In this document: positions 1 through 33,892 of the stretch, piece by piece
How positions within the stretch are numbered: position 1 is the first letter of the stretch
Layout of the letters: every line of letters starts with the position of its first letter
Source of the DNA: Candidatus Zixiibacteriota bacterium
Lineage (GTDB): Bacteria; Zixibacteria; MSB-5A5; RBG-16-43-9
Length of the DNA stretch: 33,892 nucleotides
Direction of reading: 5' to 3'
Assembly: GCA_022865345.1 (NCBI GenBank)
Contig: JALHSU010000092.1
Span: forward strand, 1 to 33,892
Position numbers and translations under genes: made by a program
The notes under the pieces: generated by a model
What the model saw: only the letters and a program-made list of their open reading frames with translations
Told to the model about the DNA's origin: nothing
The model's database searches: none

Positions 1-137
1 TCTCCCTCTTTCAGGGACTTATATCCCTCTGATTTTATCGCGGAATAATGCACAAAGACGTCTTTCCCCCCTTCCTTGAGCTCGATAAATCCAAATCCTT
101 TAGCCTCGTTGAACCACTTCACTTTCCCTTCTGCCAA
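1..137 (-). CDS. csp: Cold-shock domain protein (CspA family), 3' part outside window
   Basis: The first 45 residues are visible and the gene runs off the left edge. The sequence contains the RNP1-type core KGFGFI and the RNP2-type stretch DVFVHYSAI, preceded by [11 protein letters not shown], which is the classic single-stranded nucleic-acid binding cold-shock fold. The family acts as RNA chaperones in the cytoplasm. I choose a TTG start at 137 because AAAGGTGGTG, close to an ideal Shine-Dalgarno, lies about 9 nt upstream and the product then begins [10 protein letters not shown], as family members usually do. Two GTG codons at 152 and 149 are alternatives but lie inside that Shine-Dalgarno. 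A near-consensus promoter at 285-312 would give a leader of about 140 nt, typical of cold-shock mRNAs. Confidence 0.88.
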
Positions 138-470
138 AATCCTGTTCACCACCTTTCACTGGAGAAAAGTTAAAAACAAAAACCACGCAAGTCCCACTAA
201 ACCAAAGGCTTCCGTGGCTATATATGATCTTTCTATGACGTTCTAAATCCACTAATACTGTCCTTCAAAAAACTACTATATATTATTATACAAAAAAAAG
301 CAAATTTGTCAAGTAAAATTCATCAAAGAGAGCGTCAAAATCCATTATTCTTATCGGTAAAAATGAGTGAAAGATTTAAAGAGGTATATTATGGAGCCCT
401 GCATAGAGGTTCAATCCGCCTCTGGAGGATGAACCCCTGCTAATATCGTTGGTCATTATCTTTTAAATCA
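138..470. other. Intergenic region between csp and ogt
   Basis: This holds the csp leader (138 to about 278) and promoter (285-312). From 313 to 470 it is AT-rich with no convincing coding frame. An imperfect inverted repeat (GGTTCA ... TGAACC, about 409-436) lies just downstream of the ogt stop and could be a weak processing or termination hairpin, but it has no T-run. Confidence 0.6.
285..312 (-). promoter_or_regulatory. Sigma-70-type promoter of the cold-shock gene
   Basis: On the minus strand TTGACA (312-307) and TATAAT (290-285) are both perfect consensus hexamers with a 16-bp spacer. It is the best promoter in the window. Transcription from about 278 would leave roughly 140 nt before the TTG start of the cold-shock gene. 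Confidence 0.75.
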
Positions 471-974
471 TCAAACCAGACTTTTCTCAATTTTCAGAAG
501 CCTTTTTTTAAGCTCTATCCCACCACCATATCCACCTAATCCTCCATCTGACCTTATGATCCTGTGGCAAGGGACGATTATCGAAACCGGGTTTTTGCCG
601 CAGGCATTTCCTACCGCCCTTGCTTTCCTGGAGTTTCCTGCCAGTGCAGCTAATTCCCCGTAACTAATAGTTTTTCCATACGGAACTTTTAACATTTTCT
701 TCCAGATTTTTTGCTCAAAAGGAGTGCCGCCGCTCAAATCCAGTTTTTCATCGAATTTGACTTTCTTCCCGGAGAAATAAGCGTTAAGCTGTTTTCCCAA
801 TTTAGAGAATTTGCTCTTAGCATCGATCAGCTCAAGTCGCTTATTCTTCTTTAACTCTTCGAAAAATCTGCCCCAGGTAGGCTGGTGAAAAAGCAGGTTG
901 TTCAATCCCCTATCGGTCCTCGTAACTAAGATTTTTCCAATCTTGGTATTCAGAACCGCATAATAGAGTTTCAT
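471..974 (-). CDS. ogt: Methylated-DNA--[protein]-cysteine S-methyltransferase
   Basis: This suicide enzyme transfers methyl groups from O6-methylguanine (and O4-methylthymine) in DNA to its own cysteine. The 167-residue product has the family's usual size. The acceptor motif PCHR is at residues 135-138 (acceptor Cys136), followed by the GLGGYGGG loop. The DNA-binding part contains the YGKTISYGELAALAG helix-turn-helix region, with the candidate arginine finger near Arg119 (KARAVGNA). The ATG at 974 has an AGAGGTG Shine-Dalgarno. It lies next to uvrC in the same orientation, separated by a palindromic repeat, so the two repair genes may be transcribed independently. There is no Ada-type regulatory domain. 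Confidence 0.95.
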   Translation of the reverse strand: MKLYYAVLNTKIGKILVTRTDRGLNNLLFHQPTWGRFFEELKKNKRLELIDAKSKFSKLGKQLNAYFSGKKVKFDEKLDLSGGTPFEQKIWKKMLKVPYGKTISYGELAALAGNSRKARAVGNACGKNPVSIIVPCHRIIRSDGGLGGYGGGIELKKRLLKIEKSLV

Positions 975-1005
975 AGCACCTCTTTTGTTAGTGGTTTTTT
1001 GTAGG

Positions 1006-1118
1006 GCGAGGCCGTTCCTATGGATCCAAATTCGGACAAGGTCTTGAGACTTTCAGCCTCGCATTGCGACCCTGTCCTACGGATCCGTTAATAGGAAAAG
1101 GGTCGCGCTACGATTTTT
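1006..1118. repeat. GCGACCC-type dispersed double-hairpin repeat, copy 1
   Basis: Two hairpins lie in tandem. The first pairs GCGAGGC (1006-1012) with GCCTCGC (about 1056-1062). The second pairs GCGACCC (1066-1072) with GGGTCGC (1100-1106). It ends in a GATTTTTTTT tract on the plus strand. A second full copy is at 3208-3300, and copies of the second hairpin are at 4426-4482 and 8055-8114. It may act as a terminator for plus-strand transcripts, but no plus-strand gene lies nearby. Confidence 0.75.
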
Positions 1119-1150
1119 TTTACCCTTGAACTCTTTATCCCTTTATCCTT

Positions 1151-2968
1151 TTAACCTTTTGTTTCTTTATGAAAATACGAGTAAACCATTTCCGCCACTT
1201 TTTTGTTGATATTCTCGGTTTTCAAGAGTTCTTCCAGGGTTGCTTGCTTGATGGCTTCAACTGAGCCGAATTTTGAGAGGAGCAATTTTTTCCTTATTCT
1301 GCCAACACCCTCAACCTCGTCCAGCTCAGATTTTGTGACCTTTTTTTCCCTTAAGCCCCGGTGATAAGTGATAGCAAATCTGTGTGCCTCGTCTCTAATC
1401 CTTTGTAACAATCTAAGAGAAGAAGAGCTTCTTGGAATCATCAGGGATGACTCCTTACCCGGCAGAAATATCTCATCTAATCTTTTTGCCAGACCAATTA
1501 CGTTTATCTCTTTAATACCCATCTCGTTAAAAACTTTTAGGGCTGAGGAAAGCTGCCCTTTTCCTCCATCAATTAAAACCAGATCCGGCAACTTCATTTT
1601 CTCCTCGAGCAGACGGAAGAAATACCTTCTGACCACCTCTTCCATCATCGCAAAATCATCCTGACCTTTCACGGTTTTTATTTTAAACTTGCGATATTCC
1701 GACTTTTTAGGCCTGGCATCTTCAAAGAAAACCAATGAACCGACTGCGTCCGCAGCCCCTAAATTGGAGATGTCAAATGCCACGATCTGCCTTGGAAAGG
1801 TAGACAAATACAGGTCCTTTTTCAAAGTGACGACTGATGGAGGAACTGTCTTTTTTATTTTTTTCTTCTGGATAAGAAGCTCCATTAAGAGAAGCTGGGC
1901 ATTCTGGGTGGCAAGGTTCAGCAGACCTGCCTTCTCCCCTTTTTGCGGTATGATCAGCTCGACTTTCTTTTCGCTTTTTCCGTTAAGCCACTTCTGAATG
2001 ATATCTTTGTCCTCGACATCTAAAGGTAAGATGAGTTGCTGAGGGATAATAGCGGCATTCATATAATATTGCTTCAAAAAAGAATTCATAACCTCAGAAT
2101 CCGAAACATCCTTATCCGCCTTCAAATAGAAATGCTGCCTTCCGATTAAAACCCCGTCTCTCACCTGAAGAGTTGCCATACAGACATCGGAACCATCCCG
2201 TGCAAAGGCAATAATATCCCTATCGATTATCTCCCTTTCCACCACCTTTTGCCTCTGCATCATGCTCTCCACTGCTTTGAGCTGGTCTCTCACTCTGGCA
2301 GCTTCCTCAAAGTTTTCTTCTTCTGCTAATCTATCCATCCTCCGTTTCAATTCCTCGATCAGGACTTTATTCTTCCCAGCTAAAAATAAAAGCACAGTGT
2401 TGATCATCTCCCTGTATTCTTTTTCGGAGACCAGACCCTCACAGGGTCCTTGGCATCTCTTGATATGAAAATCCAGGCATACCCTTATCTTTCTCTTAGA
2501 AGGAAGAGTATGATTACAGCTCCTCACCGGGAATAGCTTTCTGAGAAGTCTTAAAGATTGCCGCATCCCTTTGGCATTGGTATAAGGTCCAAAATATTTT
2601 GCCTTATCTTTTTTAGGCCTTCTCACCACTAGAATTCGAGGAAAAGGTTCATCTACAGTGACTTTGATGTATGGGTATCTTTTATCATCCTTGAGATTGA
2701 CGTTATACCTTGGCTTGTGCTCCTTGATTAAGTTAGATTCTAAAATCAGAGCTTCCATCTCCGAATCAGTAACCAGAACCTCAAAATCCTTAATCCGAGA
2801 AACCAGAGCCTGGGTCCTGGGATGCTCCACACCTGACTGAAAATAAGATTTAACCCGGTTTTTCAGGGATTTGGCTTTTCCTACGTAAATGATTTTCCCC
2901 TCCCTATCCTTTAAAAGATAAACCCCAGGCTGAGTAGGAAGGTTTTCTAATTTTACTTGAAGGTCCAT
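1151..2968 (-). CDS. uvrC: Excinuclease ABC subunit C
   Basis: The nuclease subunit of nucleotide excision repair makes both incisions around UvrB-bound damage. The 605-residue protein has all expected parts in order. A GIY-YIG domain comes first (QPGVYLLK at about 13-20, IIYVGKAKSLKNRV at 26-39). A UVR motif that contacts UvrB follows (EELKRRMDRLAEEENFEEAA, about 205-225). The RNase-H-like endonuclease domain has AFDISNLG and LVLIDGGKGQLS with its acidic residues. A C-terminal helix-hairpin-helix pair starts around DEVEGVGRIRKKLL. The ATG at 2968 follows GAGGGTG. A TTGACA/TATATA promoter lies about 35 bp upstream. No uvrA or uvrB is in the window. Confidence 0.97.
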   Translation of the reverse strand: MDLQVKLENLPTQPGVYLLKDREGKIIYVGKAKSLKNRVKSYFQSGVEHPRTQALVSRIKDFEVLVTDSEMEALILESNLIKEHKPRYNVNLKDDKRYPYIKVTVDEPFPRILVVRRPKKDKAKYFGPYTNAKGMRQSLRLLRKLFPVRSCNHTLPSKRKIRVCLDFHIKRCQGPCEGLVSEKEYREMINTVLLFLAGKNKVLIEELKRRMDRLAEEENFEEAARVRDQLKAVESMMQRQKVVEREIIDRDIIAFARDGSDVCMATLQVRDGVLIGRQHFYLKADKDVSDSEVMNSFLKQYYMNAAIIPQQLILPLDVEDKDIIQKWLNGKSEKKVELIIPQKGEKAGLLNLATQNAQLLLMELLIQKKKIKKTVPPSVVTLKKDLYLSTFPRQIVAFDISNLGAADAVGSLVFFEDARPKKSEYRKFKIKTVKGQDDFAMMEEVVRRYFFRLLEEKMKLPDLVLIDGGKGQLSSALKVFNEMGIKEINVIGLAKRLDEIFLPGKESSLMIPRSSSSLRLLQRIRDEAHRFAITYHRGLREKKVTKSELDEVEGVGRIRKKLLLSKFGSVEAIKQATLEELLKTENINKKVAEMVYSYFHKETKG

Positions 2969-3001
2969 ACACCCTCTATACGTTGAAGTCGCGCATCTTA
3001 A

Positions 3002-3030
3002 TATATATAAGCTTCCCCTAAGCCTGTCAA
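3002..3030 (-). promoter_or_regulatory. Probable uvrC promoter
   Basis: On the minus strand TTGACA (3030-3025) and TATATA (3007-3002) are separated by 17 bp. The start codon of uvrC is about 34 bp downstream of the -10 element. No LexA-type operator was recognised. Confidence 0.65.
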
Positions 3031-3123
3031 CGAAAAAGACTATCGAATGACGAAGAAAAGCGAATGCAACGCATAGCCGAGATGTAGGGATTCGGAATTT
3101 TGAGCCCCTACAAAATAAAAGAC

Positions 3124-3152
3124 TTGACTTTTTAAAGGGGAATAAATAAAAT
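3124..3152 (+). promoter_or_regulatory. Probable plus-strand promoter upstream of the EEP-family gene
   Basis: TTGACT (3124-3129) and TAAAAT (3147-3152) are separated by 17 bp. It is the only reasonable promoter for the single plus-strand gene, whose ATG is at 3451. The roughly 290-nt leader would include the GCGACCC-type hairpins at 3208-3300, which could terminate or attenuate the transcript. Confidence 0.5.
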
Positions 3153-3207
3153 AATAATAGTTTAAAAGACAGATATCAGTTTTGCGTTGTTTTTTTTGTA
3201 TCTCGCA

Positions 3208-3300
3208 GCGAGGCCGTCAGGGTTTTGAGACTTTCAGCCTCGCTTAAGCGACCCTTTCCTATGCATCCGTTATTATGAAAAGGGTCGCCCTATGATTTTT
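3208..3300. repeat. GCGACCC-type dispersed double-hairpin repeat, copy 2
   Basis: It shows the same order of elements as copy 1: GCGAGGC, then TTGAGACTTTCAGCCTCGC, then GCGACCC ... GGGTCGC, then GATTTTT. It lies in the presumed leader of the downstream plus-strand gene. Confidence 0.75.
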
Positions 3301-3450
3301 ACTCTCCCTTGCTCCCGAAGGGATCAGGAGCAAGCCTCCGCAGAGTAGGAAAGGAGTAAAGTGCGATGTCTTCTGGAGTCCAAGAGCTTGCTCTTGTGAC
3401 ATAGGCTTAAAATAGTCAAAAGATCTTTTCAACAAAGAAAGGAGGACAAA

Positions 3451-4413
3451 ATGGAAGAGTACTATATCGCCTGGTGGAACCTTGAAAATTTGTTTGATGT
3501 AGAAAATTCCACTGAAAGGCCAGATTGGTTGCAAAAAAACCTTAAGAAGGAACTGAGTGGCTGGAATCAAGGGATATTGAATAAGAAAATTGAACAGCTT
3601 TCCAGCATTATCAAGCAGATGAACAAGCCTAAGGGTCCTGACCTTTTAGGGGTTTGCGAGGTGGAGAACAAGCCGGTGATGCAGCAATTAATGGATAGCT
3701 TACAACCTCTCGGGCGGAATTACGGTATCGCTCATCATGATACCCTGGATGAAAGAGGTATTGATGTGGGGTACATCTATGACCAGGACAAGTTTGAGGC
3801 CGGTGATCAGTTCTCCCATATAATCTTAAAAAGGACCGCCACACGTGACCTATTTCAAGTCAATTTTAAGACTAAATCCGGCACGGACCTGATCATCGTG
3901 GGAAACCACTGGCCTTCCAGAACCAGTGGGGAATGGGAGACTGAGCCCTATCGAATCCTGGCAGGCGAGACTCTGAGCTACTGGCACAAAAGAATACTTG
4001 AGGAGAAGGGTGATGATGTAGCAATTCTGATCATGGGTGACTTTAATGACGAACCACCCAGCAGATCTATCACCCAGTATGCCCTAAGTACCAGCTGTAA
4101 AATGAAGGTTAAGAAGAGCACGAAAGCGCCCAGGCTCTTCAACCTGATGTGGACCGAGATGGGAAAAGGTGTGGGCACGCTTTACTATGATAATTTTCCC
4201 CTCCTGTTTGACCAGTTTCTGGTTTCAAAAGGAATGGTAAAGGTAGGCTCACCCATCCAGATCAAATCGGATTCGGTCAAAATTGAACGATTTCCCGAAA
4301 TGATAAGCGGTACTTATGAAGTCCCCAAGCGATTTGGGAGACCGTCCAGCAAATTAGATACAAAAGGGTTCAGCGATCATTTCCCCATCTCGCTGGTGTT
4401 GGAGGAGATTTAA
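3451..4413 (+). CDS. Endonuclease/exonuclease/phosphatase (EEP) family protein
   Basis: The 320-residue protein carries the metal-dependent phosphohydrolase motifs of the EEP (DNase I-like) fold in order. These are WWNLENLFD (8-16, metal-side Asn10), GVCEVEN (67-73, metal-binding Glu70), GNHWPSR (151-157, catalytic His153), GDFNDEP (196-202) and FSDHFPI (307-313, Asp309-His310). The fold is shared by nucleases, inositol phosphatases and sphingomyelinases, so the substrate cannot be read from sequence. No signal peptide or membrane segment is evident, suggesting a cytoplasmic enzyme. The ATG has a near-perfect AAAGGAGG upstream. It is the only plus-strand gene in the window and stands alone, convergent with the cupredoxin gene. 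Confidence 0.88.
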   Translation: MEEYYIAWWNLENLFDVENSTERPDWLQKNLKKELSGWNQGILNKKIEQLSSIIKQMNKPKGPDLLGVCEVENKPVMQQLMDSLQPLGRNYGIAHHDTLDERGIDVGYIYDQDKFEAGDQFSHIILKRTATRDLFQVNFKTKSGTDLIIVGNHWPSRTSGEWETEPYRILAGETLSYWHKRILEEKGDDVAILIMGDFNDEPPSRSITQYALSTSCKMKVKKSTKAPRLFNLMWTEMGKGVGTLYYDNFPLLFDQFLVSKGMVKVGSPIQIKSDSVKIERFPEMISGTYEVPKRFGRPSSKLDTKGFSDHFPISLVLEEI

Positions 4414-4425
4414 CTCTATAATTTT

Positions 4426-4482
4426 GCGACCCTATCCTGCGGATCCCTTTTGAAGTCAGATCAGCTATTAGGAAAAGAGTCG
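4426..4482. repeat. GCGACCC-type repeat, second hairpin only, diverged
   Basis: GCGACCC (4426-4432) faces the decayed arm AGAGTCG (4476-4482), with the shared internal TTAGGAAAAG. The loop sequence differs from copies 1 and 2. Confidence 0.55.
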
Positions 4483-4492
4483 TTTTACCAAT

Positions 4493-4521
4493 CTTTCCCT
4501 CTCCTTGAAGGAGAGGGAAAG
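4493..4521. terminator. Strong hairpin between convergent genes, possible bidirectional terminator
   Basis: Arms CTTTCCCTCTCCTT and AAGGAGAGGGAAAG pair perfectly over 14 bp around one central base. It lies between the ends of the convergent EEP and cupredoxin genes. It lacks a clear T-run, so its role is inferred from position. It resembles the inner hairpins of the 84-bp repeats. Confidence 0.4.
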
Positions 4522-4644
4522 GGTGAGGTTATTTAATAGGCAGGTCAGACATTCCTGTGGTTACGAGCCAGCCCGTCCTTTGGACGCCAGGCTTAGCTCT
4601 CTGACCAATATTGAACAGGCAGGATGCCTGTTCTACCAACAATT

Positions 4645-5016
4645 CTACTCCACAATCAACTTCCCCCTCAACATCCCCATCCCGCAGGTGAAGGTATATT
4701 CCCCTGGTTTTTCCGGAGTGAACTCGATTGGAGTGGTTTTATAAGCAGGCAAACTTTTTCTTATATTAAAATCCCCGAAAACAATTTCCTCCGAACAGCT
4801 CTCTGTCTCGTCCCGGTAAAAATCAATCCTCACCGGAACCCCTTTTTTCACCAAAATCACATCCGGGTCATATCCTCCCTTGACAATCACCTTGATCTCC
4901 TGAACCCCGGCGCCAGCAGAGGCTTTCACTTTCTGTCTTTTTGAAAAAAAGAAATACCAGTTCACCAGAATTATCAGAAGTATTCCAAAAACTGCAACTA
5001 AGATTTTTGATTCCAT
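4645..5016 (-). CDS. Membrane-anchored cupredoxin-domain protein
   Basis: The 123-residue product starts with a hydrophobic anchor (residues 5-24) followed by basic residues. A single small beta-rich domain follows, matching the cupredoxin type commonly found beside or fused to copper P-type ATPases (IKVIVKGGYDPDVILVKKG ... EYTFTCGMGMLRGKLIVE). Candidate copper ligands are Cys74, Cys111, Met113 and Met115; there is no His-rich blue-copper set. It probably faces the cell exterior and binds Cu released by CopA. I prefer the ATG at 5016 (AGAGGA and AAGGAA upstream). A longer frame to 5112 would begin inside a dispersed repeat. It lies downstream of copA in the same orientation, with a repeat between them. 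Confidence 0.82.
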   Translation of the reverse strand: MESKILVAVFGILLIILVNWYFFFSKRQKVKASAGAGVQEIKVIVKGGYDPDVILVKKGVPVRIDFYRDETESCSEEIVFGDFNIRKSLPAYKTTPIEFTPEKPGEYTFTCGMGMLRGKLIVE

Positions 5017-5037
5017 ATCCTCTGTTCCTTCTTTTCG

Positions 5038-5104
5038 TGTCATTCTGAGGGAGTCTCCGCCGAAGGCGGAACGACCGAAGAATCTGAGATTCTTCGTCCC
5101 TCTA
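5038..5104. repeat. GTCATT-type repeat, half copy with nested hairpin
   Basis: It begins GTCATTCTGAG and contains GAAGAATCT with facing AGATTCTTC, like the full copy at 11550-11646, but the distal outer arm is missing. A nested hairpin TCCGCC-GAA-GGCGGA lies at 5056-5070. Confidence 0.65.
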
Positions 5105-5183
5105 CGAGCCATAAAGCTTTTATCAGCCTACGACCGGGGTAGCACCCTCAAACTCGTTTGGGGGTGCTACACAAATGCCAAAA

Positions 5184-7907
5184 TCAAAATCTCCTCAACC
5201 TCAAAGAATTAGAAACCACCGAGACCGAGGAGAATGCCATAGCCGCTGAGGCAATCATTGGGTTAAGCAGGATTCCAAAAAATGGATAAAGCACGCCTGC
5301 GGCAATCGGAATCCCAAGAACGTTATAGATGAAAGCCCAGAAAAGGTTCTGCCTGATTATCTTTATCGTGTTCTTGCTCAACTTGATTGCGGTGACCACA
5401 CCGGAGAGGTCTCCTCTGATCAGGGTGATGTCGGACGCCTCCATCGCGATGTCTGTTCCTGTGCCAATAGCTATACCCACGTCTGCCTGGGCTAAAGCAG
5501 GGGCATCATTAATTCCGTCTCCCACCATTGCCACGATCTTCCCTTCGTTCTGAAGTTTTCTTACCTCATAAACTTTATCTTCTGGAAGAACCTCAGAGAG
5601 GACCCTGTTGATTCCCACTTTCCTGGCAATAGCGTTAGCGGTTTGACGATTATCTCCTGTCAGCATCACTACCTCTAAACCCAACTGGTGAAGCTGCTCC
5701 ACCGCATTTTTAGAATTCTCTTTCAGAGTGTCCGCAACCGCGATGACCGCGGAAGATTTCCCATCTATTGATAAATAGATACTGGTTTTCCCATCCAGGG
5801 ATAATTCCTCAGCCTTGGGAATTAAAGCTCTTATCTCTATCTTTCTTTCCTCCATCAGTTTTTGATTTCCCAATAGAACGTTCTTACTATCAATTTTAGC
5901 CTCAATCCCGAAACCAGCAATGGAATTGAACTCCAGAGAATCTTTAAGCTCGATTTTCTCTTCTACGGCTTTCCTGACAATCGCCTCTCCCAATGGATGC
6001 TCTGATTTTTTCTCCGCGCTTCCAGCATAAAATAAAATCTCTTTCGCAGAGAGTTTGTCCAGGGGGATGATATCTGTCACCTCCGGCTCGCCTTTGGTCA
6101 AAGTCCCGGTCTTGTCGAAAATGATGGTATTAATCTTATGCGCAGTTTCTAAACTCTCTCCCCCTTTTATCAAGATCCCTTTTTCTGCTCCTTTGCCTGT
6201 GCCCACCATAATGGCAGTAGGAGTAGCCAGACCCAAAGCGCAGGGACAGGCGATGATCATTACCGCAACGAAATTCAGAAGGGCAAAAGTCAAGCCTGGA
6301 TTTGGACCAAAAACGTACCAGATAATGAAAGTCAAAATGGCAATGGAGATCACCACCGGCACGAAATATCCGGCAATTACATCAGCTAATCTTTGAATCG
6401 GTGCTTTGGACCCTTGAGCCTCCTGCACCAATTTGATGATCTGGGCTAAGGCTGTATCTTTTCCAACTTTGGTAGCTTCGAATTTGAAGCTTCCGCTTTT
6501 GTTTATGGTGGCACCGATCACCTCATCTCCGGCTTTCTTCTCAACCGGAATACTCTCCCCGGTGATCATTGACTCATCCACAAAAGATTTTCCATCTTTG
6601 ACAACTCCATCCACCGGGACCTTCTCCCCTGGACGAACAATAACCAAATCTACAACTACAACTTCTTGCACCGGTATATCGATTTCTTTTCCATCCCTAA
6701 TAACTCTTGCGATTTTTGGCTGTAAACCGATTAACTTTTTTATTGCCTCTGAGGTCTGTCCCTTTGCTCTGGCTTCTAAAACCTTGCCTAGAAGTATCAA
6801 AGTTATTATAACTACTGTGGTGTCAAAATAGACCTTAGGCTCAATTCCACCTGACCTGAAGAAAGAGGGGAAAAGGATTGCAGTAATACTGTAGAGATAG
6901 GCGGCTGAGGTGCCCACAGCGATCAGGGTATTCATATCCGCATTCCTGTGCCTGAACGCACCCCAGGCACCACGGTAAAACTGCCAGCCAGCCCAGAACT
7001 GAACCGGAGTGGCTAAGATCCAGAGAAGATAATAATTTGTCAAAAGCTTGGGAACACCCGCAACCCACTCTAAACTTCCGACCAAAACGATAACACTTAT
7101 GACCAGTCCAAAGAAAAATTTACTCTTGAGTTTTTTATACTCTCTTTCGCGGATAACTCTTTCGTAATCCTCAACCTCTTCTACTTCCGTTTCTATGACC
7201 TTATACCCGGTGGATTCAATTACCTTTTTTATCTCTGCCAAATTTGTCTCTTCCGGAATATATTCCACCCTGGCTCTCTCTGTGGCTAAGTTGACAACAG
7301 CATTGGTTACTCCTTTGGTTTCAAGTAATGCTTTCTCGATCTTCTGGATGCAGGAGGCACAGTCTATGCCCTGGATCGGGATTTCAATCGAGACCGTACC
7401 CACATCATACCCGCTTTTGCGGATGGAGGAGATAAAACTATCCACGCCCACTTTTCCAGGATCATAAAATATGGTTGCCTTAGACGTGGCTAAATTGACT
7501 GAGGTTTTACTGACTCCTTGAAGCTCAGACAAGCCTTTTTGAATAGCCTGAGCGCAGGAAGCGCAACTCATTCCGGTGACGGGAAGGTCTATCCTTTCAC
7601 CTTTTTTACCCTCAGCCTCATCTTTGAGGGGAGATTTCTTCATATCCATTTTTATACCAGAGGAGGATTTTTCTGCTCGGACAGGAGTTGTACTCCTGTC
7701 CGTGGATTTGTTCGGGCAAGAGTGCAACTCTCGCCCGAGCTCTTTTGAGGCAGGGGGAGACTTTTCTTTTAGATATTTCTCAGGGGCTTTATCAAATTCC
7801 TCTTTACAGTGCGGGGAGCAAAAATAATAAGTCTCTCCCTTATAGGTTGAGCTACCTGCAGCTTCCTCTTTTTCAACCTCCATCCCGCAAACCGGATCCA
7901 AAGGCAT
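5184..7907 (-). CDS. copA: Cu(I)-exporting P1B-type ATPase with N-terminal YHS domain
   Basis: The 907-residue pump uses ATP to export monovalent copper (or silver) across the inner membrane. Domains in order: a YHS domain (1-47; Cys7, Cys30, Cys34), a polar linker (48-105), two HMA metal-binding domains (SCASC, Cys115/Cys118; and DCASC, Cys183/Cys186), then membrane helices from about 262. The actuator TGES is at 449-452 and the transport-site CPC at 554-556. The phosphorylation motif DKTGT is at 598-602 (Asp598), the SEHPLG motif at 635-640, and GDGINDAP at 796-803. YN (861-862) and MAFSS (890-894) in the last helices are the CopA (P1B-1) specificity residues. The ATG follows AGAGGAAAAA. 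Palindromes separate it from the upstream redox genes. Confidence 0.97.
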
Positions 7908-7955
7908 TTTTTCCTCTCTGTGTTGACTCCCGCTTTTCGCCGGAATATACGCGTA

Positions 7956-7976
7956 GCCGAGCCTTCAAGGCTCGGC
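7956..7976. repeat. Palindrome GCCGAGCCTT/AAGGCTCGGC
   Basis: Perfect 10-bp arms lie around one base, upstream of copA. The same arm sequence, slightly decayed, recurs near 18059-18081, so it is a dispersed element and not a copA operator. Confidence 0.6.
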
Positions 7977-8054
7977 AGCCCACTATCTCGGACAGGGAGT
8001 TGTATCCATCCTGTCAGCAAAATGCTTTTATATCTGACTTATAGCCTTGCGTCT

Positions 8055-8114
8055 GCGACCCTGTCCTACGGTGCCTACGGCAGACGTAGTCTCCGTTAAT
8101 AGGAAAAGGGTCGC
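8055..8114. repeat. GCGACCC-type repeat, second hairpin with loop insertion
   Basis: GCGACCC (8055-8061) pairs with GGGTCGC (8108-8114). Compared with copy 1, about 20 extra bases sit in the loop, and these contain CTACG ... CGTAG, able to form a small hairpin of their own. Confidence 0.65.
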
Positions 8115-8156
8115 GCTGAGATCTCAAATTTCTACCTCACCTAAGCAAACAGGGAT

Positions 8157-8405
8157 TTATTTACTTCTCCGTTTCAACAATTTTACAATCTTTTCTCTGT
8201 TTATCCCGAACCCCAAAATCTTTTCATTGTCTATGATTATGGTCGGGGTAAGCAGCTGCCCGTATTTCTGAACCAGCTCCTCCCTGTTCCAGTAATCCTC
8301 CACGTTCTTATCCTCAAACTCTATCTTCTGTTTCGAAAAGAACCTTTTCGCTGCTTCGCAATCCACTCAGGTTGGTGAGGAATAGATTATCACTTTCTCA
8401 GACAT
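8157..8405 (-). CDS. Glutaredoxin-like selenoprotein (UxxC), in-frame TGA at residue 13
   Basis: Read from ATG 8405 (Shine-Dalgarno GGAGGG) with TGA at 8369-8367 decoded as selenocysteine, the product is 82 residues. It starts MSEKVIIYSSPT-U-VDCEAAK. Against the nearby paralogue at 8999-9331 (VVIYSAPDCPDS), the TGA falls exactly on the active-site Cys, and Cys16 completes a UxxC redox motif. The thioredoxin-fold cis-proline motif TPT is at 53-55 and GFG at 65-67. A 7-bp hairpin lies in the SECIS position. Without recoding only a 69-residue GTG-start fragment lacking the first strand would remain. It likely reduces disulfides or handles metal-thiol adducts in the cytoplasm. It lies 21 nt after the SHOCT gene, so in one operon. 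No sel genes are in the window. Confidence 0.75.
8334..8369 (-). promoter_or_regulatory. UGA plus SECIS-like hairpin
   Basis: After TGA (8369-8367) come 16 nt, then a perfect stem CGAAAAG/CTTTTCG (8350-8334) with loop GTT, or a 6-bp stem with loop GGTTC. Bacterial SECIS elements are hairpins just 3' of the UGA with G among the first loop bases; this one fits. The paralogue encodes the same KRFFS segment with other codons and does not form the stem. Confidence 0.6.
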
Positions 8406-8426
8406 TTTTCCCTCCAGTTTTGAATA

Positions 8427-8651
8427 TTATATCCCTGTAAGGTCTTTTTTCTTCTGCTCGAATTCCTCTTTGTTTATCTCTCCCCGGGCATACCTTTTCT
8501 TAAGAATCTCCAGGGCATTTTCTTCTTGGGCCGGACTTCTTGGCTCAGACCTTCCCTGCTGAAGAAGCCATTTTACCACCAGGGCAATAAAAAATATCAC
8601 CACTATCCAGAAAATGATCATCCCCAGCCAGCCAAATCCCCACATGTGCAT
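8427..8651 (-). CDS. Small membrane protein with C-terminal SHOCT domain
   Basis: The 74-residue product has an N-terminal MHMWGFGWLG segment, one transmembrane helix (about 9-30), a short polar linker and a SHOCT domain (about 44-72: NALEILKKRYARGEINKEEF). SHOCT is a short helical domain of unknown biochemical role, often found in small membrane proteins and frequently near metal-resistance genes. The N-terminal His/Met/Trp residues could contact metal, but this is speculative. The start at 8651 has GGGAGGAAAT. It sits between the ferredoxin gene (34-nt gap) and the Sec glutaredoxin gene (21-nt gap), so all three are probably cotranscribed from the promoter at 8928-8956. Confidence 0.85.
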   Translation of the reverse strand: MHMWGFGWLGMIIFWIVVIFFIALVVKWLLQQGRSEPRSPAQEENALEILKKRYARGEINKEEFEQKKKDLTGI

Positions 8652-8685
8652 ATTTCCTCCCTGATAAGATTTCAGATCTCTTAAT

Positions 8686-8874
8686 TTACTCCTTGATAAT
8701 TATAGCAGCAGAAGGACAGGAATCTGCCGCATCCTTACAGCACTCAGCTAAATCTGCTGGAACGTCATTGATTTTGGCAACCGCCTTTTCTCCCTGCATC
8801 TCAAAAATCTGTGGGCAAACCTGTACACACAACTCTTCCCCGGTGCACAAGTCAGGATCGACTTTCACTTTCAT
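8686..8874 (-). CDS. Small single-cluster [4Fe-4S] ferredoxin
   Basis: The 62-residue electron carrier belongs to the Thermotoga/Pyrococcus type. The motif is Cys10-x2-Glu13-x2-Cys16-x3-Cys20-Pro with a distal Cys53-Pro. The second ligand position is Glu13 instead of Cys, comparable to the Asp found there in Pyrococcus ferredoxin. Such a site can hold a [4Fe-4S] cluster with one non-Cys ligand or interconvert with [3Fe-4S]. Cys20 and Cys45 or Cys46 probably form the structural disulfide known in this family. I start at ATG 8874, 5 nt after GGAGGG, not at the ATG five codons upstream. It is the first gene after a good promoter and heads the ferredoxin-SHOCT-SecGrx run. Confidence 0.88.
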   Translation of the reverse strand: MKVKVDPDLCTGEELCVQVCPQIFEMQGEKAVAKINDVPADLAECCKDAADSCPSAAIIIKE

Positions 8875-8927
8875 TATACCCTCCTGCATTAATATTTTTC
8901 TCTAAAATCGGTTGCAGATTATGAGAT

Positions 8928-8956
8928 AGATTATCATCCATCAATTCAAAAGTCAA
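8928..8956 (-). promoter_or_regulatory. Probable promoter of the ferredoxin-SHOCT-SecGrx operon
   Basis: On the minus strand TTGACT (8956-8951) and TAATCT (8933-8928) are 17 bp apart, and a GATAAT overlaps the -10. The ferredoxin ATG lies about 54 bp downstream of the -10. No metal-regulator operator was recognised. Confidence 0.55.
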
Positions 8957-8998
8957 GCTTTTTTCGTAAACATAGCCGTACTGAAAATCTTAAACTCT

Positions 8999-9331
8999 TC
9001 ATAAATTTAATATCTTAAGTATATCATTTATGTTTATACCGAATCCCAAAAAGATGGTTTTACCTATGATTATTGTCGGTGTCAACAAGATCCCGTATGT
9101 TCTGATCAGCTCCTGTCTGATTTCCGGCTTTTCTACATTTTTGTCTTCGTAGTCTATCTTCTCCTCTGAGAAAAATCTCTTAGCTACCTGGGAATCCGGG
9201 CAATCCGGAGCTGAATAGATTACCACCTTTCCAGAGGATTCAGATTCCGATTTTTCAGGAGCAGACTTTGATTTTTTCTTCTCCGGTTTTGAACTGAACA
9301 GCCACCAGAATATCTTTTTTCTTCTGCTCAT
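8999..9331 (-). CDS. Glutaredoxin-like protein with CPDS site and basic N-terminal extension
   Basis: The 110-residue product has a charged N-terminal extension (1-34; MSRRKKIFWWLF followed by Lys/Ser/Glu-rich sequence), then a glutaredoxin-like domain. The active site is Cys44-Pro-Asp-Ser47, a single-cysteine (CxxS) form. The cis-proline motif TPT is at 84-86 and GFG at 96-98. It is a clear paralogue of the Sec protein at 8157-8405 (shared AKRFFS, EDKNVE, LLTPTIII, GFGIN). The pair therefore combines a monothiol and a selenol/thiol active site. The aromatic-basic N-terminus could associate with the membrane. The start at 9331 is preceded by AGAAGGAA. It lies 53 nt after the mini membrane protein gene. 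Confidence 0.85.
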   Translation of the reverse strand: MSRRKKIFWWLFSSKPEKKKSKSAPEKSESESSGKVVIYSAPDCPDSQVAKRFFSEEKIDYEDKNVEKPEIRQELIRTYGILLTPTIIIGKTIFLGFGININDILKILNL

Positions 9332-9384
9332 ATCCCTATTCCTTCTAAGTTTATCATCAACTCAGTTTCAAGGATAAATATCAT

Positions 9385-9561
9385 CTAATGACAACTCCGG
9401 GTGTCTTTCTTCTCCACTAGTTCTCCGTTTTTCCCATTTTCTTCAGGCTTAAGCGAACGGTGATGGGAATGACCTCCACAGCACCCTGCACCCATTCCTC
9501 CTCTGGAGAGAAGAAAGATTAATAAAGCTATTCCTATGATTACAAACAAAGTTTCTGACAT
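9385..9561 (-). CDS. Mini membrane protein with Cys/His metal-binding-like tail
   Basis: This 58-residue protein has one transmembrane helix (about 3-18), then RGGMGAGCCGGHSHHRS (residues 20-36) and a charged tail ending RSCH. Cys27, Cys28, His31, His33, His34, Cys57 and His58 form a compact potential soft-metal site. Similar tiny proteins with CCGGH-type tails occur beside metal transporters; I do not know a named function. GAGGAAG precedes the ATG at 9561. It lies between the DUF5676-like gene (31-nt gap) and the CPDS glutaredoxin gene in the same orientation. Confidence 0.75.
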   Translation of the reverse strand: MSETLFVIIGIALLIFLLSRGGMGAGCCGGHSHHRSLKPEENGKNGELVEKKDTRSCH

Positions 9562-9592
9562 TTTATCTTCCTCGCTTTTTATGTTTTACGAA

Positions 9593-9865
9593 TCAAAAAT
9601 CCTTTTGGGAGCAGCAAAATTTGTTTAAAAGATTATAAACCGGAACAAAGACTAAAGCCGTATAAAGTCCATAGATAAAACTCAAAGAGAGACCATATAA
9701 GAAGCTCCTGAAACTAATCCAGGTAAAACCCGGTAGTAAAACCTCTAAAAACCTATGCATCTCTGAGCCTTGGATCATCAAGCCGAACAACACGCATAGA
9801 CTGAAGGTAAAGCTTAAAAATATCGCCAGTGAAAATCCGACTATTTTGATGCTGAGTTTTGTCAT
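9593..9865 (-). CDS. Two-helix membrane protein, DUF5676-like
   Basis: The 90-residue protein has two hydrophobic segments (about 8-34 and 56-80) with a short polar loop and ends ...VFVPVYNLLNKFCCSQKDF. Length, a helix ending in a YN-type motif, and the neighbourhood resemble the DUF5676 family of small membrane proteins that often sit near copper or heavy-metal genes; the assignment is from memory. A Cys pair sits in the C-terminal tail. Its ATG lies 6 nt after the stop of the YHS-like gene and has no convincing Shine-Dalgarno, so translational coupling is likely. Confidence 0.7.
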   Translation of the reverse strand: MTKLSIKIVGFSLAIFLSFTFSLCVLFGLMIQGSEMHRFLEVLLPGFTWISFRSFLYGLSLSFIYGLYTALVFVPVYNLLNKFCCSQKDF

Positions 9866-9871
9866 GTGAGT

Positions 9872-10036
9872 TTACTTTTTATGTTCAGTCAAATTTCTAA
9901 TATATTTTTCCGGCTCTTTTTCGAAAACTGCCTGGCACAAAGGACAGCAGGGATAATAAATATCATGCTTATACTGAATTTTGATATGAGCTTTGTTAGG
10001 GTTGGTCCTACTCTTGCAAACCGGGCATAAATGCAT
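9872..10036 (-). CDS. Short YHS/TRASH-like metal-binding protein
   Basis: This 54-residue protein is built around two cysteine clusters: CPVC near the N-terminus (Cys4, Cys7) and YYPCCPLCQAVFEKEPEKY (Cys30, Cys31, Cys34). The second matches the YHS-domain end [17 protein letters not shown] seen at the start of the CopA in this window. It likely binds a soft metal ion, perhaps as a chaperone or sensor. GGAGG lies 6 nt before the ATG at 10036. It is the first gene of the metal/redox cluster in transcription order, 6 nt ahead of the DUF5676-like gene. Confidence 0.78.
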   Translation of the reverse strand: MHLCPVCKSRTNPNKAHIKIQYKHDIYYPCCPLCQAVFEKEPEKYIRNLTEHKK

Positions 10037-10688
10037 ATTTCCTCCAGGGTTTGTTAAAGATTATTGGATAGCAGACGTCGGTTCATCCTTTTTATTTTTC
10101 TATTTAGGGCAGAGGATTTAACCTCTGCCCTCTGGTGACCCTCTTCTCCAAGCTCTGGAGAAGATTTGCTACGATAACTTAGAGGAATGTTCGCATTAAA
10201 AATCTCTTTCAAACCAAATTGACAGCCTTATCTGATGCAACTTTAATGCCAGAATTCTCCTGAAATGAATTTTCTTCTTATTCTCTTAATTGAAAGAAAC
10301 TTGCAGAGGATTAATTTTTGATTGAACGAAATAAGTCGACAGTAATTAGTCTCAACTGCTACAAAGCCTGTAGGATTTGCTACTGTTGAATATATGCTGT
10401 AGAGGTGTTCAATCCTGGAAGCGGATCCGTAGGATTGAACGCCCGACACGATGGTCGGGCGCTACGAAAGCTATAAAGTCCGACGTTTCTGACGGACGCT
10501 GTTTAAAGAAACAAAGCTGTAGAGACGCATAGCTATGCGTCTCTACAAAAAAATAGCCCCGCTCCTTGCCTTCAAGGTTAGGTTTTGTTCATTCAGGAAT
10601 TGGAATTCCCGAATGTAAAAGGTGTAGGAAATCCAATTCCCGCGTCAACTAAAAGACATTGCATACCTGACTGAAGTCAGTTTGAATC
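10037..10688. other. Intergenic region rich in palindromes
   Basis: No coding frame is convincing. The region contains a 24-bp palindrome (GGGCAGAGG ... CCTCTGCCC, 10107-10130), CTTCTCCA ... TGGAGAAG (about 10143-10163) and GCCCGAC ... GTCGGGC (about 10441-10460). A perfect 30-bp palindrome lies at 10518-10547 (arm TGTAGAGACGCATAG). Two GGAATT/AATTCC-type elements lie near 10590-10645. No promoter for the YHS-like gene could be assigned with confidence. Confidence 0.55.
10518..10547. repeat. Perfect 30-bp palindrome
   Basis: Two 15-bp arms (TGTAGAGACGCATAG and its complement) meet without a spacer. It is one of many intergenic palindromes in the window whose ends resemble GTAG/CTAC. Confidence 0.8.
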
Positions 10689-11522
10689 TTATAAATGTTT
10701 TATTAATTCCAGTACAAAACTTGCTGAATTATCAGCCGCCACTTTAAAAAATCCCCTTAATTCATCAGAAGCAGTGGCGGAGCCTGAGCCGCCTGCTAAA
10801 TCAGAACAGCTTCTCACCACTAAGACTGGAATCCCATTAACATTTGCCACTTGCGCCACTGCGGCAGACTCCATATCGACGATCTGGGCATCGAATTTTT
10901 CTTTTAAATAATCCCTTTTCTCCTTCTGGTCGATAAAGGAATTCCCGGATACTCCCTTTCCCCCGATTTTGACTTGAGGCATACGCTCCCCTACGGGTTT
11001 CAATTTAAGATTTTGTCCAGCCGACTTTCCCTTTTCTAAGAGTGCCTTATCCACCTCGAAAAAGAGAACCCCAGCCTCTTTGGTTTGTCCAGGTAAAATA
11101 ACATAGATTGAATCGGGTATAAAGCCGTCTTTTCCATAATAGCCGTAATCGTGAGTCGCCCATCTTTCCGGGACAACGATATCACCTATGTGATTGGAGG
11201 AATCTATCCCTCCGCAGATTCCTGTAAATATTATCTCTTCGGGATTATATTTATCAATCAAAAGCTGAGTGGTCATCGCCGCATTAGTCATACCGACACC
11301 GGAATTGACGATGATAACTTCTTTGCCTTCTAATTTCCCAATCCAGAAAACTCTTCCTTTTACGAAAATACTATCCTTTAAATCCAGCTTACTTCTCAGA
11401 AGAGCACCTTCCTGGTCAAAGGCATACATCAGGGCAATTTTCCCTTTGGCCTGAACAGATGACTGAACAAAAGAGATAAAAAGTAAAAACAGAACCAAGG
11501 AAAAAACTATCTTTCTTCTCAT
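10689..11522 (-). CDS. Secreted MTA/SAH nucleosidase-like protein (phosphorylase superfamily)
   Basis: The 277-residue protein has an N-terminal signal peptide (about 1-25, ending SSVQA) and a PNP/UDP-phosphorylase fold of the MTAN type. Residues aligning with E. coli MTAN catalytic sites are present: Glu38 (AFDQEGALL), Glu218 (VDMESAA, 215-221) and Asp241 (RSCSD, 237-241). SGVGMTNAA is at 74-82. It should cleave methylthioadenosine, S-adenosylhomocysteine or a related nucleoside to a base and a sugar, here outside the cytoplasm. Cytoplasmic housekeeping MTANs lack the signal peptide. The ATG has AGGAGG upstream. No methionine-salvage genes adjoin it. Confidence 0.85.
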   Translation of the reverse strand: MRRKIVFSLVLFLLFISFVQSSVQAKGKIALMYAFDQEGALLRSKLDLKDSIFVKGRVFWIGKLEGKEVIIVNSGVGMTNAAMTTQLLIDKYNPEEIIFTGICGGIDSSNHIGDIVVPERWATHDYGYYGKDGFIPDSIYVILPGQTKEAGVLFFEVDKALLEKGKSAGQNLKLKPVGERMPQVKIGGKGVSGNSFIDQKEKRDYLKEKFDAQIVDMESAAVAQVANVNGIPVLVVRSCSDLAGGSGSATASDELRGFFKVAADNSASFVLELIKHL

Positions 11523-11549
11523 TCCTTTAAACCTCCTTTTTTGATTATT

Positions 11550-11646
11550 GTCATTCTGAGCCCGAGGGGCGAAGAATCTCTCGAATTTTGACCTTTAGAA
11601 AGATTCTTCGGTCATCCCGCTTTTAGCAGAATTCCCTCAGAATGAC
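11550..11646. repeat. GTCATT-type repeat, complete copy
   Basis: The outer inverted repeat is GTCATTCTGAG (11550-11560) and CTCAGAATGAC (11636-11646). The inner pair is GAAGAATCT (11571-11579) and AGATTCTTC (11601-11609). It lies between the nucleosidase gene and the membrane SRPBCC gene. See 21838-21925 for a sequence-shifted relative with the same layout. Confidence 0.8.
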
Positions 11647-11696
11647 AGTTTCTCTCGTCAGGCATAAGACCAAACGCTACATCTGACCACTGACCA

Positions 11697-13097
11697 CTAT
11701 CCTTTAGACTTCCAATCAATCGGTCCCTCAATAAAACGCTTTTTGAGATTACCCAGCACGTATGACCAAGCCTTATCAAAATAGTCATACAGTCTCTCCC
11801 AGTCTTTGCTCTTTCCCCAACCATACTGAGAGAATTTGATCTTTACTTTCCCCGGATCGATTTCCTCAAACTGCAGGATCACCTGAGTGCGCCTGTTGCG
11901 TAACTCTCCAAATTCAGGCGGAGCACCCCAGTCAAAGGAAAGCATTTCCATTGGAAGATAGCTCAGGATCTTGCAGTCTTCTGAACCTTTTAGACCGTAT
12001 GGATTCTCAAGAATGAAATAAATCTCATAAGGACCGCCCACAGCTAACTCGACTTTCGCATCACTGGAGAAAAAAGTCTTCACCCCTTCAGTAGTTGTCC
12101 AGGCATCCCAAACCTCTTTGAGTGATGCAGGAACAATTATCTCCTTACGGAGGATTTTTTCAGAGGGATTCTTGACGAAGCGATTGGATGAGGAGTTCAC
12201 AGAAGGTTCTTTGTTTTTTTTCGAAGTTAATGAAAACAACACCACTATTACGAGACTACCCGTCATAAGGCTTCCGAAAACAGTGGCTAATTTCCTAGCG
12301 TTGACTATTCGTTGAGTGTCATAGTCAAGATCGATGCTCTGTCTGAAAACTGGTGCTTCACGTGTAAACACGCTAATAGCATTTCCGTATTTAGGCTTCA
12401 GCACGGGAAAATTGATTTCAGCTCGGTAATCTTCAATTAAAGGTTTCGGCCCAGGTCTCATACTTGTAATCGACAAAATACTCCCCTTCGCTCCAGAAAC
12501 CAAATTCCGCACAGCGTTAATATATATTTTTATATTTTTTGCTACTAAATCACCTTTATTTACTAAAGAGATCGTGCTTTCCACCCTTCTAGCTCCCAAT
12601 ATAGCTAACTCCAATTTTCTTCCTTCAATTTGGGATAATTCCTTCACTTCGGGCAACAATTGATTAATCCATTCATCACTATTAGAGGAATAAAGCCCGG
12701 CTTTTCCTCCAGCTATAGGATTATAGGATTGAAGCTGTAGCTTTTTTTCGATTTCATAATGTTCATAGTAAGGTACATTTGGTAACAGTTCGTCATCAGG
12801 AAAGTAGTAGTCGTATTTGCCTAAAATTGCCTTTTCAAGGTTAGGAATTACTAATCTGGCAGACCTATTAAGGTATTCGACAACGATATCCGGGATCTTA
12901 TAATTGTGCACTTCGTAATATCTAATTATTGCAGGTTCATCGATCCATACCGCCACAGTGAAAACATCGATGGAAACCTCTGCATGTTGATTTGAAAAAT
13001 CAAATAATGCGACCAAGCTGGTTATAATAGTGACTCCAACTACTAGATTTAGAAACTTATTAAATGAATCCAGAATTGAAAGTGAAAGAATCTTCAT
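11697..13097 (-). CDS. Membrane protein with extracytoplasmic domain and cytoplasmic SRPBCC (AHSA1-like) domain
   Basis: The 466-residue protein has a membrane helix at about 15-33, a 235-residue polar region (34-268), a second helix (272-291), a linker, and an AHSA1/SRPBCC domain (about 318-455; RKEIIVPASLKEVWDAWTTTEGVK). SRPBCC domains form a ligand pocket; AHSA1 members are usually short stand-alone cytoplasmic proteins. The topology suggests an outside sensor domain joined to an inside ligand-binding domain. I recognise no family for residues 34-268. No Shine-Dalgarno is clear before the ATG at 13097; a GGAGTCAGG palindrome (about 13111-13138) lies just upstream. A joining of two genes by frame loss is not indicated: the frame is open throughout. 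Confidence 0.78.
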   Translation of the reverse strand: MKILSLSILDSFNKFLNLVVGVTIITSLVALFDFSNQHAEVSIDVFTVAVWIDEPAIIRYYEVHNYKIPDIVVEYLNRSARLVIPNLEKAILGKYDYYFPDDELLPNVPYYEHYEIEKKLQLQSYNPIAGGKAGLYSSNSDEWINQLLPEVKELSQIEGRKLELAILGARRVESTISLVNKGDLVAKNIKIYINAVRNLVSGAKGSILSITSMRPGPKPLIEDYRAEINFPVLKPKYGNAISVFTREAPVFRQSIDLDYDTQRIVNARKLATVFGSLMTGSLVIVVLFSLTSKKNKEPSVNSSSNRFVKNPSEKILRKEIIVPASLKEVWDAWTTTEGVKTFFSSDAKVELAVGGPYEIYFILENPYGLKGSEDCKILSYLPMEMLSFDWGAPPEFGELRNRRTQVILQFEEIDPGKVKIKFSQYGWGKSKDWERLYDYFDKAWSYVLGNLKKRFIEGPIDWKSKG

Positions 13098-13442
13098 TAA
13101 GAATTCAACTCTGGAGTCAGGAGTTACCTCCTGACTCCAAATAAAGTTGTAAAGCTGTCAGCTGTTAACACTTGACAACATATCTAAATATCTTTTGTGG
13201 GAGAAATATAACGAGAGAACTTGCGGATGTAAAGAAAAAAAAGGACAGCCACAAGGGCTGTCCCTACGAAATCCTTACTTAACGACCCTGAAAGGGTCGC
13301 ACTACGTTCGTCCGGGATAAACCCGGACGCTACACAATTGGTTTGGGAAATCCAATTCCCGAACCAACAAACATTATAGCATCAGCAAGCTGATGCACTC
13401 CTTTTTTCTGACCACTGATCACTCGCCACTGACCACTGTTTT
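13098..13442. other. Intergenic region with stacked palindromes
   Basis: No gene was found. It contains a GGAGTCAGGAG/CTCCTGACTCC palindrome (about 13111-13138) and GGACAGCC-ACAAG-GGCTGTCC (about 13250-13270). GACCC-TGAAA-GGGTC (about 13283-13297) and GTCCGGG ... CCCGGAC (about 13310-13330) follow. Then come a TTGGGAAATCCAATTCCCGAA element (about 13343-13363) and degenerate CTGACCACTGA-type repeats (about 13409-13440) that end at the secA stop codon. Confidence 0.55.
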
Positions 13443-16400
13443 TCACGCTCCGCAGCACTTCTTATATTTTTTCCCGGATCCGCAGGGGCAGGGGTCGTTT
13501 CTGCCTACTTTCTGTCCGACCTTGACTGGTTTGGGTTTTCCCGGGGCGACTTCTTCTGCCTGGTTAGTGGTGGAATAGCCCATTCCTGCTGCTTCCTGGT
13601 GAATCGCCTGCAATCTTTTTTCCGGCTCTTTTTTTCTGGCTTGCTCCTCTTTTTCCCTGACCTGGAGTTTATAAATTAAGGACAGGGCTTCCTCATCCAC
13701 CTTATCCACCATCCCGGCAAACATCTGGAAGGCTTCCTTTTTGTATTCCAAAAGGGGGTCTTTCTGACCATAAGCTCGCAAACCTATTCCGGTCTTGAGC
13801 ATATCCAGCTCATACAGGTGCTCTTTCCACATCTCATCAATCGCCTGAAGCATGGCAAACCTTTCCAGCTGCCGCATTATATCAGCGCCATAAGCCTTTT
13901 CCTTATGCTCGTAAATCTCCCTGACCACAGAGGTGACCTTCTCTTTTAATTCAGCTTTAGTCAACTTAGGTATATCCTCATCCTTGAATTTAAGCTCAAG
14001 TAAGAATATTCTTCTTAACTCTTCTCTTAACCCGCCTAAGTTCCAGTTTTCAGTATATTCATCAGGACCCGTGAATTGCTCCACTTTGCTTTCCACAACC
14101 TTTTCTATTAACCCTAAAACCTCTTCTTTCAGATCAGCGCCTTCCAGGGCGGCTAACCTGCGATCGTAGATGACCTCCCTTTGCTGGTTCATCACGTTAT
14201 CATATTCTAACAAATGTTTTCTAATGGCAAAGTTCTGTGCTTCGACCCTTTTCTGTGCTCTTTCTATTGCTTTGGTCACCATACCGTGCTGAATAACCTC
14301 GCCGTCTTGTACTCCTAATCTGTCCATTACTGAAGCAATTCGGTCTGAGCCGAAAAGTCTCATCAGGTCATCTTCTAAGGAAAGATAAAACCTGGATGAG
14401 CCAGGATCTCCCTGTCTTCCGCTTCTTCCTCTTAACTGACGGTCAATTCTTCTTGCCTCATGCCTTTCTGTGCCCATGATGTGCAAACCGCAGGGGACAT
14501 TTTCATAACATTTCAATTCCTCTAAATGAGGGCACTGGTCTTCTCCGCTGCTTTCTTTAATTAGCCGACAATAAGGCGATTTTACTACACCCGGACCCAA
14601 TTTTATATCCGTTCCTCTTCCCGCCATATTGGTGGCGATGGTTACGGTTCCGGCTTTTCCAGCCTGGGCCACGATCTCTGCTTCCTGCTGGTGATATTTG
14701 GCGTTTAAAACCGAATGTTTTATCCCCTCCCTTTTGAGCATGCGGGAAAGAGTCTCAGACACATCCACTGAAACCGTTCCGACCAAAACCGGATGACCAG
14801 CCTGGTGATACTCTTTTATCTCCTCGATTATGGAATTATATTTTTCCCTTTTGGTGCGGTAGACCACATCATTAAAATCAATTCTTCTGACCGGCTCATT
14901 CGTGGGAATGACAACGACATCAAGTTTATATATCTCCCAGAACTCAGGCGCCTCAGTTACCGCAGTTCCAGTCATTCCGGCTAATTTCTGATAAAGCCGA
15001 AAGTAGTTCTGCAGAGTGATGGTGGCTAAGGTTTGAGTTTCTCCTTCGACTTTGACCCCTTCTTTGGCTTCAATTGCCTGGTGCAGTCCGTCGGAATATC
15101 TTCTTCCCGGCATAAGCCTGCCAGTGAACTCATCCACGATCAGGACTTTTCCATCCTGAACCACATACTCCACGTCCTTTTCAAAAAGAGAATAGGCTTT
15201 CAAAAGCTGGGAGATATTGTGGACCTTTTCGCTTCTTTCGGCATGCAGTCTGTAAAGCTCCTCTTTTTTCTGAAGCTTTTCCTGAATCGAAAGGTCCGGA
15301 TTTGAGTCTATCTCGTGAATACCTTCAGTGATGTCCGGGATCTCGAAAAGAGCCTGATCCTGAGGAGAGAGAAGGGAACGACCCATCTCATTTAAGTTGG
15401 ATGAGTTTTCCCGCTCATCGATTGAATAGTAGAGCTGGTCATCTATTTCGCCGATTTTTTTATCCCGCAGAAAATCCAGCTCAACACTGGTGATTAATTT
15501 TTTTACCCCGGTCTCTTTCAAAAGCTTCATCAATTTTTTATTCTTTGGAGCACCTCGCTGAGCAGTCAAAAGCTTTATTCCAGCCTCGTATTCTTTTTCC
15601 TGTTTTAAAAGCTCCTCCCCTTCAGCTATCAGCTTGTTGACCAGAACGGTCTGTCTCTTTACCATCTGGTCGACCAGAGGTCTCATCTCGTCGTATCTTT
15701 GTGTAGAGGAGCTGACCGGACCGGAGATAATCAAGGGAGTCCTGGCTTCGTCGATCAGAACGCTATCCACCTCGTCCACGATAGCATAAAAGAAGCCTCT
15801 CTGCACCCGGTCCTCAGCCCTGATTGCCATATTGTCTCTGAGGTAATCGAAACCGAATTCGTTATTGGTTCCATAGGTGATGTCACAGTTGTACTGGACT
15901 TTCCTTTCAGCATTGTCCATCTCATTCTGGATACAGCCTACAGCCAAACCCAAGAACTTGTAGATTTCACCCATCCACTGGGAATCTCTTTTGGCTAAGT
16001 AATCGTTGACCGTAACTAAGTGGACACCCTTGCCAATGAGCGCATTCAGATAAATAGGCATAGTTGCAACTAAGGTTTTACCCTCACCAGTTGCCATTTC
16101 TGCAATTTTCCCCTGGTGCAGAACAACCGCGCCGATCAACTGCACGTCGAACGGCACCATATCCCATTCGATCTCTATTCCGCTAACTTCCCATTTCTTA
16201 CCTAAAAGCCTTCTGCAGGTCTCTTTGACTACTGCAAACGCCTCTGGTAGAATCTGGTCTAAGATCTCTTTTTGTGCGTGTTTTTGCTCTTCCTCAGGGG
16301 TTCCCTCAGTCTGATAAGGATCTAAGTATTCTCTTATCCTCTGTTTAAACTCTTCGGTCTTGCCTTTTAACTCCTCATCCGAAAGGGACTTAAACTCTTC

Positions 16401-16496
16401 AAAAAATGTATTTATCTCATCAACTATCGGCTTGATCTTCTTGATATCCCGCTCGTGTTTAGAGCCGAAGACTTTGGTCAATATATTTTCTGACAT
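13443..16496 (-). CDS. secA: Preprotein translocase ATPase SecA
   Basis: The motor ATPase drives proteins through SecYEG. The 1017-residue form is longer than the roughly 840-900 residues of Bacillus or E. coli SecA. Walker A is MATGEGKT (134-141), followed by VDEVDSVLIDEARTPL and the helicase motifs GRGTDI and GRSGRQGDPG. About 100 extra residues lie around LIAEGEELLKQEKEYEAG to DEREN, an insert seen in SecA of several phyla related to Bacteroidetes. The C-terminus is the zinc-binding SecB/ribosome-contact motif DPCPCGSGKKYKKCC. The ATG at 16496 follows AAAGGAG. It stands alone between repeat-rich spacers. Confidence 0.97.
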   Translation of the reverse strand: MSENILTKVFGSKHERDIKKIKPIVDEINTFFEEFKSLSDEELKGKTEEFKQRIREYLDPYQTEGTPEEEQKHAQKEILDQILPEAFAVVKETCRRLLGKKWEVSGIEIEWDMVPFDVQLIGAVVLHQGKIAEMATGEGKTLVATMPIYLNALIGKGVHLVTVNDYLAKRDSQWMGEIYKFLGLAVGCIQNEMDNAERKVQYNCDITYGTNNEFGFDYLRDNMAIRAEDRVQRGFFYAIVDEVDSVLIDEARTPLIISGPVSSSTQRYDEMRPLVDQMVKRQTVLVNKLIAEGEELLKQEKEYEAGIKLLTAQRGAPKNKKLMKLLKETGVKKLITSVELDFLRDKKIGEIDDQLYYSIDERENSSNLNEMGRSLLSPQDQALFEIPDITEGIHEIDSNPDLSIQEKLQKKEELYRLHAERSEKVHNISQLLKAYSLFEKDVEYVVQDGKVLIVDEFTGRLMPGRRYSDGLHQAIEAKEGVKVEGETQTLATITLQNYFRLYQKLAGMTGTAVTEAPEFWEIYKLDVVVIPTNEPVRRIDFNDVVYRTKREKYNSIIEEIKEYHQAGHPVLVGTVSVDVSETLSRMLKREGIKHSVLNAKYHQQEAEIVAQAGKAGTVTIATNMAGRGTDIKLGPGVVKSPYCRLIKESSGEDQCPHLEELKCYENVPCGLHIMGTERHEARRIDRQLRGRSGRQGDPGSSRFYLSLEDDLMRLFGSDRIASVMDRLGVQDGEVIQHGMVTKAIERAQKRVEAQNFAIRKHLLEYDNVMNQQREVIYDRRLAALEGADLKEEVLGLIEKVVESKVEQFTGPDEYTENWNLGGLREELRRIFLLELKFKDEDIPKLTKAELKEKVTSVVREIYEHKEKAYGADIMRQLERFAMLQAIDEMWKEHLYELDMLKTGIGLRAYGQKDPLLEYKKEAFQMFAGMVDKVDEEALSLIYKLQVREKEEQARKKEPEKRLQAIHQEAAGMGYSTTNQAEEVAPGKPKPVKVGQKVGRNDPCPCGSGKKYKKCCGA

Positions 16497-16633
16497 TTAA
16501 AAATGCTCCTTTGGATTGCCCAAATAAATACGAAATTTCTCCCAAAATATCGAAAACGGTTGGATTATGCAAGGAAAAAGAAAGATTTGTAGTGGCTTGA
16601 TTTATCAAGTCCTCTGCTAAGATTACTGCTCTC

Positions 16634-16653
16634 TGTTGGTCTCCAGACCAACA
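16634..16653. repeat. Palindrome TGTTGGTCTC/GAGACCAACA
   Basis: Perfect 10-bp arms. The same 20 bases occur again at 17981-18000, and both are preceded by TTACTGCTCT, so a longer unit was copied. Confidence 0.8.
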
Positions 16654-16873
16654 GAAATTGAGGGGTTTCATTCTCCACAGGCGGGTTGAGCACCCCCGTC
16701 AAAGTTTATGACAGATATGCTATGAGGTCATTACCGGTTGGTACGAATCTATCCTTAGATTTTGCTCATGCCGGTGAGCTTGTCGAACCGCTTGTTCGCT
16801 CTAAATTAATTGGGCAGACACTCAGGTCTGTCCCTACGACTCCGTCGGGTCAGGGGACCCGACGACCACATGT

Positions 16874-16959
16874 GAACTCACCCTGAATCCCTCTCTTAGA
16901 AAGAGAGGGACGTCGTTTCTCCCTTTTCTTTTTAAGAGAAGGGGCCAAGGGATGAGTTC
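16874..16959 (-). repeat. 84-bp three-stem repeat, copy (reverse orientation)
   Basis: The outer arms are GAACTCA-CCCTG and the facing GATGAGTTC. Inside lie TCCCTCTCTT ... AAGAGAGGGA and a decayed CCCTTTTCTT ... AAGAGAAGGGG stem. It is 86 bp long and opposite in orientation to the two copies flanking the DUF559 gene at the right edge. Confidence 0.85.
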
Positions 16960-16964
16960 GACTT

Positions 16965-17447
16965 CTAAGTCAATGAATCCTTTTTCTTGAGAACTTGCTG
17001 TATTTCCCTGATCAGTTTTTCTTGAGTCAGCATGAATCTTCTGGCGATAAGCCTGGCTATGTTCCTCATCAGCACGTATCCCAGATGATTATTTGACTCG
17101 CACAGTTTTATAAGTTCCTGGTGACCCATCTGCAAAAGCTCGGAATCCGTCACCGCATGAGCGGAAAGAGTATATTTATAGGGCTCAGTCAAAGCTGACC
17201 AGCCCAGAGGCTCCCCTCTACATTTTCTCTCTAAACAAATCTCATGAGAGATGTTCTGATAAGTAACCTGAAAACGAAGCTCTATTTCTCCTTCTTTTAC
17301 AATGAAGAGATGTTCCGCCGCATCGCCGATATTAAAAATCCTCTCTCCTTTATTGAATTTAGCCACCTGGGATATCTTGGTAATCTTCTGAAGCTCGTCC
17401 TCCCCTAATCCCTCAAAGATCCTGGATTGTTTCAATAACTCGTGCAT
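16965..17447 (-). CDS. Cyclic-nucleotide-binding-fold protein without DNA-binding domain
   Basis: The 160-residue protein is one cNMP-binding beta-roll (about 8-120; FNKGERIFNIGDAAEHLFIVKEGEIEL) plus a C-terminal helical segment (about 120-158). There is no helix-turn-helix, so it is not a CRP-like repressor or activator by itself. In the phosphate-binding cassette region (GEPLGWSALTEPYKYTLSA) I see no Arg at the position where CRP contacts the cAMP phosphate. It may therefore bind another ligand, or none, and act as a protein-interaction module. AAGGAGG precedes the ATG at 17447. Both neighbours are repeat-rich spacers, so it is probably monocistronic. Confidence 0.82.
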   Translation of the reverse strand: MHELLKQSRIFEGLGEDELQKITKISQVAKFNKGERIFNIGDAAEHLFIVKEGEIELRFQVTYQNISHEICLERKCRGEPLGWSALTEPYKYTLSAHAVTDSELLQMGHQELIKLCESNNHLGYVLMRNIARLIARRFMLTQEKLIREIQQVLKKKDSLT

Positions 17448-17775
17448 CTTTTCTCCTCCTTAGCCCCTCTAAAAGAAAGATATACCTAAAATAAAAACCC
17501 TGGTTATGAAAAAGTCAAAGGTTATTTTATACTAAATTGGTCTGGTTTCAAAATTCAATACTTTTTACTAGGATAGAGGTATAGTATCTCGCATAAGGCG
17601 GGATCTCCCTGCAACTTTTCGCTCTACTCTTAAGGAGGGGGTTAGGGAGACTCGATTTGGGTTCGATAAAACTAACCTCTGCCAAAGGCATTTGCTGGGG
17701 CCTGCTTTATCAAGCCCAATTTGCCGAGTTGTGTATTCTCCCCCCGTGAATGGTTAAACATCCTTTGGACCAAAT
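17448..17775. other. Intergenic region upstream of the cNMP-fold gene
   Basis: No gene is evident. AT-rich sequence just upstream of the cNMP gene includes a TTGACT and a TATAAA but no pair with good spacing. Repeat debris (CTCTACTCTTAAGGAGGGGGTTAG and GGGTTCGATAAA-type sequence) lies at about 17620-17700. Confidence 0.4.
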
Positions 17776-17949
17776 CTAAATGTCCTCTCTACTTCCTGAT
17801 TTTTTAGATTTCGTCTGCCCGGACATACCAAAGAATCCGAAAAAGCTATAAAAGCCATAAAAACCATAAAATCCCTCATGTCCGGGAATTAAACCTAAAA
17901 GCCCCAGAAGTCCCAGGAACCCAAGATAACCGAGTTTCTTCTTGTCCAA
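17776..17949 (-). CDS. Small Gly/Leu/Phe-rich membrane protein, DUF3796-like
   Basis: The 57-residue protein has a TTG start at 17949 placed 5 nt after AGGAGG. It reads MDKKKLGYLGFLGLLGLLG, a repetitive Leu-Gly helix, then GHEGFYGFYGFYSFFGFFG and a basic-polar tail. The KKLGYLGFLGLLG beginning and Phe-Gly repeats resemble DUF3796-type small membrane proteins of unknown function; this is a resemblance, not a proven assignment. Codon usage is coherent and the frame is closed by TAG at 17776. No functional partner is visible. Confidence 0.68.
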   Translation of the reverse strand: MDKKKLGYLGFLGLLGLLGLIPGHEGFYGFYGFYSFFGFFGMSGQTKSKKSGSREDI

Positions 17950-18260
17950 GCCATCCTCCTTTTACACATTTACTGCTCTTTGTTGGTCTCCAGACCAACA
18001 AAGAAAAATAATTTGGGTTCGATAAATCGAACCCCTACATTCGGAATTTGTAGCCCTCTACCGAGCCCTGAAGGCTCGGCTACGCGTCTTAAGAATCCTG
18101 TAGGGGCGTATTGCCATACTCCTCTCATAACCTGTATTTTTCGTGACGCAAGGCTGAAGCCTTGCCCTACAAACCATCTCCGTCGGGTCAGTCCCGCCGT
18201 TGGCGGGACGACGGTCACATAGAGGGCAGAACGATGTTCTGCCACTATAGAAAAAAATCT
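17950..18260. other. Intergenic region with four palindromes
   Basis: No gene is evident. It holds TGTTGGTCTC/GAGACCAACA (17981-18000), GGGTTCGA-TAAA-TCGAACCC followed by CCTAC (18015-18034), and a CCGAGCC ... GGCTCGG element (about 18059-18081). GTCCCGCC-GTT-GGCGGGAC (18191-18209) and GGCAGAAC-GAT-GTTCTGCC (18225-18243) complete the set. Confidence 0.7.
17981..18000. repeat. Palindrome TGTTGGTCTC/GAGACCAACA, second copy
   Basis: The 20 bases are identical to 16634-16653, with the same TTACTGCTCT lead-in. Confidence 0.8.
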
Positions 18261-18857
18261 TTAAAACTCCACCCGGCCTTCGATTGCATTTGCCAGGGTG
18301 GTGGCATCTGCATATTCCAATTCGCCGCCAGCAGGAATTCCTCTGGCGATGCGGGTGACTTTAATTCCCAAAGGTTTTATCAGCCTGGCAAGATAGATGG
18401 CAGTAGCTTCACCTTCAACATTCGGGTTAGTGGCGATTATCACCTCTTTGACATTCTCCTTTAACCTGGTCATCAGCTCTCTGGTTTTCAGATCATCTGG
18501 GCCAACCCCATCCAAAGGTGATAAAACTCCACCTAACACGTGATACAATCCTCTGTATTGATTGGTCTTTTCCAGGGCCAGAACGTCCTTCGGCTCTTCA
18601 ACCACGCAGATTATACTTCTATCCCTTTTTGTATCCCTGCAGATGTTACAAGGGTCTTCTTCGGTTATGTTAAAACAGACTGAGCAGTATTTAACTTTAT
18701 CCTTGACATCCAGTATTGCTTGGGAAAGCTTCAAAGCCTCATCCCTTCTGAGCTTCAGGATATAGAAAGCCATCCTCTGGGCAGTTTTCCTGCCGATTCC
18801 GGGGAGCTTGGAGAACTCTTCCACTAATCTTTCAACTGAATCTGTTAATTTCGCCAT
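18261..18857 (-). CDS. recR: Recombination mediator protein RecR
   Basis: The 198-residue protein helps load RecA at gaps together with RecF/RecO. A helix-hairpin-helix region ([20 protein letters not shown], about 15-34) is followed by a zinc finger (Cys58, Cys61, Cys70, Cys73) and a TOPRIM domain (about 81-175; [16 protein letters not shown]). Length and order match the family. It lies downstream of dnaX-ebfC, the widespread dnaX-ebfC-recR arrangement. No Shine-Dalgarno is seen before the ATG; a GCAGACTTTAGTCTGC palindrome lies immediately upstream instead. Confidence 0.96.
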
Positions 18858-18958
18858 AGCATTTTGACGCAGACTAAAGTCTGCGGCTACCTTGTTCCCT
18901 CTCCCTTACAGAGAGAGGATTAGAGTGAGGTTCAAAAGCAATCTGACCCTCCCTCAGG

Positions 18959-18979
18959 TCCCTCCCTGAAAGGGAGGGA
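18959..18979. repeat. Hairpin TCCCTCCCT-GAA-AGGGAGGGA downstream of ebfC
   Basis: Perfect 9-bp arms lie 9 nt after the ebfC stop on the minus strand. No T-run follows, so it may be a repeat remnant instead of a terminator. Confidence 0.5.
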
Positions 18980-18988
18980 AACAAAAGC

Positions 18989-19306
18989 TTAAAATGGCAT
19001 CCCTGGAATTTTCAGGCCACCGGTAAGTTTTGCCATCTCCTCGTTTTGAATTTCCACCGACTTTTCCCTTGCCTGGTTGACCGCGGCTAAGACCAGATCC
19101 TCTAACATCTCCACATCCTCTTTATTCACCACTTCCGGATCGATCTTTATCTCTAAGATCTCCTGTTTTCCGTTGGCGATTACCTTTACCATCCCTCCAC
19201 CGCTTGTCCCTTCCACTCTTTTATTCTCCAGCTCCTTCTGGACCTCCTCCATCTTAGCCTGCATCTTTTGAACCTGCTTCATCATATCCCCTAACCCTTT
19301 AGGCAT
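18989..19306 (-). CDS. ebfC: YbaB/EbfC family nucleoid-associated protein
   Basis: The 105-residue DNA-binding protein is of the YbaB/EbfC family, which forms tweezer-like dimers on DNA. It starts MPKGLGDMMKQVQKMQAKME, includes the conserved GGGMVKVIANGKQEILEIKIDPE core (about 37-59), and ends LKIPGMPF. I use the ATG at 19306, preceded by GGAGG at proper distance; a GTG four codons upstream lies within that Shine-Dalgarno. It sits between dnaX (33-nt gap) and recR in the same direction, as in many bacteria. Confidence 0.94.
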   Translation of the reverse strand: MPKGLGDMMKQVQKMQAKMEEVQKELENKRVEGTSGGGMVKVIANGKQEILEIKIDPEVVNKEDVEMLEDLVLAAVNQAREKSVEIQNEEMAKLTGGLKIPGMPF

Positions 19307-19339
19307 TTTCTCCTCCACGATTGCGAGCCGTGTGAACGG

Positions 19340-20986
19340 CTAAATTAGTTTCTTGTCGATTATCTCCCCGCCTAAATTATCTATTATATCTTTAAGCCCT
19401 GGAATATCCTGATAATGAAAATCATTCCTGACAACAGAACCTTTCTGCTGGGAGTTCGTTTTCTTTTCGTTCAAAAGAAAATTTATCCTGAAATCACTCT
19501 GAAATACCTGATTCATTATCTCCCGAATCTCTTTCAGGTTATCTTTTTTTTCTACGTGTTTTTTGTGAAACTCAGTCCCGTTGGAAAATTCCAGGAGCAG
19601 AACTCCGTTGTCTAATGACACTATCTCTGCGTGACTCAAACAGCTCCAGAGAGAGGCTTTTCTTTCTTTTACTTTGTTTAACACCTGTGGCCAGCTGGAT
19701 TTCAAGGTTTCCAGATTCAAGGAGAGACTGTTTTGATCCGGGGGCTTAAGATTTTCCTCTGGTACAGAATTTTCCTCTAGCTGCGAATCCTTTATCTGGG
19801 AGATTTCTTTTTTCTGGGGAAGTTTATACTCTGTTCCTCCGCCTTCTGAACCTGCCTGTCCTAATCTTTCCAGAAGAGTCTCAATAGACACGGATGAATC
19901 CATTTTGATCAGCTTTAATAGAGAGACCTCTAAATGTATCCTTGGCTCACTTGTCTTCTTCAAGGTATAATTGAGATCGATAATTATTTTTATCATCCTC
20001 AGAAGGTCCGTTTCCGAAAAACTCTCTGCTTCCTTTTTATATCGCTCGATATAATGTTTTGAAAGGTCAAAAAGCCGCTCTGACTCTCCTCCGATTTTAG
20101 CTACCAAAAGGTTCCTCAGATGTTCTAAAAGCCCGGCTACAAACTCTTGCAGGTCCACACCTGAATCGATCAGGCTTTCAAGAAGCTCTAACCCTTTTTT
20201 GCTGTCTTTTTCTAAAACGACTTTAGTGAGATCAAAGTAAACCTCCTGCTCGACCAGACCCAGGGTTTGGTCAACTATCTTTTTGGTAATCTTTTTACCA
20301 CCGAAAGCTATCATCTGGTCCAGAAGAGAAAGTGAATCCCTGAGACTTCCATCAGCTTTGCGGGCTAAGGTATAGATGGCTTCTTTTTCCATTTCCAATC
20401 CTTCTTTCTGAGCAATGTTCGAGATGGTCTCGACCAGATCGTTGAACGGAATCCTCTTGAACTCAAATCTCTGACAGCGAGAGAGTATGGTGGCAGGGAC
20501 TTTCTGAGGTTCTGTGGTAGCGAAGATGAAGACCACATTGGCTGGCGGCTCCTCGATCGTTTTCAGCAGAGCGTCAAAAGCAGAATCTGAGAGCATCTGG
20601 ACTTCATCGATTATGTAGACTTTATATTTGCCCCTTACTGGTGCATATTTGACCCCTTCGATTATCAGCCCCCTGATATCCTCTACTTTGCTCTTGGAAG
20701 CGGCATCCATCTCAAAGACGTCTATGCTTCTGCCGACATTTATCTCCTGACAGGCAGAACACTGGTTGCAGGGTTCTGAGGTTGGACCTTTCTCGCAGTT
20801 CAAAGCTTTGGCTAAGATCCTGGCAACTGTGGTCTTGCCAGTCCCCCTGGGTCCGGAGAAAAGATAAGCGTGTGCGATCCTTTTTGAGTTTATGGCATTG
20901 ACCAGAGTGGTGACAACATGTTTCTGGTCCACCACTTCCCCAAACCCCATTGGCCTGTATTTTCTCGCCATTACCAGATAAGACAT
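19340..20986 (-). CDS. dnaX: DNA polymerase III subunit gamma/tau
   Basis: The clamp-loader ATPase subunit has 548 residues. Walker A is GPRGTGKT (45-52). The zinc site is Cys64-x8-Cys73-x2-Cys76-x2-Cys79, Walker B is DEVQML (about 128-133), and the sensor region is FATTEPQKVPATILSRCQ. AAA+ domains I-II are followed by domain III (about 230-360) and a divergent tau-like C-terminal region with a domain around LKSSWPQVLNKVKERKASLWSCL. AAGGGAG precedes the ATG. I saw no clear internal frameshift signal. SRP RNA lies immediately upstream and ebfC-recR downstream. Confidence 0.96.
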   Translation of the reverse strand: MSYLVMARKYRPMGFGEVVDQKHVVTTLVNAINSKRIAHAYLFSGPRGTGKTTVARILAKALNCEKGPTSEPCNQCSACQEINVGRSIDVFEMDAASKSKVEDIRGLIIEGVKYAPVRGKYKVYIIDEVQMLSDSAFDALLKTIEEPPANVVFIFATTEPQKVPATILSRCQRFEFKRIPFNDLVETISNIAQKEGLEMEKEAIYTLARKADGSLRDSLSLLDQMIAFGGKKITKKIVDQTLGLVEQEVYFDLTKVVLEKDSKKGLELLESLIDSGVDLQEFVAGLLEHLRNLLVAKIGGESERLFDLSKHYIERYKKEAESFSETDLLRMIKIIIDLNYTLKKTSEPRIHLEVSLLKLIKMDSSVSIETLLERLGQAGSEGGGTEYKLPQKKEISQIKDSQLEENSVPEENLKPPDQNSLSLNLETLKSSWPQVLNKVKERKASLWSCLSHAEIVSLDNGVLLLEFSNGTEFHKKHVEKKDNLKEIREIMNQVFQSDFRINFLLNEKKTNSQQKGSVVRNDFHYQDIPGLKDIIDNLGGEIIDKKLI

Positions 20987-21062
20987 CTGTTCTCCCTTTG
21001 TCCGTCTTACGTCTTACATCTAACGTCTTACTTTTTATGTTTTTACCATCCACTACCCACCA

Positions 21063-21083
21063 GAATCCGCCTGCGGCGAATTC
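21063..21083. repeat. GAATCCGCC-TGC-GGCGAATTC hairpin next to SRP RNA 3' end
   Basis: A near-perfect 9-bp inverted repeat starts 5 nt past the SRP RNA 3' end on the minus strand. Its CCGCC-N3-GGCG core matches nested hairpins elsewhere. No T-run follows. Confidence 0.5.
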
Positions 21084-21087
21084 TTCT

Positions 21088-21357
21088 CCCGTGCACCCAC
21101 CTTTGATCCCTCACTCCAAGGAGGTTCGGACGCAGTCAGGCTCCAGCCAGGCTCTCTTACGGCACACTCAGGTATTCACTTACCGCTGCTACCTTCCGGT
21201 CCTGACGGGGTTAGGTGAGCCTGGGTTGCGCAAGACCTGACCTTCATCGCCTCTTACCCCTCCCCTTTCTCAGAGGAGAAGACCTCAGGCGGGGATTCGA
21301 CCCCGGTAAAGCGGGTTCCGGGTTACAGGGCACCGCTAACTCCCCATCTAGCACGGG
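21088..21357 (-). ncRNA. ffs: Signal recognition particle RNA, large (Alu-containing) type
   Basis: The conserved helix-8 core CAGGACCGGAAGGTAGCAGC, with GTAAGTGAA after it, lies at about 21205-21178 on the minus strand. The 5' half GTGCTAGATGGGGAGTTAGC and GGTGCCCTGTAACCCG matches the Alu-domain start of the Bacillus scRNA. The terminal helix pairs CCCGTGC (21357-21351) with GCACGGG (21094-21088), giving 270 nt, close to the 271 nt of Bacillus. This RNA binds Ffh to target membrane proteins. It is not the short 4.5S form of Gram-negative model species. It lies directly upstream of dnaX, as is common. Confidence 0.92.
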
Positions 21358-21360
21358 AAA

Positions 21361-21389
21361 AGGAGGTCTAATCTTCGATTAGACCTCCT
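21361..21389 (-). terminator. 13-bp stem hairpin between tRNA-Ala and SRP RNA
   Basis: Arms AGGAGGTCTAATC and GATTAGACCTCCT enclose GAA on the minus strand, followed by TTT. It could end the tRNA-Ala transcript; it lies only 3 nt before the SRP RNA 5' end, so a leader hairpin is an alternative. Confidence 0.5.
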
Positions 21390-21454
21390 GGTTGTTTGTT
21401 AATGGTTCATGGTTCATAGTAAAAACTACTTAATCGAGTTGATAAGAACACTTT

Positions 21455-21488
21455 AATTGGTTCGGGAATTGGATTTCCCGAACCAATT
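21455..21488. repeat. 34-bp palindrome AATTGGTTCGGGAA ... TTCCCGAACCAATT
   Basis: Perfect 14-bp arms enclose TTGGAT. Related GGAATT/TTGGATTTCCC sequences occur near 10590-10645 and 13343-13363. Confidence 0.75.
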
Positions 21489-21568
21489 ATGAACGGGTGG
21501 AGACAAGCTCCACCCCTACGCGAATTAAAACTGACAACTACTCACTCGCCACTGACCACTGTTTTTTC

Positions 21569-21641
21569 TGGAGCAGAGCGGATTCGAACCGCCGACCTTC
21601 TCGTTGCGAACGAGACGCTCTCCCAGCTGAGCTACTGCCCC
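21569..21641 (-). tRNA. tRNA-Ala (anticodon CGC)
   Basis: A 73-nt cloverleaf folds cleanly. The acceptor GGGGCAG/CTGCTCC includes the G3-U70 pair that defines tRNA-Ala. The anticodon stem TCTCG/CGAGA carries the loop TTCGCAA, so the anticodon is CGC, reading GCG. The T-loop is TTCGAAT and the discriminator is A. The 3' CCA is not encoded. It lies upstream of SRP RNA. Confidence 0.97.
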
Positions 21642-21837
21642 AAGTGAAAATCGGTTTATGGTTAATGGTTCATAGTTAAAAAAACAAAACAATTAAAGGA
21701 AAAACAAATTATCTTACGGGTTCAAATATCACCTAATCCGTGAAAAAAATCAAGAAGATTTTAGTTTATTTTTTGAGAAGAAAATGGCCAGAATAAACAG
21801 TAGGGACAGAACATCGTTCTGTCCTCCTGCTTTGATT

Positions 21838-21925
21838 GTCATTGCGAGGAGCTTATTTGATCGACGAAGCAATCTCCTCAAACTCAAATAAAACGGATTG
21901 CTTCGCCCTTGAGGCTCGCAATGAC
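21838..21925. repeat. GTCATTGCGAG-type repeat, complete copy
   Basis: The outer arms are GTCATTGCGAG (21838-21848) and CTCGCAATGAC (21915-21925). The inner arms are GAAGCAATC (about 21865-21873) and GATTGCTTC (about 21896-21904). Layout is the same as 11550-11646, with both arms changed in step. Confidence 0.85.
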
Positions 21926-21991
21926 CGTAAAAAAGGCTGAGGCAGGGCAAATGCCTTGCCCCAGTAATCTCGGGAATGTATTCTACATTTG

Positions 21992-22097
21992 GAACTCACC
22001 CTGAATCCCCCGCCGTTGGCAGGGCAGACCTCTCTTAGGAAGAGAGTAACTAAAGCTCCCCTTCTCTTGTTAAGAGAAGAGGCAAAGGGATAAGTAC
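21992..22097 (-). repeat. 84-bp three-stem repeat, diverged copy with nested insertion
   Basis: It starts GAACTCACCCTGAATCCC and ends with a decayed GGGATAAGTAC. Two inner stems (CTCTCTTAGGAAGAGAG and CTTCTCTTGTTAAGAGAAG) are intact. An insertion with the CCCGCC-GTT-GGCAGGG core lies at 22009-22024. Confidence 0.8.
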
Positions 22098-22109
22098 GAG
22101 CAACTGAAG

Positions 22110-22216
22110 GAACTCACCCTGAATCCCTCTCTTAAAAAGAGAGAGACTAAAAGCCCCTTCTCTTCTTAAGTCGAAGATCCCGCCACGGGCGGGAAGAAGG
22201 GGCAGGGGATGAGTTC
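22110..22216 (-). repeat. 84-bp three-stem repeat, copy with hairpin inserted in a loop
   Basis: Outer arms GAACTCACCCTG and GGGGATGAGTTC are intact, and the first inner stem is TCTCTT/AAGAGA. The CCCCTTCTCTT ... AAGAAGGGG stem has about 23 extra bases in its loop, containing CCCGCC-ACG-GGCGGG (22179-22193). Confidence 0.85.
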
Positions 22217-22262
22217 AGCTATAAAGCTTATACGCTATAATCAGCAGAATGGTCTCTGACTT

Positions 22263-22934
22263 TCACAATTCAGGAACATTCTTATTCTCACCCTTTTGAA
22301 GTTTTTTGTAAAGGTACAACGGATAAATAATACTGGTGTACAAGATAACCGGAACAAGAATTACAACCAGGCTAAAGAACAGGTTTACTTTTAAAAGAGA
22401 GAGGATGATTATGATTATCCCGGCCAGAACAAAAAGCCAGCCAGAGAGTATATGAGTTTTCTTCCAAACTATCTCCGAGGCTAAAGTCCACGGAGAGCGA
22501 ATACCAAAAAAGAAATTCCGGGGGAGTTTTGGAAGATAATTGCCCAGAAATATGAACAGAAGTCCAAAACCAACCCCGTATACGCTTCTTTCAAACCTTC
22601 CGGCCTTCGCAGAGAAAAGCTCCAGCACGTAGAAGAACAGGAAAAAAAGAAGGGCAAAATCTCGAAACATCAGGAAGACATTATACTTGTTCTGAATCCT
22701 TTTCCAAAAAGGATCGATGAAAGGGATAAAGGTCAAAAGCAGGTAAATGAATGCTGCTAAGCCTAAATTAAACCAGACCACGTGCAATTTTGGTGAGTAC
22801 TTATCCGGTATTCCATTGAGATTAAAATGTGAAGGAATTCTTTCCTGCAAAATCGGGTAAAAATAGATCGACAGGGTTACAAACAGTGTAATGATGACAA
22901 AGGGAAAAATCTCTCTCTTTACGTTCCATCTCAT
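22263..22934 (-). CDS. sdpI: SdpI-family membrane protein (DUF1648 + SdpI)
   Basis: The 223-residue protein has about six membrane helices. Near the N-terminus is the DUF1648 signature (ILQERIPSHFNLNGIPDKYSPK, between helices 1 and 2). The SdpI part follows (LGNYLPKLPRNFFFGIRSPWTLASEIVWKKTHILSGW). In Bacillus subtilis SdpI gives immunity to the SdpC toxin and sequesters the SdpR repressor. The gene starts 4 nt after the SdpR-like stop, with AGGAGG overlapping the end of sdpR, so they are cotranscribed and coupled. No sdpABC toxin genes are in the window, so the trigger is unknown. Confidence 0.9.
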   Translation of the reverse strand: MRWNVKREIFPFVIITLFVTLSIYFYPILQERIPSHFNLNGIPDKYSPKLHVVWFNLGLAAFIYLLLTFIPFIDPFWKRIQNKYNVFLMFRDFALLFFLFFYVLELFSAKAGRFERSVYGVGFGLLFIFLGNYLPKLPRNFFFGIRSPWTLASEIVWKKTHILSGWLFVLAGIIIIILSLLKVNLFFSLVVILVPVILYTSIIYPLYLYKKLQKGENKNVPEL

Positions 22935-22938
22935 AATC

Positions 22939-23208
22939 TTACCTCCTCTTGATAAATTTAGTCATATATTCAATCGCCATCTGGAAAACGCTCATATTAA
23001 GCGAATATTTTATGAATTGCCCTTCTCTTTCCCCGGTGATCAGATTTGCCCTCTTCAGGATATCCAGGTGATGGGAAAGTGTAGGCTGGCTGACCTCGAT
23101 TTTCTCCAGTATCTCCGAAGGGGTCTGGTCCTTCTGCTTGAGCAGGTCCATAATCTCTCTCCGGGTGGGGTCAGAAAAGGCCTTAAACAGTTCACTCAAG
23201 TCCTTCAT
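22939..23208 (-). CDS. sdpR: ArsR-family transcriptional regulator, SdpR-like
   Basis: The 89-residue winged-helix regulator reads MKDLSELFKAFSDPTRREIM, then EVSQPTLSHHLDILKRANLI (recognition helix, about 41-60) and a wing GEREGQFIKYSLN. There is no CxC metal site of the ArsR/SmtB sensors, which fits the SdpR autorepressor subgroup. I start at ATG 23208; a TTG five codons upstream lacks a Shine-Dalgarno. A TTGACA/TATATT promoter followed by AT-rich near-repeats lies upstream, a plausible autoregulated promoter. Confidence 0.9.
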   Translation of the reverse strand: MKDLSELFKAFSDPTRREIMDLLKQKDQTPSEILEKIEVSQPTLSHHLDILKRANLITGEREGQFIKYSLNMSVFQMAIEYMTKFIKRR

Positions 23209-23270
23209 ATCTTCGCTCTGCAAAACAGGAATATTTTATATATCTACATATTTACATTTATCTATATATC

Positions 23271-23298
23271 AATATAATGATACGATTTCTCTTGTCAA
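23271..23298 (-). promoter_or_regulatory. Promoter of sdpR-sdpI with AT-rich operator-like tract
   Basis: TTGACA (23298-23293) and TATATT (23276-23271) are 16 bp apart on the minus strand. The following 45 bp contain repeated ATATATAGAT and GTAGATATATA blocks, possible SdpR binding sites overlapping the transcription start. Confidence 0.65.
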
Positions 23299-23407
23299 GT
23301 GTTTTTATAAATAAAAATTTTATCTCTCAAAAAAAAATCGGACAAGCCTTTGGCTCGCCCGTCCTATATGCTGTCTACTATCTACTATCTACTGTTTATC
23401 AGTCAAA

Positions 23408-25516
23408 TTATGTAGGCAGTTCTATCAACTGGTCTTCGTATCCATCGTAGAAATCATGGCAGGTCAAAAGGAGAATCTGGTATTTCTTGGAAAGAGATTT
23501 TAAAAGCTTCAGCGCATTTTTCCTTCTATGTTTGTCAAAAGTGACAAAAGGGTCATCCATTATCACCACCGGATTTTTATCTTCAGAGATCAGATTCAAC
23601 AAAGCTAACCTGCAAGCAAGGTAGATCTGGTCCAAGGTTCCGCGGGAAAGATACTTTTGCGGATCAACCCAGTTTTTGAGTTTGTCTGAAAAGACCTCAA
23701 ATCTGAAGCTTTCCTTGTCAAACCTGACCTGGTTATATTTCCCGGCAGTCATCTCCTTTAAGAGCTTGGAGGTTTCCTCCTCCAGAGTACCGACACAGGT
23801 GTCAATCACTTTTCTCCTCGCCTCTTCCAGGGTCCCCTGAACAATCTCGTATATCTCCAATCCCTTCTGGAGCTCCGTCAAGCTCTTATGAGTATAATCT
23901 AACCTTTCCTCCAAGCTTGCCTCTAACTCTGTCCCGCATTCAGCCATCTCCAGCTCTTTTTTCAACGCAATAGTTTTTATTTCCAGGTTTTTTCTTTTCT
24001 CTTCTATCTCCCTGACTTCATTCTGGAGATGTATCAGCTCTTCCCTTTTCAGGATAAACGGCTTTAAATCCCTGGTCTTCTCATCCCATAGAGCCAGTTC
24101 CTTAGTCACCTCTTTCAGTTCGCTTTCCAGTTCTCTTGCATTCCGTCCTCCCAACCACCCCTCATATCTGGAAAGCTCATTTTTTATTTCCCGCTCTATG
24201 TCCCGGTAGTGGTCATAATTCTCTCTCAAGACTTGAGAGGAGACCAGATTATATTTGCTCAAAATATTCTTGGCTGAGGTCGTTAGTTCATAAGAATCTC
24301 TTTCCAGCTCCTGAAGCCGGTTTCTCTTCTGTTCTATCTGCTGGGAGTAGAAATGTCTTTCACTTTTCTGGGCTAAAAGTTTGAATACGAAGACCAGTAG
24401 TAGAATGAAAGTAAAGCCAGCCCCTCCCCACAACACAGGCTTCAGGAAATAAGCCAGAAATCCGAATAAAAGGGTCAAACCCAGAGCAGATAAAGCTATG
24501 ATTTTCAGGGTCTGGTTATGGGAACACGCATCCAGCACAGTTTTAAGCTCCTCTTCTTCCCTGAGCCATTCATTCTTTTTTTCCTCTAAGAAAACAAGCT
24601 TTGCCTCTAATTCATCTATTTTGTCCTTATCCTCTTTGCTTACTGCAATATATTTTGAAGCCTCCTCCCTTAATTTGCGCACCACCCTTTCCGAATTCTG
24701 GGTCTGTTTTATACGGGTATTTAAATCGTGAAATCTTTCTTCTAATTCTCTTTGTTTCTCCTCTAATCCTGAGGCAGCTTCCGCTTTTTCTAATAGCTCT
24801 TTTTTAACCTCTGACTCTTTGCTTGTTTTTTCAAGTTCGGAGGAGCTTTCCGTTAGCTCGCTCTGGCTTTCCTTCATCTTCTTGTTCTGATTCCTGACTT
24901 TTTCCAACTCGTAAGTTAGCTCTTCCCTGTCCTTCTCGTATTTCTGAATTATTCCCAAGTTCTTGGTCCCGACTTTCTTAAGCTCCCCCATTTTTTCCTT
25001 TATGTGCTCTATGATCTTGGAGGCTTTTACCTTCTCCTCTCCCCCGGTTACCAGGCTTTCTAACTTATCCTTGATGGCTTCTACGCTTGAATCCAGACGG
25101 GAGATCTCATCCTGCTGCACGCAGGCAGTAGCTAAAAAAACCTCTTTAGTCGGAATCCCTGTCCTCTGGTTTATAATCTCCTCAATACTTTTTTTGTCCT
25201 CCCAGCTCTCTCCGCTTGGAGTTTTGGAAAGTTTAAGAAAACCAGTGTCAAAATTCTTTTCCAGTGAATAAGAGTCCCCCCCTGCCTCGAAATCCAGCTT
25301 CATCTCAAAATCTTTCTGGAAACCCCAGGAAGTCTTGTCCTTCAGCTCTTTCTTTGTAGATTTGGGATCATCGTACAGGGCACAGGTCAAAGCCTCGACC
25401 AAGGTGGACTTACCAGCCTCGTTGTCCCCTTTGATCAGGTTAATCCCCTTACTTAACCCGATCTCGAACTTGTCGAATTTGCCATATCTTTTTAGATTTA
25501 ACTTCTCGACTCTCAT
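23408..25516 (-). CDS. SbcC/Rad50-like ATPase of the YhaN type
   Basis: The 702-residue ATPase has Walker A GDNEAGKST (30-38), long coiled coils either side of the middle (about 185-320 and 385-570), and a C-terminal ABC signature/Walker B (YLSRGTLDQIYLACRLALL; VVIMDDPFVTFD) with a following switch His (LLLTCHDF). Two hydrophobic helices (about 333-378) interrupt the coiled coil, a feature of YhaN-like proteins and not of SbcC, and suggest membrane association. It starts 3 nt after the stop of the upstream metallophosphoesterase, so the two form a nuclease-ATPase pair acting on DNA ends. Confidence 0.9.
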   Translation of the reverse strand: MRVEKLNLKRYGKFDKFEIGLSKGINLIKGDNEAGKSTLVEALTCALYDDPKSTKKELKDKTSWGFQKDFEMKLDFEAGGDSYSLEKNFDTGFLKLSKTPSGESWEDKKSIEEIINQRTGIPTKEVFLATACVQQDEISRLDSSVEAIKDKLESLVTGGEEKVKASKIIEHIKEKMGELKKVGTKNLGIIQKYEKDREELTYELEKVRNQNKKMKESQSELTESSSELEKTSKESEVKKELLEKAEAASGLEEKQRELEERFHDLNTRIKQTQNSERVVRKLREEASKYIAVSKEDKDKIDELEAKLVFLEEKKNEWLREEEELKTVLDACSHNQTLKIIALSALGLTLLFGFLAYFLKPVLWGGAGFTFILLLVFVFKLLAQKSERHFYSQQIEQKRNRLQELERDSYELTTSAKNILSKYNLVSSQVLRENYDHYRDIEREIKNELSRYEGWLGGRNARELESELKEVTKELALWDEKTRDLKPFILKREELIHLQNEVREIEEKRKNLEIKTIALKKELEMAECGTELEASLEERLDYTHKSLTELQKGLEIYEIVQGTLEEARRKVIDTCVGTLEEETSKLLKEMTAGKYNQVRFDKESFRFEVFSDKLKNWVDPQKYLSRGTLDQIYLACRLALLNLISEDKNPVVIMDDPFVTFDKHRRKNALKLLKSLSKKYQILLLTCHDFYDGYEDQLIELPT

Positions 25517-25519
25517 CTT

Positions 25520-26656
25520 TTAAATCCCTTCTTTGCCGCTCAAGTAAAGATACCCTAAAACCTTTGCCTGCTGATATTTTCCCCTGCTTTCTTCATTAGC
25601 TGAATTTATCTTTTCCTCCATAATCTTTAAAAACTGCCCGGTGACCGTATGCTGAGGGAAATTTTTGCTCGTTATGTCTAAGTTAAATGGTTGAGGCATC
25701 TGTTCCAATTCCAGGTGCAGAAACTGATCTTCTAAAACCTCTTTTAGTCTGGAGAAATCCTGCTCTTCTGACCCGGGCTCGGAGAACCCTTTTAATCCCA
25801 GGTTTTCCTTGAACCTGACTTTTAGGATATTCTGCTCGCCCTTATATTTTTCGATCTCTCTTAAAAGCTCGGATGAGTTTTTGAATTTATCTAATTCAAG
25901 TTCCGTCTCCTGCCACTTGAGCTCCCCGGTCTTAATTTTTTCTACCCTTGGCAGACCTTCGTTTAACTCAATTAGCAAGACATTCCCGGAATCTTTTTCC
26001 CCGAATTTAAGCTGTTCCGGAGAGCCGGAATAGTAAGTTAAAGGTTTCTTGCAGACCTCTTGAGTTGAATGCCAGTGCCCCAGGGCAACATAATCAAACC
26101 CGCTTTTCTCCAGTTCTTCTATGGTAATGGGAAAATCATCCCCCTGACTTTTTGAAGGAATCTGAAGTGACCCGTGAGCTAGCGCGATATTAAATCTTGA
26201 GTTAAATTCTTGTTTCAAAACAGGTAGCGGACTTTCCCCACTTCTGTTTGACCGGTTCGGCTTGCCGTATACGGTTACCCCTAAATCCTCAAAAAATACA
26301 AAGGGATTTTCCTCATCCGCCAGAAGATGGAAATTAGGAGGCAAAAGGCTCGGCTCGATATTCCGGTAAATAGAGCTGTTGTCATAGCAGTCATGTGTTC
26401 CCGGGACCAGGCAGACGTGTATTTTGCCTAATCTGGCGAACTCTCCCAGGATAAATCCCAGGGTAGCTCTGGAGATCTGATTGGAATTGAAGAGGTCACC
26501 TGCTACCAGTAGCAAATCGACATTTTTCTCCAGGGCTAAGTCTATGACCTTCATAAAAGTTTTCTTAAGTTGTGCCCTGACCCGGTCACCGCTCCTGCCC
26601 AGACCTGAGAACTTAGCCCCTAAGTGTATGTCCGCAGTATGTAAGATTTTAACCAT
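25520..26656 (-). CDS. SbcD/Mre11-like metallophosphoesterase of the YhaO type
   Basis: The 378-residue protein has the calcineurin-like phosphoesterase motifs in order: HTADIHLG (6-13; Asp9, His11), AGDLFNSN (52-59; Asp54), PGTHDC (85-90; His88), AHGSL, and GHWH. The usual GNHD is GTHD here; Thr in this position is also seen in YhaO-like proteins as I recall. The family provides the nuclease partner for the SbcC/Rad50-like ATPase encoded immediately downstream. The C-terminal 150 residues form a capping and interaction region. The ATG at 26656 has no clear Shine-Dalgarno. Confidence 0.9.
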   Translation of the reverse strand: MVKILHTADIHLGAKFSGLGRSGDRVRAQLKKTFMKVIDLALEKNVDLLLVAGDLFNSNQISRATLGFILGEFARLGKIHVCLVPGTHDCYDNSSIYRNIEPSLLPPNFHLLADEENPFVFFEDLGVTVYGKPNRSNRSGESPLPVLKQEFNSRFNIALAHGSLQIPSKSQGDDFPITIEELEKSGFDYVALGHWHSTQEVCKKPLTYYSGSPEQLKFGEKDSGNVLLIELNEGLPRVEKIKTGELKWQETELELDKFKNSSELLREIEKYKGEQNILKVRFKENLGLKGFSEPGSEEQDFSRLKEVLEDQFLHLELEQMPQPFNLDITSKNFPQHTVTGQFLKIMEEKINSANEESRGKYQQAKVLGYLYLSGKEGI

Positions 26657-26947
26657 TTTCTAATGTTTAGAAGGTATAGTTTTACCTAGAACTCCAGTTA
26701 ATCTTATCGGCTGAAAGGGATAAATTGTTTAAGATTTTTTAAGAAGGGACAAAACAATGTTCTGTCCATGCGGTTGTTTAACCTCTCCTTATTAAGGAGA
26801 GGGATAGGGAGAGGTTCAAAAAAAAGTCAGTAGGGGCGACCCGCCGGGTCGCCCCTACCAATTCAAAATCGCAGACTAAAGTCTGTGACTACCTTAAAGT
26901 GTTTTGTCTTTTTCCTCGATCCCTTGAATCCTTGAATCCTTAGATGT
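26657..26947. repeat. Spacer with four unlike palindromes
   Basis: Elements in order: GGACAAAAC-AAT-GTTCTGTCC (26747-26767, one mismatch), AACCTCTCCTTA ... TAAGGAGAGG (about 26780-26802), and a 29-bp palindrome with 14-bp arms GTAGGGGCGACCCG around one C (26830-26858). GCAGACTAAAGTCTG follows at about 26873-26888. No gene is evident. Confidence 0.75.
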
Positions 26948-28312
26948 TTATTTCCTCACAAGTTTCGCCACCGCTTCGATATGATAAGTCTGCGGGAACA
27001 TATCCACCGGCTGAACTTTTTCCAGAATGTAATCTTTTTCAGCTAAAACCTGCAGGTCACGGGCTAAGGTAGTTGGATTGCAGGAGACATATACGATTTT
27101 TTTAGGTTTGATTTCAAGCATTGAAGAGATTACCTTCTTATGCATTCCGCCTCTGGGAGGGTCAACCACGATAACCCCTGGCGAGTAATTCTCCTTGACT
27201 AATGACGACAGCACATCTTTCGCTTCTCCCAGAAGAAACCGGCAGTTTTTTATGGAATTAAGTTCCGCATTCCTGATCGCATTTTCTACTGAATCTTTGA
27301 CTGATTCTATACCGGTAACCCATTTTGCCTTCTGAGCCAGGAAAAAAGAGATGGCACCTGTACCAGAGTATAAATCCAAAACCTCTTCTGAACCTTGTAA
27401 TTCCGCATAATCAGTGACTATGTCAAATAGCTTCTCTGCCTGTTTGGTATTGGTTTGAAAAAAAGAGTTGGCCGAGATTTCAAAATGGAACCTGCCTAAT
27501 TTTTCCTGAATAGTTCCTTTTCCCGCCAAGACTACTTCTTCCTCTCCAAAAGCGATATCAGCGAATTTGGTATTTATATTCCGAACCACCGTTTTTACCT
27601 GAGGAAAGCTCTCCATAAGTCCAGAAGCAAGTCTTTCTGCTTGTTTGAATTCGCCTGAATATGTTACCAGATTAACCATAATTTCTGATTTATTAACACT
27701 TTCTCTGATGGCTAAATATCTCAAAAAACCGGTATGCTCTTTAGGGTCGTAAGGAATAAGCTTCTCTTTTGCGCAAAAATCCCTTACCCACCAGATTATC
27801 TGGTTTGAAAGTCCGGATTGAAGATAACATTTTTGAAGGCTAAATACCCTTCTGAAATCTTCAAAGGGATGTAAACCGAGGATAAGTTTCCCCTCAAGGT
27901 CTTTGCCAAAGGAGAACTCCATCTTGTTGCGGTAAAAATAGGTATCGTCTGAACGGATTATCTTTTCAGTCTCGAAATCTAAAAAACCACCTAGATGTTT
28001 GAGCGATTCCTTTACTGTTTTTTCTTTGTAGATAAGCTGAGTTTCATAATCCAGATTTTGCCAGGTGCATCCCCCGCACAAACCAAAATGAGAGCAGACT
28101 GGTACAATTCGTTTTTCTGAGCTTTTTAGAACCTCAACTACTTTCGCTTCAGCAAAGTTCCTTTTTTTCTTTTCGATTATGACCTTGAGAACATCCCCTG
28201 GAAGACCTCCCCTTACTAAAACCACCAGCCCGTCCAATTTCCCCACCCCTTTGCCCCCATAGGCCAAATCTGTGACTGAGACTTCAACAATATCCCCTTT
28301 TTTAATAACCAT
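26948..28312 (-). CDS. rlmD: RNA (uracil-5-)-methyltransferase, RlmD/TrmA family
   Basis: The 454-residue enzyme transfers a methyl group from S-adenosylmethionine to C5 of uridine in rRNA (or tRNA). An N-terminal TRAM domain (about 5-60) is followed by an iron-sulfur cysteine set (Cys73, Cys79, Cys82 in CSHFGLCGGCTWQN). The SAM-binding motif is LDLYSGTGAISFF, then VDPPRGGMHK and the catalytic SCNPTTLARDL. The family cannot be split into RlmC, RlmD or TrmA from this alone. I start at ATG 28312 because AAAGGA lies at proper distance; an ATG six codons upstream has no Shine-Dalgarno. Confidence 0.92.
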   Translation of the reverse strand: MVIKKGDIVEVSVTDLAYGGKGVGKLDGLVVLVRGGLPGDVLKVIIEKKKRNFAEAKVVEVLKSSEKRIVPVCSHFGLCGGCTWQNLDYETQLIYKEKTVKESLKHLGGFLDFETEKIIRSDDTYFYRNKMEFSFGKDLEGKLILGLHPFEDFRRVFSLQKCYLQSGLSNQIIWWVRDFCAKEKLIPYDPKEHTGFLRYLAIRESVNKSEIMVNLVTYSGEFKQAERLASGLMESFPQVKTVVRNINTKFADIAFGEEEVVLAGKGTIQEKLGRFHFEISANSFFQTNTKQAEKLFDIVTDYAELQGSEEVLDLYSGTGAISFFLAQKAKWVTGIESVKDSVENAIRNAELNSIKNCRFLLGEAKDVLSSLVKENYSPGVIVVDPPRGGMHKKVISSMLEIKPKKIVYVSCNPTTLARDLQVLAEKDYILEKVQPVDMFPQTYHIEAVAKLVRK

Positions 28313-28372
28313 TCCGAGTCCTTTTGCCATTTTCTAAGTTGGGGGCAGATTGCGTTGCAAGAAAAAAATAAA

Positions 28373-28391
28373 GGGCGAGGGAACCTCGCCC
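28373..28391. repeat. Palindrome GGGCGAGG-GAA-CCTCGCCC
   Basis: Perfect 8-bp arms, followed by CTACAAA as in other intergenic palindromes here. Confidence 0.65.
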
Positions 28392-28468
28392 CTACAAATT
28401 CAGTTCCTCATTCTATTCGTAACAGGGACTCCCTGCAAGAAACCTGAATCAGAGTCATCAGTTTTCTC

Positions 28469-28975
28469 TCAAGTCTTCTCTGTGCCTTTTAGATAATTCA
28501 ACAACCCACCCTTTTCAGTTATCTCTAATTCCAATCCTGAAAGAGGATGCCCGATTATGCTTTTGCCTGTGGACTGATTTTTCACTTCTCCGGAGAGGAT
28601 ATCTATTTCGAGAATGTCACCGGTCTTAACGCTCGTGGATATGCCGGGACATTCCAAAAGAGGAAACCCTAAATTTATGGCATTCCGGTAAAAAATCCGG
28701 GCAAAGGAATCTGCTACTACACAACTAACCCCGTTTTCTTTCAGACAGACAACAGCATGCTCTCTGGACGAGCCGGTGCCGAAGTTCTTGCCGGCAACGA
28801 CTATGTCTCCGGGCTTCACCTCCTGGCTGAATTTCTCAAAACCCGGCACAAACTCCATCGCATGCTTTTTCATCTCCTGGGGATCAGTCAGAGGAAGATA
28901 CTGCCCGTGATAGATCTGATCCGTGTCGATGTCATCTCCAACCACCCAGGCTTTGCCTTTGAATTTAGTCATCAT
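28469..28975 (-). CDS. leuD: 3-isopropylmalate dehydratase small subunit family (LeuD-like)
   Basis: The 168-residue protein is the swivel-domain subunit of isopropylmalate isomerase or a homoaconitase-type enzyme: GDDIDTDQIYHGQYL (about 13-27), GKNFGTGSSREHAV (about 62-75) and ADSFARIFYRNAINLG (about 88-103). It works with a LeuC-type [4Fe-4S] large subunit, which is not in the window. The YLPL loop after GQ is typical of the LeuD/HacB group, so leucine synthesis or a related chain-elongation step cannot be distinguished. Its ATG overlaps the end of the CDF transporter gene by 11 nt, giving translational coupling to an unrelated function. A second ATG one codon later is equally usable. Confidence 0.88.
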   Translation of the reverse strand: MMTKFKGKAWVVGDDIDTDQIYHGQYLPLTDPQEMKKHAMEFVPGFEKFSQEVKPGDIVVAGKNFGTGSSREHAVVCLKENGVSCVVADSFARIFYRNAINLGFPLLECPGISTSVKTGDILEIDILSGEVKNQSTGKSIIGHPLSGLELEITEKGGLLNYLKGTEKT

Positions 28976-30188
28976 CTTTCTTCTCCATTTTTCCTGACTC
29001 TCTGGATTTGCATTCCTGCTCGCAGGTTATACATTCACCTTCGCAAGGCTCGATATGAATTGAGATCTCTGATGAAACCAGCCTTTCTTTTATATCATTT
29101 TCAAGATGGTCGCAGAGTTTATGAGCATCTTCGATCTTTATATCCCCCGGCACGACCAGATGAAGGCTGATCAATCTGGAGCCCTTGATTCTCCTGAGAG
29201 TCAAATCATGAAATTCCACGAAGTCGGTGAAGTGCTGATTCAGTATCTCATACACAATCTTTTTTTCCTCTTCACCATCCCTCAGTAGGTCAGCCTTATC
29301 CTCTAGGAATCCCGCTCCCTCTTCCGGCTCTGTGTGGACCACCACATCGGAATTCGGCAGCAGCTCGGAAATTTTATCCTCTATCTGGGTGGTAACCTGG
29401 TGAGCTTTTTCTAAAGAGCTGTCTTTTTCCAGCATTACGTTCATATCCAGAAAATAGTGATTACCTGCTCTTCTCAGCCGAAGTCTGGAGATAGAGCTAA
29501 CCTGGGCAATGGTTTGCACCATCTCCTTGATCTTCAGGTCAAGCCCTTCTGGCGCTCGATCAATGAGAGCATCTACCGTTCTCTTACCCAATTTCCAGGA
29601 AGCATGCAGAACTACAACTGCTACTCCCAGAGCGGCCAGGGGATCTGCGACCGGCAGGCCGAGCCTGACGAAGATAAGCCCCAGAATCACCACCAGCGAG
29701 CTAAAGATGTCACTGCTGAAATGAAGGGCATCCGCCTCTAAAGCCTGACTTTGATATTTCCTCGCAATTCTGTAAAGGGCTCTGGACCTGGAAAAATCTA
29801 TTGCGATCGCGACCACAAGCACCACAAAGCTTATGGGGATGACCTTGATCTCAACTGGTTTGAAAAAACGTTTGATGCTTTCGACGATTATCCAGGCGCA
29901 GGTTATAAGGAGTAAAATCGCCTCCAGCAGGGCTGAGAAATTTTCAAATTTGCCGTGTCCGTAATGATGTTCGGCATCCGCGGGTTTATCAGACCGCTTT
30001 ACCGTAAAATAAGTCATCGCAGCAGCAACCAAGTCCAAACCAGAATGGGCCGCCTCAGAAATTATCCCCAGGCTTTGAGTGATAATCCCAACCACCAGTT
30101 TGGTCCCAGTCAGGAAAATGGCGGCTAAAAGGGAGCTGAAAGCAACGCTCACCTTCTCGTGATGTCCTTTTTTCTCGATCTCGTTCAA
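28965..30188 (-). CDS. Cation diffusion facilitator (zinc-type) with tandem cytoplasmic domains
   Basis: The 407-residue antiporter exports divalent metal from the cytoplasm. Its six-helix membrane part has His48-x3-Asp52 in helix 2 (EAAHSGLD) and His156-x3-Asp160 in helix 5 (HFSSD), the HD/HD site of zinc-type CDFs. A histidine loop (HHYGHGKFENFSALLEA) follows helix 2. The C-terminus carries two successive ZT_dimer-like domains (about 213-290 and 305-382) instead of one, then a cysteine tail (CEGECITCEQEC, 382-393). The start is TTG at 30188. A GTG 12 codons later is the alternative. It overlaps leuD by 11 nt. Confidence 0.9.
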   Translation of the reverse strand: MNEIEKKGHHEKVSVAFSSLLAAIFLTGTKLVVGIITQSLGIISEAAHSGLDLVAAAMTYFTVKRSDKPADAEHHYGHGKFENFSALLEAILLLITCAWIIVESIKRFFKPVEIKVIPISFVVLVVAIAIDFSRSRALYRIARKYQSQALEADALHFSSDIFSSLVVILGLIFVRLGLPVADPLAALGVAVVVLHASWKLGKRTVDALIDRAPEGLDLKIKEMVQTIAQVSSISRLRLRRAGNHYFLDMNVMLEKDSSLEKAHQVTTQIEDKISELLPNSDVVVHTEPEEGAGFLEDKADLLRDGEEEKKIVYEILNQHFTDFVEFHDLTLRRIKGSRLISLHLVVPGDIKIEDAHKLCDHLENDIKERLVSSEISIHIEPCEGECITCEQECKSRESGKMEKKDDD

Positions 30189-30226
30189 ATTTTTCTCTTT
30201 CTCCAGAATTACTCTTTTATGAAACC

Positions 30227-30255
30227 AATATGTAGAACTTGAATTTATTTGTCAA
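30227..30255 (-). promoter_or_regulatory. Probable promoter of CDF-leuD
   Basis: TTGACA (30255-30250) and CATATT (30232-30227) are 17 bp apart on the minus strand, about 39 bp before the TTG start. Confidence 0.55.
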
Positions 30256-30274
30256 ATAAATTTGAAAAGAAAGG

Positions 30275-30298
30275 AGGGGCACGACGTGTCGTGCCCCT
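30275..30298. repeat. Palindrome AGGGGCACGAC-GT-GTCGTGCCCCT
   Basis: Perfect 11-bp arms followed by AC, giving the recurrent CCCCTAC end. It is followed by degenerate CTACTGCCTACTG repeats (about 30303-30340) that reach into the 3' end of the kinase gene. Confidence 0.75.
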
Positions 30299-30332
30299 AC
30301 CCTGTTTACTGTCGACTACCTACTGCCTACTG

Positions 30333-33260
30333 TCAACTGCTTGCTTTTAATTTCCTTAGTCTTTCTTTAGCATCCGTAACTTCCGGTATCCCCGGATCTG
30401 AATTCTTCCAGATATCCAGAAACTCCTCATATTGGACAATAGCTTTATTGTTCCAACCGGATTTTTCATATGCCAGCCCCAATAGGTAATAAGCCTTAAC
30501 AGCCCAGATCGGATAGGTTGGTCTTATCTCATCATATCTTGAAAGGGTTTTCTCTAACTCCGTTACCGCCTCGCCCAATCTGCCTGCTTCCAGATAGGCT
30601 CTGGACAGGAAGTATCGCGCCGCAAAAAGAGGAGTTGATGCTTCCTTAACGCTTTTCTCCAGATAGGCAACTGCATTTTTTGAATTCCCCTTAATCAGTT
30701 CGACCACTCCTGCTGCCATCCAGTACTCGACCATTCTGTCTTTATTCTTTATCTCAATATCTTTTCTCAAAGAGCCGACGACCTCGTCAGCTTCCTTGGT
30801 CTTCCCAGCAATCGCCAGGCATATCGCATAGATATTGCGCAACTTAACTGGATCATTTGGAGCAATCTTCATGTAAATCGCTCTCATAATATCAATTTCC
30901 TTCAAAGCTAGGTCCGGACTTCCACTTTCGAAATAGATTAATGCCTTTTCCATATACTTTGTAAAACTCTGCTCTCCTTCAGCCTGTTCCATCCTGTCTG
31001 CGGCAATGCCATCGTCCAGGACTTTAAGAGCTTCCTTAAACTTACCTTGATATAACGGGACCAGAGCCAGAAAAGTCCTTCCTTCGGAGCGAATATCTTT
31101 TTCACTGCTGGACGAGAGTACTTTATAACAGCTCTCAGCTTGAGGGTAGGCTCTTTTGAAAAGATACATATGCCCCAACTTCACCAGGGATGCATAAAAA
31201 TCTGGTTTTATCTCCAGCGCTTTTTTGTAAGATTCAATCGCCTGGTCTATTTTGCCGTTGTAAGCATACAAATCAGCTCTGGAATCATAGGGGTTGGCTT
31301 CGTCCGGGGCTAGAGATATATATTTATTTATAGCCCAGATAGATTTCTCAAAATCACCCATGTCGTTATAGGCATAAGCAAGCAGGTTATAGACTACCTT
31401 ATAGAGAGGATCTATTTCAATCGCTTTATTCAGATAACGAACAGCTTCTCCAGGTTGTCTCAGTCTGACCTGATAGAATGAACCCAACGTAAAATAGGCA
31501 TCTTTCTCCTCAGGATAGCGCTCCACTATCTTCTCTAATTCTTTGATCGCCTGGGTTTGATTACCTGAGATGCCTGCTTCAAAAGTTCTTATGTAAAGTT
31601 TTTCCTTCTGGCTGACTTTATCCGAATATTTTGCTGCTTTAGCTATTAGTCTTCTTTGTTCCTCGCCAGTTTCAATTTGCGCCAGCCTGAGATACGCCAT
31701 GGCGAAGGTTGAATCGAACTCCAAAGCTTTTTTGAAGCTTCTCTTTGCTTCAATGTTGTATACCTTATAAAGATTATCCACTCCCTCCAGATAGTAGCGG
31801 TATGCTTCCTGAGAATGGGTAGCGACATCCGCAACTGATCGAGCTGGCTCCTTGGTTGCCTCAGCCGGGAGCGAAAGTCCTTTTTTCAATTCTTCTGTTA
31901 GTCGGTCTACTATTGGAAATATTTTTTCCCCTGGCTCGCCGCTTATGCGCTGTGACCCTAACACGGTGCCACTTTTAACCTCAACCAGTTGAGACGTCAG
32001 GACGATTTGTGGTTCTTCCTGCAGAATGCTCCCTAAAAGCATCCACTTGGCACCTGCCTTTGTAGCCACTTCCGTGGCGACGTTCCGATCAATGATCTTG
32101 GTGCCTTCTTTACCCAGCAATTTCAAAATGTCGTATAACCTCTGGCTGGAGACCACACTCATATATTGAGATTCCGAAAGGCCAGTTATCAACAGATTCG
32201 CAACGATTTCTCCTAACCTTTCCTTATCCTCTCTGTCTGCCAGATTTTCAAAGTACATTACCGCCAGAGAGTTTTCCTTTGCCATCGCCTTTTCTTCGGG
32301 GACTATCTCGAATTTGAATGGTTTGAAAACTAAGAAAAGTAAAGCCATGACGAAAACGACTGAGGTTGGAATTATGAAAGGAAGCAGTCTGCTTTTGGGC
32401 TTGGGTACGACTACCTGTGCAGGGATTTGAGTAGTCTTAGCGTAGTCAAGACCTTTCTTCTCGTGTCTTAAGTCCGCCAGGAGGTCATCTATATGCTGGT
32501 ATCTTTCCTCCCTATCCTTTGCCAGGGCTTTGTCAACAATTCTTTGCAGTCCTTCAGGTACATTAATCTTGTACCTGGCAACTGGCTCGGGATTCTCGTT
32601 CAAGATCGAATAGATTATAGCTGGAATGTGCTCGCCTCTGAATGGAAGTCTCCCGGTCAACAGCTCGTAGAGCACTACCCCAAAAGAGAAGATATCACTT
32701 CTCTGGTCAACCTCTTCTCCCTGCGCCTGTTCTGGTGACATATAAGCGGCAGTGCCTAAGGTAGAGCCGGTTTCAGTCAAGTGGTCCACCCCCTCCAGCC
32801 GGGCTAAGCCAAAGTCCATTATCTTTACCTGGCCATCCTGGGTGACCATAATGTTGTCTGACTTTATATCCCGGTGAACTATGCCTTTCCGGTGAGCGGC
32901 ATTTAGACCCTCGCTCACCTGAATGGCTATTTCCAGAATCCTTTTTATGGAGGGAGACTCTTTTTCCGCAATCTTCTTCAGCGTATGCCCCTCGACAAAT
33001 TCCATCGAGATAAATAGTCCTTCAGGACTCTCTTCAATCCCATAAATGGTGGTTACGTTAGGATGACTCAGAGCTGAGGCAGCCTGAGCTTCCTGGATAA
33101 AACGGGCTTTTTCCTCAGGATTTTCTGCCACGTGTGGAGGCAAAAACTTCAGAGCAACCATTCGCTGAAGCTTGGTGTCCTGGGCTTTGTAGACCACGCC
33201 CATTCCACCTTCGCCCAGTTTCTCCAGAATTTTGTAATGTAAGATTGTTTTGTTAATCAT
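30333..33260 (-). CDS. Membrane Ser/Thr protein kinase with FlgO/TolB-like and TPR domains
   Basis: The 975-residue protein combines a Hanks-type kinase domain, one membrane helix and a large outer or C-terminal region. Kinase motifs: GEGGMG (16-21), Lys38, HRD (129-131), DFG (149-151) and SPE (175-177), with a full activation loop, so it should be active. The membrane helix is at about 293-312. A FlgO/TolB-like domain starts at SLAVMYFENL (331). About ten TPR-like repeats follow from about 490 to 965 (YLRLAQIETGEEQ, YFTLGSFYQVRLRQP and others). I start at ATG 33260, giving MINKTILHYKILEKLG; an upstream ATG (33293) lies inside a dispersed repeat. It is probably a stress or nutrient sensor. 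No phosphatase partner is nearby. Confidence 0.92.
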   Translation of the reverse strand: MINKTILHYKILEKLGEGGMGVVYKAQDTKLQRMVALKFLPPHVAENPEEKARFIQEAQAASALSHPNVTTIYGIEESPEGLFISMEFVEGHTLKKIAEKESPSIKRILEIAIQVSEGLNAAHRKGIVHRDIKSDNIMVTQDGQVKIMDFGLARLEGVDHLTETGSTLGTAAYMSPEQAQGEEVDQRSDIFSFGVVLYELLTGRLPFRGEHIPAIIYSILNENPEPVARYKINVPEGLQRIVDKALAKDREERYQHIDDLLADLRHEKKGLDYAKTTQIPAQVVVPKPKSRLLPFIIPTSVVFVMALLFLVFKPFKFEIVPEEKAMAKENSLAVMYFENLADREDKERLGEIVANLLITGLSESQYMSVVSSQRLYDILKLLGKEGTKIIDRNVATEVATKAGAKWMLLGSILQEEPQIVLTSQLVEVKSGTVLGSQRISGEPGEKIFPIVDRLTEELKKGLSLPAEATKEPARSVADVATHSQEAYRYYLEGVDNLYKVYNIEAKRSFKKALEFDSTFAMAYLRLAQIETGEEQRRLIAKAAKYSDKVSQKEKLYIRTFEAGISGNQTQAIKELEKIVERYPEEKDAYFTLGSFYQVRLRQPGEAVRYLNKAIEIDPLYKVVYNLLAYAYNDMGDFEKSIWAINKYISLAPDEANPYDSRADLYAYNGKIDQAIESYKKALEIKPDFYASLVKLGHMYLFKRAYPQAESCYKVLSSSSEKDIRSEGRTFLALVPLYQGKFKEALKVLDDGIAADRMEQAEGEQSFTKYMEKALIYFESGSPDLALKEIDIMRAIYMKIAPNDPVKLRNIYAICLAIAGKTKEADEVVGSLRKDIEIKNKDRMVEYWMAAGVVELIKGNSKNAVAYLEKSVKEASTPLFAARYFLSRAYLEAGRLGEAVTELEKTLSRYDEIRPTYPIWAVKAYYLLGLAYEKSGWNNKAIVQYEEFLDIWKNSDPGIPEVTDAKERLRKLKASS

Positions 33261-33285
33261 AAGCTTTTTCTCACGGTTGATTCCT

Positions 33286-33369
33286 GAACTCATCCCCTGG
33301 CCCCTTCTCTTACGAAGAGAAGGGGGCTTTAGTTCCTCTCTTTATAAGAGAGGGATTCAGGGTGAGTTC
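33286..33369 (+). repeat. 84-bp three-stem repeat, copy A (flanks DUF559 gene)
   Basis: The outer arms are GAACTCATCCC and CAGGGTGAGTTC. Inner stems are CCCCTTCTCTT/AAGAGAAGGGG (loop ACG) and CCTCTCTT/AAGAGAGG (loop TAT). It supplies the last 13 codons and stop of the DUF559 gene and the first codons of an upstream-extended kinase frame. Confidence 0.92.
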
Positions 33370-33742
33370 CTTCATAAAAAACGGTTTTTAACCTGACTAA
33401 AACTCTTTCAAGGTTATTGACTATCTGCCCGTTTCGAAAACGGATTACATTGATACCCATATTATTTATGATATACGACCTAAGTTCATCGTACTCTTTC
33501 TGGAGGTCATGATTCTTGCCATCAATTTCCACTACCAGCCGTTTTTCATAACAATAAAAATCAGCAATAAAGAACCTCTTTTGATTCATGTACTCAAAGA
33601 AAATTGGATATTGACGAAGAAATTTCTTTCCCAGTATCTTCCTGTTCCGTACTGCGTCCCAAAATATTTGCTCACTTCGGGCTGATCTCTTTCGAAGATC
33701 ACGACAAACACTTTTGGCTGCCCGGACAACCGTTTTGTTCAT
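33329..33742 (-). CDS. DUF559 protein (VSR/PD-(D/E)xK nuclease-like)
   Basis: The 137-residue protein matches the DUF559 family, predicted endonucleases of the very-short-patch-repair/restriction-nuclease fold. Features are Glu24 in RSARSEQIFWDAVRN, KKFLRQYPI (39-47), FIADFYCYEKRLVVEIDGKNHD (58-79; Asp61, Glu72, Asp74) and INVIRFRNGQIVNN (97-110). Residues 125-137 (GTHPESLSYKERN) and the stop codon are encoded by the flanking 84-bp repeat, and its ATG lies 12 nt from the second repeat copy. No Shine-Dalgarno is clear. The whole unit 33286-33838 looks like a gene bracketed by its own repeats. Confidence 0.9.
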   Translation of the reverse strand: MNKTVVRAAKSVCRDLRKRSARSEQIFWDAVRNRKILGKKFLRQYPIFFEYMNQKRFFIADFYCYEKRLVVEIDGKNHDLQKEYDELRSYIINNMGINVIRFRNGQIVNNLERVLVRLKTVFYEGTHPESLSYKERN

Positions 33743-33754
33743 GTTTATGTTCTC

Positions 33755-33838
33755 GAACTCATCCCCTCACCCCTTCTCTTACAAAGAGAAGGGGATTTTA
33801 GTCCCTCTCTTTCTAAGAGAGGGATTCAGGGTGAGTTC
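33755..33838 (+). repeat. 84-bp three-stem repeat, copy B (flanks DUF559 gene)
   Basis: Same length and orientation as copy A, with 77 of 84 positions identical by direct comparison. Stems are CCCCTTCTCTT/AAGAGAAGGGG and CCCTCTCTT/AAGAGAGGG. It lies 12 nt upstream of the DUF559 start codon. Confidence 0.92.
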
Positions 33839-33892
33839 CTAACGTAATATAGTTTTCCCAATCATCTTTTATTTTGTTTTTTGGTTTATCAA

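Follow-up and report, generated by a model that had tools for sequence, protein, structure and literature searches.

A probable selenocysteine glutaredoxin encoded beside a CopA-type copper ATPase gene in a Zixiibacteriota genome

The window, by which we mean the whole 33,892-nucleotide stretch of DNA analyzed here, carries on its minus strand (8157 to 8405) a glutaredoxin gene whose 82-residue product reads MSEKVIIYSSPT-U-V-D-C-EAAKRFFS... when an in-frame TGA is taken as residue 13. Comparison with related genes makes it almost certain that this gene encodes a selenoprotein through decoding of the UGA. The joint claim that the product is a glutaredoxin and is linked to copper is a probable one. 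Its proposed job, thiol upkeep of a copper exporter by a glutathione-independent reductase, is put forward tentatively.

The reading frame runs from an ATG at 8405 to a TAA stop at 8159 to 8157, and it is a single frame if the TGA at 8367 to 8369 (minus strand) is a residue, predicted to be selenocysteine. A ribosome binding site, GGAGGG (8410 to 8415, minus strand; by eye), precedes the ATG with a spacing of 4 nucleotides, so the proper start described in the first-pass annotation is present. A neighboring cysteine-type paralogue aligns on both sides of the TGA and has TGC at that column. Translation and alignment with cysteine homologues agree in placing the TGA at the active-site cysteine, with Cys16 three residues past U13 to give UxxC, as had been proposed from the sequence. 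The product matched the glutaredoxin domain PF00462 with 46.2 bits (Pfam cut-off, 22.9), and a structure model built with eight homologues (mean pLDDT, 91.6) has a glutaredoxin fold with a cis-Pro TPT loop; its best solved-structure match is 7c10 (42% identity; TM, 0.82/0.89). The domain, the TGA at a catalytic codon that is cysteine in homologues, and the selenocysteine machinery of the genome place the protein among the UxxC selenoprotein glutaredoxins of PF00462. None of the NCBIfam models scored over its own cut-off, and membership was rejected for Uxx-star (NF041212; 36 bits against a curated cut-off of 66), the YruB family (TIGR02196; 59.6 against 88.55), and NrdH (TIGR02194; 48.3 against 85.75). 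The only entry for the locus in a mechanical list of open reading frames is a 69-amino-acid remnant starting at a GTG (8366 to 8157). This is the truncation that standard gene callers had been expected to report, and the gene is an example of one cut to a fragment by plain ORF calling.

The genome of the window (2.86 Mb in 275 contigs, 96.6% complete) was examined for selA, selB, selC, and selD, as the first-pass annotation had suggested, and the machinery was found. A tRNA-Sec scored 66.9 bits (cut-off, 47), with the anticodon tca according to ARAGORN, and selA scored 563 bits. The selD gene (377 bits) has an in-frame TGA of its own (SSSG-U; L080 4762), indicating that it is likely to be a selenoprotein itself. 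The selB match is above the cut-off but covers only model positions 2 to 213 of 581, at a contig end; the start of selB shares one contig with tRNA-Sec, selD, and selA. Among 59 relatives, 50 have a selA match above the cut-off and 51 a selB match above its own. Seven of the eight genomes with a TGA-containing glutaredoxin match have both genes above the cut-offs. In the eighth, G028, which is listed as 100% complete and has a TGA glutaredoxin with a hairpin (L020), selA had no match and selB never scored above the cut-off; we cannot explain this other than by an assembly gap.

Related Zixiibacteriota retain the same TGA, as do many Bacillota. A search of the 59 relatives gave 25 matched places, 8 of which have one TGA, at the catalytic codon, and 2 of which are the cysteine paralogue and the matching G002 gene. 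The remaining 15 (L016 to L019, L021 to L029, L032, and L033) end in GG[GS]-TGA-two codons-stop and are of the Uxx-star type, one of them confirmed by NF041212 with 118.7 bits. In most of these Uxx-star-type genes, a GC-rich hairpin, GGUC- or GGUU-like, follows closely behind the TGA. No match was found in G001, a genome of the same genus that is 74% complete. A draw of 398 genomes was taken from the phylum to which the Dethiobacter record belongs; 66 of them had a match, and 49 of the 72 matches listed carry one TGA, with the catalytic position checked by alignment for 42 of the 49. The suggestion that selenocysteine glutaredoxins are confined to a few bacteria therefore does not hold. Of these 72, 59 were newly taken into the comparison, 2 were already in the set, and 11 (L105 to L115) stand outside the hairpin counts and the tree; overlapping searches (the same 132 genomes and near-identical 398-genome draws) were counted once each. 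Altogether, 73 homologues were compared, of which 51 have TGA at the column and 22 have cysteine, the residue that had been proposed as a check. For the nearest pair, L009 and L010, the part after the TGA has a dN of 0.038 and a dS of 0.33.

These comparisons bear on whether the TGA is a true stop, leaving either a pseudogene or a 69-residue product of translation resumed at the GTG just after it. The ORF list, which gives only the remnant, and the weakness of the window hairpin by itself are in line with a stop. However, related species have the TGA at this very codon and keep the reading frame before and after it, decay of the downstream frame was not seen, and the remnant would be without strand 1 and the catalytic residue. 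We therefore rejected the pseudogene or GTG restart, which is very improbable. Still less probable is that a recoded genome or a suppressor reads the TGA as another amino acid. An open frame by itself cannot name the residue, but 8 of the 23 minus-strand frames counted in the window end at a TGA stop, tRNA-Sec is present, and homologues have cysteine at the column; a recoded genetic code was rejected on these grounds. The tests that were run to refute the selenoprotein reading did not refute it.

A SECIS-like hairpin lies downstream of the TGA (8334 to 8350, minus strand), with the stem CGAAAAG/CUUUUCG of seven pairs and the loop GUU. As the first-pass annotation had noted, the stem starts 16 nucleotides past the TGA and a G opens the loop. 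The loop begins at 23 nucleotides. The first-pass annotation had also said that the paralogue lacks the hairpin, and there only 4 of the 7 pairs form in the same register. A bacterial SECIS model, as given in the Fig. 2 legend of a review available in part (PMC13188914), has a loop of 3 to 9 nucleotides located 16 to 37 nucleotides after the UGA, a stem of 4 to 16 bp, G within the first two positions of the loop, and a free energy of -7.5 kcal/mol or lower. The reading of the hairpin as a bacterial SECIS thus stands for the geometry (GUU loop, 7 bp, 23 nucleotides) but not for the energy, which is -5.5 kcal/mol for the hairpin alone, and a 43-nucleotide stretch favors another fold. In the corresponding 27-nucleotide stretch, L011 to L013 reach about -9 kcal/mol. 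In 20,000 random synonymous recodings with the same residues and the codon usage of the window, all seven pairs formed in this register in 0.5% of draws; because some stem of at least 7 pairs arose nearby in 33% of draws and the fold energy was at least as good in 10%, the window hairpin alone is weak evidence.

The comparative evidence for the hairpin, drawn from alignments, is strong. Across the 51 TGA genes, the stem positions are paired in 84.8% of cells, with changes on both sides at six of eight pairs. The covariation score was 0.262, compared to 0.161 (standard deviation, 0.011) in shuffles, none of 500 of which reached 0.262, and it was at most 0.181 in slid versions of the stem alignment. 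In 18 cysteine homologues, 43.1% of cells at the stem were paired, with no covariation excess; this alignment took 18 of 22 rows and omitted the distant L171, L173, L174, and L175. The mean energy of the region was -8.0 in the 51 TGA genes versus -2.6 in the 22 cysteine genes (P = 1.5e-9, for sequences that are not independent). In three TGA genes (L141, L152, and L172), the stem is short or displaced by a base. The residues encoded by the stem are also conserved in the protein, and coding thereby accounts for some of the pairing, but the cysteine control argues against coding constraint as the whole cause. No Rfam family scored above its gathering score at the hairpin or gene site. A cysteine (TGT) glutaredoxin, L122, retains 7 of 7 stem pairs, with the loop AUU instead of GUU (48-nucleotide stretch, 5136 to 5183), and this stem is possibly a SECIS left over from a change of selenocysteine to cysteine.

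The gene stands in a copper cluster, all members of which described here are on the minus strand. The gene for a CopA-type copper ATPase with a YHS and two HMA domains (5184 to 7907; TIGR01511, 662 bits against a cut-off of 397; PF04945 and PF00403) starts 250 bp downstream and is followed by a gene for a cupredoxin-domain protein with a provisional start (4645 to 5112; PF13473, 77 bits). Upstream lie genes for a small membrane protein with a SHOCT domain (8427 to 8651; PF09851, 44 bits), a ferredoxin of the single 4Fe-4S type (8686 to 8889; PF13370, 46.1 bits), and the cysteine-type paralogue, which has an N-terminal extension (8999 to 9331; PF00462, 43.8 bits). In L043 and L044, the protein encoded before the glutaredoxin has a similar SHOCT-like stretch at its C terminus (by eye), and L044 also has a similar ferredoxin. 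The window ferredoxin resembles HgcB, with 27 bits, far under the cut-off of 99. The paralogue has serine as the second active-site residue (C-P-D-S) and is placed within the Zixiibacteriota selenocysteine clade of the tree with support of 95/95, indicating that it most likely originated by duplication, with a change of selenocysteine to cysteine and of the second cysteine to serine. Elsewhere in the window, 9593 to 9865 encodes a two-helix membrane protein (DUF5676), and a similar protein precedes the paralogue in L042; a bacterial large SRP RNA (21089 to 21356) and a tRNA gene (21569 to 21641) are both on the minus strand.

The association with copper extends beyond the window. A P-type ATPase is encoded within 5 kb at 11 of 17 loci of glutaredoxins with the motif [U/C]xD[C/S] (the window, L042 to L045, L047, L048, L118, L121, L176, and L178) versus 0 of 32 loci of other homologues (Fisher P = 4e-7, uncorrected for kinship). 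In this count of 49 loci, L154 (U-H-E-C) was placed among the others, whereas L155 (C-G-D-C) is in neither group, since its flanks extend only 0.5 kb on each side; L117, L131, and L132 are near contig ends, so a pump past the edge would be missed. The pump of L118, which may carry copper or another metal, shares just 33% identity with the window CopA. CsoR-family repressors are present in the clusters of L043, L044, and L121. In L045, a CopA-like protein of 963 residues, with two YHS domains and one HMA domain, has the cysteine version as its N-terminal domain; no selA match was found in this genome, the phylum of which offers only 4 genomes to compare. The cysteine version in L048 adjoins CopA in a genome that has selA. 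A plasmid tblastn search gave distant matches only, in 21 records all below 60% identity. Both Paenibacillus plasmid regions inspected are copper operons, with the gene order CopZ-CopA-glutaredoxin, and the Acetoanaerobium region has no annotation.

From these gene neighborhoods, the [U/C]xD[C/S] glutaredoxins are probably tied functionally to copper export. They are not firmly one clade: support is 38/76 in a tree of 77 columns that left out the same four distant cysteine rows (L171, L173, L174, and L175), and L045 and L147, of which L191 is a longer stretch, fall outside the weak cluster of the subgroup. A general-purpose selenocysteine redoxin with incidental copper neighbors is a rather improbable alternative. 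It agrees with the six subgroup loci without a pump within 5 kb (L046, L116, L117, L119, L120, and L191) and with the 32 of 32 other homologues that have none, as well as with the role in serving methionine sulfoxide reductase proposed for the related cGrx1 in the available part of its report (PMC7642778). Against it, the pump neighborhood recurs in Zixiibacteriota, L045, Halanaerobiales, Paenibacillus, and a further genome of the draw (L118), in addition to the one fusion.

In the mechanism we propose, selenocysteine would be inserted at the UGA (8369 to 8367) by tRNA-Sec, SelB, and the hairpin (8350 to 8334) and would serve as the catalytic residue of an oxidoreductase with a glutaredoxin fold. 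When copper or oxidants rise, disulfides or adducts would form on the thiols of the CxxC motifs with which CopA binds copper; the selenolate of U13 would attack these, Cys16 would resolve the bond, and the enzyme would be recycled by a thioredoxin-type reductase rather than by glutathione. We infer that U13 and C16 serve a redox function, and action on the copper-binding thiols of the exporter is suggested by the CopA fusion, the neighborhood, and an analogy to human Grx1. No match to gshB was found in the genome, which argues against glutathione dependence as far as the gshB route is concerned and makes a glutathione-dependent activity doubtful. The U-x-D-C glutaredoxin may be a dedicated redox (or metal) partner of CopA, a selenocysteine protein in some lineages and a fused cysteine domain in a lineage without selA; the case for such a partner is suggestive, and we advance it with reserve. 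The main rival, which we consider unlikely, is that the protein is a metal carrier whose Sec/Cys pair would bind Cu(I) for delivery to the HMA or YHS domains of CopA. The fusion of the cysteine version to CopA and the copper neighborhood fit a carrier equally well, and metal-ligand roles of selenocysteine are suggested for some other selenoproteins in the available part of the 2026 review (PMC13188914). However, the glutaredoxin fold, the cis-Pro TPT loop, and a known oxidoreductase as the closest match speak for an oxidoreductase, and the CxxC HMA domains of the same CopA already serve as carriers.

That closest match, by both sequence and structure in the PDB, is cGrx1 of Clostridium (Alkaliphilus) oremlandii (7c10/7c12), according to the accessible part of its report a native selenoprotein crystallized with Cys13 in place of selenocysteine and with Cys16 as the resolving residue (PMC7642778). 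The window protein shares its catalytic selenocysteine at residue 13, resolving Cys16, and glutaredoxin fold. As far as that text goes, cGrx1 has U-P-x-C and is proposed to reduce the selenoprotein MsrA with glutathione, whereas the window protein has U-x-D-C, a copper exporter as its neighbor, and a genome without a gshB match. The Uxx-star proteins (NF041212 and NF041114) are similar in their glutaredoxin-like fold, phylum, and TGA decoding, but their selenocysteine lies three codons from the end and their CPYC motif stays cysteine. In the part of the source available, human Grx1 speeds the reduction of Atox1 and is reported to affect ATP7A/ATP7B (PMC5039574). It may be compared to the window protein as a glutaredoxin acting on copper-handling thiols, in functional analogy only; unlike the window protein, it is a separate, eukaryotic, glutathione-dependent protein without selenium. 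The Bordetella copZ-prxgrx-gorB operon likewise has a glutaredoxin domain in a copper operon, induced by copper in Bordetella. There, in contrast, the domain belongs to a peroxiredoxin-glutaredoxin fusion that removes peroxide with glutathione reductase, in the setting of no working CopA, and selenocysteine is not mentioned in the available part of that report (PMC7794356).

Selenocysteine-containing glutaredoxins already appear in the accessible portions of 2005 and 2006 surveys (PMC1088965 and PMC1794560), and those with UxxC are an established selenoprotein family in what is available of reviews from 2022 and 2026 (PMC9312934 and PMC13188914). A table in the portion of the 2026 review at hand contains a selenocysteine-containing cation-transporting ATPase with UxxC (PMC13188914), whose selenocysteine may lie in a glutaredoxin domain or in an HMA domain. 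No description of a selenocysteine glutaredoxin tied to copA was found in the open-licence literature searched. The window protein therefore appears, judging from sequence, to be a variant form in an already known family, and what is new about it is the proposed link to copper. The subgroup with the motif [U/C]-x-D-[C/S] and a heavy-metal P-type ATPase neighbor looks undescribed, and the earlier suggestion of a possibly undescribed copper-cluster subfamily fits these findings within that literature.

If the glutaredoxin is indeed a partner of CopA, the pair would mirror in bacteria the action of human Grx1 on ATP7A/B. Through the cysteine homologues, which include the version fused to CopA, the link between glutaredoxins and copper ATPases becomes testable in ordinary hosts. 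If true, selenium would gain a specific job in the copper handling of uncultured bacteria.
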